A stretch of DNA of 64,000 bases, taken from NCBI RefSeq assembly GCF_900168065.1, contig NZ_FUZZ01000005.1:620001-684000 (forward strand), read 5' to 3'. Shown piece after piece: positions 1-64,000 of the stretch; positions within the stretch are counted from its first letter, which is position 1; each line of letters starts with the position of its first letter. The DNA is from Chitinophaga ginsengisegetis. GTDB taxonomy: Bacteria; Bacteroidota; Bacteroidia; Chitinophagales; Chitinophagaceae. The notes beneath the pieces are model-generated. The model worked only from the letters and a program-made list of their open reading frames with translations, was not told the origin of the DNA and ran no database searches. The position numbers were made by a program, and so were the translations under genes.

Positions 1-9
1 TTTCAGAGC

Positions 10-1533
10 GTGGTGCTATTCGTCATGATAGTAAGTTTACCTGCTGTTGCGGCCATACCACGCACGTATTACATAGATGCGCTGACCGGTAAAGACACGA
101 ACAACGGACTGTCGGAACAACAACCCTGGCGCAGTTTACAGCAGGTGAACAGCCACGTTTTTGAACCGGGCGATCAGATCCGCTTCCGCGCAGGCCGCAT
201 CTACGAAGGGCAGCTAAAGCCACAGGGAAGCGGCCACGCGCAGCAGCTGATCACCATTGATCAGTATGGCGACGGATACAAACCACGCATCCAGGGCAAT
301 GGTGTAATGCCAGCAACGTTATACCTGCTGAATACTGAAGGTTGGGAGATCCGCAACCTGGATATTTCCAACTATGGCCCGGACGTTAAAGCGCACCGCG
401 CGGGAGTACAGGTACAGTTATCTGACTATGGTATCGCCTCTAACATCTATCTCAGGAATATCGACGTGCATGATGTAAACGGCAGCCTGGTGAAGAATGA
501 TGGCGGCGGCGCAGGGATCATTTTCAGTAACGGCGGCCGGCATACCCGCTCAAAATTCGACAGCATCCTGATTGCAGATTGCACTATCAAACGTTGTCAG
601 CGCAACGGCATTCTCGTTAACGGCAACTGGTCCAGAACAGACTGGTTCCCCAACGAGCATGTAGTGATCCGCGGCAACCTGATAGAAGGTGTACCCGGCG
701 ATGGCATTGTGCCCACCGGCTGCGATGGCGTACTGGTGGAGTACAATATCATGCGGGATTGCCCCCGCTTATTGCCCGATACAGAATCGGCTGCAGGCAT
801 ATGGCCCTGGAGCTGCGATAATGCACTGATTCAATACAATGAAGTAAGCGATCACAAAGCGCCGTGGGACGGACAAGGTTTTGACTCCGACTGGAACTGC
901 AATAACACCGTGATACAATATAATTACAGTCATGATAACGACGGCGGCTTTGTACTGGTATGTAACGACGGAAGCGCTGGTGCTTCACAGAGCTGCGGCA
1001 ATAAAGGAACCATCATCCGTTATAATGTTAGCATGAACGATGGCCTGCGCACTACCGGTAAACATGCCGGCTTCGCGCCGGTTTTTCATATAACCGGCCC
1101 CGTAGTAAATACGCGTATATACAACAACGTTATCTATCTGCCGGAAAGAGACATTAAAATGGACAGCACCCTGGTGGAAATGGGTAACTGGTTTGGTTAT
1201 GCCGATAGCACCTGGTTCGCCAACAACATTTTTTATACCCGCAGCACGGCAGATTACATAATGAATAAAAGCAAACGTAATATCTACAGTAACAATCTCT
1301 ATTTCGGCACACACCTTAACCGGCCGGCCGACAAAACGGCTGTTACAAAAGATCCGCAATTCCAGGCAGCCCCGTTAACCGGCATGCCTGGTATGGAAGC
1401 GCTGAAAGTTTTTCGTTTGCAGCCAGGTTCTCCCGCTTTGAAAATAGGCGCTGCACTACCGGATAAAATAGCAACAGACCTGTATGGGACCCCGTTATCG
1501 TTACCCCCCAATATAGGCGTAGATGGGAAATAA
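10..1533 (+). CDS. Right-handed beta-helix (pectate-lyase-like) secreted protein, probably 5'-partial
   Basis: A secreted protein of the parallel beta-helix type, as found in polysaccharide lyases and epimerases. The N-terminus is hydrophobic (VLFVMIVSLPAVAA), followed by the common entry motif G-x-D-x-N-x-G-L-S-x-x-x-PWRSL around residues 28-45. The middle is rich in N-N and I-x-x-N turns (YNIMRDC, YNEVSDH, YNYSHDN, NNVIYL) typical of stacked coils. The frame stays open to the window edge and the first usable codon at 10 is GTG, so the true start is probably upstream. The GH16-like lipoprotein starts 37 bp downstream in the same direction, suggesting one polysaccharide-degradation unit. The substrate cannot be told from sequence alone. 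Confidence 0.85.
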   Translation: MVLFVMIVSLPAVAAIPRTYYIDALTGKDTNNGLSEQQPWRSLQQVNSHVFEPGDQIRFRAGRIYEGQLKPQGSGHAQQLITIDQYGDGYKPRIQGNGVMPATLYLLNTEGWEIRNLDISNYGPDVKAHRAGVQVQLSDYGIASNIYLRNIDVHDVNGSLVKNDGGGAGIIFSNGGRHTRSKFDSILIADCTIKRCQRNGILVNGNWSRTDWFPNEHVVIRGNLIEGVPGDGIVPTGCDGVLVEYNIMRDCPRLLPDTESAAGIWPWSCDNALIQYNEVSDHKAPWDGQGFDSDWNCNNTVIQYNYSHDNDGGFVLVCNDGSAGASQSCGNKGTIIRYNVSMNDGLRTTGKHAGFAPVFHITGPVVNTRIYNNVIYLPERDIKMDSTLVEMGNWFGYADSTWFANNIFYTRSTADYIMNKSKRNIYSNNLYFGTHLNRPADKTAVTKDPQFQAAPLTGMPGMEALKVFRLQPGSPALKIGAALPDKIATDLYGTPLSLPPNIGVDGK

Positions 1534-1570
1534 GGAAGTATTCTATTATTCACCATAAAAACTCCACTTT

Positions 1571-2413
1571 ATGAAACCAAGTATGAAAATCCTATTGGCG
1601 CTCACCAGTTCCATGATCCTGTCCTGCGGAAAACAGGCGGCCGACAAACTCCAGCCGGTTGAATCAGCCCGTACAAAAACGGAAGCAGCTGCCGCACTCA
1701 CCTGGGAAACCGTGCTGGACAACAGTTCATTTGCCAGTTACAGCGCATTTGAAGCAGCCTGGAACTACCTGTATCCCTGGGGTTCGGATCATAACGGTAC
1801 CGCACGTATGTACGGCAGCACTTCTGATCATAATCACATTTACCTGAACGCAGGAGTCCTTACTATTAAGGCCACACGCATCAACTGGAACGAAGGCAAT
1901 AGCAGCAGCGATCCGTATCTTCCTATTCATTATCACAGCGGTGCTGTACATGCCAAAGCACAGGTACTGATCAACGACCAGTTTCCGGAATGGGAAGTAA
2001 AAGGTGATTTTCAGGCGCCGTCTGTAGCCGGTTCCTGGCCTGCCTTCTGGCTTACCGGCGTTAACAGCTGGCCTCCGGAAAGCGATATCCTGGAGTTCAA
2101 AGGAAACGCTACCAACTGGCAGAATACTTTCAGAACCTGGCAGGATGTGTCCAGTATCTTAACAAATGTTTCATCCCCCGGCAACTGGCACAACTACCGC
2201 GTTTGGATCACTAAAGTAAGCGCTACTGATGTGAACATTCATTATTACATCGACAACGTATGGAAAGGAATGCATGTGGCCAACTTTGTAGACAAGCCTA
2301 TGTATATTATCATCAACATGCAGATGGAAGGCTCCAGCGGCAGCAGTGGTCCCGCCGGAGATACTTATTACAATGCTAAAAATATCTACGTTGGCCGCAA
2401 CCGCGCCTGGTAG
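1571..2413 (+). CDS. GH16-like glycoside hydrolase lipoprotein
   Basis: A 280-residue predicted lipoprotein with a signal peptide ending in the lipobox-like LSCG near residue 19. The fold resembles the GH16 laminarinase/agarase jelly roll: the sequence PAFWLTG is followed by PESDILEF, which carries the E-x-D-x-x-E catalytic signature of GH16 (nucleophile and acid/base glutamates). The aromatic WHNYRVW and MYIIINMQ stretches are also typical of the family. It would cleave beta-linked polysaccharide at the cell surface. The start could be ATG 1571 or ATG 1583; both leave an intact signal peptide. It lies directly after the beta-helix protein and is closed by a hairpin terminator. Confidence 0.8.
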   Translation: MKPSMKILLALTSSMILSCGKQAADKLQPVESARTKTEAAAALTWETVLDNSSFASYSAFEAAWNYLYPWGSDHNGTARMYGSTSDHNHIYLNAGVLTIKATRINWNEGNSSSDPYLPIHYHSGAVHAKAQVLINDQFPEWEVKGDFQAPSVAGSWPAFWLTGVNSWPPESDILEFKGNATNWQNTFRTWQDVSSILTNVSSPGNWHNYRVWITKVSATDVNIHYYIDNVWKGMHVANFVDKPMYIIINMQMEGSSGSSGPAGDTYYNAKNIYVGRNRAW

Positions 2414-2435
2414 CAATAAGTAATATTACTGAAGA

Positions 2436-2468
2436 CCTTGCAGTATCTTATTACTGCAAGGTTTTTTT
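2436..2468 (+). terminator. Intrinsic terminator after the GH16-like gene
   Basis: A perfect 9-bp stem (CCTTGCAGT / ACTGCAAGG) with an 8-base loop is followed by seven T residues. It lies 22 bp after the stop codon of the GH16-like gene. Confidence 0.85.
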
Positions 2469-2674
2469 ATTAAACTATCTCCCAGAATATATACTAATTT
2501 ACGGGAGATGATAACGCTACTGGTATTACAGCCCCATTTGTACCGCCCGCGGTTTATCCTCTTTACCTTCAAATAACCACTGGTCACTTTCTCTCTTGAT
2601 AAAAAGCAGTTATTTTTATACATTGGCGCACCAGCTTCTTTAGCTGGCTAACAACAGATTTCTAATCACCGCTT

Positions 2675-5600
2675 ATGAAGAGATTATTATTCGGATGTGC
2701 AGCCATCCTCATGGCCGCAACTGCCTATGCCCAGGAAAATGCCCTATGGCTCAGGAACCCCGCTATCTCTCCCGATGGTAACACCATTGCCTTCGGTTAT
2801 AAAGGAGATATTTACCGGGTAGATACCAAAGGTGGAGTGGCCGTTCCACTTACCATTCATGAAGCCCACGACATGCTCCCGGTATGGAGTCACGATGGCA
2901 AATACATTGCCTTTGCCAGCGATCGTTATGGCAACTTCGATGTATTTGTGATGCCCGCCGCAGGCGGCGCACCGGTACGCCTCACCAGCAACAGCGCCGG
3001 CGATTTCCCCTACGACTTCACCACCGACAATAAACAGGTGCTGTTCGGAAGTGCACGAAACGCGCCCGCAGCCAGCGTAAGGTTTCCTTACCGCCTCTTC
3101 AGGAACATGTATACCGTTCCGGTAACTGGTGGCCGCGCAACACTGCTCAGCGCTGCAGGAGCCGACGTAGCGCATTATAACAAAGCAGGCAATAAAGTAA
3201 TTTTCCAGGACCGGAAAGGATACGAAGATCCGATGCGTAAACACCACGTGTCCTCTGTTACCCGTGATATCTGGGTAATGGATCTTACAAAAGGCAGCTA
3301 CGAAAAAGTATCAGAATATATTGGGGAAGACAGGGAACCCGTATTCGGTAATGGCAACGATATTTATTATCTCAGCGAAAAAGGCGGTATCTCACAGAAC
3401 CTCTTCAAAGGCGCGCTCACAGATAAAGCCAGTATGCAGCAGCTCACCACCTTTACCAAACACCCGGTGCGCAACCTCTCCAGGGCAGATAACAACACCC
3501 TTTGCTTTACCTATAACGGTGAAATATATACGCTGAAAGAAGGGGAACAACCACGTAAACTGGAAATAAGCATCTTCAACGACGGCAGGGCCAGTACCGT
3601 AAAAAATGTACCCGTGAGTGGCAACACCACCGAATTTGCCATGAGCCCGGATGGGAAGGAAATGGCGTTTGTAGCCAGGGGGGAAGTGTTCGTTACCAGT
3701 GTGGAAGGCAATCTTACCAAACGTATCACCAATACGCCCCAACAGGAAAGAATGGTGCAGTGGTCGCCCGATGGCAAACGCCTCATCTATGCAGCAGAAC
3801 GCAACGGTAACTGGGACATCTACCAGACTACCAAAGTACGCAAAGAAGAGCCCTACTTTTTTGCCGCCACCCTGCTGAAGGAAGAACCGGTGATCGCCAC
3901 ATCAGCAGAAGAATTCCAGCCACTGTTTTCCCCGGATGGAAAAGAAATTGCCTATGTGGAGAACCGTAATATCCTCAAAGTATTTAACATCGCCTCCGGT
4001 AAAAGCCGCACGCTGTTGCCCTCAGGCCGCAACCATTCCTACTCGGATGGCGACTGGAGCTTTGAATGGAGCCCGGACGGCAAATGGATAGCTGCAGATG
4101 ACCAGCAGGGTTATTTCATCACAAAGAATGCTTCACTCATCCCCACCGATGGTAAAGGAACATCCATTTACCCTGTGAACAGCGGCTTTGGCGAAGGCAA
4201 CACCAAATGGGCCGCCAGCGGAAAAATGCTCACCTGGACCAGCAGCCGCGAAGGTCGTAAATCCCTCGCCCAGCAAGGCAGCCGGGAAGTAGATATCTAC
4301 GCCATCTTCTTCGACCAGGAAGCTTACGACAATTATAAGCTGTCGAAAGATGAATTCAATCTCCTGAAAGAAAAAGAAGCAGCCGGTGGCAAAGCAGCGA
4401 AAGACTCTGCGCTGAAAGCCAAAGATTCTGCTGACACAAAAAAAGCATTCCATCCCGATTTCAATAACCTCGAAAACAGGAAAGTAAAACTTACTATCAA
4501 CAGCGCTTCCATCAGCGATTATGTGCTGAGTAAAGATGCCGGTAAGCTATACTACATGGCCGCTTTCGAAAAAGGATACGACCTCTGGGTAACAGAACCA
4601 AGAACCGGCGAAACAAAGATCCTCGCTAAGTTAGGCGGCACACCCGGCGGCATTGAACTAAGCAAAGATGGTAACACTATCTTCGTCAGCAACCGTGGCA
4701 GCGTAGTAAAAGTAGACGCCAACAGCGGCAAGATTACGCCGGTGTCTATCAGCACGGAACTATCGCTCAACCAGGATGAAGAACGTAAATATATTTTCTG
4801 GCACGCATGGAAACAGGTAAAGGAGAAGTTTTATGATCCAACCATCCGTAACATCGACTGGAAAATGTACGGCGATAACTATGCCCGCTTCCTCCCGCAC
4901 ATCAGCAACAACTATGATTTTGAAGAGCTGCTGAGTGAACTGCTCGGAGAACTGAATGGCTCCCATACCGGCGGCCGCTACTCTCCCCAGCTGCTGAATG
5001 GCGACGCTACCGCATCCTTAGGTTTACTGTATGATGAAACCTCTACTGCTGATGGCCTCAAAGTAGACGACATCATCGCCGGTGGCCCCTTTGATAAAGC
5101 CGCCAGCAAACTGAAGAAAGGTAACATCATCGAAAAAATCGATGGCGAAAGCATCACCGCTGCATCCGACTGGGCGTCGTTACTGAACCGCAAGGCCGGA
5201 AACAACATCCTGGTAAGCATCTACAACCCGGATACCAAAGCGCGCTGGGAAGAAACCGTGAAGCCCATATCCGCCGGCGAAGAAACTACGCTCATGTATA
5301 AACGCTGGGTAGAACATACCCGCGAAATGGTAGATAAACTCAGCAACGGTAAAGTAGGCTACGTACATGTACAAGGCATGAACGACGCCAGCTACCGTTC
5401 GGTATACGATGAGGTAATGGGCCGCAACCGCGATAAGAAAGCCCTCATCGTAGATACCCGCTTCAACGGCGGCGGATGGCTGCATGACGACCTGTACAAC
5501 TTCCTCAGTGGTAAAAAGTACCTCGAGTTTGCACCACAGGGCGAAAAGCTCAAAGGCGGTGAACCCACCGGCCAATGGCAGGCGCCGAGCTGCGTACTCA

Positions 5601-5905
5601 TGAGCGAAGGCAACTACAGCGATGCCTTCATCTTCCCATACATTTACAAACAGGGTAACATCGGTAAATTGATCGGTATGCCCGTACCCGGCACCGGTAC
5701 CGCCGTTTGGTGGGAAACACAGATCGATCCAACAATGGTATTCGGTATTCCAATGGTAGGCACTATCGGTAAAGAAGGCCGCCCCACCGAAAACCTCCAG
5801 ATAGAACCGGACATCAGGGTGCCGCTTCGTTATGAAGAGTTCCTGGCGGGTAAGGATGCCCAGCTGGAAGCTGCGGTGAAGGAGATGTTGCAGGAAATTA
5901 AATAA
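2675..5905 (+). CDS. Tricorn-type S41 family protease
   Basis: A 1076-residue secreted or periplasmic protease with signal peptide MKRLLFGCAAILMAATAYAQ. The N-terminal half is a beta-propeller with PD40 repeats (ISPDGNTIAF, SHDGKYIAFAS, WSPDGKRLIYA, FSPDGKEIAYV, WSPDGKWIA). A tricorn C1 region, a PDZ domain (about residues 785-855) and the S41 core follow. By analogy with archaeal tricorn protease, His764 in NGSHTGG and Ser982 in GNYSDAF are the probable catalytic histidine and nucleophile. A lysine/alanine-rich linker (about 565-590) separates the propellers. The length is normal for bacterial tricorn homologues. The likely role is degradation of peptides in the periplasm. It is a single-gene unit with its own terminator. 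Confidence 0.93.
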   Translation: MKRLLFGCAAILMAATAYAQENALWLRNPAISPDGNTIAFGYKGDIYRVDTKGGVAVPLTIHEAHDMLPVWSHDGKYIAFASDRYGNFDVFVMPAAGGAPVRLTSNSAGDFPYDFTTDNKQVLFGSARNAPAASVRFPYRLFRNMYTVPVTGGRATLLSAAGADVAHYNKAGNKVIFQDRKGYEDPMRKHHVSSVTRDIWVMDLTKGSYEKVSEYIGEDREPVFGNGNDIYYLSEKGGISQNLFKGALTDKASMQQLTTFTKHPVRNLSRADNNTLCFTYNGEIYTLKEGEQPRKLEISIFNDGRASTVKNVPVSGNTTEFAMSPDGKEMAFVARGEVFVTSVEGNLTKRITNTPQQERMVQWSPDGKRLIYAAERNGNWDIYQTTKVRKEEPYFFAATLLKEEPVIATSAEEFQPLFSPDGKEIAYVENRNILKVFNIASGKSRTLLPSGRNHSYSDGDWSFEWSPDGKWIAADDQQGYFITKNASLIPTDGKGTSIYPVNSGFGEGNTKWAASGKMLTWTSSREGRKSLAQQGSREVDIYAIFFDQEAYDNYKLSKDEFNLLKEKEAAGGKAAKDSALKAKDSADTKKAFHPDFNNLENRKVKLTINSASISDYVLSKDAGKLYYMAAFEKGYDLWVTEPRTGETKILAKLGGTPGGIELSKDGNTIFVSNRGSVVKVDANSGKITPVSISTELSLNQDEERKYIFWHAWKQVKEKFYDPTIRNIDWKMYGDNYARFLPHISNNYDFEELLSELLGELNGSHTGGRYSPQLLNGDATASLGLLYDETSTADGLKVDDIIAGGPFDKAASKLKKGNIIEKIDGESITAASDWASLLNRKAGNNILVSIYNPDTKARWEETVKPISAGEETTLMYKRWVEHTREMVDKLSNGKVGYVHVQGMNDASYRSVYDEVMGRNRDKKALIVDTRFNGGGWLHDDLYNFLSGKKYLEFAPQGEKLKGGEPTGQWQAPSCVLMSEGNYSDAFIFPYIYKQGNIGKLIGMPVPGTGTAVWWETQIDPTMVFGIPMVGTIGKEGRPTENLQIEPDIRVPLRYEEFLAGKDAQLEAAVKEMLQEIK

Positions 5906-5924
5906 AATGGGTTAATGATAGGAG

Positions 5925-5958
5925 AGCCCCTGTAGTGAATGCTGCAGGGGCTTTTTTT
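5925..5958 (+). terminator. Intrinsic terminator after the tricorn protease gene
   Basis: An 8-bp stem (AGCCCCTG / CAGGGGCT) with a 12-base loop runs into seven T residues, 19 bp after the stop codon. Confidence 0.85.
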
Positions 5959-6172
5959 GTAATAGCTATGGATCATTAAAACCGAACACCCGCGTCCGTA
6001 TCCGTACATAATACTTATAAAGTATCCGCCACAGAAATGCAAACATGGCCACCACAGCGGGGCTAACAGACAGGTAACAAGTGGTATGGTAGTTGTCGCC
6101 CAGGTAAATGCCGGCGCTGACTTTAAAATATCCCGTTTGGCGTAATAGAACTAAACTGTATAAATTAACCTT

Positions 6173-8560
6173 ATGTTCTCGAACTACTTGAAGATCGCTC
6201 TACGTGTTCTTTGGCGCAACAAGATTTATGTGGTCCTCAACGTGGTAGGTTTAGGCTTTGCCATTGCCTGTTGTATCCTGGCGTATCTCAACTATAACTA
6301 CAGGGCTAACTTTGATCAGCATCACGTTCACACTGAACAAATTTACCGGCTGAACAGTGTGCGCCTGGTTGATGGAAGCAGGCAGCCCTGGGCCGTTATA
6401 CCCTTACCTTTAGCCCAGGCCATGCAGAAAGAAGCTGCCGGGGTGGAACAGGTTGCCCGGCTTAGTAGCGCGGCAGTTGTTGTGAAAATTAAGGAGAATA
6501 CTTTCGATGAGCAGATTGACTATGCTGACAAATCACTATTTGATTTCTTTACTTTTCCCCTGAAATCCGGTAACCTGTCAGGCTTTGGTCAACCAGACCA
6601 GGTAATAATCAGCGAAGATTTTGCAGACAAATACTTTCCAAAGCAAATGCCGCTGGGCCAGTCGCTGACGATCATTGGGCCGGAAGGCCGTTCTAAGGTA
6701 TATACGGTTGCTGCTGTAACACAGAAGATCCCGGCAAATTCAAGTATTCAGTTCGATATTATCACCTCATTTGACAATGGATTTGTGAATGGGCACATAG
6801 CCCCTGACGACTGGGCCAACCCGGATCTCATTACAACATTTGTGAAATTAAAAAATGAGCAGGCGGCCCGTTTTGTAGTGGCTAATCTTAATAGCTATGT
6901 AGCGCTTCATAACCGTAATCGTTCCAATTGGCCTATAGAAGGCTTTTCCCTTCAACCTTTCTCTGAGTTGGCAACCACCTCGGATATTGACATGCCGGGA
7001 TACGTATATGGCAACCAGTTAACGGTCAATCCACGTGGTGTTCTCGTTATAGTTCCGGCCATCATGTCGTTGTTTATTTTAATGATCACCTGTTTCAATT
7101 TCACCAATATTTCTATTGCATTTGCCAGTGGCCGGTTAAAAGAGATCGGTATCCGTAAAGTAATGGGAGGTTTCAGGAGCCAGTTAATCCGTCAATTCTT
7201 AACGGAGAATATTGTTCTATGCCTGTTAGCGTCTGTATTGGCGTTGTTGTTTGTTCATTTACTCTTGCCGGCTGTTAGTCAACTTACCAACGTTGAACTT
7301 TCACCTGACTATAGCAGGGACTACGGATTTTGGCTATTCCTGGTATCAATTCCCGCCGTCAGTGCTATTTTCTCTGGTCTGTACCCGGCTATGTACGTTA
7401 GCTCCTTTCAGCCGGTTCAGATTCTCAAAGGCAAAACTTCACTTGCGGCTTCCAACCGTTTTACACGTTTCCTGTTGATCTCACAATTCAGCCTGTCGTG
7501 CTTCGCACTGGTGGTGGGCATTGTGATGTCACAGAACGCCATATTTCAAAAGAAAGTCGATTTTGGCTATGCTGTCAATGAGGTGGCCGTTGTAGAAATC
7601 AGCAATCCCCGGGAGTACGGGGTTTTTACCCAGGCAATTCAGCAGTACCCGGAAATTAAAAGCGTGGCCGGATGTGTACAACAAATTGGTGATGGCACAT
7701 ACACCCAAACGGCAAAAGCCGGAAATGGGCAAGCCCAGGTACAGGTGGCGCAGGTCGGAGGGGAGGCTTATCTTAACACGATGGGAATCCGTTTGCTTCA
7801 GGGGCGTCATTTTTACGATAACGGCGCTGATGCCGATGAATCCATCCTGGTCAATCAAACCTTTCTACAACGATTACAGATAAAGGAGCCGCTTGGTCAT
7901 CGCGTAACCCTGGACAGTATCAATTACACAATTGTCGGAGTTGTGAACGATTACAAGGAATACGGCTTACATGGTCTTGTGCCGCCTTGCGCGTTACGTA
8001 TGGCCAAACCAGCGGACTATAAGTTTGTGGTTGTTCGATCAGATAAAGATAGATTGTCGCAGGTAACTCAGCACTTGCAGGCAGCCTGGCACAAATTGAT
8101 CCCCAATGTACCATACCGTGGATATTTGCAATCAGATTTAATTGAAAAGGAGATCCGGATGACGCAGGCATTCAGGTTGATTGCATTTTTTCTGGCCGTA
8201 GTTACATTGCTTTTATCAGCATCAGGCCTATTTGCACAAATTTCATTGAACATCGACAAGCGAAGTAAAGAAATCGGCATCCGCAAAGTACTGGGTGCAT
8301 CGGTGCTGCAAATTATAGGGTTAGTCAACCGGGAGTTTATACGTATTCTCCTGGTTGCATTTATAGTTGGTTCAGCTTTGGGCTACTTGTTTACGGGCAA
8401 GTTTATTTATGGGATTATCTATCAATATCATGCTGATATTGGACCGGCGCCCTACATCGGTACATTCCTGGTTGTGCTGCTCTGCTGCGGTGTTATTGTT
8501 GGAACAAAGGTATACAGGGCTGCTAATGCAAATCCGATAAAAAGATTGCGTACTGAATAG
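6173..8560 (+). CDS. ABC transporter permease of the MacB/FtsX type
   Basis: A 795-residue inner-membrane protein with two FtsX-like halves. The first TM segment (about residues 18-42) is followed by a MacB-type periplasmic domain. Three TM segments then come at about 290-440 with the family motif LKEIGIRKVMG, a second periplasmic domain follows, and a second three-helix set at about 675-790 carries RSKEIGIRKVLGAS. The duplicated EIGIRKV[ML]G signature is diagnostic. No ATP-binding subunit is adjacent, which is common for these lone permeases in Chitinophagaceae, where a shared ATPase must serve several of them. Substrate unknown; peptides, lipoproteins or antimicrobials are typical for the family. 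Positions 5959-6172 upstream hold no recognised gene. Confidence 0.9.
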   Translation: MFSNYLKIALRVLWRNKIYVVLNVVGLGFAIACCILAYLNYNYRANFDQHHVHTEQIYRLNSVRLVDGSRQPWAVIPLPLAQAMQKEAAGVEQVARLSSAAVVVKIKENTFDEQIDYADKSLFDFFTFPLKSGNLSGFGQPDQVIISEDFADKYFPKQMPLGQSLTIIGPEGRSKVYTVAAVTQKIPANSSIQFDIITSFDNGFVNGHIAPDDWANPDLITTFVKLKNEQAARFVVANLNSYVALHNRNRSNWPIEGFSLQPFSELATTSDIDMPGYVYGNQLTVNPRGVLVIVPAIMSLFILMITCFNFTNISIAFASGRLKEIGIRKVMGGFRSQLIRQFLTENIVLCLLASVLALLFVHLLLPAVSQLTNVELSPDYSRDYGFWLFLVSIPAVSAIFSGLYPAMYVSSFQPVQILKGKTSLAASNRFTRFLLISQFSLSCFALVVGIVMSQNAIFQKKVDFGYAVNEVAVVEISNPREYGVFTQAIQQYPEIKSVAGCVQQIGDGTYTQTAKAGNGQAQVQVAQVGGEAYLNTMGIRLLQGRHFYDNGADADESILVNQTFLQRLQIKEPLGHRVTLDSINYTIVGVVNDYKEYGLHGLVPPCALRMAKPADYKFVVVRSDKDRLSQVTQHLQAAWHKLIPNVPYRGYLQSDLIEKEIRMTQAFRLIAFFLAVVTLLLSASGLFAQISLNIDKRSKEIGIRKVLGASVLQIIGLVNREFIRILLVAFIVGSALGYLFTGKFIYGIIYQYHADIGPAPYIGTFLVVLLCCGVIVGTKVYRAANANPIKRLRTE

Positions 8561-8586
8561 TATGTGTTTTTGAGAGATGAGATTGG

Positions 8587-8619
8587 AATGGAGCGCCAGG
8601 ATAGCGTAGGGGCTCCATT
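8587..8619. terminator. Possible hairpin between the permease and the RloAB cassette
   Basis: An 8-bp perfect inverted repeat (AATGGAGC / GCTCCATT) encloses a 17-base loop between two convergent genes. The T-run after it is short on either strand, so it may be a weak terminator or only a structured spacer. Confidence 0.4.
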
Positions 8620-8649
8620 TCTATTCGATAGCGGGTGCTTTTGATCTTA

Positions 8650-9285
8650 TTAAAAAAGCTGTCCAAGCTCATCTGCTTCAAAAAATAACTGCATTTCCGA
8701 CATTGCCTTATTTGTGCTGTCAGAATTAAAGCATCCCAGTTGTTTCGCATTGTTTATTGCCGTAGCTAATCGGGACTTTAGCTGCAAGTAAATATCATTA
8801 TTCTGTTTGGTATAATACTTTTGTGTCTTTTCATAGTCTTTGAGATGTTTTTTTAATTGCTTTTCAGCGCCTTCGCATGAGCTAAAATATTTTGATGTAC
8901 GCTCAAAATGAAGTAATAGCCAAAATTCAAGACAGGGATTATTAACTATCACCGTTATATTCCTGTATTTTGATTTAATTTCCTTTCGATACGCTAAAAA
9001 TGCCTGAATGGAATTTTTTGCTCCTTTTTTTGCATCTTTAGCTTCACTTACAAGCGTGTCAAAATCAATTATCCAAAACACTTCAGTGTAATCTCCTGAC
9101 AGATTCACCACCATCTCAAATTGTTCTGAAAGCCTTTTCTTTTGAGGGATCTTAGGCTCAATATTAACATTAATGGACCTTTCGTTTCTCTTTAGCATTT
9201 GCAAATACCACACTTCAGTATCTCCATCCACAACAACCGCAAATGTTTTTCTGACTTTTACAGCAGTAGCTCTTTTTTGTCTCAT
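8650..9285 (-). CDS. rloB: RloB-family TOPRIM-like protein (AbiLii-like)
   Basis: A 211-residue protein matching the RloB family. Visible hallmarks are VVVDGDTE with Glu24, the TOPRIM-type D-x-D in WIIDFDT (Asp74, Asp76), and NNPCLEFWLLLHF (residues 115-127), the most characteristic RloB block. In the lactococcal AbiL system a RloB-domain protein partners an AAA ATPase; in the related PARIS system a TOPRIM protein is the toxic effector released by the ATPase sensor. The gene follows the ATPase with an ATGA overlap (start 9285, ATPase stop 9282), so the two are translationally coupled. Base composition is visibly AT-rich compared with the flanks. An effector nuclease role is an inference from related systems. 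Confidence 0.88.
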   Translation of the reverse strand: MRQKRATAVKVRKTFAVVVDGDTEVWYLQMLKRNERSINVNIEPKIPQKKRLSEQFEMVVNLSGDYTEVFWIIDFDTLVSEAKDAKKGAKNSIQAFLAYRKEIKSKYRNITVIVNNPCLEFWLLLHFERTSKYFSSCEGAEKQLKKHLKDYEKTQKYYTKQNNDIYLQLKSRLATAINNAKQLGCFNSDSTNKAMSEMQLFFEADELGQLF

Positions 9286-10583
9286 TTTTCGATGTCAATG
9301 TAGTAATCTCCTAAATTCGGAACACCACCGAGTTTACCACTTTTATAGACATTTAATCTATTGGTAGTGTCCCTGATTACGGAACTATCGAAGTCGGCCA
9401 GCGAATACAGTGTAGTCGAGCAGGATTCATCTTTATCAGTAATCCAAATGGCGTCATCCCTGAGCATATCTCTATTGTCTAATATTTCTCTGTTATGCGT
9501 TGTTGCAATTATTTGAGATTTATCTGCATTCAAAAGAAATGAAAGTAAGAAATGACGATACAATTCAGGATGTAATGATGATTCAAGTTCGTCTATGGGA
9601 AACGCAACAGAGTTTTTAATAAGCAGCGCCAGTATGCCTGCAAACCCATAATATCTTTTAGTACCCTGCGACTCCAGGTCAAAAAGCAACGTATACTTTT
9701 TGTTATCTTCTGTGGTGTGTTCGAATGTTAACTTTCTGGCGGTGATCCTGCCTTTAGTTTTTAGTTCATTTATTTTATCACTGGGAGTATTCAGCTGGTT
9801 TTCAATAAATGTGATAAAACCTTCAGGAATATCTCTTTCTTCTTCCTGAATGAGTATATCTGAGATATTAAAATCAGCTTTTTTAAGAATGTTGACAACG
9901 TTCTCTTTTGAGATGGTAGACTTGTCAATGTGCGATGTCACATAGCCTTCTAAATCAGTTGTTGTAAGAATCAGGGGTTTCAAATATTGTTTAAACCAAT
10001 CTGTGGCCTCCTTTAATTCTTTCAACTCAATGTTTGTTTTTAAAAAGCCACCCAATACAGTATTGTTCCAGAGAGTGTTTGATTCTAATATCTTTTCGGA
10101 AGTTTTATCTATCTTAATCTTACTGCCAAAAGTGATCTCTGTGAATTGGTTTTCCAGGTTTGTTTTTCTTTTGAAAACACCCGCTTTATTAGGATGGAAG
10201 AAATCCAGCTTTTCGGCAACAATTGCTTTTTGTGAAAACTCAACTTCGTAATAGTACCTTATTTCATTTTGAACAAACGTTATCGTAATAACAGCATTTT
10301 GTTTAGGCGTTTGGCTATCAAAAAGAAAAGGATGAAAGTCCAGCTCATTCGTTTTCTTTCCTTCGGGCTCTAAAACCATATTTCTTAAAAAATTCAAAGC
10401 CTTTAATATCGTGGTTTTGCCTGATGCATTTGCTCCATAAATTAAAGCCAGCTTTAATAATTTAACTCCCCCCGTATTAACGATATACTGACTTTCAAGA
10501 TGTGACGATTTGGTCGCCTCAAAAGAAAGTGTTTGCTTATCCTTAATGGAGCCAAAGTTTTCAATGCTAAAATTGACTATCAT
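9282..10583 (-). CDS. rloA: RloA-family AAA/ABC-type ATPase (AbiLi-like)
   Basis: A 433-residue SMC/ABC-like ATPase of the AAA_15/AAA_21 type. The N-terminus MIVNFSIENFGSIKD is the usual first strand. The Walker A motif GANASGKTT is at residues 50-58, the ABC-signature-like LESQGT at 303-308, Walker B AFPIDELESSLHP at 327-339 and the switch histidine in ATTHN near 363. All key ATPase residues are present. Together with the overlapping RloB gene it forms the RloAB/AbiL-type phage-defence pair, in which the ATPase is thought to sense infection and control the TOPRIM partner. It is AT-rich relative to neighbours. No integrase or tRNA marks the insertion. Confidence 0.9.
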   Translation of the reverse strand: MIVNFSIENFGSIKDKQTLSFEATKSSHLESQYIVNTGGVKLLKLALIYGANASGKTTILKALNFLRNMVLEPEGKKTNELDFHPFLFDSQTPKQNAVITITFVQNEIRYYYEVEFSQKAIVAEKLDFFHPNKAGVFKRKTNLENQFTEITFGSKIKIDKTSEKILESNTLWNNTVLGGFLKTNIELKELKEATDWFKQYLKPLILTTTDLEGYVTSHIDKSTISKENVVNILKKADFNISDILIQEEERDIPEGFITFIENQLNTPSDKINELKTKGRITARKLTFEHTTEDNKKYTLLFDLESQGTKRYYGFAGILALLIKNSVAFPIDELESSLHPELYRHFLLSFLLNADKSQIIATTHNREILDNRDMLRDDAIWITDKDESCSTTLYSLADFDSSVIRDTTNRLNVYKSGKLGGVPNLGDYYIDIEK

Positions 10584-10611
10584 TTTATGTTGTTATTATG
10601 TAATTCATTTA

Positions 10612-10619
10612 CAAAAATA
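10612..10619 (-). promoter_or_regulatory. Possible -7 element for rloAB
   Basis: On the minus strand this reads TATTTTTG, an exact TAnnTTTG match, 28 bp upstream of the rloA start. No TTTG-type -33 element is seen at the expected spacing and the stretch is AT-rich, so chance is possible. Confidence 0.3.
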
Positions 10620-10695
10620 GCAACAAAAATTCAATATTAGTATGTTTGTATATCTATTTATGTAGTTTTATTGCACTTTTTTATATAAATCTGAT

Positions 10696-10724
10696 AAAAA
10701 ATGACGGGAAGCCTCACTATTCCC
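10696..10724 (-). terminator. Weak terminator for the serine hydrolase gene
   Basis: On the minus strand a GGGAA / TTCCC stem with a 9-base loop is followed after four bases by six T residues, starting 3 bp after the stop codon of the serine hydrolase. The stem is short. Confidence 0.4.
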
Positions 10725-10726
10725 CC

Positions 10727-11848
10727 TTAATTAAAATAATACTTCGCCATTCCCTCCACTAATGATTCCGGGCTACATCCCGTTAAATTGGTCAGGATTA
10801 TAATCGAAACATCATCCTGCGGATAAATAAACAACGAGGCCCGCCCTCCTCCAATCGGGGCTAGAGCCGGATGCCTGGGCCGGTCTACAACAGGCCATCC
10901 AAGTGCATAACCATTAAGAATGCCACCAAAGCCGTCAAGAGTTCCGTTGTTGAGGCGCACAGGCGTCCACATGGTGTGAATACTTTTTTTGTCTTTCAGC
11001 AGCATACCCTGTTGCAAAGCCATGATCCAGCGGGCCAATTCTCTTGCTGTACTGAACATCCCTGCATCGGTCAGTAGAAACGCCGGGAATTCCTCATAGG
11101 TCTGCATCAAATGATGCTGCTTCACAAATTCCCCTTTATCATTTCTGTGATAATAAGTATAAGTAGGCGCTTTCTTTGGTGTTACATCGAAGGAATTTCC
11201 AAAGGTAGTTTGCCGCATATTCGCTACCTCTAATTGTTTATGTTGAATAAAGCGCACGAATGGCTGACCGCTTAATTTGTCAATGATTTTTCCCAGCAGG
11301 AGGTAATTGGTGGTGTTGTAATTAAAGCGTTCGCCTGGCAGAAAGAACAGGGGCAGGCTTTTTACTTTTACCCAGGCGGAATCCTCACCCTTTTTACTTA
11401 CTAATTCATCAGTTAAAGTATCTGTAACATCCGGAAGACCTGAAACATGCCCCATCAGTTGCCGTATAGTAACTTTTTGCCAGGCCAGGGGCAAACTATC
11501 GAGGTACTGCGAAACAGGGGCTTCAATATTCACTTTCCCTTCCTCCACCAACTGCATAATTGCAACCCCGGTAAAAGCTTTGGTGATAGAGTTGATGGAG
11601 AATACAGTACTATCCGTTACCGGAACAGAGAACTCCACATTGGCCAAACCGTAGTTGCCCGTCTTTACGATCTGTCCATGTTGAATAACAGCCATCTGTA
11701 ATCCCGGAATGGAACGTGTTCTCATCTCGGTCTTTATGAAAGCATCTACCTTGTCAGCTGTTGATTGGGCATAAATACCCGGCCCCATACCGGATAAGAT
11801 AAAAAGAATCACTACGGTAATAGCTCTTACTGTCGTTTTAGTATCCAT
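10727..11848 (-). CDS. Serine hydrolase, class C beta-lactamase / DD-peptidase fold
   Basis: A 373-residue exported protein with signal peptide ending GPGIYAQS. The SxxK motif is in SINSITKAF (Ser-Ile-Thr-Lys near residue 89-92). The second motif is YNTTNYLLLGKII, where the usual YxN is YNT. The third box is GGGRASLFIYP rather than HxG. This family includes esterases, D-aminopeptidases and penicillin-binding-like enzymes; nothing here argues for antibiotic resistance specifically. It is a single-gene unit on the minus strand, divergent from the ECF sigma gene across a 158-bp spacer. Substrate unknown. Confidence 0.85.
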   Translation of the reverse strand: MDTKTTVRAITVVILFILSGMGPGIYAQSTADKVDAFIKTEMRTRSIPGLQMAVIQHGQIVKTGNYGLANVEFSVPVTDSTVFSINSITKAFTGVAIMQLVEEGKVNIEAPVSQYLDSLPLAWQKVTIRQLMGHVSGLPDVTDTLTDELVSKKGEDSAWVKVKSLPLFFLPGERFNYNTTNYLLLGKIIDKLSGQPFVRFIQHKQLEVANMRQTTFGNSFDVTPKKAPTYTYYHRNDKGEFVKQHHLMQTYEEFPAFLLTDAGMFSTARELARWIMALQQGMLLKDKKSIHTMWTPVRLNNGTLDGFGGILNGYALGWPVVDRPRHPALAPIGGGRASLFIYPQDDVSIIILTNLTGCSPESLVEGMAKYYFN

Positions 11849-11912
11849 AAAATTGAAACTTGCAGATTAAGATAATTCGTTTCCTTCCAATCAACAAATC
11901 CCTCTTCCCCCC

Positions 11913-11943
11913 TTGTTTCTCATCCCCTTATACCTTAGCTTTG
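11913..11943 (+). promoter_or_regulatory. Bacteroidota-type promoter for the ECF sigma gene
   Basis: TTG at 11913-11915 lies 20 bp before TAGCTTTG at 11936-11943, an exact TAnnTTTG -7 box with a near-consensus -33 element. It predicts a start near 11950 and a leader of about 57 bases before the sigma factor ATG. Confidence 0.5.
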
Positions 11944-12006
11944 GGTTCATAACAATCTCCGGAAATATCAACCGATCATTAATTATTGCAGGCATTTTTA
12001 TAAGAG

Positions 12007-12561
12007 ATGATGAGCGATTACTCCTACTATGCTGATGATGAGCTGGTTCAGCTGATGGGTAAAGATGATCACAACGCCTTTACAGAAATTTACAACCGTT
12101 ACTGGAAACGTTTGTACGTATTGGCCTACGACCGCCTGCGTTCCCGTGAACTGGCGGAAGATGTGGTCCAGGACGTACTTACCGGCCTTTGGCAACGCAG
12201 ATCGCAAACCATCATCCGGTCGCTGCCGGCCTACCTGGCTACTGCCAACAGGTACGCCGTATTTACACAATTGTCAAAAATGATCCCCCTAGCAGCCGTG
12301 GAAACCCTCCCGGAAGCCGTACAGGCTGTTACAGACGACACCGCCCAGCTGCATTTCCTCCAGCAATCCATGCAGGAACAATTAAAGCAACTGCCCGAAA
12401 AATGCCGCATTGTATTCGACTATAGCCGCAATATGGGCATGAGCAACCGGGAAATCGCCACCGAGCTGAAGATCTCCGAAAAAGCCGTGGAAAAGCATAT
12501 CACCAAAGCCCTGCATCGACTCCGGCTCCAGTTCCGGAACTACTTTCACGCCCTTTTTTAA
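12007..12561 (+). CDS. ECF RNA polymerase sigma factor (FecI/RpoE type)
   Basis: A 184-residue sigma-70 family factor. Region 2 is at residues 24-60 (FTEIYNRYWKRLYVLAYDRL...AEDVVQDVLTGLW) and region 4 at about 125-175 (LPEKCRIVFDYSRNMGMSNREIA...KAVEKHITKALHRLR). It is followed 88 bp downstream by a FecR anti-sigma gene and then SusC/SusD, the standard order of a TonB-dependent trans-envelope signalling locus in Bacteroidota. The factor would direct transcription of the downstream SusCD genes when FecR is relieved. Two methionines open the frame (MM); either may be used. Confidence 0.93.
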   Translation: MMSDYSYYADDELVQLMGKDDHNAFTEIYNRYWKRLYVLAYDRLRSRELAEDVVQDVLTGLWQRRSQTIIRSLPAYLATANRYAVFTQLSKMIPLAAVETLPEAVQAVTDDTAQLHFLQQSMQEQLKQLPEKCRIVFDYSRNMGMSNREIATELKISEKAVEKHITKALHRLRLQFRNYFHALF

Positions 12562-12649
12562 AATACCCATAAATTTTTTTTACCGGAGGTAGGGTTGCAC
12601 CCTTCTTTCCGGACATTACTATATAGGACCCTGTAAATTATTATCACGG

Positions 12650-13795
12650 ATGGAAATGAATGAACTGGCCATACTATCAAAAAAGTACCTTGCCGGAGCG
12701 GCCAGTGACGAGGAGAAGGACCGTTTGCTGCAATGGTACAATGCGTATGATGAGCAAAGCCTGACGGCCCGCTTAACCGTAGCTGAAACAGAAACCGAAG
12801 CAGCAATGGAGCAACGGATGCGCCACCGGCTGATAGCGGCTACAGCGCCGGCGTCGCGGGTAGTGCCTATGCAACGCCGCAAGGGATGGAGAGTGGCAGC
12901 AGCCGTATTATTGCTGGTAACGGCAGGCGCCAGCTTCTATGTATGGCAGCCGGGTAAAAAACAGGTGCTCGCAGAAAAAGCGGCGACTATCATGCCCGGA
13001 AGCGATAAAGCCACGCTCACGCTGGCAGATGGAACGGTGGTAAACCTCGATAGTGCGGGTACAGGGGTACTCACGGTGCAGGGGAATAGTAAAGTAGAGA
13101 AAACCACGCACGGACAAATCGTATATAAAAACGAGGAGGCAACAGCATCTGCAGTAGCTTATAACGTATTACGCACGCCCCGCGGCGGGCAGTATAAAAT
13201 CACCCTGCCGGATGGCACAGATGTATGGCTGAACGCCAGCTCATCTATCAGCTATCCCACGGCGTTTACGGGAAAGGAGAGGACGGTGAGTATCACGGGC
13301 GAAGCATATTTTGAAGTGGCCGGCGATGTGGAAAGCCCTTTTACCGTAAAGGTAAACAACATGGAAGTATTGGTGCTGGGCACACATTTCAATATCAATG
13401 CCTATGCAGATGAAAGCACCATCAATACCACCCTGCTGGAAGGAGCGGTGCTGGTAAAAACAAGCAGCGCGATGCGCCATCTCAACCCCGGTCAGCAGGC
13501 AAAGGCTACACCGGCAGGCGACGGGATTATAAAAGTGGGCAGGGTAGATGTAAACAGTGCCATTGCCTGGAAGAACGGGTATTTTTCTTTTGAAGAGGCG
13601 GATATCCCTACCGTAATGCGGCAATTATCCAGGTGGTATAATATAGAAGTAAAATACAGCGATAAAATACCCGGAGAAACATTTACCGGGGAAATAGGAA
13701 GAAGTCTTACACAGGAACAATTGTTAAAAGTATTGTCACAGGCAAAAATAAACTTTAAAGTAGAGGAGGGGAGACGGATCATTATTTATCCATAA
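12650..13795 (+). CDS. FecR-family anti-sigma factor
   Basis: A 381-residue single-pass inner-membrane protein. The cytoplasmic N-terminus (about residues 1-80) would bind the ECF sigma factor. One TM helix follows (WRVAAAVLLLVTAGASFYVW, about 84-103). The periplasmic FecR domain carries the conserved core GGQYKITLPDGTDVWLNA, and the C-terminal secretin-like domain (FEEADIPTVMRQLSRWYNIEVKY...TFTGEI) would contact the STN domain of the SusC receptor. This is the classical partner arrangement: the STN domain is present in the SusC encoded 286 bp downstream. It lies immediately downstream of its sigma factor gene. Confidence 0.94.
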   Translation: MEMNELAILSKKYLAGAASDEEKDRLLQWYNAYDEQSLTARLTVAETETEAAMEQRMRHRLIAATAPASRVVPMQRRKGWRVAAAVLLLVTAGASFYVWQPGKKQVLAEKAATIMPGSDKATLTLADGTVVNLDSAGTGVLTVQGNSKVEKTTHGQIVYKNEEATASAVAYNVLRTPRGGQYKITLPDGTDVWLNASSSISYPTAFTGKERTVSITGEAYFEVAGDVESPFTVKVNNMEVLVLGTHFNINAYADESTINTTLLEGAVLVKTSSAMRHLNPGQQAKATPAGDGIIKVGRVDVNSAIAWKNGYFSFEEADIPTVMRQLSRWYNIEVKYSDKIPGETFTGEIGRSLTQEQLLKVLSQAKINFKVEEGRRIIIYP

Positions 13796-13954
13796 GCTAA
13801 ATCAATAACCAACCATAGCTGATACCACCAACGTCAGCGAAACAACCAATGTTGCAAGGCTTACCAACGCCTGCACAGATAGCTATCCAGTAATATCATG
13901 TTATGAATTGATGAGGTCCACCGGACGCGGAGATCTTATGTTTCATCCATAAAA

Positions 13955-13996
13955 AAAACCTGGTGTCAAGATTGGCGTCCGCACCAGGTTTTGATT
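13955..13996 (+). terminator. Hairpin between fecR and susC
   Basis: An 11-bp perfect inverted repeat (AAAACCTGGTG / CACCAGGTTTT) with a 16-base loop, flanked by A-rich and T-ending sequence. It sits in the 286-bp gap before susC and could end the sigma/fecR transcript or attenuate read-through, separating it from the more strongly expressed susC operon. Confidence 0.65.
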
Positions 13997-14081
13997 AATG
14001 GTTAACCCTGTTCAGGAAAGCTTTTCACTGCCTGCAAAGGCGGATGAGAAACATTTTGTCAACCAAAAACCAATCTAAGGT

Positions 14082-17000
14082 ATGAAAATTAATGTTGTTC
14101 GCAACCCGCATGGGTTTTCCATGTCATTGGTTCGTTCACTTGTTATTGGAAGGTACCCACAACCAGGGACCAATTATGTCACCAAAATCTGGCGAGTAAT
14201 GAGAATGACCGCAGTTTTATTAACGGTACTGGCTTTACACGTTTGTGCCAGTGGAGTTTCACAAACGGTTACAGTGTCCTGCAAGGATATGCCGCTGCAG
14301 CAACTGTTCAGTGTAATCAAACAACAAACCGGGTACGTGTTTTTTTACCGGAGTAAAGATCTGTCAGATGTGAGTCCTGTGTCGGCAGAGATCCGGGAAG
14401 TTCCGCTAAAGGCGGCACTGGGAAAATTGCTAAAGGATAAACCGCTAACCTTCGACATAGAAGGCAACACCATCGTTATTTCCAGGAAAGCAACCACCCA
14501 AAGCAACGAGGAAGCACTCCCCCCGGAAGATGTGCGCGGTAAAATAGTGGACAGTAAAGGTAATCCTGTACCGGGCGTATCGGTCCGTGTAAAAGGCAGT
14601 AATACGGCTGCTATCACCGATCAAACAGGGTTCTTTATTCTTCGTAACACCGACGCGCGCGCAGTGCTGCTCATTTCATGCGTAGGCTTTGAATCCAAAA
14701 CCGTTAGCTTGGGCGGCAAATTCACCATCGAAGTGGAACTGAAAGCTAAAGTAGATGACCTGAACCAATACGTGGTAGTAGGCTACGGCAGCACTAAAAG
14801 AAAAGACCTCACCGGCTCGGTGGCCTCGGTAAACGTAGACGAAGTAAAGAACATCTCTTTCGTGAGCATCGACCAGGCGCTCGCCGGTAAGGCTGCAGGC
14901 GTACAGGTTACCCAATCCGACGGCTCCCCCGGCGGCGTGGCAAAAATCCGCATCCGTGGTGGTACCTCCCTGCTCGGCGGCAACGATCCCCTCTACATCA
15001 TCGATGGCGTACAGGTAACCATTCAAAACAGGTACATCCAGAACCAGGCGGAAGTGGTAAACCCCATCGAAAGAGCCGGCAGCGATGATCCCAATAACAC
15101 GGTAAGCGGTTCATTCTCCCGCGGCCTCAACAGCCTCGCCGGGTTAAATATCAACGATATCGAAAGCATCGATATCCTGAAAGATGCTTCTGCTACCGCT
15201 ATCTACGGTTCCAAAGCAGCCAACGGCGTTATTATTATCAACACCAAAAAAGGTAAACTGAACCAGAAACCAGTGCTGGAAGCCAATTACTACGCAGGCG
15301 TCAGCACGCCCATCAAAGAAAAACTGCTCAACGCTACGGATTATATCTCGCTGCTCACAGAAGCCGCCGTAAACCTGAATACCGCCCGCGCAGCAGCAGG
15401 CGAAGCTTCCAGCACAAAGGCGGATAATATCATTAAGAACCCTGCCGGTCTTGGTACAGCTAACACCGACTGGCTCGGCCTCGTACTCCGTAACGCTACC
15501 TCACAGAACGCCGATATCTCCGTGCGTGGCGGTGGCTCCGGCTCCCGGTACTATACCTCACTGGGATATAACAAACAGCAGGGCGTAGTGCTCGGAACTG
15601 ATTTCTCCCGTATCTCCGGTAAAATCAGTCTCGATAATGAAATCACCAGCCGCTTCAGGATCATCACTAATCTCGACTACGGCTTCACGAAAAATAATAT
15701 CACCAACGGTATTTATCCGGCGGCATTCTTTGCACCGCCTACCTTGCCTGAGCGCAACCCCGACGGCTCTTATTACCGCTTCCTGGGTTCGCAGATAGGT
15801 GGGTACGACTACCAGGGCAATCAAAATCCGATGATCCTCCTGGATGGGATCAACGAAGGAAAAACATCTTCCCTCCTGGGATCTCTCTCCGGCGACTACG
15901 ACGTACTGAAAGACCTGAAGTTCAGATCTACCGTATCTGTCAATTATAACAACTACCACCAGCTGAACTATGTACCCAGTTCGGCAGTGATCGCGTCCCC
16001 CAGCGGAGTAGACGACTCCAATGGCGGCACCGGCTCACAGTCGCAAACAGAAGATGTAAACCTCTTCTTTGAAAATACCCTTACCTGGGATAAACAGTTC
16101 AATAAAAATAACCGGTTAAATCTCCTCGGCGGTACCTCCTGGCAGAAATACCGCTACAACTCCTTTTCCGCCAGCGGACAGGGTTTTCCGGACGATAAAT
16201 ACCTGAACAACCTTTCCTCGGCAGCAGTTACTTTACCCGGAACCGGTATCTCCGGCCAGAACTCCCTGCTGAGTTTCTACATGCGCGCCAACTACGCACT
16301 GAAAGAAAAATACCTGTTCACCTTCACCGGCCGTTCAGACGCATCTTCCAAATTCCCGAAAGATAACCGTGTGGGTTACTTCCCCTCCGGCGGTATAGCA
16401 TGGCGCATTTCTGAAGAACCCTTCATGAAAAAAGCAACGTGGGTAAATGAACTGAAACTCAGAGCCAGTGGTGGTTATACCGGTACACAGAATTTTGGCG
16501 ATAACCTCTATTATACCTTGTATACACCCGGTTCCTACGGCGGCGTCAACGCACTCGTTCCAACACAGCTGGGTAATGAAAAAATTAAATGGGAATCTAC
16601 CCTGCAGAAAGATCTGGGCCTCGACTTTGAACTGTTTGGCTCCCGCCTGCGCGGTGTGCTCGGCTACTACGAAAAAAATACCACCGGCCTGTTAATGGCT
16701 ACACAACTGGCGCCCAGCTCATCTTACAGCAGCGTGATCTCCAATTTCGCCACCATCAATAACAAAGGACTGGAGCTGGACCTCCGCATGGATTTCATCA
16801 AAGGCAAACAATTCCAGTGGGCAGGCGCCATCAATATTTCCAGGAACCGGAGCAAAGTAACCGACATCAACGACGACTTTACCAATGCCGGGGAAATCAG
16901 CTCCTATATCCAGGGCAACAGCATCGTAAGAAAAGGGGAACCCCTGGGCCTCTTCTACGGCTATAAAATGAAAGGCATTATACAGGATGCAAAGCAACTG

Positions 17001-17618
17001 GAAGACTATAAAAAAGAATTCACCCTGGCCCGGTACTTTGCCCCATACCTCGGCATCGGCGATCCGATGTATGAAATCGGCGACAACGGATTCTTTAAAA
17101 GCGATGTAATAGGAAAGTCGCAGCCCGACTTCTTCGGCGGCTTTACCAACACTTTTACCTTTAAGAATTTCAGTCTGATCACCTTACTGACCTTCTCCTA
17201 TGGCGGAGACCTGCTTTATCTCACAGATATCCAGAATAAATATTTCGATAGCTATGCCAACAGGGGGGTGAGCATAAAAGACCGATGGACACCGGAAAAC
17301 CACAGTAATACCCGGCCGCGCCTCATGCTCGGTGAAAATGCCACCGGCCCTTCCAGCAACGATATCTACGATGGTTCCTATCTCAAATTAAAATCCATTA
17401 CACTTACCTACCAGCTGCCTGCAAGAATAGCTTCCTCAATGCACATCAGGGATGCTTCCATGTACGCATCTGCTACCAACCTGTTTACCATAACAAAGTA
17501 CCCGGGGCCCGATCCGGAAGTAAGCAACAATCCCTACAGCCTTATCAACGGCAGCACGGATGTAAGCACCTTCCCCACAACAAAGCAGTTTAACATCGGT
17601 CTTCGTTTTGGATTTTAA
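14082..17618 (+). CDS. SusC/RagA-family TonB-dependent outer-membrane receptor with STN signalling domain
   Basis: A 1178-residue outer-membrane transporter. After a long N-terminal segment with a hydrophobic signal (TAVLLTVLALHVCASGVSQ) come an STN secretin/TonB short domain (about residues 65-130, CKDMPLQQLFSVIKQQTGYVFFY), a carboxypeptidase-regulatory-like domain (about 150-228, VRGKIVDSKGNPVPGVSVRV), the plug (GSTKRKDLTGSVASV...LAGKAAGVQV) and the beta-barrel ending in aromatic FNIGLRFGF. The STN domain pairs it with the upstream FecR/ECF sigma. It is followed 18 bp later by SusD and three thioredoxin-fold genes in one operon. The imported ligand is not evident: no glycosidase or protease is encoded in the operon. 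Confidence 0.95.
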   Translation: MKINVVRNPHGFSMSLVRSLVIGRYPQPGTNYVTKIWRVMRMTAVLLTVLALHVCASGVSQTVTVSCKDMPLQQLFSVIKQQTGYVFFYRSKDLSDVSPVSAEIREVPLKAALGKLLKDKPLTFDIEGNTIVISRKATTQSNEEALPPEDVRGKIVDSKGNPVPGVSVRVKGSNTAAITDQTGFFILRNTDARAVLLISCVGFESKTVSLGGKFTIEVELKAKVDDLNQYVVVGYGSTKRKDLTGSVASVNVDEVKNISFVSIDQALAGKAAGVQVTQSDGSPGGVAKIRIRGGTSLLGGNDPLYIIDGVQVTIQNRYIQNQAEVVNPIERAGSDDPNNTVSGSFSRGLNSLAGLNINDIESIDILKDASATAIYGSKAANGVIIINTKKGKLNQKPVLEANYYAGVSTPIKEKLLNATDYISLLTEAAVNLNTARAAAGEASSTKADNIIKNPAGLGTANTDWLGLVLRNATSQNADISVRGGGSGSRYYTSLGYNKQQGVVLGTDFSRISGKISLDNEITSRFRIITNLDYGFTKNNITNGIYPAAFFAPPTLPERNPDGSYYRFLGSQIGGYDYQGNQNPMILLDGINEGKTSSLLGSLSGDYDVLKDLKFRSTVSVNYNNYHQLNYVPSSAVIASPSGVDDSNGGTGSQSQTEDVNLFFENTLTWDKQFNKNNRLNLLGGTSWQKYRYNSFSASGQGFPDDKYLNNLSSAAVTLPGTGISGQNSLLSFYMRANYALKEKYLFTFTGRSDASSKFPKDNRVGYFPSGGIAWRISEEPFMKKATWVNELKLRASGGYTGTQNFGDNLYYTLYTPGSYGGVNALVPTQLGNEKIKWESTLQKDLGLDFELFGSRLRGVLGYYEKNTTGLLMATQLAPSSSYSSVISNFATINNKGLELDLRMDFIKGKQFQWAGAINISRNRSKVTDINDDFTNAGEISSYIQGNSIVRKGEPLGLFYGYKMKGIIQDAKQLEDYKKEFTLARYFAPYLGIGDPMYEIGDNGFFKSDVIGKSQPDFFGGFTNTFTFKNFSLITLLTFSYGGDLLYLTDIQNKYFDSYANRGVSIKDRWTPENHSNTRPRLMLGENATGPSSNDIYDGSYLKLKSITLTYQLPARIASSMHIRDASMYASATNLFTITKYPGPDPEVSNNPYSLINGSTDVSTFPTTKQFNIGLRFGF

Positions 17619-17636
17619 AACAACAAAAAAGATTTT

Positions 17637-19058
17637 ATGAAAAGGATCATATATACCCTGCTCGGCACAATATTAATAGCAGGAACTTCCTGCAAAAAGG
17701 AGCTGGGAAAATTACCGGAAAATGCCAAGGTAGATGGTAATACCATCATCGATCAACGGACCTCGGAAATCGCCCTTAATGGCGTTTATTACCGCTTTGC
17801 CAATGTGGACGCCGCCAATAACGTAACAGATTGGTTTGAACACGAAGTACCACCTGCCGTATTTGCGGGGTACATGGGATATGGTTACGGGGAAGATGAT
17901 GCGGAAAACAACAATTATACTAACTCCTTCTTCAGCAGCATTTACTGGACTTCCTCCTATCAATTAATAAACGCAGCAAACGGTCTTATAAAAGGCGTTT
18001 CCCTGCTGGAAGACAAAGCATTTACCAACAACCGTAAAAGAGAAGTATTGGCAGAAGCACGGTTCCTGCGCGCTTACGGCCATTTTAAAATACTCAGCTA
18101 CTTCGGCCAGTGGTTCGATCTGAGCAGCCCGTATGGCGCACTGCTGCGCGATGAATTTGTAACAGTAGGAGCCACCGCAAAAGCACGTAGTTCTGTGAAA
18201 GACAGCTACACCGCTATCCTCGCAGACCTCGACGATGCCATCGCCAATGCCCCGGCACAAAACAAAGCATTTTACGCTACCCGCTGGGCAGCAATGGCCC
18301 TGAAAATGAAAGTGCTCATGAGCCACGGCCAACCTGCTGATTACCCCGTGATAACCGCGCTGGCAGACAGTATCATCCTCAACAGCCCATACACCCTGGA
18401 GCCGCAGATGAAAGATATCTTTTACGTAAAAGGACTCACCAGCCCGGAAGTAATACTCGGCATTAAATCACAGCAGAACCAGGAAAGCTACTACTACCTG
18501 CTCAGTCGCCAGTACTGGCCAGGCGCATCTTTTCTCTATGTAGCCAAAACAGCGCTGAAAACCCTGCTGGCGAACGATCCCCGCGGCGCCTGGATGATAG
18601 GCTCGGCCAACAGGTATGCGGCCGGTACCTTCTACTTCCTGAAATATATCAAGGAAGGATCCACGCCGACACCATTATCAGAAACAGCCTATGCGCTCCG
18701 CTTAACAGAAGTATACCTCCTGAAAGCAGAAGCCATTGTGCGTTCCGGCGGCAGCCTCGCCGCCGCCCGCGATATCCTGAAAAATATCATGGGCCATGCC
18801 GGCGTAACAGATTTCTCGGCAGCCGATAACGCGACAAGCGTAAATGAAATGCTCAAACAGCTGTACCTCGAAACGGCCCGCAACCTTGTGGGGGAAGACG
18901 GACAGGAGTGGCTGTCGCTGTTGCGCCTCCCTTCTTCACTGATACAGGAACTGAGGCCCACGGCAAACGATAAGGTAAAATATATCATGCCTATCCCGCA
19001 CACTGAATTTCTTAACAACCCGGCCATCGGTGAGCAAAACCCAGGCTATCAGCAATAA
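17637..19058 (+). CDS. SusD/RagB-family outer-membrane lipoprotein
   Basis: A 473-residue surface lipoprotein with lipobox AGTSC (Cys at about residue 19). Hallmarks are the helical TPR-like core with RFLRAYGHFKILSYFGQW (about 137-154), the FYATRWAAMALKMKV helix and the C-terminal RLTEVYLLKAEAIVRSGG region typical of SusD. It would form the lid of the SusC barrel and capture ligand. It starts 18 bp after susC, in the same operon. Confidence 0.94.
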   Translation: MKRIIYTLLGTILIAGTSCKKELGKLPENAKVDGNTIIDQRTSEIALNGVYYRFANVDAANNVTDWFEHEVPPAVFAGYMGYGYGEDDAENNNYTNSFFSSIYWTSSYQLINAANGLIKGVSLLEDKAFTNNRKREVLAEARFLRAYGHFKILSYFGQWFDLSSPYGALLRDEFVTVGATAKARSSVKDSYTAILADLDDAIANAPAQNKAFYATRWAAMALKMKVLMSHGQPADYPVITALADSIILNSPYTLEPQMKDIFYVKGLTSPEVILGIKSQQNQESYYYLLSRQYWPGASFLYVAKTALKTLLANDPRGAWMIGSANRYAAGTFYFLKYIKEGSTPTPLSETAYALRLTEVYLLKAEAIVRSGGSLAAARDILKNIMGHAGVTDFSAADNATSVNEMLKQLYLETARNLVGEDGQEWLSLLRLPSSLIQELRPTANDKVKYIMPIPHTEFLNNPAIGEQNPGYQQ

Positions 19059-19077
19059 TAACCTTTAAATATTCAGT

Positions 19078-20163
19078 ATGAAGATCCACACACCTACCAT
19101 GTTTACAACGCTGCTGCTGGCCGCCGCCTGCAGTCAGCCCAAAGCCCCGTCTGCCAGTATTACAGCGGAACTGCGCGGATTGAAAGACTCCGTTGTTTTC
19201 ATCTCCATACCGGTAGCCGATTCGGCTAAAACAGATACGGTGCCGGTAAAAGATGGGCGCTTCACCTGGACCGGTAGCATCACGGAGCCACAAAAAATAT
19301 ATATCGGCACCTCCACCCGCTACCTGGAACTGTTCATGGAAAATGCCGCCATACAGGTAAACGGAAATATGGATTCAACAGACCAGATAAAGATCACCGG
19401 CTCCGCTACACAGGATGCTTACGAAGCCTTTAAAAAATCGATCACGGATATCACCAGCCAGGAAGATACCCTCTATTCAAAGTATGATGAGGTAAAAGAT
19501 AATGATACCGCGAAAGCAGCGCTGGAAGCAACACTCGAATCCCTGCGCAATCAACGCCGTGGCCGTACCAAAGCATACATCAAAGCGCATCCGGAAAGCG
19601 CGCTGAGTGTAAGCATGGTGGCCGATATGGCGGTGATGGGAGAATACGCACCGGTAGATAGTATGTTCCGTACACTCACACCGGCAGCACAACAAACCGC
19701 TACCGGCGTACGACTGGCAAAGCGTCTCGCCGTGCTGAAAAAGAGTGCTATCGGTCAGCCGATGATCGATTTTACCCAGGGTGATGTAGATGGTAAACCC
19801 ATTCACCTGTCCGACTTCAAAGGCAAATACGTACTGCTCGATTTCTGGGCCAGCTGGTGCGGTCCCTGTCGCGCGGAAAACCCCAACGTGCTGAAGGCTT
19901 ACAACAAATTCAAAGACAAAAACTTCACCGTTCTCGGCGTATCGCTCGATGATAAGGCCGATAAATGGAAAGAAGCTATTAAGCAGGATGGCATGCCCTG
20001 GATGCAGGTATCCGACCTGAAAGGCTTCCGCAACGAGGTAGCGCAGGAATACGGTATCCAGGCCATCCCGTCGTCGTTCCTGATAGACCCGCAGGGCATC
20101 ATCATCGCCAAAGAATTAAGAGGAGCCGCACTGCATACCAAACTGGCTGAAATATTAAAGTAA
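19078..20163 (+). CDS. TlpA/ResA-like thioredoxin-fold lipoprotein with N-terminal DUF4369-like domain (first of three)
   Basis: A 361-residue exported protein, probably a lipoprotein (LLLAAACS lipobox). The N-terminal beta-rich domain (about residues 20-110) resembles DUF4369, followed by a helical linker. The C-terminal thioredoxin domain (about 222-361) has the redox motif WCGPC at Cys261/Cys264 in DFWASWCGPCRAENPN and the cis-proline segment AIPSSFLIDP. It should act as a periplasmic thiol-disulphide oxidoreductase. It starts 19 bp after susD and is followed 14 bp later by a paralogue. Confidence 0.92.
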   Translation: MKIHTPTMFTTLLLAAACSQPKAPSASITAELRGLKDSVVFISIPVADSAKTDTVPVKDGRFTWTGSITEPQKIYIGTSTRYLELFMENAAIQVNGNMDSTDQIKITGSATQDAYEAFKKSITDITSQEDTLYSKYDEVKDNDTAKAALEATLESLRNQRRGRTKAYIKAHPESALSVSMVADMAVMGEYAPVDSMFRTLTPAAQQTATGVRLAKRLAVLKKSAIGQPMIDFTQGDVDGKPIHLSDFKGKYVLLDFWASWCGPCRAENPNVLKAYNKFKDKNFTVLGVSLDDKADKWKEAIKQDGMPWMQVSDLKGFRNEVAQEYGIQAIPSSFLIDPQGIIIAKELRGAALHTKLAEILK

Positions 20164-20177
20164 AAAACAACGCAGGT

Positions 20178-21287
20178 ATGAAAAAAATAACCACCTTACT
20201 GGCAGCTGCATTAATTACCGCAGCGGCCCATGCACAGCAAAACACGACCATCACCGCTACCATCAAAGACCTGCCCGCAGGACAATGGGTATACTGGCGC
20301 TCACAGGGCAACGACGACCGCCGCGATTCGGTACAAACCACCGCCGGCGGATTCACCATCAAAACAAACATCGCCCCCGGCGAAGCCGACTTCTACATAA
20401 TCCAGATCGGGAAAAAGTATGAAGCCAATAACATGATCTTTTATTATCTGGATAAAGGCAACATCACCGTAAAAGGCGATGGACCTATGTTTAAGGATGC
20501 CGTTTTCTCAGGCCCGCAATACATAAAAGATAACAACGAATACATGGCCATGCTGAAACAGGCGCCCGGATTGAAAGGCCAGGAAGACCTTTACAAACAG
20601 GCTAATAAATTATATGAAGCAAGGGATTCTGCCGGACTGGCTGCCCTGCAACCCGAATTGAAAAGGATGCAGGAAGAGAGCGCAAACCTCACTAAACAAT
20701 GGATCCTGCAACATCCCAAATCCGGGATCAGCGCATCGTTGCTGTCGCACCTCAACGATGTGCCACTCGATGAACAAGAAAGTATCTTTAATAAATTGTC
20801 TGCCGCCGCAAAGGAAAACGGCCCTGCAAAACGGATTGCCCACAGCATCCGCGTGAATAAACTCACCGGCATTGGCAGCATGGCGCCCGACTTCACCCAA
20901 AACGATACATTAGGCAACCCCGTTTCCTTAAAAGATTTCCGCGGTAAATATGTACTCGTGGATTTCTGGGCCAGCTGGTGCCACCCCTGCCGGGAAGAAA
21001 ATCCAAACGTAGTGGCAGCCTTTAAGAAATACAACAGTAAAAATTTCACCGTACTCGGCATATCGCTGGACCAGCCCAATGGCAAAGAAAAGTGGCTCAA
21101 CGCCATCCACCAGGATAACCTTACCTGGACACACGTGTCTGATCTGAAATTCTGGAACAACGCCGTAGCCAAACAGTATGATATCCATGGTATTCCGGCT
21201 AACTTCCTCGTAGATCCAACCGGTAAAATTATCGCCAAAAATCTGCGCGGTGAGGAACTGGAGAAGAAACTCGCGGAAGTGTTATAA
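20178..21287 (+). CDS. TlpA-like thioredoxin-fold protein with DUF4369-like domain (second of three)
   Basis: A 369-residue exported protein with signal peptide MKKITTLLAAALITAAAHAQ (type I, no lipobox cysteine). It has the same architecture as the preceding gene: N-terminal DUF4369-like beta domain, charged helical linker (about 120-190), C-terminal thioredoxin domain. The redox motif is WCHPC (Cys268/Cys271), the only one of the three with His between the cysteines, a difference known to raise redox potential in thioredoxin-family proteins. The cis-proline segment is GIPANFLVDP. It lies in the operon of susCD. Confidence 0.92.
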   Translation: MKKITTLLAAALITAAAHAQQNTTITATIKDLPAGQWVYWRSQGNDDRRDSVQTTAGGFTIKTNIAPGEADFYIIQIGKKYEANNMIFYYLDKGNITVKGDGPMFKDAVFSGPQYIKDNNEYMAMLKQAPGLKGQEDLYKQANKLYEARDSAGLAALQPELKRMQEESANLTKQWILQHPKSGISASLLSHLNDVPLDEQESIFNKLSAAAKENGPAKRIAHSIRVNKLTGIGSMAPDFTQNDTLGNPVSLKDFRGKYVLVDFWASWCHPCREENPNVVAAFKKYNSKNFTVLGISLDQPNGKEKWLNAIHQDNLTWTHVSDLKFWNNAVAKQYDIHGIPANFLVDPTGKIIAKNLRGEELEKKLAEVL

Positions 21288-21308
21288 TCATCTCAAAAAA
21301 ACAGCAGC

Positions 21309-22517
21309 ATGAAATATAGTCTCATTGCCCTTCCTTTTATAGCCCTGCAATTCGGGGCACAGGCGCAGGAAAAGTTACCATTTACCCTTACGGGAGATAT
21401 TAAGGGCCTGCCCAATCGCTACGTGTACCTCAGTTATGCGGAAGGCGACAAGGAATACCGGACCGACAGCGCATTGTCGAAAAACGGGCAGTTCACTTTC
21501 AGTGGTAAACTGGTGCAGCCGGTAGAAGGACGTCTTTATTTAGATAAAAACGCCGCCATGTACGGCGAAGGAGACATGGCCTCCTTCTTCATGGAAGCAG
21601 CCTCTATGAAGCTGACATCCGCCACCGGGCGGCTGAAGGAAGCAAAACTCATCGGCTCCAAATCCCAGCTGGACCAGGATCTGCTCACCGCTGCCCGCGC
21701 ACCTGTCCAGAAAAAGCTCCAGCCGTTATCGGACGCTTTTAATAAGCTGAATAAAGAATACATTGCCGCCATCAGAGCAAAGAAGCCTGAGGCAACGCTG
21801 GAATCCTATAAAACAAAGCTGGATAAGCTGAAAGACCAGATGGAGCCTTACTATGAGGCCATGGAAAAAACAGATAAAGCCTTTGTCACCCGGCATCCCA
21901 ACGCTTACGTATCTGCACAGCTGCTTCGCTTCCGCGTAAGCAACATGCCTTTGCAGGAAGGCGAAGCCTTTTATGCAAAAATGTCGCCTGCCATGCAGCA
22001 AAGCGTCGATGGCCTTGAAATCAGGAAGGAACTGGATGGCCTGCGTGCAGGCTCCCCCGGCAGCCCTGCCCACGAGTTCACCAAAACCGATATCAATGGT
22101 AAAAGTATCAGTCTGGCGGAGTTCAAAGGCAAATATGTGATGCTCGACTTCTGGGCCAGCTGGTGTGGTCCCTGCCGCAAAGGCAATCCCCACCTGAAGG
22201 AGCTATATAGTAAATACAGCGCCAAAGGCTTTGAAATCATCGGCATTTCCGACGACGATTCCAATCATGAAGCCTGGAAAAAAGCCGTTAACCAGGACGG
22301 TATCGGCATCTGGCGGCATGTACTCCGCGGGCTCGACTGGAGCAAGCGCGAAAAGAACCTGCCCAACCCTGAAGATGTGAGCGACTACTACGGCATCCAT
22401 TCTCTCCCCACCAAAATCCTGATCGATCCCAATGGCGTGATCATCGGCCGCTACGGCGGTGGCGGGGAAGACGATGAAGCCATGAATAAGAAACTGAAAG
22501 AGATTTTTGGCGCATAA
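21309..22517 (+). CDS. TlpA-like thioredoxin-fold protein with DUF4369-like domain (third of three)
   Basis: A 402-residue exported protein with signal peptide ending FGAQAQ. It has an N-terminal DUF4369-like domain (about 25-110), a long lysine-rich helical linker (about 130-200) and a thioredoxin domain with WCGPC at Cys286/Cys289 (FWASWCGPCRKGNPHL). The cis-proline is in SLPTKILIDP. It has an insertion (RHVLRGLDWSKREKNLPNPEDVSDYYG) not present in its two neighbours. It is the last gene of the susCD-thioredoxin operon and is followed by a strong terminator. Confidence 0.92.
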   Translation: MKYSLIALPFIALQFGAQAQEKLPFTLTGDIKGLPNRYVYLSYAEGDKEYRTDSALSKNGQFTFSGKLVQPVEGRLYLDKNAAMYGEGDMASFFMEAASMKLTSATGRLKEAKLIGSKSQLDQDLLTAARAPVQKKLQPLSDAFNKLNKEYIAAIRAKKPEATLESYKTKLDKLKDQMEPYYEAMEKTDKAFVTRHPNAYVSAQLLRFRVSNMPLQEGEAFYAKMSPAMQQSVDGLEIRKELDGLRAGSPGSPAHEFTKTDINGKSISLAEFKGKYVMLDFWASWCGPCRKGNPHLKELYSKYSAKGFEIIGISDDDSNHEAWKKAVNQDGIGIWRHVLRGLDWSKREKNLPNPEDVSDYYGIHSLPTKILIDPNGVIIGRYGGGGEDDEAMNKKLKEIFGA

Positions 22518-22527
22518 ACAAAAAACG

Positions 22528-22558
22528 TCCCCGCAGCAAAACTGCGGGGATTTTTTTT
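22528..22558 (+). terminator. Strong terminator of the susCD-thioredoxin operon
   Basis: A perfect 9-bp GC-rich stem (TCCCCGCAG / CTGCGGGGA) with a 5-base loop followed by eight T residues, 10 bp after the stop codon. Confidence 0.9.
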
Positions 22559-22587
22559 GGTATTTCCGCCGGTCAGGGTTATCTTTG
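22556..22587 (+). promoter_or_regulatory. Close match to the Bacteroidota promoter, inside the non-coding stretch
   Basis: TTTG at 22556-22559, overlapping the T-run of the terminator, is followed after 20 bp by TATCTTTG at 22580-22587. Both elements match the Bacteroidota consensus TTTG/TAnnTTTG. It predicts a transcript starting near 22594, about 355 bp before the response regulator gene. Confidence 0.45.
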
Positions 22588-22592
22588 ATGGT

Positions 22593-22673
22593 ATGCGTAA
22601 AACATTGATATACAATATCTTTCTCCGCAACATCTTCACAAAGAACGCAAGCGGACTCTGTATAGCACATTGA
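22593..22673 (+). other. Possible 26-codon leaderless small ORF
   Basis: ATG at 22593 opens a 26-residue frame (begins MRKTLIYNIF, ends LCIAH) whose start coincides with the transcription start predicted from the promoter just upstream. No homology is recognised and the frame may be chance; a decayed gene fragment is another possibility. Confidence 0.2.
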
Positions 22674-22696
22674 TACCCAATACGTTACCGATCAAG

Positions 22697-22740
22697 TCCA
22701 CATCCCCTCCACATCACCTCCACGTTCTCTCCATGTCAAA
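22697..22740. repeat. Four 11-bp phased direct repeats beginning TCCA
   Basis: TCCA recurs at 22697, 22708, 22719 and 22730, exactly 11 bp apart. The first two units share TCCACATC and the last two are diverged (TCCACGTT, TCCATGTC). An 11-bp period is neither a codon multiple nor a CRISPR spacing and is close to one helical turn. Confidence 0.7.
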
Positions 22741-22833
22741 GGCATGTTCAATGTATCTCCTAAGCATGTGCAAAGTATAGCCTATATCATCTCCAGGCGT
22801 ATCTTTCAACACCCCATCTCCAAAAGAAAAAGT

Positions 22834-22894
22834 AAAATCAGCAAAATCAGCGTAATCCGGGGAAAGACAAAATCCGCTAAAGACAAAATCCGCT
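22834..22894. repeat. Array of AAAATC(A/C)GC units with a 16-bp tandem duplication
   Basis: AAAATCAGC occurs twice head to tail at 22834 and 22843; AAAATCCGC occurs at 22869 and 22885. The last two belong to a perfect tandem duplication of AAAGACAAAATCCGCT (22863-22878 and 22879-22894). With the 11-bp repeats this makes up most of the recognisable content of the 432-bp gap at 22518-22949; the rest shows nothing clear. Confidence 0.75.
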
Positions 22895-22898
22895 AAAA

Positions 22899-22915
22899 CT
22901 TCAAATTTGCTATAA
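22899..22915 (+). promoter_or_regulatory. Possible degenerate response-regulator site upstream of its own gene
   Basis: CTTCAA at 22899-22904 and CTATAA at 22910-22915 form an imperfect direct repeat with an 11-bp period. It shares the octamer ACTTCAAA with the clear site before tolC and lies at a similar distance (about -40) from the presumed start of this transcript. It suggests autoregulation, but only four of six bases match in the second half. Confidence 0.35.
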
Positions 22916-22949
22916 ATTTACTCCGCACTTTGCACCCAGGTGTGTTTTT

Positions 22950-23633
22950 ATGAAAGTATTGATTGTAGAAGATAACAAGGAACTGGCCAGCGGTATTTCC
23001 GATTACCTCAACGGGGAAAAGTATATCAGCGAACTGGCTTATGATGTGGAAACAGCCCGGGAAAAGCTTTCTCTTTTCACTTACGACTGTATCCTGCTGG
23101 ATATCATGCTGCCGGATGGCAATGGCATGGAACTCCTCAATTTTATCCGCCAGGAGAATATCAGCAGCGGGGTACTGATCATTTCCGCGAAAGATGCCCT
23201 CGACGATAAAGTAAATGGCCTCGAACGCGGTGCGGACGACTATGTTACCAAGCCTTTCCACCTGCCGGAGCTGCATGCCCGCCTGAGGGCTATCTACCGC
23301 CGCAAGAAGCTGGACGGCAATAACCTCGTTGTTTTTAACGAAATAGAACTCAATACCGACACAATGGAGGCACTTATTAATAACTCCCTCCTGGATGTAA
23401 CACGCAAGGAATTCGACCTGTTGTTGTATTTTGTGGTAAATAAGAACCGTGTACTGTCACGACAGGCCATCGCCGCTCACCTCTGGGGAGACTATACCGA
23501 TAACCTGGCTAACTTCGACTTCGTTTACCAGCACGTAAAAAATCTGAGAAAAAAGATCAGCGCCGCAGAAGGAGTAGACTATATAGAAACGGTTTATGGA
23601 TTAGGGTACAAATTTAATACCTCCAAAACATGA
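22950..23633 (+). CDS. OmpR/PhoB-family response regulator
   Basis: A 227-residue two-component regulator. The receiver domain spans residues 1-120: acidic pocket Glu7/Asp8 (IVEDN), phosphoacceptor Asp51 (LLDIMLPDG), and lysine in YVTKPFHLPEL. The C-terminal winged helix (about 130-225) ends in the family motif YIETVYGLGYKF. It overlaps the histidine kinase gene by four bases (ATGA at 23630), so both are co-translated. The TolC-RND-adaptor operon follows directly and has an 11-bp direct repeat in its promoter, the classical form of an OmpR-family operator, so this regulator probably controls efflux. Confidence 0.95.
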   Translation: MKVLIVEDNKELASGISDYLNGEKYISELAYDVETAREKLSLFTYDCILLDIMLPDGNGMELLNFIRQENISSGVLIISAKDALDDKVNGLERGADDYVTKPFHLPELHARLRAIYRRKKLDGNNLVVFNEIELNTDTMEALINNSLLDVTRKEFDLLLYFVVNKNRVLSRQAIAAHLWGDYTDNLANFDFVYQHVKNLRKKISAAEGVDYIETVYGLGYKFNTSKT

Positions 23634-24940
23634 AGCTGCTTAATAAAATAACACTCTGGTTTATAGGGATCGTATTCCTGATAACACCGGTTACAATGGT
23701 GATATCGCGTAATAATATCAAGAAACATCTCGATGAAGCAGAAGTGGCCCGCATGACCGCCGTGAACGACCGCGTGGCACAACAAATGATGGCCGGCGAA
23801 AAGCCCGACCGCTACACCCACGGCCGCCCCATTGCTATTACTACTGTAGCAGGCCCGCTGCCGGAAAAGAAAGTGCTTGTAACAAAAGACAATTTTATAG
23901 CAGAAGATCTTGGGAAGAAGGAATGCCGCATCACGGTAGACTCCTGGTACAAAATCGGCGACCAGCAATATAAAATATCCTCCTATAATTATGTGATCAA
24001 GTCGGAAGAAATATTCCGTGGTATGCTCAGCACCGTAGTATGGAAAATGCTGCTCATGATCTTCGCGGTATCCGTTACCGCAAGGTTGCTTTCCGGGAAA
24101 ATATTTTCCCCGCTGCGCCGCACCATGAAAGCCATTCACAGCTTCGACCTGAAACAAAAGAATAAACTGCAGCTGCCGGAAACCAGCACCACCGAATTTA
24201 AAGAACTGAATGTATTCCTCGGCAAAATGACCGATAAAGCAATGGAAGATTACGCCGCCGTAAAAGAATTCAGCGAAAACGCATCGCACGAATTACAAAC
24301 ACCGCTGGCCGTGATCCGCAGCAAAATAGAACTGTTATCTGAAACCAATATAGATGGCGTGCAGGCCGCGCTGATAGGGGATATGCAGAATGCCATTGAA
24401 AAGCTGTCGCATATCAACCGCTCTCTCATCCTGCTCACCAAGCTGGAAAACCAGGAGTTTAAAGTAACGGAAAGCCTCAAGTTTTGCCGCGTGGTAAAAG
24501 ATGTGATTGCCACTTATGATGACTGGATCAGCATGCGCGAAATTGCCCTCACTACTAATCTCGATAAAAATATTCCGCTCAATATTCACCCGGCCCTTGC
24601 CGAAATGCTCATCAGCAACTTGTTGAGCAATGCCATCCGGCATAACCGTGACGGCGGACAAATAAAGATGTTGCTCACCCACCGGGAGCTGAGCATCAGC
24701 AACACCGGCATACCGCCGCAAATCCCTACGTGTGAACTGTTCCAGCGGTTTAAGAAAAGTAACCAGAGCAACGACAGCATCGGGCTCGGACTGGCCATCG
24801 TAAAACAGATCTGCGAGGTGAACGGCTATGATGTGGATTACAACTATGCCGATGGATGGCATAAAATACAGGTGTGTTTTTACAAAAAACAGACAGTAAA
24901 CAGCGATGCCTTGCCCGCAGCGGCCGCAGTAGCCGTTTAA
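23630..24940 (+). CDS. Sensor histidine kinase, cognate to the upstream regulator
   Basis: A 436-residue membrane kinase. TM1 is at residues 9-27, a periplasmic sensor of about 110 residues follows, and TM2 is near 138-158 (MLLMIFAVSVTARLLSG) with a HAMP-like stretch. The dimerisation/phosphoacceptor helix carries His220 in ENASHELQTPLAVIRSK. The HATPase domain shows the N-box (LLSNAIRHNRDGG) and GLGLAIVKQI. It overlaps the response regulator gene by four bases. The sensor segment is not recognisably like a known ligand-binding domain, so the signal (metal, drug, envelope stress) is unknown. Confidence 0.94.
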   Translation: MKLLNKITLWFIGIVFLITPVTMVISRNNIKKHLDEAEVARMTAVNDRVAQQMMAGEKPDRYTHGRPIAITTVAGPLPEKKVLVTKDNFIAEDLGKKECRITVDSWYKIGDQQYKISSYNYVIKSEEIFRGMLSTVVWKMLLMIFAVSVTARLLSGKIFSPLRRTMKAIHSFDLKQKNKLQLPETSTTEFKELNVFLGKMTDKAMEDYAAVKEFSENASHELQTPLAVIRSKIELLSETNIDGVQAALIGDMQNAIEKLSHINRSLILLTKLENQEFKVTESLKFCRVVKDVIATYDDWISMREIALTTNLDKNIPLNIHPALAEMLISNLLSNAIRHNRDGGQIKMLLTHRELSISNTGIPPQIPTCELFQRFKKSNQSNDSIGLGLAIVKQICEVNGYDVDYNYADGWHKIQVCFYKKQTVNSDALPAAAAVAV

Positions 24941-24980
24941 TTGTCCATCTCACAAAAAAAAAATCCATATTTCCACTTTC

Positions 24981-24997
24981 CTTCAAGTTTACTTCAA
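24981..24997 (+). promoter_or_regulatory. Probable response-regulator operator before the efflux operon
   Basis: A perfect direct repeat of CTTCAA with an 11-bp period (24981-24986 and 24992-24997). A -7-like AAATTTTG lies at 25008-25015, placing the repeat around -41 to -25, where OmpR/PhoB-type activators replace the upstream promoter element. The regulator gene is two genes upstream. Confidence 0.55.
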
Positions 24998-25017
24998 AAT
25001 GATACAGAAATTTTGCA

Positions 25018-25044
25018 GTTGAATATCCTTCAGGACATTTCAAC
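25018..25044 (+). other. Imperfect hairpin in the tolC mRNA leader
   Basis: GTTGAA at 25018 and TTCAAC at 25039-25044 pair, with inner TCCT / AGGA pairing around TTCAGG. It would lie at the extreme 5' end of the tolC transcript, 18 bp before the ATG, and may stabilise the message or act as a second protein-binding palindrome. Confidence 0.35.
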
Positions 25045-25062
25045 CGTAAAATCTATTTATTC

Positions 25063-26445
25063 ATGTGGAGTAAGAAATATTTGCTGTTGGCGGTTGTATC
25101 CCTGTTTTCAGGCTACAATTTATATGCACAACAGGTATTTACCTTAAAGCAGGCTATTGACACGGCCATTGCCAACTATGGAACTATCCGTGCCAAAGCC
25201 AGCTACACCGCAGCTTCCAGGGAACAGGTGTCCCAGGCGCGCCGCGATTACCTGCCTAATTTCAATGTGGCAGCACAGCAGGACTATGGTACCGTAAACG
25301 GCCAGAACGGCCCCCTGTATGGCTTCGGAGGCTTAAGCGTGGCTTCCTCCGGCTTACCACTCGATCATCAGAACTGGAATGCCGCTTTCGGCGCATTATA
25401 CCTTACTAATATCAACTGGGACTTCTTTGCTTTCGGCAGGGCAAAGGAAAAAGTTAAAACAGCATTAGCGGCCGCCGCTCAGAACGATAAAGACTGGCAA
25501 CAGGAGATTTTTAAGCACAAAATAAAAGTGGCGGCCACTTATTTAAATCTCGTAGCAGCGCAGCAACTCACGCGCTCCTACCAGGAAAACCTGGAACGTG
25601 CAGATACCATCAGAAGGGTAGTGGTTACCCGCGTGAAAAACGGACTGATAGCGGGAGTTGACTCCTCACAGGCCAACGCGGAATACTCCAACGCAAAAAT
25701 TGCCCTCACCAAAGCAAGGGATTTTGAACAAACACAAAGCAATGAACTGGCACAATTGCTGGGCATCAGCCCCCGGGAATTTACACTGGATACCTCTTAT
25801 GTAGCCCGCATCCCGGCACTGCCGCAGCAAACATTTTCCCCGGAAAATCACCCGCTGCTGCAATGGTACAAAAGCAGGATCGCCCTCAGCGATGAACAGG
25901 CAAAGTATGCTAAAACCTTTTATTACCCGGCGTTTACGCTGGTCGGCGTATTACAGACAAGAGGCTCCGGGTTTAACAGCGGCTACGCTACCGATCAAAC
26001 AGACTTTACGCATAACTACTGGGACGGTATAAAACCTACCCGCACCAACTACCTGCTCGGTGTAGGCGTTACCTGGAATATTACACAGCCCTTCCGCATT
26101 TCGCGGCAGGTAAGGTCGCAACAGCTCATCAGCCAGGGCTTACAGGACGAATACAACCTGGCAGACCAGCAGATCCGCGCACAGCTGAACCTCTCTGATA
26201 TAAAAATCAAAAACGCACTGGATAACTACCTGGAATCGCCCGTACAGGTGAAAGCCGCTTCAGATGCCTATCTCCAGAAATCAGTATTGTATAAAAACGG
26301 ACTGACCAACCTGGTAGATGTAACACAGGCGCTGTACGCATTGATCAGGGCAGAAACAGACAAGGATATTGCATATAGTAATGTATGGCAGGCGCTATTG
26401 CTGAAAGCCGCCGCAGTAGGGGACTTCAGCATCTTTGAAAATTAG
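25063..26445 (+). CDS. TolC-family outer-membrane efflux protein
   Basis: A 460-residue outer-membrane channel protein with signal peptide MWSKKYLLLAVVSLFSGYNLYAQ. It has two repeated long coiled-coil halves (about residues 150-250 and 350-450) with the usual Q/A/L-rich heptads, and begins with VFTLKQAIDTAIANYGTIRAKASY, the standard TolC entry helix. It is the first gene of the operon tolC-RND-adaptor; in many bacteria the adaptor comes first. It forms the exit duct of the tripartite pump. Confidence 0.93.
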   Translation: MWSKKYLLLAVVSLFSGYNLYAQQVFTLKQAIDTAIANYGTIRAKASYTAASREQVSQARRDYLPNFNVAAQQDYGTVNGQNGPLYGFGGLSVASSGLPLDHQNWNAAFGALYLTNINWDFFAFGRAKEKVKTALAAAAQNDKDWQQEIFKHKIKVAATYLNLVAAQQLTRSYQENLERADTIRRVVVTRVKNGLIAGVDSSQANAEYSNAKIALTKARDFEQTQSNELAQLLGISPREFTLDTSYVARIPALPQQTFSPENHPLLQWYKSRIALSDEQAKYAKTFYYPAFTLVGVLQTRGSGFNSGYATDQTDFTHNYWDGIKPTRTNYLLGVGVTWNITQPFRISRQVRSQQLISQGLQDEYNLADQQIRAQLNLSDIKIKNALDNYLESPVQVKAASDAYLQKSVLYKNGLTNLVDVTQALYALIRAETDKDIAYSNVWQALLLKAAAVGDFSIFEN

Positions 26446-26498
26446 CTTTTCGTTAAACGGACGCCATTGATGGCTTTATTTATCAACACTTCATTACC

Positions 26499-29400
26499 AT
26501 GAACTTAATCAGTTTTGCATTAAAAAAACCTATTACCATCCTGGTACTTGTTGCCGGCCTGTTCTTCTTCGGGATCAAAGCAGTCAATACGATTAAGATT
26601 GACATCTTCCCGAAGCTGGACATGCCGGTGATCTATGTGTCGCACCCTTTTGGGGGATATACTCCCAAACAAATGGAATCTTTCTTTGCCAAACAATATA
26701 TCAACATATTCCTGTTTGTAAACGGTGTTAAAAGTATAGAAACAAAAAATATCCAGGGGCTTACGCTGATGAAGATCAACTTTTACCCTGGCACCAATAT
26801 GGCGCAGGCAGCCGCTGAAGTGAGCGCCTTTTCCAACAGGATCCAGGCCATTTTTCCGCCTGGTTCCAACCCGCCGTTTATTATCCGCTTTGATGCTTCT
26901 ACCTTACCGGTAGGCCAACTGGTATTGAGCAGTGATAAACGCTCCAACAACGAATTGCTGGATATGGCGAACGTGTACGTACGTTCTTCCTTTACCTCCA
27001 TTCCGGGGCTGATAGGCTCCACGCCATTTGGTGGTAACATGCGTACCGTGGTGATCAAAGCCGATCCTGAACTGCTCCGTCAGCATAATATGACACCGGA
27101 TCAACTGGTGGAAGCCATGCGTCTCAATAACCAAACCGCTCCTTCCGGTAACGTGCGTATCGGCAATAATAACTATATCACACCCGCCAACACTACGATC
27201 CGTAACGTAAAAGATTTTGAAAATATTCCCTTGTTTAAGGGAGATGTACAAAATCTTTACCTGAGAGATGTAGCTACTGTAGAAGACGGCGCCGATGTTA
27301 CAGCTGGTTATGCGCTGGTAAACGGCCGTCGCTCAGTATACCTGAGCATCGCCAAAGGCGCGGATGCCTCTACCTGGGAAGTAGTGCAGAACCTGAAGAA
27401 ATCATTGCCGAAAATGCAGGCGCAGTTGCCGGAAGATGTGAAACTGAGCTATGAGTTTGACCAGTCGACCTACGTAATCAACTCCGTAAAAAGTTTGCTT
27501 ACAGAAGGTACCATCGGCGCTATCCTCACGGGTTTGATGGTGCTGTTGTTCCTGGGCGATCCACGCGGTGCAATGATTGTGATTCTCACCATTCCCACCT
27601 CCATTATTTCAGCAGTACTTTTCCTGAGCCTGTTCGGGCAAACCATCAATATCATGACGCTGAGCGGATTGGCGCTGGCCATCGGTATCCTGGTGGATGA
27701 AAGTACGGTGACCATAGAAAATATACACCAGCACCTGGATATGGGGAAACCCAAAGCGCTGGCTATCTGGGATGCCTGCCAGGAAATTGCATTCCCTAAA
27801 TTACTGATCCTGTTCTGTATCCTCGCGGTATTTGCGCCGGCCTTTACAATGGGCGGTATCCCCGGCTCCCTGTTCCTGCCGCTGGCTTTGGCTATAGGAT
27901 TCAGCATGATTATCTCTTACTTCCTGGCACAAACATTTGTGCCTATCATGGCCAACTGGGTGATGAAAGTAAAACATCACAAGAAAGCAGACGGAGGGGA
28001 GATGACCGACGCGGAGGAATTTGCAGCTGCTGGCCTTTCCGGGGAGAAAGACACCTGGGAACAGAAAAAAGTATTGGTAGAGCGCGGAGACTTTAATGGC
28101 AACGGAAAAATCAGCCGCTTCGAACAACTGAGAAACCGCTACCTGCGCTTTATCAAAAGGATGATGCCTTACCGTAAACCTATTGTGATTGGTTACCTGA
28201 TGGTGGTTTGCGGGATCGTGGTATTGCTGCTCGCCAACATTGGCCGTGATGTACTGCCAAAGGTGAACGGCAGCCAGTTCCAGGTAAGAATGCGCGTGCC
28301 GGATGGTACCCGTATTGAACGTACGGAACAACAAACCATCAAATTGCTGGATGGTATTAACCAGATCGTGGGAAAAGAAAATGTATCCATTACTTCGGCC
28401 TACATCGGCATGCACCCGCAGCTGTTTTCCACGGCGCCTATCTTCCTCTGGATGGCAGGCCCGCACGAATCAGTATTACAGGTATCACTCAGCGAACATT
28501 ATCACACCAACCTGGATGAGTTAAAAGATAAGATCCGGGAGAAGGCAAAGATGATTGATCCAACGATGAAACTTTCTTTTGAACCTATAGAACTAACGGA
28601 TAAGATCCTTAGCCAGGGCTCACCAACACCCATTGAAGTAAGGTTCGCAGGTCGTGACCGTAAACTGGGTGAGCAATATGCACAGAAACTGATTGCGGAA
28701 TTAAATAAGCTGCCTTACCTCCGCGACGTACAAATAGGACAATCTATTAAGTACCCTTCTATCAATGTAAATATAGACCGTATCCGGGCGGCGCAGCTGG
28801 GCGTGGATATGAACGACATTTCCCGTTCACTCGTGGCGTCTACTTCTTCTTCCAGGTTAACGGAAAAGAATATATGGGTAGATGAAAAAGCCGGTTTGAG
28901 TTATAACGTACAGGTACAGGTACCGGAAAGTAAGATGAACAGCAAAGAACAGATTGGTGAAATTCCGCTGCTGAGAAATAACTCCCGCCCGTTGCTGAGT
29001 GATGTGGCTACCATGTCGGTAGATACCACTTATGGTGAAGTAGATAATCTCGGCGCGATGCCCACACTAACGGTAACGGCTAACCTGAATAATACCGATC
29101 TTGGTTCGGCGGCAAAGGATGTAAAGAAAGCCATTGCCGGGTTGGGAACGCTGCCGCGTGGCCTGAACGTGGACCTGATCGGGTTAAGCAATACGCTCAC
29201 CGATACGCTGGATAGTTTGCAGAGTGGATTGCTGGTAGCTATCGTGGTGATTTTCCTGATGCTGGCCGCCAACTTCCAGTCGTTCAAAGTATCTGCTGTA
29301 GTACTGGCCACCGTGCCGGCGGTATTGCTGGGATCACTGGTGTTGCTGATGTTGTGCCGTTCTACTTTGAACCTGCAATCTTACATGGGTATGATTATGT

Positions 29401-29771
29401 CGGTAGGGGTATCTATTTCCAACGCGGTATTGCTGATTACAAATGCAGAGCAGCTGCGCAAGCATAACGGCGATGCGCTCTTGTCTGCCACAGAAGCAGC
29501 GGCATTGCGTTTGCGGCCTATCCTGATGACAGCCCTCGCCATGGTGGTAGGTATGATTCCTATGGCCAGCGGACTGGGTGAGGCCGGTGATCAGTCGTCG
29601 CCATTGGGAAGGGCAGTAGTAGGCGGACTGATAGCTTCCACCTTTGCCGCACTGTTTATTTTGCCGCTTGCGTTTGCATGGGGACAAGGTAAAGCAGGTA
29701 CACAAAGCGTATCATTGCATCCAAGAGACGAAGAAAGTATTCACTATATCCCATCAGACGAAAAAGCCTGA
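26499..29771 (+). CDS. RND efflux transporter permease (AcrB/MdtB-like) with an EF-hand-like loop
   Basis: A 1090-residue inner-membrane proton antiporter with 12 expected TM helices and two large periplasmic loops. TM4 carries Asp400-Glu401 in AIGILVDESTVTIEN, where AcrB has Asp407-Asp408. In TM10 the position of AcrB Lys940 is Ser974 (GVSISNAVLL), a variant seen in other RND subfamilies. The cytoplasmic segment between the two halves (about residues 495-545) is lengthened, charged, and contains DFNGNGKISRFE (531-542), which fits the 12-residue EF-hand calcium loop. Substrate unknown. It is encoded between tolC and the adaptor gene with short gaps (53 and 30 bp). Confidence 0.94.
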   Translation: MNLISFALKKPITILVLVAGLFFFGIKAVNTIKIDIFPKLDMPVIYVSHPFGGYTPKQMESFFAKQYINIFLFVNGVKSIETKNIQGLTLMKINFYPGTNMAQAAAEVSAFSNRIQAIFPPGSNPPFIIRFDASTLPVGQLVLSSDKRSNNELLDMANVYVRSSFTSIPGLIGSTPFGGNMRTVVIKADPELLRQHNMTPDQLVEAMRLNNQTAPSGNVRIGNNNYITPANTTIRNVKDFENIPLFKGDVQNLYLRDVATVEDGADVTAGYALVNGRRSVYLSIAKGADASTWEVVQNLKKSLPKMQAQLPEDVKLSYEFDQSTYVINSVKSLLTEGTIGAILTGLMVLLFLGDPRGAMIVILTIPTSIISAVLFLSLFGQTINIMTLSGLALAIGILVDESTVTIENIHQHLDMGKPKALAIWDACQEIAFPKLLILFCILAVFAPAFTMGGIPGSLFLPLALAIGFSMIISYFLAQTFVPIMANWVMKVKHHKKADGGEMTDAEEFAAAGLSGEKDTWEQKKVLVERGDFNGNGKISRFEQLRNRYLRFIKRMMPYRKPIVIGYLMVVCGIVVLLLANIGRDVLPKVNGSQFQVRMRVPDGTRIERTEQQTIKLLDGINQIVGKENVSITSAYIGMHPQLFSTAPIFLWMAGPHESVLQVSLSEHYHTNLDELKDKIREKAKMIDPTMKLSFEPIELTDKILSQGSPTPIEVRFAGRDRKLGEQYAQKLIAELNKLPYLRDVQIGQSIKYPSINVNIDRIRAAQLGVDMNDISRSLVASTSSSRLTEKNIWVDEKAGLSYNVQVQVPESKMNSKEQIGEIPLLRNNSRPLLSDVATMSVDTTYGEVDNLGAMPTLTVTANLNNTDLGSAAKDVKKAIAGLGTLPRGLNVDLIGLSNTLTDTLDSLQSGLLVAIVVIFLMLAANFQSFKVSAVVLATVPAVLLGSLVLLMLCRSTLNLQSYMGMIMSVGVSISNAVLLITNAEQLRKHNGDALLSATEAAALRLRPILMTALAMVVGMIPMASGLGEAGDQSSPLGRAVVGGLIASTFAALFILPLAFAWGQGKAGTQSVSLHPRDEESIHYIPSDEKA

Positions 29772-29801
29772 CCATTATCTAATTCTATTAAAATATATTT
29801 T

Positions 29802-30923
29802 ATGAACAGCGGTTTCCGTATTACATTTCCTTTATTGTCAGCAATGGTGATCATCGCAGGACTGTACAGTTGCAGTACCTCCGGCGCCAAAGAGGGGAAA
29901 GAAACATCCGCCATTGCAGCAGCGCCTGCTGTTGAAGTTTTCTCCCTGACCCAGGGCAGCTTGTCTTCCTCTATACAAATCCCCGGGGAGCTGATCGCTT
30001 TCCAGCAGGTAGATCTTTATGCCAAAGTGAGCAGTTTTATTAAGAAGATGAGTGTAGACGTGGGCAGTGAAGTATCTGCCGGTCAGCTGCTGGCCACTAT
30101 GGAAGCGCCTGAAATCAATTCACAGCTTTCCGGTGCAGAGTCCAGGTTAAAGTCGCAGGAGGCCATCTATTTATCAAGCAAGGCTACATACGACCGCCTG
30201 CTCGAAACCAGCAAAACCCCCGGTACCGTTTCACAGAATGACCTGGACCTGGCCTTTGCCCGCCAGAAATCCGACCAGGCCCAGCTCGACGCCGCCAAAG
30301 CCGCACACCGCGAAGTAGGCGATAACCGCAACTACCTTGAGATCCGCGCGCCTTTCAGCGGGGTGATCACCGCGCGTAATGTAAGCGCCGGCGCTTATGT
30401 GGGCCCTTCCGGAAAGGGTTCTGAAATGCCCATCTTCACTTTACAGGAGCAAAAGAAACTCAGGCTGGTGGTAAGCGTACCGGAAGCCTATACGAGCTAC
30501 CTCACTAACCAGAGTGAAGTGGCTTTTAAAGTAAGATCCCTGAACAACAAAGAGTTTAAAGGAAAGGTGATCCGCCTCGCAGGCGCGCTGGACCGCAAGC
30601 TCCGTTCCCAGCATATTGAAATTGATGTAGCCAATAATGATAAATCGTTGTTGCCCGGTATGGTGGCAGAAGTAGCCATTCCGCTCACCGGCAACGCCAG
30701 CAACTTCGTGGTACCTTCTTCTGCAGTACTCAATTCTACCACCGGCGTATTCGTGGTGAAAATACAGGACAAGAAAACAAAATGGGTACCGGTAACTACA
30801 GGTCGCAGTGAAAACGGCAAAACCGAAGTGTTTGGGGAACTGAACGTTGGTGATACATTGGTGGCTACCGCCACTGAAGAAGTACGGAATGATGCGCCCG
30901 CTCCAAATGTAAAAGTTAAGTAG
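29802..30923 (+). CDS. RND efflux periplasmic adaptor (membrane-fusion) lipoprotein
   Basis: A 373-residue adaptor with lipobox GLYSCST (Cys at about residue 24). The biotinyl-lipoyl-like half-motif QQVDLYAKVSSFIKKMSVDVGSEVSAGQLLATM (about 68-100), alpha-hairpin (about 105-170), second lipoyl half (IRAPFSGVITARNVSAGAYV) and beta-barrel domains follow in order. It connects the RND pump to TolC. It is the last gene of the operon and is followed by a hairpin terminator. Confidence 0.94.
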   Translation: MNSGFRITFPLLSAMVIIAGLYSCSTSGAKEGKETSAIAAAPAVEVFSLTQGSLSSSIQIPGELIAFQQVDLYAKVSSFIKKMSVDVGSEVSAGQLLATMEAPEINSQLSGAESRLKSQEAIYLSSKATYDRLLETSKTPGTVSQNDLDLAFARQKSDQAQLDAAKAAHREVGDNRNYLEIRAPFSGVITARNVSAGAYVGPSGKGSEMPIFTLQEQKKLRLVVSVPEAYTSYLTNQSEVAFKVRSLNNKEFKGKVIRLAGALDRKLRSQHIEIDVANNDKSLLPGMVAEVAIPLTGNASNFVVPSSAVLNSTTGVFVVKIQDKKTKWVPVTTGRSENGKTEVFGELNVGDTLVATATEEVRNDAPAPNVKVK

Positions 30924-30945
30924 ATAGATAGTGGATGAAGAGAAA

Positions 30946-30976
30946 AGTCATTCCCGCAAGGGGGTGGCTTTTTTTT
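30946..30976 (+). terminator. Terminator of the efflux operon
   Basis: A 10-bp stem with several G-U pairs (AGTCATTCCC / GGGGGTGGCT) is capped by the stable GNRA-type loop GCAA and followed by eight T residues, 22 bp after the adaptor stop codon. Confidence 0.75.
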
Positions 30977-31065
30977 ATGGCTGCCCGCATATAGGCCGAA
31001 AGCCCTTCTCAATAAATTACTTAAAAAAAAGTGTAAATTGTATATATGAATTTTTTCCCCATAAC

Positions 31066-32955
31066 ATGAATACACCTGCAAAATTAACCATACTCCTGCT
31101 GGTTGTTGCGCTATTTTTCCTCCAATATCCTAAAGCCTCTGGCCAGTCTGCTTTGATATGGGAAGAACAGGCGCGGCTTTCCTCTATCCGTGACAGCATC
31201 AAACTGGTGGATGGCATGAATCGCGTTGGGCTGCTTTACCAGGCTAAAAGTATCGACAGTTGTTTTTATTACGGGATGAAAGCAAAGGCGCTCGCCGGCA
31301 GGCTGCATTATGCTAAAGGCGAAATAGATGCGGATAACGTTATCGGTACAGCCTTCAGCTGTAGAGGACTATACAGGGAAGCACTGGCAGTGTATAGCGG
31401 GGCACTTACCGGTTACCGGCAACTGAACGATACCTCCAATATTGTCCAGGTACTCATGAATATGGCGCTGGTATATGCAGTAATACCTGATAGCATAAAA
31501 TCTGAATCATTCTTCCGGCAAGCCATGAAGGCGGGTGAACATCTAAAGCAGGACAGTATCCTGAGTTTACTCTATGTTAACTATTGTATGTTTACCCCGT
31601 TGCACAACAATGATAGCGCCAGCTATTACCTGGGCAAATCATCAGCAATTGCCCGCCGGTATAAAATGGAATGGATCCCCATTCTTGTTATGCAGATACA
31701 GGCAACCCGTCTGCTTCAACAGGGCCACAGGGAGGAGGCACTGCCATTAATTGAGGAAACCCTGCACAAGTCCAGGGCTATAAGTATGGAACTCCTTGAA
31801 ATGAATAGCCTGGTCTCACTGGGCGATTACCATAAGAATAATGCAGACAGTGCGCTGAAATACTATCAGCAGGCTTACCAGCTGGTAAAAGAATCGGGCT
31901 ATATGAATATGATGATACCAGCGTCCCGTGCAATTTTGGAGACTACCCGCTTAACCGGCAATGCCGCAAAGATCGACCAGGCGCACGGGGTACTGGAAGA
32001 AGCGCTTACAAAAGAAAACGAAAACCTGAAAAATTTCATCGGCGACTATGTTAAATATAATATGGTAGAGGAGGATAATAAACTACTGGAAATCAGCAAC
32101 CGTAACAACCAAGCGAAAATCTGGCTGTTAATCGCCTTATGTGGTGTCAGCGCATTGCTGGTAGCTTTTATTTACCGGCAATACCGTGTATTACACCGTT
32201 TGAATCAGAAAATATCCGAGCAGAATAACAACCTGCAAACAACGCTCTCCGTGCTGGAGCAAAGCCAGGAGGAAAACACAAGGATAATGAGAATAGTAGC
32301 CCACGATCTCCGCAGCCCCATTGGCGCTATGACCTCCATCGCTACACTGCTGCTGCAGGAAGCGCCGCGCTCTGAGGATGATGAGATGATGCTGAACCTT
32401 ATCAAAACTGCGGGAGAGAACTCGCTGGAGCTGACCTCAGATCTTTTACTGATAAACAGCCGCGCAGAAGAATTAAAAAAAGAAGCAGTAGATATGTATC
32501 AGTTGATTCATTATTGTGTGGACCTGCTGCAGTTCAAAGCAGGAATAAAAAATCAAAAAATTAATTTGCATGCGTCCCATACAACCTCGTATGTGAACAG
32601 GGAAAAGATATGGCGGGTAATAAGCAATCTGATTACCAATGCCATTAAATTCAGCCCCGATGGAGCTAATATTGGCGTACAGCTGGAGGAAAAACAGGAC
32701 GAAGTGGAGATTGTTGTAAAAGACAATGGGATTGGTATTCCTGCTGAAATGCAAGGTAAAATATTTCAAATGTTTACAGAAACGAAGAGGAGAGGCACTG
32801 CCGGCGAAGAATCTTTCGGCCTGGGACTGGCCATATCCAGGCAAATTGTAGAAGCACATAAAGGCCGCATCTGGTTTGAAAGCGTGCCTGGCAGCGGCAC
32901 AACGTTTTTTGTTACTTTGCCTAAACGTAATCCTGTATTAGAAAAAGCCAGTTAG
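31066..32955 (+). CDS. TPR-containing sensor histidine kinase (orphan)
   Basis: A 629-residue kinase from ATG 31066; an in-frame extension to 30931 is rejected because it would cover the terminator and lose the signal sequence (TKLTILLLVVALFFLQYPKASGQ-like). The periplasmic part (about residues 30-340) is helical with TPR-type repeats (LYREALAVYSGALTGYRQLND, ALKYYQQAYQLV). One TM helix follows (IWLLIALCGVSALLVAFIY, about 355-375), then a coiled coil, His413 in RIVAHDLRSPIGAM and a HATPase domain with LITNAIKFSPDG and GLGLAISRQIV. No response regulator is adjacent. It lies upstream of the TonB receptor pair, so a role in sensing their substrate is possible but unproven. Confidence 0.9.
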   Translation: MNTPAKLTILLLVVALFFLQYPKASGQSALIWEEQARLSSIRDSIKLVDGMNRVGLLYQAKSIDSCFYYGMKAKALAGRLHYAKGEIDADNVIGTAFSCRGLYREALAVYSGALTGYRQLNDTSNIVQVLMNMALVYAVIPDSIKSESFFRQAMKAGEHLKQDSILSLLYVNYCMFTPLHNNDSASYYLGKSSAIARRYKMEWIPILVMQIQATRLLQQGHREEALPLIEETLHKSRAISMELLEMNSLVSLGDYHKNNADSALKYYQQAYQLVKESGYMNMMIPASRAILETTRLTGNAAKIDQAHGVLEEALTKENENLKNFIGDYVKYNMVEEDNKLLEISNRNNQAKIWLLIALCGVSALLVAFIYRQYRVLHRLNQKISEQNNNLQTTLSVLEQSQEENTRIMRIVAHDLRSPIGAMTSIATLLLQEAPRSEDDEMMLNLIKTAGENSLELTSDLLLINSRAEELKKEAVDMYQLIHYCVDLLQFKAGIKNQKINLHASHTTSYVNREKIWRVISNLITNAIKFSPDGANIGVQLEEKQDEVEIVVKDNGIGIPAEMQGKIFQMFTETKRRGTAGEESFGLGLAISRQIVEAHKGRIWFESVPGSGTTFFVTLPKRNPVLEKAS

Positions 32956-33057
32956 TGATAATTTTTTCCCGATTGCGTAAATCAAATTCCGTATCCGTCT
33001 GCCTCCGCATACCTCCTTCCCCGAACTTTGCGCCAGCAAATTTTAAGGAACCAGACA

Positions 33058-35490
33058 ATGGAGAAAGCTATGATAAGGGAATTTTTAAAAAGAACAGCAT
33101 GGTGTTTACTGTTCCTGTCAACAATCGTATCCGGCACATCATTCGCCGAAGAAATAGACAACGGCGGCAGTATCAAAGGACTCATCACCACATCGGACAA
33201 TAAGCCGGCGCCAGGCGTGGTAGTAGTGTTAAAAGGCACTAAAAAAACAACCCTCACAGACGATAACGGTACTTATTTACTCCGTAACATCACACCGGGA
33301 AATTATACCATCCAGGTATCTCTCACAGGATATGAAACTACCAGTCAGCAGGTAACGGTGGAAAAAGATAAAACCGTTACCATCAATCTTCAGCTGAATA
33401 TCTCTGAAAAGAACCTGAATGAAGTAGAGGTAACCGCCTCCCGGAACAAGTATACCAAAAGAAGCAGTGAATACGTGGCAAAACTGCCATTAAAGAATAT
33501 CGAGAATCCGCAGGTATACAGCGTTATCTCCAGCGAACTGATAAAAGACCAGGTGGTAACCCGCTACGAAGATGCGCTCAACAATGCGCCCGGTATCAGC
33601 AAATTATGGTCATCTACCGGTCGTGCCGGTGATGGCGCAGGTTACTTCTCGCTCCGTGGCTTCGCGGTACAACCTACGCTGGTAAACGGCCTGCCCGGCT
33701 TAACCAATGGCGGCCTGGATGTAGCCAACGTGGAAAGGATTGAAGTAGTGAAAGGCCCGTCCGGTACACTGTACGGCAGCTCCGTAATTTCCTACGGCGG
33801 TTTGATCAACACGGTTACCAAAAAACCTTACGATCACTTCGGCGGCGAAATCAGCTATACCGGCGGCGGCTATGGCCTCAATCGCATCACCGCTGATATC
33901 AATACCCCGCTGGATAAAGATAACAAAGTGCTGCTGCGCGTAACCGGCGCTTATCATGATGAAAACAGCTTCCAGGATGCCGGCTTCGTAAAGAAACGCT
34001 ACATCGCACCATCGCTTACTTACCATGCAAGCGATCGCCTCACCCTGATGCTGAACACCGAATTCCTTTCTACAGAAAGTACTAATCCAACTATGCTGTT
34101 CCTCGACCGCGGCACCGCGCTGTTTGCAAAGAACCTGCAGGAATTGGGATACGACAACAAACGCTCTTATACCAGCAATAACCTCAGCATCAAAACGCCT
34201 ACCAGCAGCATCCAGGCGCAGGCAATCTATAAACTATCCGATACCTGGACCTCACAAACCATCGTATCAAGAGGAACCGCCAAATCAGAAGGATATTATT
34301 CTTACCTGTATGAGGCTTCTTCAGCCATACCAGGTTTCCCTAACATTTCGCCGACCTTTGCCCGGTATATCAGCTACCAGAACGGTAGTACCAATACCAC
34401 CGATATCCAGCAGAACTTTACGGGCGACTTTAAGATAGGCCAGTTCCGTAACAGGGTAGTAGCCGGACTGGATTATTTCAGCCGTCAGACACAAGGCAAC
34501 AGCACCGGGTATGTAATGAACGGCCTGGTAAACATGGCTGGTAACGACAACGGCATTCTTTCCAGGCAACATACGGATTCATTGCTGAATGCTTCCTCAA
34601 TAGATAACTCCAACCTCAAACAGGAAACATACAGCGCTTACGTGTCGGATGTATTTAACATCCTGCCCAGCTTATCTGTAATGGCCAGTTTGCGTGTAGA
34701 TCATTTCAAGAATGGTGGTCTTACTGCCGGTACCAACGAGAAATACGAACAAACCGCCCTGTCGCCTAAATTCGGTATCGTGTACCAACCCATCCTGAAT
34801 ACACTGTCTGTTTTTGCTAACTATATGAACGGTTTCACCAACAGCGCACCAAGACAACGCGCCAGCGATAATGTTTGGCAAACTTTCCGTCCTGAACAGG
34901 CCAATCAAATGGAAGGCGGTGTGAAAGTAAACCTGTTAGGTGGCATGATCACGGGTTCTGTGAGCTACTACGATATTAAAGTGAAAGATATCATCATGCA
35001 GGTAGGCGGAGGCCCTACAGCCGGCTATACACAAGGTGGCGAAAGAACCAGCCGTGGCGTGGAAGCGGAAATCGTGGCTAACCCGGTAGCAGGATTGAAC
35101 ATCACCGGAGGTTATAGCTACAACGACAGCAAATTCGTGAAAACAGATGATAAAGATTATGAAGGCAGACGCCCCGAAGAAGCCGGCCCTAAAAACCTGG
35201 CGAACCTCTGGGTAACCTACAAATTCCAGAACGGCCCTGTGAAAGGCTTTGGTATTGGCTTCGGCGGTAACTATGCCAGCGAAAACATGATCCTGAACAG
35301 GCTCACCACCGGCGTATTCACTTTACCATCCTACACCGTGTTAAATGGTTCCCTGTTTTATAACACCAACAAATTCAATGTAGCCTTCAAACTGGATAAC
35401 ATTGGTAATAAAGAATACTACAAAGGCTGGAGCACCATTGAGCCACAGATGCCCAGACGTTTTTCCGGAAACGTAACCTATAAGTTCTAA
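33058..35490 (+). CDS. TonB-dependent siderophore-type receptor with carboxypeptidase-like N-terminal domain (first paralogue)
   Basis: An 810-residue outer-membrane receptor from ATG 33058, which is preceded by TTTTAAGGAA and gives a good signal peptide (RTAWCLLFLSTIVSGTSFAEE). A CarboxypepD_reg-like domain (about 35-120, GSIKGLITTSDNKPAPGVVVVLKG) is followed by the plug (YVAKLPLKNIENPQVYSV...RIEVVKGPSGTLYG) and the barrel ending FSGNVTYKF. The plug wording GYFSLRGFAVQPTLVNGLPG resembles FhuA/FoxA-type siderophore receptors rather than SusC. Ligand unknown, likely an iron chelate. A paralogue lies 550 bp downstream. It is followed by a strong bidirectional terminator. Confidence 0.92.
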   Translation: MEKAMIREFLKRTAWCLLFLSTIVSGTSFAEEIDNGGSIKGLITTSDNKPAPGVVVVLKGTKKTTLTDDNGTYLLRNITPGNYTIQVSLTGYETTSQQVTVEKDKTVTINLQLNISEKNLNEVEVTASRNKYTKRSSEYVAKLPLKNIENPQVYSVISSELIKDQVVTRYEDALNNAPGISKLWSSTGRAGDGAGYFSLRGFAVQPTLVNGLPGLTNGGLDVANVERIEVVKGPSGTLYGSSVISYGGLINTVTKKPYDHFGGEISYTGGGYGLNRITADINTPLDKDNKVLLRVTGAYHDENSFQDAGFVKKRYIAPSLTYHASDRLTLMLNTEFLSTESTNPTMLFLDRGTALFAKNLQELGYDNKRSYTSNNLSIKTPTSSIQAQAIYKLSDTWTSQTIVSRGTAKSEGYYSYLYEASSAIPGFPNISPTFARYISYQNGSTNTTDIQQNFTGDFKIGQFRNRVVAGLDYFSRQTQGNSTGYVMNGLVNMAGNDNGILSRQHTDSLLNASSIDNSNLKQETYSAYVSDVFNILPSLSVMASLRVDHFKNGGLTAGTNEKYEQTALSPKFGIVYQPILNTLSVFANYMNGFTNSAPRQRASDNVWQTFRPEQANQMEGGVKVNLLGGMITGSVSYYDIKVKDIIMQVGGGPTAGYTQGGERTSRGVEAEIVANPVAGLNITGGYSYNDSKFVKTDDKDYEGRRPEEAGPKNLANLWVTYKFQNGPVKGFGIGFGGNYASENMILNRLTTGVFTLPSYTVLNGSLFYNTNKFNVAFKLDNIGNKEYYKGWSTIEPQMPRRFSGNVTYKF

Positions 35491-35507
35491 AGACAATACT
35501 ACATAAG

Positions 35508-35545
35508 AAAAAAGAGGATGTTCATTTTTGAACATCCTCTTTTTT
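35508..35545. terminator. Bidirectional terminator between the first receptor and the small membrane protein gene
   Basis: A perfect 17-bp inverted repeat (AAAAAAGAGGATGTTCA and its complement) with a TTTT loop. It gives a T-run on both strands and serves two convergent genes. Confidence 0.9.
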
Positions 35546-35560
35546 GTGCCGCCTTCTTTG

Positions 35561-35917
35561 TTACGCGGCAGTAGTATTATTATTGGCCGGTGGCGCTTTC
35601 TCTTCCGCATCCACCATCCATTGCGTGAATTTATATTTCGGCAATATTTCATTCAGCTTTTTCTTCAGCCACTTGGAAACAATTTCAAACACAATAAAAC
35701 CGATCACGATTGAGATGGTCCATTCCATTGTATTGTAGGTATGTTTATCTACCACGGTTTTATGGGCGGTAAGTCCCCATAAATTCCGGATGCTGCGGGT
35801 GGTAAAGTAGTGGGATACCAGGCGGGTAGACGCCATGCCGATAACGAATCCTAAAAAATTGCCCACATAATTATTGTAAACGTATTCCAGGAATTTTCTG
35901 ATAAGCTTAATTTTCAT
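35561..35917 (-). CDS. Small two-helix membrane protein, function unknown
   Basis: A 118-residue protein not recognised by family. It has two likely membrane helices (about residues 18-38, NFLGFVIGMASTRLVSHYF; and about 64-84, MEWTISIVIGFIVFEIVSKWL), a basic start (MKIKLIRKFLEYV) and a polar, low-complexity tail (EEKAPPANNNTTAA). It lies convergent to the first TonB receptor and divergent from the second, with its own terminator, so it is probably expressed independently. Confidence 0.75.
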   Translation of the reverse strand: MKIKLIRKFLEYVYNNYVGNFLGFVIGMASTRLVSHYFTTRSIRNLWGLTAHKTVVDKHTYNTMEWTISIVIGFIVFEIVSKWLKKKLNEILPKYKFTQWMVDAEEKAPPANNNTTAA

Positions 35918-36010
35918 GTAAGGGATCTTTGCCCGCTAAGCTAATATCAAAATTTTCTTTTCCAGCAGATTTTTTTCCGGAATGTTAAAACGATGCAGTT
36001 TTCCTTGTTC

Positions 36011-36018
36011 TATTTTTG
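36011..36018 (+). promoter_or_regulatory. Candidate -7 box for the second receptor
   Basis: TATTTTTG fits TAnnTTTG exactly, 21 bp before the ATG at 36040, giving a leader of about 15 bases. No clear -33 element is seen at the expected spacing. Confidence 0.35.
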
Positions 36019-36039
36019 CAAAAATTTTCGCATCCAACC

Positions 36040-38382
36040 ATGAAGAAATTGCTGTACTGCCTGATTTTATTACTGCCGCTGTATGCTTTGTCCAATACAG
36101 AAACTGATTTCGGTACCATTAAAGGAAAAATAACCACCAGCGATAATCAAACCGCCGCCTCGGTAACCGTGGTGATAAAAGGAACGTCGAGAAATGCCAT
36201 CACCGGGAATGATGGTACATTCATCATTCACCGGGTACCTGCCGGCGACTGGCAACTGGAAATTTCACTGATCGGTTACCAGACGCTTACCCAAAACGTA
36301 ACCGTGGAAAAGGGGCAAACCACAAATGTATCCCTCCGGCTGGAACTGTCTGATACGCAGCTGCGGGAAATTGTAGTTAATACCAACCGTAACAAATTTG
36401 TTGATAAGAATACGGACCAGGTAGCACGGCTTCCGCTGAAAAACCTGGAGAACCCACAGGTATACCAAACAGTAGGCAAGGCGCTGATGCAGGAACAACT
36501 GATCACCGAGCGTACGGATATTTACAGGAATATTCCCGGTGCAGTGCCCAACTTCGCCGTAGGCGGCTCCCAGGGTATGACCATCCGCGGTTTTTCCAAT
36601 GCCACGGGTATGCGGAACGGTATGGTTACAAGCGCCATCGTGCCTTTGAACCCGGTTATCCTCGAACGTGTTGAAGTAATAAAAGGCCCTTCCGGTACTT
36701 TGTTTGGTAGCAACCGCAACATCACTTTCGGTGGCCTCTATAACTATGTAACCAAAAAACCATACGAACAGTTTGGCGGAAACGTAAGCTTCACAGGAGG
36801 CAGCTTCGAGTTTGCACGCTTTACTGCAGATATCAATACCCCGCTGAATGAAGACCACTCCATGCTATTCAGGCTCAATGCCGGTGCGCAAACGGAAGGC
36901 TCTTTCCAGGATCAGGGATATGCAAAAAATTATACCATTGCTCCCAGTTTTTCCTACCAGGTGAACGACCGGTTGAAATTCCTGGTAGACGTGGAAATCA
37001 CCAGGGGCAACTTCGCCACCGGCACCTACGCCGTAAATGATTTTAAAAACGTGACCGCCAGAAGCTTTAAAGATCTGAAGATCGGGTATAAGCGTTCATA
37101 CATCAATAATGGAGCGGATATCAGCAATGGCATCAACAACATCCAGGGCCAGATCGAATACAAAATATCGGACAGCTGGACTTCCCAAACCAACTACCTG
37201 TTTTCTGAAGGCTTCTATAAACATTTCTACTGGACCAACATGACCCTGCTCACCGATTCTACGATGGCGCGCAGCGTGAGGAACCAGAAACCCGAAACGT
37301 TTGGTAATATCCAGCTGCAACAAAATTTCATCGGCGATTTCAGGATTGCTTCATTGAGAAACCGCCTGGTGATTGGCATCGACTACAACTATAATTATAA
37401 TAGCCTGAACCGGGTTACGGTGAACTACGATGTGGTGAATATAAATCAGCCGGTGAAAGAACTGAATCCTGATTTGATTGATGACCTGTCTTATCAGAAA
37501 GGATTTTCTGCTACCCGTACAAAGTCCAACAGCTACAGCGTTTACGCGTCTGATGTACTAAACATCACCCCGGCGCTGATGACCATGCTGAGCCTGCGTG
37601 TGGATCGCTTCACTACCGGCGGAACTTACACGGTGGCTACCGGTAAATATGCCGGTGATTATAATCAGACCTCTTTATCGCCCAAGCTGGGGATAGTATA
37701 CCAGGTGTGGAAAGACAAGGTATCTTTATTTGCCAACTATATGAATGGTTTTGTAAACCTGGCGCCGCTTGTACAACCGGATAATACCATCCTGAACCTG
37801 AAGCCGCAAAAGGGCAACCAGTGGGAAGGTGGTGTCAAGGTAGAACTGCTCGACAATAAATTAAGCGGTTCCGCCAGTTATTATAACATTGATGTTACCA
37901 ATGTAACCCGCACGGAAATTGTAGATGGAAAAACGTTTATGTTCCAGGATGGCACACAACGCAGCAAGGGTTACGAGGTGGAATTGGCGGCTAACCCGGT
38001 AGCAGGGCTGAATATCGTTGCTGGTTATGCTCATAACGAGAACAGGTATACGAAAGCATCTGCTGCTATACAGGGAAAGCTGATTGTAGGCAGCCCTAAA
38101 GATGTAGCTAATATCTGGGTAAGCTATCATATGCCTTACGGAAAGATGAAGGGACTGGGCTTTGGCGCCGGCGGAAACTATGTAAGCGACTCCTGGTTTG
38201 AATCCAGCAATACTTTTCTGTTGCCGGGATATACCCTGTTGAGCGCTTCTGTATTTTATGATCAACCGAAATACCGGCTGGCATTGAAAGGCAATAATCT
38301 CCTGGATGAAAAATACTGGGATACCAATGGTATCGCGCAAAAGCCGGTGAACTTCCTGGCAAGCGTCACTTTAAAATTCTAA
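36040..38382 (+). CDS. TonB-dependent siderophore-type receptor (second paralogue)
   Basis: A 780-residue outer-membrane receptor, start at ATG 36040 with signal peptide MKKLLYCLILLLPLYALSN. It has the same order as the neighbour at 33058: CarboxypepD_reg-like domain (about 25-110), plug (VARLPLKNLENPQVYQTVG...RVEVIKGPSGTLFGSN) and barrel ending FLASVTLKF. Shared phrases such as ITTSDN, ENPQVY, GPSGTL, NPVAGLNI and the barrel end show common ancestry, with clear divergence in the plug and loops. Likely uptake of a different iron chelate or related metal complex. It is convergent with the isomerase-like gene behind a terminator. Confidence 0.92.
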   Translation: MKKLLYCLILLLPLYALSNTETDFGTIKGKITTSDNQTAASVTVVIKGTSRNAITGNDGTFIIHRVPAGDWQLEISLIGYQTLTQNVTVEKGQTTNVSLRLELSDTQLREIVVNTNRNKFVDKNTDQVARLPLKNLENPQVYQTVGKALMQEQLITERTDIYRNIPGAVPNFAVGGSQGMTIRGFSNATGMRNGMVTSAIVPLNPVILERVEVIKGPSGTLFGSNRNITFGGLYNYVTKKPYEQFGGNVSFTGGSFEFARFTADINTPLNEDHSMLFRLNAGAQTEGSFQDQGYAKNYTIAPSFSYQVNDRLKFLVDVEITRGNFATGTYAVNDFKNVTARSFKDLKIGYKRSYINNGADISNGINNIQGQIEYKISDSWTSQTNYLFSEGFYKHFYWTNMTLLTDSTMARSVRNQKPETFGNIQLQQNFIGDFRIASLRNRLVIGIDYNYNYNSLNRVTVNYDVVNINQPVKELNPDLIDDLSYQKGFSATRTKSNSYSVYASDVLNITPALMTMLSLRVDRFTTGGTYTVATGKYAGDYNQTSLSPKLGIVYQVWKDKVSLFANYMNGFVNLAPLVQPDNTILNLKPQKGNQWEGGVKVELLDNKLSGSASYYNIDVTNVTRTEIVDGKTFMFQDGTQRSKGYEVELAANPVAGLNIVAGYAHNENRYTKASAAIQGKLIVGSPKDVANIWVSYHMPYGKMKGLGFGAGGNYVSDSWFESSNTFLLPGYTLLSASVFYDQPKYRLALKGNNLLDEKYWDTNGIAQKPVNFLASVTLKF

Positions 38383-38423
38383 AAAAAAGCAGGTTGCCGG
38401 ATGTATATCTTCCGGCAACCTGC
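38381..38423. terminator. Terminator between the second receptor and the TIM-barrel protein
   Basis: A perfect 13-bp GC-rich inverted repeat (GCAGGTTGCCGGA and its complement, 38389-38423) with a 9-base loop. Eight A residues precede it on the plus strand, giving a T-run on the minus strand, so it best serves the minus-strand gene; it lies between convergent genes. Confidence 0.85.
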
Positions 38424-38443
38424 GTTTGTTGCAGTGATCATGA

Positions 38444-39283
38444 TCAGCTGTTAACCGTACTGATCACACCCCTGAAAAAGCCGGCTGATTCGGCAATGCC
38501 CGGCAGCGGATCACTCATGTCTTTTTCAAACTCCAGGCTGCATACGCCTGCGTAGTTGATTTTCTCCAGCGCCGTAACCAGCTTTTTGAAATTAATGACG
38601 CCGCGGCCCAGTTCAATGGCTTTGCCATCTTTAACGGCGGCTGAAATATCTTTGATATGTAGATCGAAGATCCGGTTTTTATAAGCCAGGATGGCTTTGG
38701 AAGGCTCTTCCCCGGCGCGCGCAGCATGACCAATATCCAGGCAGAGGCCCAGGCGTTCGTCCCTGTTTTTAATAAGATCGTATGCGTTTTTGGGACCGGG
38801 ATACAGCTTGTCTTCCGGACCGTGGTTATGCACCGCCAGGCGGATATTATACTCCTTTATCTTTTTCTCGGTATAGTCCAGCAGCTCCGGATTAGGCACG
38901 CCTACAATCAACGGTACGCCTACACGTTTGGCATAATCGAAAGCTTCATCTACTGCTTTTTCTGTTTTCATGTAAATAACGCCTACGGCATACACGTTAA
39001 TACCCGCTGCGGAAAATTTACCCAGCACTTCCTTTATTTTTTCCGGAGAACTGTTTAAGGGGAGATGGATATCTTTTACAGAGATGTTTTTGATATTCAC
39101 CCGGTTCATCATGGCGATGGCCTGGTCGAGATCAAATTTGGCAAAGGTATAGCCCGCCATCCCGATGGGCAGCAGCGCTTTTTTTGCCGGAACAGCGGCA
39201 GCTGCGGCAACGGTGAAAGGCGCCATAGTAGTAGCTGCCATGCCCAATGCCGTGTGAAGCAGGAAATTTCTTCTTGATGACAT
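38444..39283 (-). CDS. Sugar phosphate isomerase/epimerase-like TIM-barrel protein, Tat-exported
   Basis: A 279-residue protein with a twin-arginine signal (SSRRNFLLHTALGMAA, then an alanine-rich segment). The rest matches the xylose-isomerase-like TIM barrel (AP endonuclease 2 family): IGMAGYTF, VHNHGPED, CLDIGHAARAGE, DLHIKDIS and CSLEFEKD provide the usual metal-binding His, Asp and Glu. Such exported members often act in sugar or inositol metabolism; the substrate is unknown here. Single gene with its own terminator. Confidence 0.88.
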   Translation of the reverse strand: MSSRRNFLLHTALGMAATTMAPFTVAAAAAVPAKKALLPIGMAGYTFAKFDLDQAIAMMNRVNIKNISVKDIHLPLNSSPEKIKEVLGKFSAAGINVYAVGVIYMKTEKAVDEAFDYAKRVGVPLIVGVPNPELLDYTEKKIKEYNIRLAVHNHGPEDKLYPGPKNAYDLIKNRDERLGLCLDIGHAARAGEEPSKAILAYKNRIFDLHIKDISAAVKDGKAIELGRGVINFKKLVTALEKINYAGVCSLEFEKDMSDPLPGIAESAGFFRGVISTVNS

Positions 39284-39459
39284 ATTGTAAACTGTTTACG
39301 TGGTTTTAGCAAAATACACTGCCCGGAAAATATGCGCCGGGAGTACAATGGGCTAAGATCTCTAAAAAATGTTGTTTTTTATAATAATAGCCGTTGAATG
39401 TTCAGGCACGTTAATTGCGGCGCCCGAAACGCATTATTATAACACCTAAGCAAGTGATC

Positions 39460-40191
39460 ATGAAGAGATTAGTTTTACTATGGATGGTATTATTTTACGG
39501 CTTAAGTTCCAGCGCCCAGTTCAGCGACTCGGTGCATTACTACATTAAATACGCTTCTACTGGTTCGGTGAACAGGACCAACGACGGCAACTCTTTCCTG
39601 CTCAATAATAACATGGGCTTTAAAATCAGTAAAAAGAAGATGACCCTGAACATGGGCGCCAGTTATGTATATGGAAAGCAGGACCACAGCGTTACCAATA
39701 ACGATGTTTCTACCGCGATGGATTTTAATATTTACCGGGGAGAAAAGAAAGTGTATTTCTGGGGATTGGCCAACTATGATAAAAGTTATTCCTTAAAGAT
39801 CAACGATCGCTTCCAGGGCGGTGGCGGTGCGGCATATGACGTCATTAAACGGAAGAATGCTACCCTCAACCTGAGCGATGGACTCCTGTTTGAAAACAGC
39901 GATCTTTTCCTGCACGACACCATCCCCGATGTGTATCATACTTTCCGGAATTCCTTCCGGGTATACTATAAATGGGTGATCAAAGATATCATTGTGCTGG
40001 AAGGCTCCAATTATCTGCAAAACTCGCTGTCTCACGGAAACGACTATATCATTAAATGCAATAATGCCCTTTCCGTGAAACTCCGTTCCTGGCTGGCTAT
40101 CACCGCTGCCATGACCTACAATAAATTAAACCGTACTGAGCGCGAAAACCTGCTGATGAATTACGGCCTCACCATAGAGAAATTTTTCTAG
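39460..40191 (+). CDS. DUF481-family outer-membrane beta-barrel protein
   Basis: A 243-residue exported protein from ATG 39460 with signal peptide MKRLVLLWMVLFYGLSSSAQ. An in-frame upstream extension to 39415 would bury the signal peptide and is rejected. Alternating aromatic/polar strands (VHYYIKYASTGSVNRTNDGNS, KVYFWGLANYDKS, FRVYYKWVIKD) and a terminal IEKFF fit a DUF481-like barrel. Function unknown. It runs just ahead of an AraC-type regulator gene. Confidence 0.75.
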   Translation: MKRLVLLWMVLFYGLSSSAQFSDSVHYYIKYASTGSVNRTNDGNSFLLNNNMGFKISKKKMTLNMGASYVYGKQDHSVTNNDVSTAMDFNIYRGEKKVYFWGLANYDKSYSLKINDRFQGGGGAAYDVIKRKNATLNLSDGLLFENSDLFLHDTIPDVYHTFRNSFRVYYKWVIKDIIVLEGSNYLQNSLSHGNDYIIKCNNALSVKLRSWLAITAAMTYNKLNRTERENLLMNYGLTIEKFF

Positions 40192-40249
40192 CGGGGCCAC
40201 TGCTCCAAAGGGAAAATATTTTGTCTTATTTTGCCGGGGAATTGATACT

Positions 40250-41383
40250 ATGGGGCGTTTATTCCAAACGATTATTTTACTGGGCGTAATCCAGGGTTTC
40301 ATTGTAAGCGGACTACTGTTTTTCTCCACCAGGAAACGGGCGGTAAACCGTTTTTTAGCGGCGCTGATTTTCCTGCTCAGCATGGCCGGTTTTTGTTTGT
40401 GTGGTTCCTATTATCATTGGTTTAACTCGCCATTGCTCAATTTGCTGTCGCAGTTATTACCGCTCATTGTGGTAATGCCGGTAGGGCCGCTGATGTATTT
40501 CTACATACAATCTTTTTGCGATCCTGAATTTAAACTCACCCCGCAACGGCGAAGGCACTTCTGGCCGGTGGTCATTGACCTGGGAGCACCGGTTGCGGCC
40601 GATGTGTTTGTGGTGGGCGTGCTGACGGGCGTATTGAAGAATAATCCGCAGCCGTGGATCATCTTTATAGATACCTATAATGTATATTCAGACATTCCAC
40701 GATGGGTGTCACTGGCCATTTATACGTGGTTGTCTTTTAAATTCCTGGCGGCATATAAACGCAGTCACCCACCTGGCGCCGGGTTGCGCTGGCTGCAACA
40801 ACTCACCTGGATGTTTGCGGGCTTTCTTGCTATCTGGCTGGTATACCTGGTGCCGTATATTATTCCCCGTTATACCGATGTGATACTCGATAAATTCGAC
40901 TGGTATCCTATTTATGTACCCATGACTTTCCTGATTTACTGGCTGGGGATTAAAGGGTATATTATTTCCTACCAGGAATTGGTTACGGCTAAAAAGGCCG
41001 AAACTATATTGCCGGAATCTACTACAACACCGGCTGTAACGTTGCTGAAAAAAGCAATGGAAGAAGACCAGCTGTTTCTGAATGCAGCGCTTACCCTGCA
41101 AATGGTGGCGCAGCATACCGGTTTACCGCCCAAAACTATTTCTGCGGTGTTGAACCAGCATCTGCATAAAAATTTTAATGAGTATGTAAACGGCTACCGT
41201 GTTAACCTGTTCAAGGAAAAATTGTTACAGGAGGATGCTGATCAGCTTACCTTCACGGGCATTGCATATGATTGCGGCTTTTCTTCACCGGCTACTTTCC
41301 AGCGGGTGTTTAAACAACTCACCGGCATGTCGCCCTCCGAATTCCGGAAAAGCGCCCCGGATGCGCAGAAATCAGCGCTTTAA
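40250..41383 (+). CDS. AraC-family regulator with a membrane-embedded N-terminal domain
   Basis: A 377-residue protein with about seven hydrophobic segments in residues 1-245 (for example LFQTIILLGVIQGFIVSGLLFF and LSQLLPLIVVMPVGPLMYF). A C-terminal double helix-turn-helix AraC domain follows from about 275 (LQMVAQHTGLPPKTISAVLNQHLHKNFNEYVNGYRV...FSSPATFQRVFKQLTGMSPSEFRK). This membrane-AraC arrangement is common in Bacteroidota and implies signal reception in the membrane. A TATTTTGC element at about 40231-40238 may be its promoter. Target genes unknown; the serine hydrolase 67 bp downstream is a candidate. Confidence 0.9.
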   Translation: MGRLFQTIILLGVIQGFIVSGLLFFSTRKRAVNRFLAALIFLLSMAGFCLCGSYYHWFNSPLLNLLSQLLPLIVVMPVGPLMYFYIQSFCDPEFKLTPQRRRHFWPVVIDLGAPVAADVFVVGVLTGVLKNNPQPWIIFIDTYNVYSDIPRWVSLAIYTWLSFKFLAAYKRSHPPGAGLRWLQQLTWMFAGFLAIWLVYLVPYIIPRYTDVILDKFDWYPIYVPMTFLIYWLGIKGYIISYQELVTAKKAETILPESTTTPAVTLLKKAMEEDQLFLNAALTLQMVAQHTGLPPKTISAVLNQHLHKNFNEYVNGYRVNLFKEKLLQEDADQLTFTGIAYDCGFSSPATFQRVFKQLTGMSPSEFRKSAPDAQKSAL

Positions 41384-41449
41384 TATGTCTCAAATCCGGA
41401 TATGAGTAGGTGACAACGCGGTAAACAGGGAGCTTTGCCACCAAAATAA

Positions 41450-42619
41450 ATGACCCGGATGGTACATCGCGCTAACTTCTCCTTTTTGATCATCGCCTTA
41501 TTTTTATTTGCCTGCCGCGCCAGCCGGCCGGTCCCAAACAATGCACCGGTCACCTCCCGCGATGCAGTTTGGAATGCTGCAGCAATGACCCGTCTTGAAA
41601 AGAAACTGGAATATCTCCGGGAAAAATATCATATCCCCGGTATTTCGGCAGGCGTGGTAAATGAACAAAAACTGGTATGGAAAAAAGGCTTCGGCTATGC
41701 CGACCTGGAAAAACAAACAGCGCCCGATGAAAACACAGTTTACCAGGTGGCTTCCGTTACCAAAACGTTTGGCTCCATTATTCTTATGCAGCAGGTACAG
41801 GCCGGGAAGGTAAGCCTGGATGATCCTATCGGTAAATACGGCATTAACCTGGGCGCCCGCTGGGGCAGCGATCCACGGATCAAAGTCAGGCATCTGCTTA
41901 CACATACCGCCATGGGCAGCATGTTTAACAGCTATAAACCCGGCTACGTATTCCGCTACAATGGCAGCTGGTATAATGAACTGGGGAAGGTAATTGCGCA
42001 GTCGTCCGGGCATACCTTCGGGGAATTGCTGATGGAACAGATCATTAGGCCGCTGTCGCTGAAAAGTACGGCGCCCAGTACCGATGATAGTGTCTGCTTT
42101 GCATTAACCGGTTATGACAAAGGAACGTTTATGCAGCGGGTAGCCAAACCGTACGACTGGAAAAACAAGCAGTTGCAGCCCATTACCTTTTCATACGGTT
42201 TTGGCCCGGCGGCGGGCATCATGAGCAATGTGGCCGATCTGGCGGTTTACTCCACCGCCATTGATCAGAAAATGTTCCTGGCAGATAGTACCTGGGAGAA
42301 AGTGTTTACGCCTTATGTCACCCCCAAAGGCAAAACCATCCAGTACGCGCTGGGATGGTATGTAAAGTACTACAAAGGCGTAAAGGTAATGTGGCATACC
42401 GGCTGGTGGACCGGCTATTCTGCCCTGTTTGTAAAGATCCCGGAGCGGGACCTGACATTTATTATCCTGGCTAACTCACAGGATCTGAGCCGGCCTTTTT
42501 ATCACCTGGTGAAACCCTTGCCGGGCATTGGGATGTTTAATCCTTTCCGGCGTAATTTAAACAAAACGCTGAGGGCTTCCGCGTTTGGCGAAGCCTTCCT
42601 GGATCATTTCCTGGAGTGA
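41450..42619 (+). CDS. Serine hydrolase lipoprotein, class C beta-lactamase fold
   Basis: A 389-residue predicted lipoprotein (lipobox LFACR). SxxK is in VASVTKTFGS and HxG is in WHTGWWTGYS. The second motif is altered: the region RYNGSWYNELGKVI aligns with the usual YSNxxYxLLGxII but lacks the Asn two residues after Tyr. Such enzymes act as esterases or D-amino-acid peptidases. The start could also be ATG 41459 (MVHRANF). It is convergent with msrB, with only 8 bp between the stops. Confidence 0.85.
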   Translation: MTRMVHRANFSFLIIALFLFACRASRPVPNNAPVTSRDAVWNAAAMTRLEKKLEYLREKYHIPGISAGVVNEQKLVWKKGFGYADLEKQTAPDENTVYQVASVTKTFGSIILMQQVQAGKVSLDDPIGKYGINLGARWGSDPRIKVRHLLTHTAMGSMFNSYKPGYVFRYNGSWYNELGKVIAQSSGHTFGELLMEQIIRPLSLKSTAPSTDDSVCFALTGYDKGTFMQRVAKPYDWKNKQLQPITFSYGFGPAAGIMSNVADLAVYSTAIDQKMFLADSTWEKVFTPYVTPKGKTIQYALGWYVKYYKGVKVMWHTGWWTGYSALFVKIPERDLTFIILANSQDLSRPFYHLVKPLPGIGMFNPFRRNLNKTLRASAFGEAFLDHFLE

Positions 42620-42627
42620 ATCCCGGT

Positions 42628-43146
42628 TTAATGCGCGCCGGGATCCGGTTCAAAGTCCAGCGACACGGAGTTCATGCAAAACCGCTTGTGCGTAGGAGGG
42701 GGGCCATCATCGAAGATATGACCGAGGTGCGAACCGCAACGTTCACAGATCACTTCCGTCCTTTGCATACCGAAGGAATTATCTTCCTTGTAGATCACGC
42801 TGTTGGCTTTGAGTGGTTCAAAAAAGCTGGGCCACCCGCAGCTGCTGGCAAATTTAGCGTCTGATCTGAACAGGGGATTGCCACAAACCGCGCAATAATA
42901 ACTGCCTTTTACCTCGGAATCCCAGTATTTGCCTGTAAATGCCCGTTCGGTGGCATTTTCGCGGGCTACGGCATAGAGGTCGGGCGGCAGTATTCTCTTC
43001 CATTCGGCGTTGGTAATATGCAGTTTCCGTGTATCCGTTCTGGAATAGTAAGGATTTTTCACTGGCGCTTGTTTATTGTTGCTATTCTGGCTATGGCAGG
43101 CAATCTGTGTGGCCAGGATCAGTGTTAAAAGAAATATTATTCTCAT
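42628..43146 (-). CDS. msrB: Methionine-R-sulfoxide reductase (MsrB), lipoprotein
   Basis: A 172-residue MsrB from ATG 43146, giving a lipoprotein signal (lipobox TQIAC, Cys17); a 13-residue upstream extension in frame is rejected because it spoils the signal. It has the zinc cysteines Cys85/Cys88 (YYCAVCGN) and Cys134/Cys137 (CERCGSH), the substrate loop SSCGWPSFFEP, and the catalytic Cys157 in RFCMNS. It reduces methionine-R-sulfoxide in envelope proteins. Export as a lipoprotein would place it in the periplasm, where it needs an electron donor such as a TlpA-type protein. Confidence 0.93.
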   Translation of the reverse strand: MRIIFLLTLILATQIACHSQNSNNKQAPVKNPYYSRTDTRKLHITNAEWKRILPPDLYAVARENATERAFTGKYWDSEVKGSYYCAVCGNPLFRSDAKFASSCGWPSFFEPLKANSVIYKEDNSFGMQRTEVICERCGSHLGHIFDDGPPPTHKRFCMNSVSLDFEPDPGAH

Positions 43147-43345
43147 CTCGCAAAAAAAATACTGGTGAATAATACAATAACCCAAAATTACCGCTTTAAA
43201 TCCGTAATAAGGATGGCTATCCTGCCAGGTGGATGAACCGTCCTTTTTTTACAAAATCTTTAAAATAACCCCGTGATCATTTTTCCGTTTTTTTTCGGGA
43301 GATAATTATCTTAGCCGATATCTTCATGCTTAAATCATCATCACA

Positions 43346-44482
43346 TTGTTACGTAAATTATTCTTTGCCTTCGTTATTACGCTTTTCAGCGGTTTCATTG
43401 CACATGCACAGCAATACTATCTCTTCGTGGGAAGTTATAACCGCGATAAAGACAAAGACGGCGTATACCTGTTCCGGTTCAACTACCAGACCGGTGCGTT
43501 GCAGCAGGTGTCTGCCACCAAAGGTATTCTCAATCCCTCTTTTCTTACGTTATCGCCCGATGGAAAATATATTTACGCCTGCTCCGAAGCCCAAACGCCT
43601 AACGTGGGCGGTGTCAGCAGTTTTGCTTTCGACAGTGTGAAAGAAACGGTAACGCTGCTCGACCGGCAGGACAGCGGTGGCGATAACCCCGCATATGTAG
43701 GCGTAGACCCTACCGGCAAATGGCTCATCTGCGCCAATTACAGCGGCGGCAGCCTGTCCATTTTCCCGCTCACCGGCGGCGGACATATAGCTCCCGCTAA
43801 ACAAACCATTGCTTTTAAAGACAGCAGCGTTGTACGAAGCCGGCAACTCAGCTCACACATCCACGCGGCAGTTTTTTCCCCGGATGGCCATTATGCTTTT
43901 TTCCCGGATCTCGGTGCTGATAAAATCCATGCCTATCAACTGGTGCCGGATGCTGCAGCACCTTTACAGCCGGCCAATCCGCCATTCACGCGTACCACTC
44001 CCGGCAGCGGTCCCCGGCATATCACGTTTCATTCCAGGCTGCCAATGGCTTACTGTATTGAAGAAATCAGCGGCACCGTTACGGCGTACCAGTATCATGC
44101 CGGTAAACTGGATAGCCTTCAGCGGGTAGATGCCCGCCTGGCTACCTCCCAGGCCGATTATGGCAGCGCCGATATCCATATCTCCCCCGATGGCCGCTTC
44201 CTGTATGCCTCCACCAGGGAAGATGCCAACAGTATATTTATCTATTCCATTAACCAACAAAACGGACGATTGAAACAAATAAGCGTTGAATCCACACAGG
44301 GTAAACATCCGCGGAATTTTGTGATTGATCCTACAGGTAAGTTTCTATTGGTGGCCAATCAGAAAACAGGGAATATTGTTGTTTTTAAAAGAGATCAGAA
44401 AAGCGGACTGCTGAAGAAAACAGGCGTGGAGGTAACCCTGCCAAATCCTTCGTCCCTGCAGATCAGGGCTTACGCCAGATAA
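43346..44482 (+). CDS. Lactonase-fold (6-phosphogluconolactonase-like) seven-bladed propeller protein, TTG start
   Basis: A 378-residue exported propeller of the YbhE/Pgl lactonase family: signal peptide LRKLFFAFVITLFSGFIAHAQ, then QYYLFVGSYN, LNPSFLTLSPDGKYIYACSE, SSHIHAAVFSPDGHYAFFPDLGADKI, GSGPRHITFH and KHPRNFVIDPTGKFLLVANQ. The only start preserving the signal peptide is TTG 43346; an in-frame TAA at 43331 excludes anything further upstream. It may hydrolyse a sugar lactone outside the cytoplasm. Its 3' end overlaps the convergent glycosyltransferase gene by 20 bp. Confidence 0.88.
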   Translation: MLRKLFFAFVITLFSGFIAHAQQYYLFVGSYNRDKDKDGVYLFRFNYQTGALQQVSATKGILNPSFLTLSPDGKYIYACSEAQTPNVGGVSSFAFDSVKETVTLLDRQDSGGDNPAYVGVDPTGKWLICANYSGGSLSIFPLTGGGHIAPAKQTIAFKDSSVVRSRQLSSHIHAAVFSPDGHYAFFPDLGADKIHAYQLVPDAAAPLQPANPPFTRTTPGSGPRHITFHSRLPMAYCIEEISGTVTAYQYHAGKLDSLQRVDARLATSQADYGSADIHISPDGRFLYASTREDANSIFIYSINQQNGRLKQISVESTQGKHPRNFVIDPTGKFLLVANQKTGNIVVFKRDQKSGLLKKTGVEVTLPNPSSLQIRAYAR

Positions 44483-45584
44483 TAATGAGCAGTGTGAGCA
44501 ACAGCAGATATAACACCCACTTTACTATTTTGTAGGTATTGGTTTTGAAGAAGGTGTTCTTTTTAATGGTGCCGGTATCATCAAAACGTTCGGTGATCCT
44601 GGAGAACTCTCCGTGGGTGAGCTTTCCCCACAGCTCCCCGGCATCGTTTACCAGCTTCAGGATGGTAACATGAAACATCACTCCAAAGGAGCTGCCGGGA
44701 AAACGTTTTTTGATCATTACCGCCGTTGCCGCCAGTTCTACAGGTAAGCTACCTACAGCAAATAACAACACGGGGATAACCCAACCAGGAGCCGTAAACA
44801 ACAGCACGAGTGCTGTGATGCCACAAAACAATACAGTTTCGGGCGTATTGGGCAAATTGCGGTAAGTATAGTTTGGATTGTACTTTCCCAAACGGCTGTT
44901 GCCAATTCCATACCGGTAAGGCCGTTTGTAGTTAGCACGGCCATCATCCCACCACGGATGGGTTACAGCTGCTTCCGGCAACGATCTGAAATTTTGTTCG
45001 TTATTCCTGTCGCGCACATGCAGGAAGAAATCAACATCTTCACCGCCACCGGCTTTCGGGTAATCGGTAGAGAAGCGCACATCGCCCACCGCACTTCTTT
45101 TTACCATGATATTCGCAGTGGCGCCCCAGGTAAACGAAGGCTTATTCGCCGCCACAGAAAAGATATTTACATTGCCGTTGACCATCAACGCCCTGGCAAA
45201 ATCACTTGGTGGCGGTGGAAAATGAATAAGGCCAATGAATCCAATTTCATCGGGATGTTCTGCCGCAGCAGCTGCATACCTGAACAACAAATCATCTGTT
45301 ACCGTAACATCATCATCCAGGAACAGGATCCAGTCGCCTTTTGAAACAGATATGCCCCGGTTCCGGGTGCCGGAAGCACCGAGGTTTTTTTCATTGATAT
45401 AAAGAAATACATCGTTGTTATCCGCCAGCGCCCGGATACTTTCAGCAGGCACTATATCCGGATTATCTGCCATCAGGTAAAACTTAATGACAGCATTATC
45501 CGGCCTCGGCAGGCGAAGCACAGGAAGTACATATTTTTCCTCCAGCCGGAAGGACGGCATTACAACATCTATAGTGAGTTTCAT
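44463..45584 (-). CDS. Family 2 glycosyltransferase with C-terminal membrane helices
   Basis: A 373-residue GT-A fold transferase. The N-terminus has VVMPSFRLEEKYV, the nucleotide-sugar site LFLDDDVTV (D-x-D type, about residue 90) and the catalytic-base-region motif GGGEDVDFFLHVRD (about 180). Three hydrophobic segments follow at about 258-305 and 345-368, so it is membrane attached. Role probably in exopolysaccharide or lipid-linked glycan synthesis. A second GT2 gene lies 46 bp upstream on the same strand. Confidence 0.88.
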   Translation of the reverse strand: MKLTIDVVMPSFRLEEKYVLPVLRLPRPDNAVIKFYLMADNPDIVPAESIRALADNNDVFLYINEKNLGASGTRNRGISVSKGDWILFLDDDVTVTDDLLFRYAAAAAEHPDEIGFIGLIHFPPPPSDFARALMVNGNVNIFSVAANKPSFTWGATANIMVKRSAVGDVRFSTDYPKAGGGEDVDFFLHVRDRNNEQNFRSLPEAAVTHPWWDDGRANYKRPYRYGIGNSRLGKYNPNYTYRNLPNTPETVLFCGITALVLLFTAPGWVIPVLLFAVGSLPVELAATAVMIKKRFPGSSFGVMFHVTILKLVNDAGELWGKLTHGEFSRITERFDDTGTIKKNTFFKTNTYKIVKWVLYLLLLTLLIIIWRKP

Positions 45585-45630
45585 ACTTAGCAGATAACGG
45601 TAGATAAATCAGGTAGCACTACATCAACGC

Positions 45631-46386
45631 TTACGGCGCCCAGAGGTCTTCTTCGCGGAGCAGTTTTTTCTTGTAACGTTTCATCAACATCCGCACATAC
45701 ATCCACCAGCCCATTCCCCTGCGGATCAGCTGTAATTTATCTTTCAAAAATTGCCGGTCTTTATTATCCGAGGAAAACCCGCTCATGTTATACAATACAA
45801 TGGTAATGGGATAATGCTGCTTCTTAAAACTGCGGTCGCCCCAAACGAGGAGGTTAAGCGCGTAATCAGCCAGCACTTTATATTGCAGATCATAGGAATA
45901 TTTCCGGAAAACGCTTTTCGGGTAAATAATGGATTGATGGTTCATACAATATTTGGCGAGCCGGTACTCACTGAAGCTGCCTTGTAAAAGCGGATATTCA
46001 ACGGGACCGTTTGTATTGAACCCGGTGCTGTTGCCATAGTAAATAGTGTGGTCATCGCGGAGATATGAGGAGAGTTCACTGAAGCCCGGCAGGAGACGAT
46101 CGTCGCTGCCCAGGAAATATAACCAGTTTCCGCTTGCCATCCCGATGCCTTTATTGAGTGCGTCATAGATGCCCTTATCCGGTTCACTCACCCATTTCAC
46201 CAGCTCCAGGCCGGATTCCTGCACAATGCTCAGGGTGTTGTCGGTACTGCCTCCATCTACAATCACCACCTCCATTCCTTTCACAGTCTGTTCCTTAACA
46301 GATTGCAGGCATTCTCTGAGGTGCTGACCGGCATTATACGTTGCGATAATTATGCTGATCAATACATCACCGGGTCGTTCATTCAT
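45631..46386 (-). CDS. Family 2 glycosyltransferase (WcaA-like)
   Basis: A 251-residue cytoplasmic GT2 enzyme: ISIIIATYNAGQHLRECLQSV at the start, VVIVDGGSTDNTLSIV for nucleotide binding, DKGIYDALNKGI and NWLYFLGSDDRLLP for the D-x-D-like site, with a basic C-terminus (LMKRYKKKLLREEDLW). This GDNGxYDALNKG-type pattern is typical of colanic/O-antigen-type side-chain transferases. Probably cotranscribed with the downstream GT2 gene. Confidence 0.9.
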   Translation of the reverse strand: MNERPGDVLISIIIATYNAGQHLRECLQSVKEQTVKGMEVVIVDGGSTDNTLSIVQESGLELVKWVSEPDKGIYDALNKGIGMASGNWLYFLGSDDRLLPGFSELSSYLRDDHTIYYGNSTGFNTNGPVEYPLLQGSFSEYRLAKYCMNHQSIIYPKSVFRKYSYDLQYKVLADYALNLLVWGDRSFKKQHYPITIVLYNMSGFSSDNKDRQFLKDKLQLIRRGMGWWMYVRMLMKRYKKKLLREEDLWAP

Positions 46387-46440
46387 TCGATATACTAGTT
46401 GATTACCGGGGCTAAAATTAGGGCTATTTGTTTGTTTTTT

Positions 46441-46510
46441 TATTTGGTTATTTGGATATTTTGTTGCGATAGCCCGGCATGATGTAACGCCATATCCAAA
46501 TAACCAAATA
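46441..46510. repeat. 19-bp perfect inverted repeat containing a TTATTTGG duplication
   Basis: Arm TATTTGGTTATTTGGATAT (46441-46459) and its exact complement (46492-46510) enclose a 32-base spacer. Within each arm TTATTTGG is tandemly doubled. No T-run follows on either strand in the transcribed direction, so it is not an ordinary terminator; it may be a REP/MITE-like mobile element or a structured RNA between two minus-strand genes. Confidence 0.7.
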
Positions 46511-46527
46511 CTAAAACAGGGGAATCA

Positions 46528-48189
46528 TTACTGGTTTACCCTGAACTTTTCAGTAGCCCCGATAGTAGTATGATTGCAGGTCATAGGCTGTGTACCGCCT
46601 TCGCTGGAAACATAGCTGCCATTGCTGCCCCTGAGTGAAATGGTACCGTCGCTGTTGCTGATCCAGTCGAACTGTTCCCACGGACCAATAGCAGTACGGT
46701 TACAGTTCATGGCCTGGGTACCATTTTCTGAACATACATAAAAGCCGCCGTTTACCAGTGCTACTTTACCGCTACCGGCGCTTACCACGGAAAACTGTTC
46801 CCATCCCTGGGCCACGGTGCGGTTGGCATTCATGGCCTGCGTGCCGTTTTCGCTGCACACGTACAGGTTATTGGAGCTTTTAAGGGTAATGGTTTGCCCG
46901 ATGGGAGCGCCGCCACCGCCGCCCACTACAGGCGCAGTAGGACGCGTAGCTGTTAAACCGATTTGTCCCTTCAGCATTTTACCGCCATCCCCGGTGAGGC
47001 GCAGGTAGTAGTCTGCGGAGCAAACCACCCCATCTTCATCCAGGGTCACAAAGTTGGAACCTGCGGGAATAAAGGAGGCGTTTTCTGCTGTTTTGGCAAT
47101 CTGGTTACCTTCGTTGTACTCGTCAAACATAGAGATGTAAATGCCCTGGGCGCCTACCCGTACCATGTTGTAAAACTGGCGCCACATAAAGTCGCCATGC
47201 GCGCGCTGGTGTTCCTGTAAATCGCCCGGCAACACGCAGGGCTGGTAGTCGATTCCGTTGTTGTTACAATACGCCTGGTCCGGTGTGTTTACATTGGTGT
47301 AGAAATTATCTGCGTCAGCAACATTACCGATCCTGCCTACCATCCACGGTGAAATCATATTCAGCGCGCTGTAGGTAGCGAGGAAGCCGGGTCTGGAATC
47401 GCTGGTTTCGGTACGCCAGTGCGTAGGTACGCCGCCGATTACATAACAGCCCTGGTTTTTGAACCAGTTGATTACATCCAGGCATACCGCGGCAGACCAC
47501 GGGTGATTGGAGTCGTTGAAGCCAAAGCCCCAGATACATACCACCGGTTTGCCATTCTGTTTGGCATAAGCGGAAGAAGAGGTGTAGGCCGACATCTTGG
47601 TGGTCCAGTCGGTTTTAATCTCAGATTGCATGTTGGTCCAGCCGCTGACATCATACATGATGTAAAACTTGCGGCCATAGTTTTCCGCAGCAGTTTTTAC
47701 TTTGGCGGTAATGGCGTCGCGCACCGGTCCTTCGGTGCCATTTGGGTTAAAGCGCTGCAACGCCGCGGCGTCGATACCATTTTGCTGCATCCACAGGAAG
47801 TGGGTGTTCACGGTTTGGTCGTTGAAAGAAGAGAACAGTTTCGCAGGTTGACCATTGCCGAGGTTTGCCCAGGCGGTTTGATAGGTGCTGCTGTAGTCCC
47901 TTACATCGGGCCAGGACTTAATACCATTATTCGTGGAAGAGGGCGACGCGCCCCAGTTCTGCGTCCAGTGCCACCAGGCATTGATAGGGGAGCCATCGCC
48001 ATTGGCGGCAAACCAGCCCTGGTAGCCTACCGTGATTTTACCGACTACGTCGCCAACAGGAGAGCCCAGTGCGCTGATGCCTGATTTTTTGCCATCGAGC
48101 GACTGGAGTGAATTGACGGCCTCTTTTTTGGAGCAGCCAACAGACAATGCAACAAGGGTTGCGAAGAGAAGATGCAACTTGTTTTTCAT
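46528..48189 (-). CDS. GH71/GH99-like glycoside hydrolase lipoprotein with three fascin-like repeats
   Basis: A 553-residue lipoprotein (lipobox ALSVGC). The catalytic part (about residues 45-410) resembles the GH99/GH71 (endo-alpha-mannanase-type) fold: VGKITVGYQGWF, PINAWWHW, FYIMYDVSGWT, VVCIWGFGFND, YISMFDEYNEGNQ. After a glycine-rich linker (PVVGGGGGAP) come three tandem repeats of about 42 residues with the shared core YVCSENGTQAMNxNRT (third copy diverged), matching fascin/beta-trefoil carbohydrate-binding modules. Likely cell-surface cleavage of an alpha-mannan or similar glycan. The 227-bp gap upstream (48190-48416) shows no gene. Confidence 0.85.
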   Translation of the reverse strand: MKNKLHLLFATLVALSVGCSKKEAVNSLQSLDGKKSGISALGSPVGDVVGKITVGYQGWFAANGDGSPINAWWHWTQNWGASPSSTNNGIKSWPDVRDYSSTYQTAWANLGNGQPAKLFSSFNDQTVNTHFLWMQQNGIDAAALQRFNPNGTEGPVRDAITAKVKTAAENYGRKFYIMYDVSGWTNMQSEIKTDWTTKMSAYTSSSAYAKQNGKPVVCIWGFGFNDSNHPWSAAVCLDVINWFKNQGCYVIGGVPTHWRTETSDSRPGFLATYSALNMISPWMVGRIGNVADADNFYTNVNTPDQAYCNNNGIDYQPCVLPGDLQEHQRAHGDFMWRQFYNMVRVGAQGIYISMFDEYNEGNQIAKTAENASFIPAGSNFVTLDEDGVVCSADYYLRLTGDGGKMLKGQIGLTATRPTAPVVGGGGGAPIGQTITLKSSNNLYVCSENGTQAMNANRTVAQGWEQFSVVSAGSGKVALVNGGFYVCSENGTQAMNCNRTAIGPWEQFDWISNSDGTISLRGSNGSYVSSEGGTQPMTCNHTTIGATEKFRVNQ

Positions 48190-48416
48190 GTGTGGAACAA
48201 TTGATGATGATTAGGAATTACTATCGGATTTGCTACCGTGGTTTTCTTAGAACAATGCCGGGCTATGGATAATGAAACGTGGAAGTTTTCTGGTGCAATT
48301 AAGGGGAGAGGCACTAATCAGTGCATTAATAAAGGGCTAATAAACAAATTAGGGCTGACTTTTTTTTCACCCGGAGCCGTATTACGATTTCCGGGTACCC
48401 GCATTACCGGTAGTGA

Positions 48417-49061
48417 TCAGGGAAATCCTGCGTGTAATTCATTCACCGTATTAAAGATATAATCGGGTGAGGCATCCTGCAGTTCCTGCGTACTGCCGTA
48501 ACCGTAGCCAACTGCAATGGAGGGCAGCTGGTTTTTCTGTGCGCCTATGATGTCGTGTTTGCGGTCGCCCACCATAACGGTGTTGCCGGCATCCAATTGT
48601 TGTTCGGACATCACGTAGCGGATCAGTTCCGCCTTGTCGGCCCGCGTGCCATCCAGCTCGCTGCCATATACCGCCGTAAAGTAAGGCTCCAGGTTAAAGT
48701 GCCGGATCACGATGTCGGCAAATACTTTTGGTTTGGAGGTGGCAACAAACAACCGTCGCCCCTGTGACCGCAGCGCAGTGAGTAATTCCGGAATGCCGGC
48801 ATACTGCTCGTTTTCATAAATGCCGGTTACTTTGAAGTACTCCCGGTAAGCGCTAACCGCCTCCCATGCCTGCGATTCGGTAAAGCCATAATATTCGATG
48901 AACGATTGCTGGAGGGGCGGACCAATAAACGGAAGCAGCTTCTGAAGGTCCGGCTCGGCAATACCTGCCTTTGCCAATGCATACTGAACGGATTTGGTAA
49001 TACCGGTTTTAGGATCTGTAAGCGTACCGTCGAGGTCAAATAAAATATTGGCGTATTTCAT
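48417..49061 (-). CDS. HAD-family hydrolase, phosphoglycolate phosphatase-like
   Basis: A 214-residue HAD subfamily IA phosphatase from ATG 49061; a 27-residue upstream extension lacks support. Motif I is FDLDGTLTD (nucleophile Asp, residues 8-16), motif II is VATSKP, motif III has the lysine in the KAELIRYV region and motif IV is VGDRKHDIIGA. The helical cap lies between. It is usually annotated as phosphoglycolate phosphatase, but the substrate is not fixed by sequence. Divergent from the serine hydrolase gene at 49143. Confidence 0.9.
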   Translation of the reverse strand: MKYANILFDLDGTLTDPKTGITKSVQYALAKAGIAEPDLQKLLPFIGPPLQQSFIEYYGFTESQAWEAVSAYREYFKVTGIYENEQYAGIPELLTALRSQGRRLFVATSKPKVFADIVIRHFNLEPYFTAVYGSELDGTRADKAELIRYVMSEQQLDAGNTVMVGDRKHDIIGAQKNQLPSIAVGYGYGSTQELQDASPDYIFNTVNELHAGFP

Positions 49062-49142
49062 AACGGCTGCAATATAAATTAAAAAGAGGACGTTGAATAG
49101 GTTCAGGTTATTTCTTAGCTTACAACTGAATACAACTGTCAC

Positions 49143-50198
49143 ATGAATGATTTCTTCCGGAACTCCCTGTCCGCTATTATCGCCATTTTTCTACTCGCTG
49201 GATGCAGCAAAAGTGAATCCCAAACCATTGTTGCCACCGGCTACAGTGATGTGGACCAGGTGCTGAACGATTCCGTACCTGTTGCCTTTGATGGCAAATG
49301 TTACGCAGTGATTCATGAAAATGGGAAAACCGTATATGCGAAAGGATTCGGCGGCTATACCGGCAGCACACGCCAGCTCATTGCTTCCTGTTCCAAATGG
49401 TTATCGGCGGCAGTGGTTATGAGCCTGGTAGATGAAGGAAAAATAAAGCTCACCGATAGTGTGGGGAAATATCTGCCCGTTTTTACTACTTATCATAAGG
49501 GAGATATTACCATTGCGCAACTCTTCTCCCATACATCCGGTTTTCCCGGAAATTCTTCCCAGGGATATGAATCCAATGTGCTGATCACGCTCACACAGGC
49601 GGCAGATGGTATTGCCCGGAATGTGGCGCTGCTGAACCGGCCGGGCACCACCTTTTATTATGGCGGCGTAAGTATGCAGGTTGCCGGCCGCATTTGTGAA
49701 GTGGCCTCCGGTAAAAGCTGGAGCGCCCTGGCGGCGGATAAAATATTTACGCCCTGTGGCATGACCAGCACCGACTTCGGACTCACGGCCAATCCGCAGA
49801 TTGGCGGCGGCGCCCGGAGCACGCCGGACGATTATATCCGCTTCCTCGACATGATCATGAACAAAGGCGTAGCCGCCAATGGTACCCGTGTGCTCAGCGA
49901 AGCCGCAGTAGCAGCGATGGAGGAAAGTCAAACCGGCCATGTTACTGTCACTTATACCCCTTATCCCGCAGTACTGCTCAATACAAAAGATTTCTACGGC
50001 ACCGGCAACTGGAGGGACGTAACCGCTCCCGGTGGCGCACTGATTGAAAACAGCAGCCCCGGCGCCTTTGGCAGCCATCCGTGGATAAACCGCGATAAAA
50101 AGCGCACGGGTTTTATCTTTACTTTTATTGCCAGCAACGGTTATCTTTCCACTCTACCCACCTGTTTAAAGATCCGGGCGCTGGTGAGGAATAAATAA
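49143..50198 (+). CDS. Serine hydrolase lipoprotein, beta-lactamase fold
   Basis: A 351-residue lipoprotein (lipobox LLAGCSK). The SxxK motif is SCSK in LIASCSKWLSAAVV, and the second-motif region is FYYGGVSMQVAGRI, where the usual YxN is changed to YYG/YGG. The C-terminal part has GAFGSHPWINR in place of the HxG box. It belongs to the broad class C beta-lactamase/esterase family. It lies immediately upstream of the fucose-associated GH95 operon but is separated by that operon's operator and promoter, so it is probably not part of it. Confidence 0.85.
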   Translation: MNDFFRNSLSAIIAIFLLAGCSKSESQTIVATGYSDVDQVLNDSVPVAFDGKCYAVIHENGKTVYAKGFGGYTGSTRQLIASCSKWLSAAVVMSLVDEGKIKLTDSVGKYLPVFTTYHKGDITIAQLFSHTSGFPGNSSQGYESNVLITLTQAADGIARNVALLNRPGTTFYYGGVSMQVAGRICEVASGKSWSALAADKIFTPCGMTSTDFGLTANPQIGGGARSTPDDYIRFLDMIMNKGVAANGTRVLSEAAVAAMEESQTGHVTVTYTPYPAVLLNTKDFYGTGNWRDVTAPGGALIENSSPGAFGSHPWINRDKKRTGFIFTFIASNGYLSTLPTCLKIRALVRNK

Positions 50199-50210
50199 TA
50201 AATGCCTTAT

Positions 50211-50242
50211 TAAGTCAAGATAGTGTCTGTTTTAGTCAATTT
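50211..50242 (+). promoter_or_regulatory. Probable AraC-type operator of the GH95-SGNH operon
   Basis: AGTCAA at 50213-50218 and again at 50234-50239, a direct repeat with a 21-bp period; the shared context TAAGTCAA-n-ATAGTGT and AGTCAATTT is nearly identical to the site at 54788. The second half starts 37 bp before the -7 box at 50271. The AraC gene at 53877-54755 is the likely binder. Confidence 0.7.
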
Positions 50243-50270
50243 TCAGGGAGAGTTGTTGCCCCATTGCCGT

Positions 50271-50278
50271 TAATTTTG
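50271..50278 (+). promoter_or_regulatory. -7 promoter element of the GH95-SGNH operon
   Basis: TAATTTTG, an exact TAnnTTTG match. No TTTG occurs at the -33 position, which suits an activator-dependent promoter. It predicts a start near 50285 and a leader of about 108 bases. Confidence 0.55.
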
Positions 50279-50392
50279 ATGGTATACAAATTCCACGGAA
50301 GAGGTCATATACCTATGGTCTGCCACAGTCGGAGATTATTAATACATAACAGGCGCACCTGCCTGTTACATCAAAAACGTTATCCGGAAAAC

Positions 50393-52729
50393 ATGGATCA
50401 GCAACTTTTTTCTTTCAGGCATATTGCAATAGCCGGCGCCCTGTTGATGGCCGGTACAGCTGCGGCGCAGCAGCAACCATTACGGCTCTGGTATAACAAA
50501 CCGGCAAAGGTTTGGGAGGAAACGGTGCCACTTGGGAATGGCCGCCTGGGCATGATGCCGGATGGCGGGATCAGCCAGGAGAAGATTGTTTTAAATGATA
50601 TCACCCTCTGGTCCGGCGCACCGCAGGACGCCAACAACTACGATGCCTACAAACAACTGCCCGCTATCCGGCAGCTGCTGGCCGAAGGAAAGAATAACGA
50701 GGCCCAGGCGCTGATGGACAAATCATTTGTATGTACCGGCAAAGGCTCCGGGGATGTTCCTTTCGGATGTTTCCAGATGCTGGGCGAATTATTGCTGCAG
50801 TTCAGCTATCCCAAAGCGGATAGCCCTGCCCGTTATAAAAGGGACTTGTCGTTGAATGAGGCGATAGCCACTACTAATTATACAATTAACGGGGTCGCCT
50901 ATACGCGCGAATATTTTACGGACTTCAACGGCGATGTAGGCGTGATCCGTTTAACGGCCGGCAATGGCGGACAACTCAATATGCGGGTTGCCATCAGTCG
51001 CCCGGAAAGAGCCACCATCCGCACCGAAGGACAGGAGCTGCAAATGTCCGGCGAATTGAAAAGCGGTACTGCCAATCCCGGTATGAAATACCTGACCAGG
51101 GTACAGGCAAAACTGAAAGGTGGTCAGCTGCTAACGGACAAGGATACACTGGTTATTAAAGATGCCACGGAAGTGATCCTGTATGTATCCACCGCTACGG
51201 ATTTCAGGAATCCCGGTTACCGGGAACAAACGAAACAACTGCTCGCTGCAGCCATGCGTAAAGGTTATGCGCAGCAGAAGCAACAGCATATAGCCGCTTA
51301 TCAGCGTTTATTCAACCGCGTTAGTATGGAGCTGGGCGGCGCCGGTGCCACACAGGTGCCTACCGATCAGCGGCTCATTGATTTTCACAAGGCGCCCGCG
51401 GCAGACAACGGATTACCCGTACTATTTTATCAATACGGCCGTTATCTGAGCATCAGCAGCACCCGCGTGGGTTTGCTGCCACCTAATTTACAGGGGCTGT
51501 GGGCCAACCAGATCCAGACGCCCTGGAATGGGGATTACCACCTCGACGTAAATGTGCAGATGAACCACTGGCCGGTGGAAGTGAGCAACCTGCCGGAACT
51601 CAACCTGCCGCTGGCGGAGCTGGTACACGGACTGGTGAAACCCGGTGAAAGAACTGCCAAAGCTTATTATAATGCAGAAGGATGGGTTGCGCACGTGATC
51701 ACCAATATATGGGGCTTTACAGAGCCAGGGGAAAGCGCATCGTGGGGCGTTACCAAGTCAGGGTCCGGATGGTTGTGTAATAACCTTTGGGAGCATTATG
51801 CTTTTACCAATGATAAAAAATACCTGGAAGATATATACCCGGTGTTAAAAGGCTCTGCTGAATTTTACAGCAGCATGCTGATAAAGGATGATAAAACCGG
51901 GTGGCTCGTTACTTCCCCTTCTTCTTCTCCGGAAAATTCTTTTTATCTGCCCAACGGCCAAACTGCCAGCATCTGCAACGGACCTACTATTGATAACCAG
52001 ATCATCCGCGAGCTGTTTATGAATGTGATCACCGCTGCCAAAACACTCGGCAAGGATGCTGCATTCACCACCACGCTGACGGAGAAATTAAAACAGCTGC
52101 CGCCTGCAGGCAGGGTAGGTAAAGACGGCCGACTGATGGAGTGGCTGGAAGAATACAAAGAGACAGAACCCACGCACCGGCATATTTCACATTTATACGG
52201 ATTATACCCCGCCTCGCTGATTACACCGGAAGCCACGCCGGAACTGGCCGAAGCCTGCAAACAAACGCTGGAAGTGAGAGGGGATGATGGCCCCAGCTGG
52301 TCCATTGCCTATAAGCTCTTATTCTGGGCACGACTACATGATGGCAACCGCGCGTTTAAATTGTTCGCCGGATTAATCAAACCCACTTATAATACGGACA
52401 TTAACTACGGCGCCGGTGGCGGTATTTATTCAAACATGTTTTCTGCAGGGCCTCCGTTCCAGATAGATGGCAACTTCGGTGGCGCAGCCGGACTGGCAGA
52501 AATGCTGCTGCAAAGTCATGCGGGCTTTATCGATTTGTTGCCTGCACTGCCTGATGCGTGGAAGGCGTCTGGTACGGTAAAGGGGCTGAAAGCAAGAGGC
52601 AATTATACCGTAGATATGACCTGGAAAAACGGCCTCGTTACCAATTATAAAATACGCGGCGCCGCTACGCATAAAGTAAAAGTAAGAATCAACGGGGTAA
52701 TAAAAGAGATACAACCAACGAAAATATGA
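50393..52729 (+). CDS. GH95 alpha-L-fucosidase
   Basis: A 778-residue exported GH95 enzyme from ATG 50393, with signal peptide RHIAIAGALLMAGTAAAQ. A longer frame to 50264 is rejected because it starts before the predicted transcription start. Family landmarks are RLWYNKPAKVWEETVPLGNGRLGMM at the N-terminus, SPSSSPENSFYLPNG, ITNIWGFTEPGESASWG, GDYHLDVNVQMNHWP and the HISHLYGLYPASLI segment. Inverting alpha-1,2-fucosidases of this family remove terminal L-fucose from glycans. It overlaps the SGNH hydrolase gene by four bases (ATGA). Confidence 0.93.
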   Translation: MDQQLFSFRHIAIAGALLMAGTAAAQQQPLRLWYNKPAKVWEETVPLGNGRLGMMPDGGISQEKIVLNDITLWSGAPQDANNYDAYKQLPAIRQLLAEGKNNEAQALMDKSFVCTGKGSGDVPFGCFQMLGELLLQFSYPKADSPARYKRDLSLNEAIATTNYTINGVAYTREYFTDFNGDVGVIRLTAGNGGQLNMRVAISRPERATIRTEGQELQMSGELKSGTANPGMKYLTRVQAKLKGGQLLTDKDTLVIKDATEVILYVSTATDFRNPGYREQTKQLLAAAMRKGYAQQKQQHIAAYQRLFNRVSMELGGAGATQVPTDQRLIDFHKAPAADNGLPVLFYQYGRYLSISSTRVGLLPPNLQGLWANQIQTPWNGDYHLDVNVQMNHWPVEVSNLPELNLPLAELVHGLVKPGERTAKAYYNAEGWVAHVITNIWGFTEPGESASWGVTKSGSGWLCNNLWEHYAFTNDKKYLEDIYPVLKGSAEFYSSMLIKDDKTGWLVTSPSSSPENSFYLPNGQTASICNGPTIDNQIIRELFMNVITAAKTLGKDAAFTTTLTEKLKQLPPAGRVGKDGRLMEWLEEYKETEPTHRHISHLYGLYPASLITPEATPELAEACKQTLEVRGDDGPSWSIAYKLLFWARLHDGNRAFKLFAGLIKPTYNTDINYGAGGGIYSNMFSAGPPFQIDGNFGGAAGLAEMLLQSHAGFIDLLPALPDAWKASGTVKGLKARGNYTVDMTWKNGLVTNYKIRGAATHKVKVRINGVIKEIQPTKI

Positions 52730-53880
52730 TCAGGAAATTAGCAGGGGTATTATTAGGTATAGCCGTTACCGTTAGTGCGCTGGCGCAGGAGCAATTTATT
52801 ACCCGTTATGGCCGCCTCGATAATGTAAGGTATCATATCAAAGCAGATAAAAAGGCTACCATTACTTTCATGGGTGGCTCTATCACCAATATGGAAGGCT
52901 GGCGTGGTAAGGTGTGCGACTATCTCACTGCTGCATACCCTGCTACTGATTTCCGTTTTATCAATGCCGGGATTCCTTCGCTTGGCAGCTTACCACATGC
53001 GTTCCGGTTTGAACACGATGTATTAAGCAAAGGAAAAACCGACTTGCTATTCCTGGAAGCGGCGGTAAACGACCGGGTGAATGGTACCAATGAAGTAACG
53101 CAGCGCAGGGCTATGGAAGGGATTATCCGTCATGCGCTGAAAGCCAATCCGCAGGTGAATATTGTGCTGATGGCTTTTGTGGATGAAGACAAGATGGCCG
53201 ACTATCACGCTGGTAAAGTGCCGGTAGAAGTACAGGTGCATGAAGATCTTGCCAAAAAATATCATCTGCCGTTTATCAATCTCGCTAAAGAAATTACTAC
53301 CCGCATAGATGCCCGTGAGTTTACCTGGAAAGATGATTTTAAAGATCTGCATCCTTCTCCTTTTGGGCAGCAGTTATATTTTGATGCGATCAAACGGTTA
53401 CTGGAAGAGGATTTCAGCGCAATGGCGCCAAAGCATTTATCATCAGTGAAACTGCCCCGCGCAGCGGACCCGCTCAATTATGAAAACGGCGCCTATGGCG
53501 ATATACATGAAGCTGTTAATAAAAATGGATTCTCCATCATTGAATCATGGGAGCCCACTGATAAGGTGGGTACCCGCGAAGGATTTGTAAAGGTGCCTAT
53601 GCTGGTATCAGACACGGCGCGTGCCAGTGTGGAGTATCCATTCACCGGGCGTACTGTTGGTATTGGCATTGTTTCCGGTCCGGATGCAGGTGTAATCAGC
53701 TATCGTATTGATGGCGGCGCTGTGCAGCAAAAAGATCTGCGCACGCAGTGGAGTAAAAGCCTGTACCTGCCGTGGTATCTCATATTGGGTGATGATCTGA
53801 AACCCGGCAAACATACGATCAGCCTGCAAAAGGAGGGTGATGGATCTGTTTGCCGGGTGGTGTATTTCCTGGTAAATTAA
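52726..53880 (+). CDS. SGNH/GDSL-type hydrolase, possible glycan esterase
   Basis: A 384-residue exported protein with signal peptide ending VSALAQEQ. The SGNH block I is TFMGGSITNMEGW (nucleophile Ser about residue 52), Asn is in EAAVNDRVNG and the catalytic Asp-x-x-His is in KDLHPSPFGQQLY (about 205). A C-terminal beta domain (about 255-384) may bind substrate. Translationally coupled to GH95, it probably removes O-acetyl or other esters from fucosylated glycans. The last four bases overlap the convergent AraC gene. Confidence 0.88.
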   Translation: MIRKLAGVLLGIAVTVSALAQEQFITRYGRLDNVRYHIKADKKATITFMGGSITNMEGWRGKVCDYLTAAYPATDFRFINAGIPSLGSLPHAFRFEHDVLSKGKTDLLFLEAAVNDRVNGTNEVTQRRAMEGIIRHALKANPQVNIVLMAFVDEDKMADYHAGKVPVEVQVHEDLAKKYHLPFINLAKEITTRIDAREFTWKDDFKDLHPSPFGQQLYFDAIKRLLEEDFSAMAPKHLSSVKLPRAADPLNYENGAYGDIHEAVNKNGFSIIESWEPTDKVGTREGFVKVPMLVSDTARASVEYPFTGRTVGIGIVSGPDAGVISYRIDGGAVQQKDLRTQWSKSLYLPWYLILGDDLKPGKHTISLQKEGDGSVCRVVYFLVN

Positions 53881-54755
53881 TCCAGTGAAGTAACGTCTCT
53901 CTTGTAGTCTCTCGGGGTTTTCCCTTTGATCTTTTTGAAGAAGCGGTTAAAGTGCGTGGTATTCCTGTATCCGCACTTATTCGATAACTCTGCCATCGAC
54001 ATTTCCTTTTCCTGCAATAGCCTGCAGGCGTAACCGATCCTTAATTCATTTACAAAATGAGTAAATGATTTCTGTGTTCTGCTTTTGAAGAAGCGGCAGA
54101 AGGAGTGTACGTTGATGCCTGCCACCGCTGCTATTTCCGACAGCGGGATATCTCTTTTAAAATGACGGAAAATATATTTGAAGATATCATCCATCCTCGA
54201 CTGATCTTTATCGTTATACAGGTTTACATAGTTAGTGCCGGCAAGGAGTTTATATTCTTTGGTGGCCATCATTTTCTGTAGCAGGGTCATAAAGGAGATG
54301 GTTTGCAGCAGGTCGTGCTGTGTAAGCATCTGCTGCATCAACGCCAGTATTTCCGTTTTGGCTTTGCCATGAAACTGGATGCCCCGCTGCGCCTTTTTGA
54401 GCCAGGTTTTAACGGCGCTCGCATTGGTAAAGGGACTAAGATGTTCTACCAGGAGATCCGGCGAAATATACAACGCCAGCGACCTTGCCTGGAGCTTGTC
54501 TTTCCCTTCAAAATACTTTTGCTCGTTGTGCCACACATGCGGGGTACCGGAGCCAACAAATATCAGCTCCCCGCTTTCAAAATAGCTGATGTTATCGCCA
54601 ATGATGCGTCGCCCGGCGCTTTCCACTACGTATACCAGCTGGCATTCGTGATGGAAGTGGAACTCCGTGGAAAAGTACGGCTGTGTAATTTCCTTGATCA
54701 GGTATACACTTTGTTCGAGGGCTTTATCGCCCGGTATGGCAAAAAGAGGCTTCAT
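53877..54755 (-). CDS. AraC-family regulator with cupin-type sensor domain (candidate fucose regulator)
   Basis: A 292-residue soluble regulator. The N-terminal cupin-like domain (about residues 15-100: YFSTEFHFHHECQLVYVVESAGRRIIGD, VGSGTPHVWHN) should bind a small sugar. The C-terminal AraC double helix-turn-helix (about 190-285) includes IPLSEIAAVAGINVHSFCRFFKSRTQKSF and AELSNKCGYRNTTHFNRFFKKIKGKTPRDYK. It is divergent from the SDR-GH29-FucD-SSS operon, and between them lies one of two matching direct-repeat operators. It is most likely an activator responding to L-fucose or a breakdown product. Confidence 0.92.
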   Translation of the reverse strand: MKPLFAIPGDKALEQSVYLIKEITQPYFSTEFHFHHECQLVYVVESAGRRIIGDNISYFESGELIFVGSGTPHVWHNEQKYFEGKDKLQARSLALYISPDLLVEHLSPFTNASAVKTWLKKAQRGIQFHGKAKTEILALMQQMLTQHDLLQTISFMTLLQKMMATKEYKLLAGTNYVNLYNDKDQSRMDDIFKYIFRHFKRDIPLSEIAAVAGINVHSFCRFFKSRTQKSFTHFVNELRIGYACRLLQEKEMSMAELSNKCGYRNTTHFNRFFKKIKGKTPRDYKRDVTSLD

Positions 54756-54787
54756 ATTATCCGACTAAAATAGGTAAATTCAGTAAA

Positions 54788-54820
54788 TAAGTCAAAATAG
54801 TGTTGATTTAAGTCAATTTC
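54788..54820. promoter_or_regulatory. Probable AraC-type operator in the divergent fucose promoter region
   Basis: AGTCAA at 54790-54795 and 54811-54816, a 21-bp-period direct repeat matching the one at 50213. The -7 box at 54848 lies 37 bp after the start of the second half, the same distance as in the GH95 promoter. It could also control the AraC gene itself. Confidence 0.72.
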
Positions 54821-54847
54821 ACCGGGATGACCTACCTTATCCCTGCT

Positions 54848-54855
54848 TACTTTTG
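54848..54855 (+). promoter_or_regulatory. -7 promoter element of the fucose catabolic operon
   Basis: TACTTTTG, an exact TAnnTTTG match, without a -33 element at the expected place. It predicts a start near 54862, about 19 bases before the SDR start codon. Confidence 0.55.
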
Positions 54856-54880
54856 AATTATCCACGGAAAATGAAAAACG

Positions 54881-55648
54881 ATGATACTGCAAGATAAAAT
54901 AGTGCTGATTACCGGCGGCGCATCCGGCATTGGTGAAGCCTGCGCGCAGGTGTATGCAAAGCAAGGCGCCACCGTGGCGGTGATTGATAAAGACGCTGCA
55001 GCATTGCAACGTTTGCAGGAGCAGATGGGCACGCCGCATATTTTCCTCACAGCAGATCTTAACAGCGGCGCGTCTATACAACAGGCCATTGACAGGGTGC
55101 TGCAAACCTACGGCCGGCTCGATGCTATCCATAATAATGCAGGCGTTGCCAGTCCTTCGAAACCTTTACATGATACCACCGAAGAAGAGTGGCAACTGGT
55201 CATGAATGTAAATGTGCGTGGCATCTATTACACCACACGCTATGGCATTGCTGCACTGAGAGCTTCCCGTGGCTGTATCCTCAACACCAGCAGTATGGTA
55301 GGGGACATTGGCCAGGAAAACCATGCGGCCTATGCAGGTAGTAAAGGAGCGGTAAATGCACTCACCAAAGCAATGGCGCTCGACTATGCCGCCGACGGTA
55401 TCCGGGTAAACGCAGTGGCCCCCGCAGGCGTATGGACGCCCATGTTGCGCCGGTGGAGCAGTGAACAGCCGGAACCCGCACGTATAGCGCAATACCTCGA
55501 TGGTATCCACGCGTTGGGATATTGCCCGGAGGCAGATGAAATTGCCGACGTGTGCGCGTTCCTGTTATCTGAACAGGCGCGCTTTATCACCGGCTGTATT
55601 ATGCCCGTAAGTGGCGGGGCAGAACTTGGATATAAGCATACCTTATAA
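54881..55648 (+). CDS. SDR-family dehydrogenase resembling HSD17B14-type L-fucose dehydrogenase
   Basis: A 255-residue short-chain dehydrogenase: TGGASGIG at residues 11-18, Asp36 after the second strand (AVIDKD), which favours NAD+, NNAG at 85-88 and the catalytic set Ser138, Tyr151, Lys155. The phrases GDIGQENHAAYAGSKGAV, WTPML and the C-terminal SGGAELGY resemble human HSD17B14, an L-fucose dehydrogenase, as I remember its sequence. It would oxidise L-fucose to L-fuconolactone. A start at ATG 54871 lies in another frame and closes after eight codons. First gene of the four-gene operon. Confidence 0.88.
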   Translation: MILQDKIVLITGGASGIGEACAQVYAKQGATVAVIDKDAAALQRLQEQMGTPHIFLTADLNSGASIQQAIDRVLQTYGRLDAIHNNAGVASPSKPLHDTTEEEWQLVMNVNVRGIYYTTRYGIAALRASRGCILNTSSMVGDIGQENHAAYAGSKGAVNALTKAMALDYAADGIRVNAVAPAGVWTPMLRRWSSEQPEPARIAQYLDGIHALGYCPEADEIADVCAFLLSEQARFITGCIMPVSGGAELGYKHTL

Positions 55649-55661
55649 AATAAAGTGAACA

Positions 55662-56987
55662 ATGAAAAAATTAGCTGCTTTCTGTTTGTTGTTGCTGGCA
55701 CTCCAGGGCAAAGCCCAGACCAATGCACAACTGGATCCGAAAATACTGACCAGTAAAAAAGTGATGGACCAGTTTATGGACCTGCGCTTTGGCCTGTTTA
55801 TCCACTGGGGGCCTGTTTCCCTGAGAGGTACGGAAATAGGCTGGTCACGGCACAGCAAGGTGCCGGCCGCAGAATATGATACCCTGTACCGTCAGTTTAA
55901 CCCTGTGAAATTTAATGCAGAGGAATGGGTGAAAACAGCCAGCGATGCCGGTATGAAATACCTGACCATCACTGCCAAGCATCATGACGGATTTTGTTTA
56001 TGGCCATCTGCCTATACTGATTATAATATTACTGCCACTCCCTTTAAGAAAGATGTGGTGGGCCTGCTGGCAAAAGCATGTAAGAAGTATCACATTAAGT
56101 TCTGTATCTATTACTCGGTGCTCGACTGGCACCATCCGGACTACCCTATTGATAATCCGGATGATACAACGGCAAAGGGTATACGAAAAGATGCACGCAT
56201 GGACCAGTACGTGGTGTATATGAAGAACCAGCTGAAAGAACTGGTAACCGGCTATGATCCTTATATGCTGTGGTTTGATGGTCCCTGGGAAAAGCCATGG
56301 ACACCAGAAATGGCGGTGGACGTGTACACCTATCTCAAAACACTGAAGAAAGATCTTATTATTAATAACCGTCTTGGTAAAGCGTTTTCCGGCACCGGCG
56401 CTTCGGGTACGTCTACCTTCCTGGGCGATTTTGATACGCCGGAACAACGTATCGGCGACCTGGACATGAACACGCCCTGGGAAACCTGCATGACCATCTG
56501 CGAGCAGTGGGCCTGGAAGCCGGATGATAAAATGAAATCGCTGCAAACCTGTATTCAAACACTGGCGAAAGTGGCCGGTGGTAACGGCAACCTGCTATTT
56601 AATGTAGGGCCCCGCTCCGATGGAGCCATAGAACCTGCACAGGTAGCCCGTTTGAAAGAGATGGGCGACTGGCTTCGTAAGTACGGCGCCGCTATTTATA
56701 ATACGCATGGCGGTCCTTACAACCCTAACAGCAAGTATGCTGCTACGCGGAGTGGCAACAAAGTATACGTGCACGTTTTTGATCAGTCGCAGCCAACTAT
56801 TGAACTGCCTGCTATGCCGGGCGTAAAAGTTAATAAAGCATATCTCCTGAAAGGCGCTGCAGTGAAGCTGACTACAGCCGCCGATCGGTTCACGATAACA
56901 TTGCCCGCTGTATTGCCCGATGCCAATGACACCGTAGTGGTATTGGAAACGGATAAGCCGGCGCTTAGTGTTGCTCCTATAAAATGA
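55662..56987 (+). CDS. GH29 alpha-L-fucosidase
   Basis: A 441-residue exported fucosidase, signal peptide LAAFCLLLLALQGKAQ. The GH29 landmarks are RFGLFIHWGPVSLRGTEIGWS (about residues 43-63), YLTITAKHHDGFCLW, IKFCIYYSVLDWHHPDY and LWFDGPWE, in which Asp206 is the predicted nucleophile. A short C-terminal beta domain follows. It removes alpha-linked L-fucose from glycans by a retaining mechanism, complementing the inverting GH95 enzyme. It lies 13 bp after the SDR gene in the operon. Confidence 0.94.
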   Translation: MKKLAAFCLLLLALQGKAQTNAQLDPKILTSKKVMDQFMDLRFGLFIHWGPVSLRGTEIGWSRHSKVPAAEYDTLYRQFNPVKFNAEEWVKTASDAGMKYLTITAKHHDGFCLWPSAYTDYNITATPFKKDVVGLLAKACKKYHIKFCIYYSVLDWHHPDYPIDNPDDTTAKGIRKDARMDQYVVYMKNQLKELVTGYDPYMLWFDGPWEKPWTPEMAVDVYTYLKTLKKDLIINNRLGKAFSGTGASGTSTFLGDFDTPEQRIGDLDMNTPWETCMTICEQWAWKPDDKMKSLQTCIQTLAKVAGGNGNLLFNVGPRSDGAIEPAQVARLKEMGDWLRKYGAAIYNTHGGPYNPNSKYAATRSGNKVYVHVFDQSQPTIELPAMPGVKVNKAYLLKGAAVKLTTAADRFTITLPAVLPDANDTVVVLETDKPALSVAPIK

Positions 56988-56996
56988 TAACATAAA

Positions 56997-58238
56997 ATGA
57001 TCAGTAAGATAGTTGTAAAAGATGCCCGGTTCCCTTTAACAGGTGGCGCCGGTAGCGATGCCATACATCAGAACCCCGTATATTCGTACACGGTAGCCTG
57101 TTTGTACGACGACAAAGGTAATTGCGGTACCGGCCTGGCTTTCACCCTGGGAGCAGGCAATGAACTGGTATGCGCTGCTGCGCGGTTCTACGGCGAAAAG
57201 CTGGTAGGAAAAGAACTTACCGAAGTGATGGCTTCCTTCGGCGATTGGTTTAAACAACGTTCCGATGAGCAGCAGTTCCGATGGCTGGGCCCTCACAAAG
57301 GAGTGGTGCACCTGGCCCTAGCCGCGGTAACCAATGCCTGCTACGACCTGTGGGCCAAACAACAGCAGGTGCCTTTATGGAAATTGCTGCTGGATCTTAC
57401 ACCGGAACAGGTGGTGAATACATTAGACCTCTCGTACCTCGAAGAAGTACTGCCCCGTGAAGAAGCGGTCCGTATGTTAACGGAAATGCAGGCCTCCAGG
57501 GCTTCGCGTGAAGGCGTGCTGCGCACGGGTTACGCGGCCTACGACACTTCCGCCGGCTGGTTTAATTATTCCGATGATCAGCTGGAAGCTAATTGTAAGC
57601 GCGCATTGGATAACGGCTTTCGCGCACTGAAATTAAAGGTAGGTGCAAAAGACCCGGACACGGATATACGAAGAGCGCATATTGTAAGAAATACTGTTGG
57701 CGATGAGATCAAAGTAATGGTAGATGCCAATCAGCAATGGAATCTGCCGCAGGCAATTGCTATTGGTAAAAAACTTGCAGCTATTAATCCTTACTGGATA
57801 GAGGAGCCCACGCACCCGGATGATATCCTCGCGCACAAAACCCTGGCGGATGCGTTGAACCCCGTGAAGCTGGCTTTGGGAGAACATGTACCCAATAAAG
57901 TGATTTTCAAGAATTACCTGCAAACAGGCAGCGCCGGGTTTATACAGGTAGATGCGGTAAGGGTAGGAGGTGTCAGCGAATTTATTACGGTAAGCCTGTT
58001 ATGTAAAAAGTTTGGCGTGCCGGTGGTACCGCATGTAGGCGATATGGGACAGCTGCATCAGCATTTGGTGTTGTTCAATCACATTGGTATGGGACATGAA
58101 GCCTTATTCCTGGAGCATATACCGCACCTGCGTAAGCACTTCGTTCATCCTGCACTCATTACAGACGGCTTTTACAAGACGCCTGAAACACCGGGCAGCA
58201 GTTGCGATCTGCTGTCTCTTAATACTTTCCCGGGATGA
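56997..58238 (+). CDS. L-fuconate dehydratase (enolase superfamily)
   Basis: A 413-residue mandelate-racemase-type enzyme. Catalytic KxK is Lys212-x-Lys214 (ALKLKVG); metal ligands are Asp243 (VDANQQW), the WIEEP glutamate (about 269) and Glu296 (LGEHVPN); His346 is in VVPHVGDMGQ. The overall wording matches bacterial FucD and human ENOSF1 (L-fuconate dehydratase), including the ending LITDGFYKTPETPG. It converts L-fuconate to 2-keto-3-deoxy-L-fuconate. It starts 9 bp after the fucosidase gene and overlaps the transporter gene by four bases. Confidence 0.93.
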   Translation: MISKIVVKDARFPLTGGAGSDAIHQNPVYSYTVACLYDDKGNCGTGLAFTLGAGNELVCAAARFYGEKLVGKELTEVMASFGDWFKQRSDEQQFRWLGPHKGVVHLALAAVTNACYDLWAKQQQVPLWKLLLDLTPEQVVNTLDLSYLEEVLPREEAVRMLTEMQASRASREGVLRTGYAAYDTSAGWFNYSDDQLEANCKRALDNGFRALKLKVGAKDPDTDIRRAHIVRNTVGDEIKVMVDANQQWNLPQAIAIGKKLAAINPYWIEEPTHPDDILAHKTLADALNPVKLALGEHVPNKVIFKNYLQTGSAGFIQVDAVRVGGVSEFITVSLLCKKFGVPVVPHVGDMGQLHQHLVLFNHIGMGHEALFLEHIPHLRKHFVHPALITDGFYKTPETPGSSCDLLSLNTFPG

Positions 58239-59857
58239 TAGCTACTACCGATATTATCATCAGCATTTGCTATGTGGCCTTTATTGTGGGGCTGGGCTTC
58301 TGGGCGGGATTATCCGGCAAGAAGAATGATTCAGCGGCAGGAGAATATTTCCTGGCCGGTAAATCGTTGCGCTGGCCCATGATAGGCATGGCATTGTTTG
58401 CCACGAACATTTCTTGTTTGCACCTGGTTAGTCTTGCCCAGAGCGGCTTTGATACCGGCTTGCTGGCGGGTAACTTTGAGTGGATGGCCGCCTTTACATT
58501 GATATTGCTGGCACTCTTCTTTATTCCGTTTTACATCCGTTCGGGAGTGGCCACGCTGCCGGATTTCCTGGAGCGGCGTTACAACAGGGCGTGCCGCGAC
58601 TGGCTGGCGATTGTTTCCGTAGTATCGGCAATCGTGATCCATATTGCGTTTTCTTTCCTGGCGGGCGGCATTGTGCTGGAAACGTTGTTTGGCATAAACA
58701 TGTTTACCAGTATTATCCTCATTGCATTGGTAACGGGCGCATACACTATTGTAGGCGGGCTCCGGGCCGTGGTGGTAACAGAATCCGTGCAAACGGTAGT
58801 GTTGCTGGCCGGCGCGGTGATCATCACGGTACTGTCGTGGTGGAAGGTAGGCGGCTGGCAACCGGTGGTGCAGGTGCTGCAGGAGGGCCATCAAATGGAT
58901 AAGCTGTCGATGTTGCATCCGGCGGGCGATCCGAATGGGTTGCCCTGGTATGCGGTGTTCCTGGGTTATCCTGTTATTGGTATCTGGTATTGGTGTGCGG
59001 ATCAGACTATTGTGCAGCGGGTATTGGGTGCAAAGGACGAAAATCATGCACGTACCGGCGCGCTGTTCTGTGGTTTTATAAAAGTGTTGCCTGTTTTTAT
59101 TTTCATTCTCCCGGGACTACTGGCGTATGTGTTGTTCAAGCAAGGACACCTGGACCTGGAAGTATTGCGGCAGGCCGATGGACAGCTGCATACGAAGGGC
59201 ATTTATTCCGTAATGATTACGCGGCTGGTGCCTACCGGGCTGGTAGGTGTGCTGGTAGCGGCGTTGCTGTCGGGCCTGATGAGCCAGATCTCCGGCGCGC
59301 TGAACTCTATTGCCACGCTGGTGAGCTACGATCTGTACAAACGGAACCGCCCGCAGGCAACAGACCGGCAACTGGTGAAAACGGGCCGTATTGCGGCCGG
59401 TTTAGCGCTTATTTTATCCATTGGGCTACTACCATTGCTAAACAGGTATGAGAGTCTTTTTAACGGCATTAACGACGTAATATCACATATTGCACCGCCC
59501 ATCACCTGCGTGTTTCTGCTTGGTGTGTTCTGGAAAAAGGCATCTTCCCTTTCGGCGCAATATACTTTGTGGATAGGATCGGCGCTGGGTGCGGGGGTAT
59601 ATCTTACCGGAAAACTATATCCGATTAACACACCACCGCTGATGGTGGCTTTCTATTTGTTTGTGGTTTGTGCGTTGTTGCAGGTGGTATTGTCATTTGT
59701 ATTCCCGGTGCAGCATACCGCTGAAAGCAGCCGTCTTTACTGGGAGAGTCCTTTAGCGCCATTGCGGGTAAAAGGCTGGCCGGGGCTGGCGAACTATAAA
59801 GTATTGTCTGCTGTGTTGCTGCTGATGATGGCAGCGCTGTACTGGCTTTTCCGGTAG
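58235..59857 (+). CDS. Sodium:solute symporter (SSS family), probable fucose transporter
   Basis: A 540-residue inner-membrane protein with about 13 hydrophobic segments. Family signatures include DSAAGEYFLAGKSLRWPMIGMALFATNIS, GLRAVVVTESVQTVVLLAG, YWCADQTIVQRVLGAKD and the SSS motif GLMSQISGALNSIATLVSYDLYK. It would import a sugar with Na+. Its position as the last gene of the fucose operon, translationally coupled to fuconate dehydratase, points to L-fucose as substrate. A strong terminator follows. Confidence 0.92.
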   Translation: MIATTDIIISICYVAFIVGLGFWAGLSGKKNDSAAGEYFLAGKSLRWPMIGMALFATNISCLHLVSLAQSGFDTGLLAGNFEWMAAFTLILLALFFIPFYIRSGVATLPDFLERRYNRACRDWLAIVSVVSAIVIHIAFSFLAGGIVLETLFGINMFTSIILIALVTGAYTIVGGLRAVVVTESVQTVVLLAGAVIITVLSWWKVGGWQPVVQVLQEGHQMDKLSMLHPAGDPNGLPWYAVFLGYPVIGIWYWCADQTIVQRVLGAKDENHARTGALFCGFIKVLPVFIFILPGLLAYVLFKQGHLDLEVLRQADGQLHTKGIYSVMITRLVPTGLVGVLVAALLSGLMSQISGALNSIATLVSYDLYKRNRPQATDRQLVKTGRIAAGLALILSIGLLPLLNRYESLFNGINDVISHIAPPITCVFLLGVFWKKASSLSAQYTLWIGSALGAGVYLTGKLYPINTPPLMVAFYLFVVCALLQVVLSFVFPVQHTAESSRLYWESPLAPLRVKGWPGLANYKVLSAVLLLMMAALYWLFR

Positions 59858-59866
59858 GAGCCGTTT

Positions 59867-59913
59867 ATAAAAAGATAAGCCTCTCCGGTTACCGGAGAGG
59901 CTTATCTTTTTAT
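59867..59913. terminator. Strong bidirectional terminator between the fucose operon and fabI
   Basis: A perfect 22-bp inverted repeat (59867-59888 and 59892-59913) with a TTA loop and A/T-runs at the outer ends on both strands. It separates the symporter gene from convergent fabI. Confidence 0.92.
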
Positions 59914-59920
59914 AGTTATT

Positions 59921-60733
59921 TTATTTAGACATCTGCTGAATAATGGCTTCTGTAACACCGGTACTGGAGAAGCCCCCGTCGTGGAAGATGTTCTGCATGG
60001 TGACCATCCGCGTGTAATCAGAGAACAGGGAAACGGTAAACTCCGCGCACTGATCGGCGGTAGCATTTCCGAGCGGCGACATCTTTTCGGAGAAGGCTAC
60101 AAAGCCATCAAAACCTGCAATGCCTTGTCCGGCGGTAGTGATGGTAGGCGACTGTGAAATAGTGTTGATGCGCACATGTTTTTTGATACCATACTGATAA
60201 CCGAAACTGCGGGTAATACTTTCCAGCATCGCCTTGATATCGGCCATTTCGTTGTAGTTGGGGAAGGCGAGGTGTGCAGCAATAAATGTGAGGGCCACTA
60301 CGGAGCCCCATTCATTGATGGCATCGTGTTTAATAGCGGTTTGCAATACCCGGTGAAAGCTCATGGCGGATATATCTACCGATTTATGCATGTAGTCGTA
60401 GTTGAGATTCGTATAGTCGTTGCCTTTACGCATATTCACGCTCATGCCAATGGAGTGGAGGATAAAGTCCACGCCGCCGCCAAAGTGTTCTTTTGTTTTG
60501 ATGAAAAGGTTATCGAGGTCCTCCATGTTGGTAACATCGGCAGGGATAACCGGTGCGTTGCATTGCTGTGCCAGTCCGTTTATTTCACCCATCCGGATGG
60601 CAACAGGAGCATTGGTTAAAACGATTTCCGCACCTTCTGCCACGCAGCGTAGTGCTGTTTTCCATGCAATGGATCTTTCATCCAGCGCACCAAAAATAAT
60701 TCCCTTCTTTCCCTTTAATAAATTGTGAGACAT
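59921..60733 (-). CDS. fabI: Enoyl-[acyl-carrier-protein] reductase (FabI)
   Basis: A 270-residue NADH-dependent enoyl-ACP reductase of the atypical SDR type. The cofactor motif is GALDERSIAW (residues 15-24), with VDFILHSIGM (about 88-97) and the catalytic pair Tyr160 and Lys167 in NYNEMADIKAMLE. The ending ISQSPTITTAGQGIAGF...TGVTEAIIQQMSK-type sequence is usual for FabI. It completes each cycle of fatty acid elongation in the cytoplasm. A housekeeping gene, apparently unrelated to the fucose cluster. Confidence 0.95.
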   Translation of the reverse strand: MSHNLLKGKKGIIFGALDERSIAWKTALRCVAEGAEIVLTNAPVAIRMGEINGLAQQCNAPVIPADVTNMEDLDNLFIKTKEHFGGGVDFILHSIGMSVNMRKGNDYTNLNYDYMHKSVDISAMSFHRVLQTAIKHDAINEWGSVVALTFIAAHLAFPNYNEMADIKAMLESITRSFGYQYGIKKHVRINTISQSPTITTAGQGIAGFDGFVAFSEKMSPLGNATADQCAEFTVSLFSDYTRMVTMQNIFHDGGFSSTGVTEAIIQQMSK

Positions 60734-60843
60734 GACGAAGTTTTAGTGTAAGGATTAATTGCTACAGGGATTAAATGTAGCCTAATTATTCCTCCGTAGG
60801 GAGTGGGTACGGAAATTTTAACATTTTATCCGGCGGCGGTATT

Positions 60844-61521
60844 TTAATGCCCGAATTGTTTCTGCAGATCCATTTGCAAAAACCAGAGTTCTTCTACCGG
60901 CACGGCTTTTTTACTGATGTTATCCAGGTCTTTTCCTTCCTTTGTAAATAAGAATGGTACGAAGCTGAATGCCTGGTTGCCGTTTAATGCAGCTACTTCT
61001 TCGCGCCAGCCTTTCCAGCGGAAAGCTTCATAGAATCCTTCAATGTCGCCGGAGCAGCAAAAGGAAATAAAATCGCTGTAGCTGATCTCCATATTCTCCC
61101 ATTCCAGTGTATCAGGTGCAAAGTAAAATATACTGCCAATTCCTTCCTGCGCCGCAATGCCGCCGGCATTGATGGCAAAGAAGCCACCTACCACATCGTC
61201 CGCTATTAATAAAAAGCCGGGTTGCTCACCGGAATGCATATACGATTTTCCATCATTCCAGGCAGGCAGTGTACGGTCCAGCTTTTCGTGGCCGGAGCCG
61301 AGCACCCGGATCCAGCCATGATCTACCAGCAGTCCGCCGGTTTCATAGATGATGGCGCCCATGGGGGAGCGGGTGGTTACCTGGGTTTCATATAAAGCCT
61401 GCTCTGCACGGGCACTATCTTTCGGAAGAATTTCTATATGGTTGCTACCATCTTTAATCCATTCCTTTACCAGGTCCCAGCCTGGTTCTTTTGTATTAAT
61501 CAGTTCATTAACAGGTTTCAT
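60844..61521 (-). CDS. DUF2625-family protein
   Basis: A 225-residue soluble protein resembling the DUF2625 family: RSPMGAIIYETGGLLVDHGWIRVLGSGH, SYMHSGEQPGFLLIADDVVGGFFAINAG and FYFAPDTLEWENMEISYSDFISFCCSGDIEGFY are the characteristic blocks. No catalytic motif is evident; the family is of unknown function, with some resemblance to SMI1/KNR4-like immunity proteins in its acidic, aromatic make-up. It lies between fabI and the GMC oxidoreductase, all on the minus strand, with 109 bp to fabI. Confidence 0.82.
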   Translation of the reverse strand: MKPVNELINTKEPGWDLVKEWIKDGSNHIEILPKDSARAEQALYETQVTTRSPMGAIIYETGGLLVDHGWIRVLGSGHEKLDRTLPAWNDGKSYMHSGEQPGFLLIADDVVGGFFAINAGGIAAQEGIGSIFYFAPDTLEWENMEISYSDFISFCCSGDIEGFYEAFRWKGWREEVAALNGNQAFSFVPFLFTKEGKDLDNISKKAVPVEELWFLQMDLQKQFGH

Positions 61522-61538
61522 CTGTGCAAATTAAATAA

Positions 61539-61575
61539 AAAACGCGGGTGAACAAGAGGTGTTCATCCGCGTTTT
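61539..61575 (-). terminator. Terminator of the GMC oxidoreductase operon
   Basis: A 16-bp stem with one G-U pair (61539-61554 / 61560-61575) and a 5-base loop. On the minus strand it ends in a T-rich tail, 20 bp after the GMC stop codon and just ahead of the DUF2625 start. Confidence 0.85.
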
Positions 61576-61595
61576 AATATGATAAAGAAGCGCAA

Positions 61596-63305
61596 TTATA
61601 TCTCCCCCTTCTTCAGTTGCTGCACGGCATAGTCCACCGCCCTCGCGGTCAGCGCCATGTAGGTGAGCGACGGGTTCTGTGTGGAAGTAGAAGTCATGCA
61701 GGCGCCATCTGTTACAAATACGTTATTGCATGCGTGCATCTGGTTCCATTTATTCAGCATAGATGTTTTAGGATCGTTGCCCATACGTACGCCGCCCATT
61801 TCGTGGATATCCAGTCCGGGCGCCTGTTTGGAGTCGCTGGTATGTATATTGGTGAAACCGGCTTTGGTAAACATGTCGGTCATCTGCTCAAAGAAATCCT
61901 TCAGCATCTTTTCATCATTGTCGTCGTAGTCTACGTTGATATTGATTTGCGGAATGCCCCATTCGTCTTTCTTCTGGGTATCCAATGTAACGGTGCTGAT
62001 TTCTTTCGGAATAGTTTCACCCATCATGTGTGAGCCTACATACCAGGGTCCTGTTTCGCTGTTGAAGAGCTGGTCTTTCAGCGTTTTGCCAAATCCGTCG
62101 GTGTTGGTATGCGAGCCTCTGTCGGAGGAGAATCCTGCTGCATATCCACGGAGGAAATCTGTTTCCTGTTTGTGTACATTACGGAAGCGGGGAAGGTACG
62201 CGCTGGTAGGGGTACGGCCATCGGTGGTAGAGTCTTTGAATCCTTCGTATTGTCCGCTGATACGTCCGCGGTAACTATGAAAGGCAAAGTATTTTCCCAG
62301 CACACCGCTATCGTTGCCGAGGCCATTGGGGAAGCGGTGGGAGGTGGAGTTGAGCAGTACGGCGTTGGTGTTTATGGCAGCGGCGTTTACGAAAATTACT
62401 TTTGCGTAATACTCCATCATTTCTTTGGTGTTGGTATCCACTACACGCACGCCGGTGGCTTTTCCTTTTTGTTCATCAAAGATGATGGAATGCACTACGG
62501 AAAACGGGCGGAGTGTAAGATTACCGGTTTTTTCTGCCCAGGGAATAGTGGAGGAGTTGCTGCTGAAGTAGCCGCCAAACGGACATCCGCGGTGGCAAAG
62601 ATCTCTCTTCTGGCATTGTCCTCTGCCCTGGTCCAGGTGGATCTGCTTTGGCTGCGTTAAGTGGGCGCAACGGGCGTAGATCACCTGTCTGTCTTTATAA
62701 TTATCTTTTACAAAATCCTTAAAATAATTTTCTACACAGGAGAGTTCCAGTGGTGGCAGAAATTCTCCATCGGGGAGGTTTGGCAGGCCATCTTTGTTTC
62801 CGGAGATGCCTACAAATTTTTCCACGTGGCTGTACCAGGGGGCAATGTCTTTGTAACGGATAGGCCAATCGGTGGCGAAGCCGTCGCGGGCGGGGCCTTC
62901 AAAGTCGAAGTCGCTCCAGCGTTGTGTTTGCCTGGCCCACATCAGTGATTTCCCGCCTACCTGGTATCCTCTGATCCAGTCGAACGGTTTGGGCTGACCA
63001 TAAGGATGATCGGTATCTTTCACGAAGAAGTGCATGGCATCTTCTTTATAGGCGTAGCAGCGGCTGATCACCGGGTTGGCAGCCTTAATGGCTTCCGGTA
63101 TCTGGCCACGGTGGGGAAATTCCCATGGGAACTGGCTGGTAGTGGGGTAGTCTTTTATGTGTTTAACATCACGGCCTCTTTCCAGCACCAGTGTTTTTAA
63201 ACCTTTTTCTGTGAATTCTTTTGCTGCCCATCCGCCGCTGATGCCGGAACCAATAACAATGGCATCAAACGTACGGTTTTGCAGGCTGGTATTATCTTTA
63301 CTCAT
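61596..63305 (-). CDS. GMC oxidoreductase, gluconate 2-dehydrogenase flavoprotein-like
   Basis: A 569-residue FAD enzyme from ATG 63305; an upstream in-frame extension overlapping the partner gene is rejected. The Rossmann motif is AIVIGSGISGGWAA (residues 19-24 core GSGISG). The cysteine-rich GQCQKRDLCHRGCPFGG is typical of the gluconate dehydrogenase subgroup. The C-terminal GMC block is DIHEMGGVRMG and NNVFVTDGACMTSTSTQNPSLTYMALTARA. It would oxidise a sugar or polyol and pass electrons to the respiratory chain. It follows the subunit-3-like gene by 11 bp in the same operon. Confidence 0.92.
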   Translation of the reverse strand: MSKDNTSLQNRTFDAIVIGSGISGGWAAKEFTEKGLKTLVLERGRDVKHIKDYPTTSQFPWEFPHRGQIPEAIKAANPVISRCYAYKEDAMHFFVKDTDHPYGQPKPFDWIRGYQVGGKSLMWARQTQRWSDFDFEGPARDGFATDWPIRYKDIAPWYSHVEKFVGISGNKDGLPNLPDGEFLPPLELSCVENYFKDFVKDNYKDRQVIYARCAHLTQPKQIHLDQGRGQCQKRDLCHRGCPFGGYFSSNSSTIPWAEKTGNLTLRPFSVVHSIIFDEQKGKATGVRVVDTNTKEMMEYYAKVIFVNAAAINTNAVLLNSTSHRFPNGLGNDSGVLGKYFAFHSYRGRISGQYEGFKDSTTDGRTPTSAYLPRFRNVHKQETDFLRGYAAGFSSDRGSHTNTDGFGKTLKDQLFNSETGPWYVGSHMMGETIPKEISTVTLDTQKKDEWGIPQININVDYDDNDEKMLKDFFEQMTDMFTKAGFTNIHTSDSKQAPGLDIHEMGGVRMGNDPKTSMLNKWNQMHACNNVFVTDGACMTSTSTQNPSLTYMALTARAVDYAVQQLKKGEI

Positions 63306-63316
63306 ACAATTAGTAG

Positions 63317-63868
63317 TTAGGCAAGCTTCCGGGTAATGGGTTTCAGCGGTACGCAACCGTGGTATCTGGCAGGTACCAGTTCGTAGATATTTACTTTGGT
63401 AAGAAAATATTTGGAATTGGTATATGCCTTGATGGTAAGGCGTTTGGTAGCGCGGTAGAAAAAAGAAACGTCGTCCTTGTCGTCTTTTACGGCTTCAAGG
63501 GTTTTGAGCAGGGCTTCCCGTTGTGCGGGAGTGCTGTCCAGGAAGGTATGTCCGTTTAGTTTTTTAGATGCCTGTTCAAATGATTTCATGCCGCTGAGCC
63601 AGCGTTGCTGGTCTTCTTTTTTATAGCAATCGTCCATCATAATGAGGGTAAATAAGTGGGCGGACAGCTCCTTAGCGCCTGGCGTGGTAGTAGCGGGGAT
63701 GATCGTTTCCACGAGTTCGGCCAGCATTTTCTCCTGGTCGCCATCTACCTGGATGTTCTTTAATGTTAATGATGTTCTGCTGGTATGTTGCAAACAGGCA
63801 GGCAATATGGCCATGCCGGCTGACACATACAGCAGCTGCTTGAGCGCAGCTCTTCTTGTCACTTCCAT
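63317..63868 (-). CDS. Gluconate 2-dehydrogenase subunit 3-like protein
   Basis: A 183-residue exported protein with a twin-arginine-type start (MEVTRRAALKQLLYVSAGMAILPACLQ), which may also be a lipoprotein at LPAC. The body (LVETIIPATTTPGAKELSAHLFTLIMMDDCYK...FFYRATKRLTIKAYTNSKYFL) fits the gluconate 2-dehydrogenase subunit 3 family, which is thought to carry the folded flavoprotein through the Tat pathway and stabilise it. It precedes the GMC subunit gene and is probably the first gene of that operon. Positions 63869-64000 beyond it show no gene. Confidence 0.9.
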   Translation of the reverse strand: MEVTRRAALKQLLYVSAGMAILPACLQHTSRTSLTLKNIQVDGDQEKMLAELVETIIPATTTPGAKELSAHLFTLIMMDDCYKKEDQQRWLSGMKSFEQASKKLNGHTFLDSTPAQREALLKTLEAVKDDKDDVSFFYRATKRLTIKAYTNSKYFLTKVNIYELVPARYHGCVPLKPITRKLA

Positions 63869-64000
63869 TGATCGGAATTTATTGTAGTAAAACGGGAATT
63901 GGTCTGCATTATTTCAAATCTTATACGCTGCGAATCCTTATTTCCCGGCGCTCCGGCTGGAAATAAGGATTAAATATAAAGGAATCCGGGAGTATTTACA

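Follow-up and report, generated by a model that had tools for sequence, protein, structure and literature searches.

In Escherichia coli, AraC joins a cupin domain to a DNA-binding domain with two helix-turn-helix (HTH) motifs and recognizes direct half-sites 21 bp apart, of which the proximal one reaches the -35 region of araBAD; the regulator gene and the operon are divergent. The locus described here, within a 64,000-nt stretch of DNA (the window), resembles AraC/araBAD in domain layout, in its 21-bp direct half-sites, and in the divergence of regulator and operon, and a regulator-side half-site is possible in a distant clade of relatives. It differs in half-site sequence and in having a Bacteroidota -7 box instead of -35/-10 elements, and a loop is only conjectured here. 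RhaR of Bacteroides and other rhamnose regulators, found in the Bacteroidota among others, likewise belong to the AraC family and serve a deoxyhexose pathway, but they control genes for another sugar, and the comparison with the part of that report used here was made without half-site letters or a -7-box distance for RhaR (PMC3870299). FucR of Bacteroides thetaiotaomicron (BT1272) is, like the protein studied here, a fucose pathway regulator from the same phylum; however, in the portion of the report compared, it is a GntR family protein associated with a fucRIAKUP operon, whereas here an AraC family regulator accompanies FucD-type oxidative genes (PMC3878776). The hybrid two-component systems of Bacteroides also have an AraC-type HTH, and the same excerpt gives their tandem sites an average spacing of 21 bp (PMC3878776), but the regulator in the window has 292 amino acids and is without a sensor kinase or receiver. 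A 21-bp repeat typifies AraC regulators in Bacteroides, so that the switch described here belongs to a known kind.

Two predicted operons flank the regulator gene. The first, on the forward strand, begins with a GH95 alpha-L-fucosidase gene (50393..52729; Pfam Glyco_hydro_95_cat, 9e-166; PDB GH95 entry 4ufc, 5e-175), for which we chose the ATG at 50393 as the start and whose product has an N-terminus that looks like a signal peptide by eye. Its stop is overlapped by an SGNH/GDSL hydrolase gene (52726..53880, forward; Lipase_GDSL_2, 3e-15). The second operon, also on the forward strand, starts with an SDR gene (54881..55648; adh_short_C2, 4e-58) for a putative sugar or keto-sugar-acid dehydrogenase that stayed under the cut-off of the NCBIfam L-fucose dehydrogenase model (174.5 of 300 bits). 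It continues with genes for a GH29 alpha-L-fucosidase (55662..56987; Alpha_L_fucos, 1e-87; PDB alpha-L-fucosidases, best 1e-71), an enolase superfamily protein assigned as the L-fuconate dehydratase FucD (56997..58238; PDB 2hne, 4e-104, residues 6-405) that also matches mitochondrial enolase superfamily member 1 (PDB 4a35, 2e-109), and a sodium:solute symporter (SSS) that is a candidate for fucose uptake (58235..59857; Pfam SSF, 5e-71; TIGR00813 above cut-off). A long, terminator-like inverted repeat with a 20-pair stem and a T-rich tail (59867..59913) follows the operon.

The original prediction placed an AraC/cupin gene between the two operons, and we found it at 53877..54755 on the reverse strand. 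Its product, the predicted site-binding protein, scored well above the Pfam cut-offs for HTH_18 (6e-21; 74.9 bits versus 33.6) and HTH_AraC (6e-11; 42.7 bits versus 26.6), and its N-terminus matched Cupin_2 at 7e-5, under the Pfam gathering score. The AlphaFold model contains beta-barrel strands that Foldseek matched to the RhaR regulatory domain (TMt of about 0.57-0.60). Against isolated AraC-type DNA-binding domains the model gave target-normalized TM scores of about 0.8-0.9, compared with only about 0.4 against the full-length AraC family chains ToxT, CsvR, and Rns. The Pfam scan found AraC-type HTH and cupin matches only, with no GntR winged-helix domain and no sensor, kinase, or receiver domain. 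Profile matches and model together point to an AraC/XylS family protein of the sugar-sensing branch, with a double HTH and an N-terminal cupin sensor domain.

Each operon is preceded by a predicted regulator site on the forward strand. Site 1 (50213..50239), 5' of GH95-SGNH, and site 2 (54790..54816), 5' of SDR-GH29-FucD-SSS and separated by 35 bp from the start codon of the regulator gene, both match exactly a distal half, AGTCAA-N-ATAGTG, and a proximal AGTCAA spaced 21 bp apart. We verified the predicted AGTCAA copies at 50213/50234 and 54790/54811, together with the bases that the two repeats were said to share (ATAGTGT in each spacer and AGTCAATTT at each end). The 37-bp distance from the second AGTCAA to a TAnnTTTG box also proved correct for both promoters, the forward-strand boxes being TAATTTTG (50271..50278) for the GH95 operon and TACTTTTG (54848..54855) for the SDR operon; each lies 58 bp from the distal half. 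The window contains two exact copies of the pattern AGTCAA-N15-AGTCAA. Of its 12 AGTCAA hexamers, counted on both strands, no others lie within 60 bp of one another on the same strand, and each of these two pairs has the 21-bp spacing and a box. When up to one mismatch was allowed, the count was still 2, against 0.13 expected from the shuffled window. A leader sequence, TTCCACGG, was found 6 times in the window versus 1.9 expected and is not specific.

Across the 7.93-Mb genome, the bare hexamer pair was not enriched, since the reversed pattern gave 117 matches compared with 11 at up to one mismatch (4 exact). The extended form, AGTCAA-N-AT-N-GTG-N6-T-N-AGTCAA, had 3 exact matches and none further at up to three mismatches, while its reversed pattern had 16. 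Specificity resides in the extended form rather than in the bare pair. All three extended sites precede fucose-type genes and have a -7-type box at +37. The genome scan thus returned both window sites and one further full site, on a different contig, 5' of an L-fucose mutarotase homologue (box TACCTTCG, one mismatch) that resembles L-fucose mutarotases in the PDB (1.9e-32) far more closely than L-rhamnose mutarotase 6hhn (1.5e-4) or YiiL 1x8d (2.2e-6). We rejected the fourth exact bare match (L004) as a regulon member; it has neither the extended bases nor a box at +37 and is probably a chance occurrence. The regulon originally proposed, GH95-SGNH and SDR-GH29-FucD-SSS, stands as far as it went and was drawn slightly too small, for the mutarotase gene and, in relatives, SusC-SusD pairs appear to belong to it as well. 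With L-fuconate dehydratase and L-fucose mutarotase, both assigned by sequence similarity, as predicted members, the regulon would include enzymes of a nonphosphorylating L-fucose pathway.

A lack of conservation at orthologous loci would, by the terms of the original prediction, have refuted it, and the prediction held: the site and its spacing are kept where the AraC/cupin regulator is kept. A site adjoins the regulator gene in every one of the 15 genus genomes, self included, whose regulator orthologue is close (57-100% identity), and the zero-mismatch matches, of which 79 genus genomes yielded 14, all fall in genomes with a close regulator (at least 57%); many of the genomes compared are close relatives, so that these counts are not independent. 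Among the remaining 64 genomes of the genus, no match at up to two mismatches was present in 57, and 7 had one each (6 with two mismatches and G219 with one); in G214 the stray match is on the opposite strand, flanked by an unrelated AraC gene and by the SusC gene belonging to the FucD locus. Counterpart sites were found 5' of GH95 in three genomes (G183, G167, and G219) and 5' of SusC-SusD-GH95 in two (G149 and G192). In four genomes with a regulator of 57-60% identity, the site is 5' of SusC-SusD and the search for FucD in the genome came back negative, so that another effector may apply in these four; the SusD of G220 is 52-63% identical to SusDs from two FucD loci of other relatives. The mutarotase, found in 7 of 16 genomes searched, lies outside the operon in five, each time with a site of its own (one degenerate), and inside it in two (G218 and G156), with no site found besides that of the operon. 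G182 and G217 have the site at the FucD operon even though their regulator gene is located elsewhere, next to a GH29 gene. All 11 close orthologues with a fucose operon have a site in the same position as site 2, at 34-35 bp from the regulator start codon, a distance also seen in 10 of 15 distant orthologues; this constancy favors the autoregulation that had been suggested as a possibility. Inspection by eye did not yield a firm promoter box for the regulator gene.

In genus genomes that carry the regulator, sites precede 23 of 25 FucD operons, compared with none of the 16 examined in genomes without it (Fisher P = 1.5e-9, uncorrected for relatedness; a first version of the count, 22/24 versus 0/15, gave 5e-9). 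The criterion was a distal 10-mer and a box with at most one mismatch each and the box at +58, scripted for part of the loci and applied directly to the sequences for the other operons. The operon sites of G195 and G171, two of the 25, do not pass the scan and came to light under looser inspection alone. G209 was placed on the regulator-bearing side, since it has an incomplete regulator (46% over residues 1-173) and a variant (B-type) site with a box. Two matches in regulator-less loci, both without the proximal TCAA, were excluded as operon sites; L153:1196 is 1.0 kb 5' of a GH95 gene and 7.8 kb 5' of FucD, and L154:934 is some 4.9 kb past the SDR end. Two more matches without TCAA (L128 and L129) were ignored, and G197 (L210) was left uncounted because its contig ends just before the GH95-FucD genes.

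The distance to the box is as constant as the repeat. We aligned 26 sites of the window's type (A-type), leaving out a degenerate site 5' of an SGNH gene in G192 (L169) that was found later. All 26 are in register as direct repeats two helical turns (21 bp) apart, and all have TAnnTT at +58 (19 exact TAnnTTTG, 5 with one mismatch, and 2 with two), whereas any other offset from 30 to 94 had at most 2 boxes. The geometry is common to several nonhomologous promoters, those of SDR, GH95, SusC, and mutarotase genes. By eye, both window promoters do lack a -33 element, as originally observed; we rejected this as a special sign, because the -33 motif is reported to be far less evident across Flavobacterium johnsoniae promoters in general, at least in the part of that study drawn on here (PMC6847099). 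A generic sigma-70 promoter scan gave 8 hits versus 14 expected.

Regulators of 44-49% identity are associated with a different distal half (TGCTAATATA) in the same 21/58-bp geometry at 17 chosen sites (B-type), which have TGCTAA-like distal and TCAA-like proximal halves in the same register; offsets other than +58 had at most 3 boxes. The score of 17 out of 17 is partly a matter of choice, since the set consists of 13 copies with a box at +58 (boxless regulator-side copies were dropped), 2 from the FucD-locus scan, and 2 found by eye and checked afterwards (G195 and G171); the G209 site is not among them. A generic 21-bp repeat search in this distant clade missed the B-type sites because the distal half there is unlike the proximal one. 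The first recognition helix varies together with the distal half-site: NVHS goes with AGTCAA, NTYS or STYS with WGGCAA, and NKQA, SKQA, or NKQS with TGCTAA. When the whole family was scanned for the geometry alone, 13 of 23 matches adjoined a gene for an AraC/cupin relative (26-49% identity; tblastn at 1e-8), four of the 23 being already known loci (G157, G180, G055, and G108), compared with 0 of 6 when the box was shifted by 3 bp (P = 0.02); a base rate above zero is to be expected, since AraC genes are common. The A-type set, the FucD-locus scans, and these blind scans are the less biased parts of the evidence.

Sites, geometry, regulator association, and predicted target list are thus established by comparison. 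A tag that travels with one neighboring regulator gene through related genomes very probably marks the place where that regulator binds, and we consider it highly likely that the neighboring AraC/cupin protein has its operator in these repeats and that it activates an L-fucose regulon. A dimer or two monomers would occupy the two direct half-sites on one face of the DNA. Taking the first T of the -7 box to be at -12, its reported position in F. johnsoniae, the distal half (AGTCAA-N-AT-N-GTG) would start at about -70 and the proximal AGTCAA at about -49, and the latter would reach the -35 region, where AraC-type activators touch RNA polymerase, with the -7 box supplying the core promoter. L-Fucose or a fucose pathway intermediate may be the signal on which the regulator turns on its targets, namely, the GH95 and GH29 fucosidases, the symporter, the oxidative pathway enzymes FucD and SDR, the detached mutarotase, and the SusC/SusD uptake pairs of relatives. 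Expression of the regulator itself would probably also be tuned, through the site 34-35 bp 5' of its start codon.

It seems improbable to us that the neighboring regulator is a bystander and that some other AraC-type protein, be it a hybrid two-component system or a paralogue, binds the site. Hybrid regulators in Bacteroides do use similarly spaced repeats, as described in the excerpted report (PMC3878776), a relative of about 39-45% identity is present in most genus genomes, and G219 retains a good site 5' of GH95 (80% identity) while its regulator orthologue, FucD, and mutarotase are absent at the cut-offs used. However, the sites track this regulator (15/15, with all 14 exact genus matches there and 57 of 64 other genomes without a match), and the distal half covaries with its recognition helix. 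We also regard it as quite unlikely that the protein is a repressor holding the operons off until fucose releases them. Repression would be compatible with the sequences, and the site near the regulator's own start is a likely place for repressing that gene; nevertheless, such self-repression could coexist with activation of the operons, and the sites are upstream of the -7 box, never over it, and at one fixed distance. Class II activators sit upstream of the core promoter box at such a distance. The AraC family protein RhaR of B. thetaiotaomicron is, moreover, described as a positive regulator in the part of the report compared (PMC3870299). That the two repeats reflect chance or a recent duplication of one promoter segment, with no regulatory meaning, is scarcely credible, for even though the window sites agree beyond the hexamers and the bare pair is not enriched over its reversed control, their flanks and the stretches to the box differ, the third site has other spacer bases, and the spacing is kept in 26 of 26 A-type sites from divergent genomes and in a differently worded second set.

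Activation from these operators being our preferred reading, a bolder extension is doubtful. The 58-bp rule might be a general positional code for a whole subfamily of AraC/cupin regulators in this Bacteroidota family, with fucose, DHDPS-type aldolase, and SusC targets and activation of promoters independently of a -33 contact. The distant fucose clade might in addition have a repression loop like that of araO2, formed through another half-site located at the regulator leader in helical phase with the operon operator; in the window's clade, the loop would have been reduced to a single shared site. A second half-site was seen in 10 of 15 distant-clade loci, at 72, 83 (5 genomes), 84, 106 (with two mismatches), 251, or 453 bp, corresponding to 6.9, 7.9, 8.0, 10.1, 23.9, and 43.1 turns of 10.5 bp, although few of these cases are independent; in the window's clade, with its one shared site, no extra half-site was seen at the regulator gene.

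These results provide a predicted L-fucose utilization regulon, with its operator and its promoter geometry, for one group of Bacteroidota, where the known fucose regulator of Bacteroides is from a different family than this AraC-type protein. The fixed 21/58-bp layout may be used to find the operators of other AraC-type regulators, and the three half-site variants with their three recognition helices would offer a natural test bed for AraC DNA specificity.

Inspection of the sequence bore out the paired AGTCAA repeats of the original prediction (50213/50234 and 54790/54811), the bases common to their spacers, the two TAnnTTTG boxes (50271 and 54848), and the composition of the two operons. 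The window has few copies of AGTCAA (12, counting both strands); apart from these two pairs, no same-strand copies lie close together, and each pair has its copies 21 bp apart and a box 37 bp on. The first operon comprises a GH95 gene (50393-52729) and an SGNH gene (52726-53880); the second, SDR-GH29-FucD-SSS (54881-59857), has a terminator-like inverted repeat of 20 pairs at its 3' side (59867-59913). Between the operons, the minus strand carries a gene (53877-54755) for an AraC/cupin regulator, as had been claimed. FucD aligned over its full length with L-fuconate dehydratase; the SDR is a predicted dehydrogenase with more than one candidate step. Both operon leaders (50291-50300 and 54861-54869) hold TCCACGGAA. 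TTCCACGG was seen 6 times in the window versus 1.9 expected; it could be a leader element of a general kind. A serine beta-lactamase-like hydrolase gene (49143-50198), downstream of which the site stands, adjoins GH95; such a gene adjoins GH95, SGNH, or SusC in 8 of 15 close-regulator loci, the window counted.

In the whole genome (7.93 Mb), the bare paired hexamer had 4 exact matches and was not enriched (11 matches with ≤1 mismatch versus 117 for the reversed pattern). Three of the 4 share AGTCAA-N-AT-N-GTG-N6-T-N-AGTCAA; at ≤3 mismatches this extended pattern found no additional site in this genome, and its reversed form gave 16. The proposed scan for paired repeat plus box yielded one further full site (L003), on another contig, upstream of a rhamnose-mutarotase family gene whose product has L-fucose mutarotases as its closest solved relatives. 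Its box, TACCTTCG, starts 37 bp past the second half.

Conservation at orthologous loci, on which the original prediction depended, was complete among close relatives: the regulator was present at 57 to 100% identity in 15 of 79 genus genomes (self counted), and the site adjoined its gene in all 15. We aligned 26 sites with the AGTCAA distal half (A-type): 11 before SDR, 4 before GH95, 2 before SusC-SusD-GH95, 5 before detached mutarotase genes, and 4 before SusC-SusD-DUF4959, the last from the group with 57 to 60% regulator identity. The box lay at +58 from the distal half in 26/26 (19 exact, 5 with one mismatch, and 2 with two), and all retained TAnnTT; columns from the proximal half to the box were mostly weakly conserved. 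A second conserved block, AT-N-GTG, was present in the distal half and absent from the proximal half. The operator of AraC has a strong distal and a weak proximal half, and the predicted operator resembles it in this pattern, here through the extra AT-N-GTG.

FucD was present in 42 of the 79 genomes, 25 of which carry the regulator (G209 with a partial copy). Requiring ≤1 mismatch each in the distal 10-mer and the box, with the box at +58, we found an operon site in 23 of the 25 FucD operons of regulator-bearing genomes versus 0 of 16 examined FucD loci without the regulator (Fisher p = 1.5e-9, relatedness ignored). These 16 represent 16 of 17 such genomes (G197 was left out), and for 15 of them the search extended another 12 to 15 kb upstream. 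At 10 of these 16 loci (L197, L198, L200, L201, and L204-L209), an AraC gene of another kind adjoins the SusC gene, which suggests that a non-orthologous regulator stands in there and runs the same set of enzymes with no such site. The one such protein scanned (L091) has an AraC_binding domain, and identity to the regulator is 27%, in the DNA-binding part only. In G214, a match with 2 mismatches and no box, on the opposite strand, heads a FucD locus that lacks the regulator. Its bases are repeated close by and may pertain to the AraC protein of another kind. The intergenic region of that AraC gene in G214 contains repeated CCAATACTATCTT, perhaps the protein's own operator.

Three observations, the G214 match among them, count against reading the site as this regulator's fucose operator. 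In G219, a site and GH95 persist, though at the cutoffs used the genome showed no orthologue of the regulator and neither FucD nor mutarotase. In four genomes, SusC-SusD genes follow the site and no FucD was found, although the SusD of G220 shares 52 to 63% identity with its counterparts at two FucD loci. The G219 site (L134:6953, minus strand, with a correct box, before GH95) would be either a relic or served by another protein.

Regulators of 44 to 49% identity, found in 13 genus genomes and 2 in other genera, mostly adjoin the same fucose operons. The AGTCAA site is absent at their loci; the predicted operator there (B-type) is TGCTAATATA-N-GC ... TCAA, with the box likewise at +58 (17/17 chosen sites, a partly selected set). 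Differences in the first recognition helix go with differences in the distal half-site. The FucD operon of G182 and that of G217 each bear a site though the regulator is located elsewhere. Twelve of the 17 B-type boxes start with TAG, giving G at -10, which PMC6847099 describes as virtually absent from F. johnsoniae promoters; such boxes may be weak and activator dependent.

We also scanned 394 genomes of the family blindly, with only GCTAANATA, TCAA, and TAnnTTTG at fixed distances. Thirteen of 23 matches lay beside an AraC/cupin relative of 26 to 49% identity, compared with 0 of 6 when the box was moved 3 bp as a control; the reversed pattern gave 9 matches. One of the 13 marked a fucose operon in yet another genus (L165), and four lay upstream of DHDPS-family aldolase genes. 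These four matches (L175, L176, L186, and L187), with an AraC/cupin relative of 26 to 32% identity nearby, probably mark other sugar-acid regulons of the same layout.

According to PMC6847099, the -7 box of F. johnsoniae promoters has its first T at -12. By that count, the half-sites would begin at about -70 and -49, and the 17-bp proximal half-site would end near -33. AraC-type class II activators contact RNA polymerase near this position, so we take the regulator to be an activator, which would answer to fucose or a pathway intermediate. Autoregulation would follow from a site near the regulator start codon: the site start lies 34 to 35 bp from it in 11/11 close orthologues having the operon, 10/15 distant orthologues, and 0/4 SusC-type genomes. 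Several distant genomes have a separate half-site near the regulator start codon, with the operon operator near-whole helical turns off. At L101-L106, L109, L112, and L113, this lone half-site stands 19 to 35 bp from the start codon; its distance to the operon operator is 72 to 453 bp, close to a whole number of turns. This arrangement, in few independent cases, is suggestive of a repression loop between the two.

PMC3870299 and PMC3878776 report direct repeats of 21 bp both for hybrid two-component systems and for rhamnose regulators of the AraC family, and they class Bacteroides FucR as a GntR protein. We found no description of the present regulon in the openly licensed papers searched; a database prediction may exist. 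The repeats are real and well conserved and, judged from sequence comparison, are almost certainly a regulator's operator; as far as we found, the operator sequence and the regulon are new, and their kind is ordinary.
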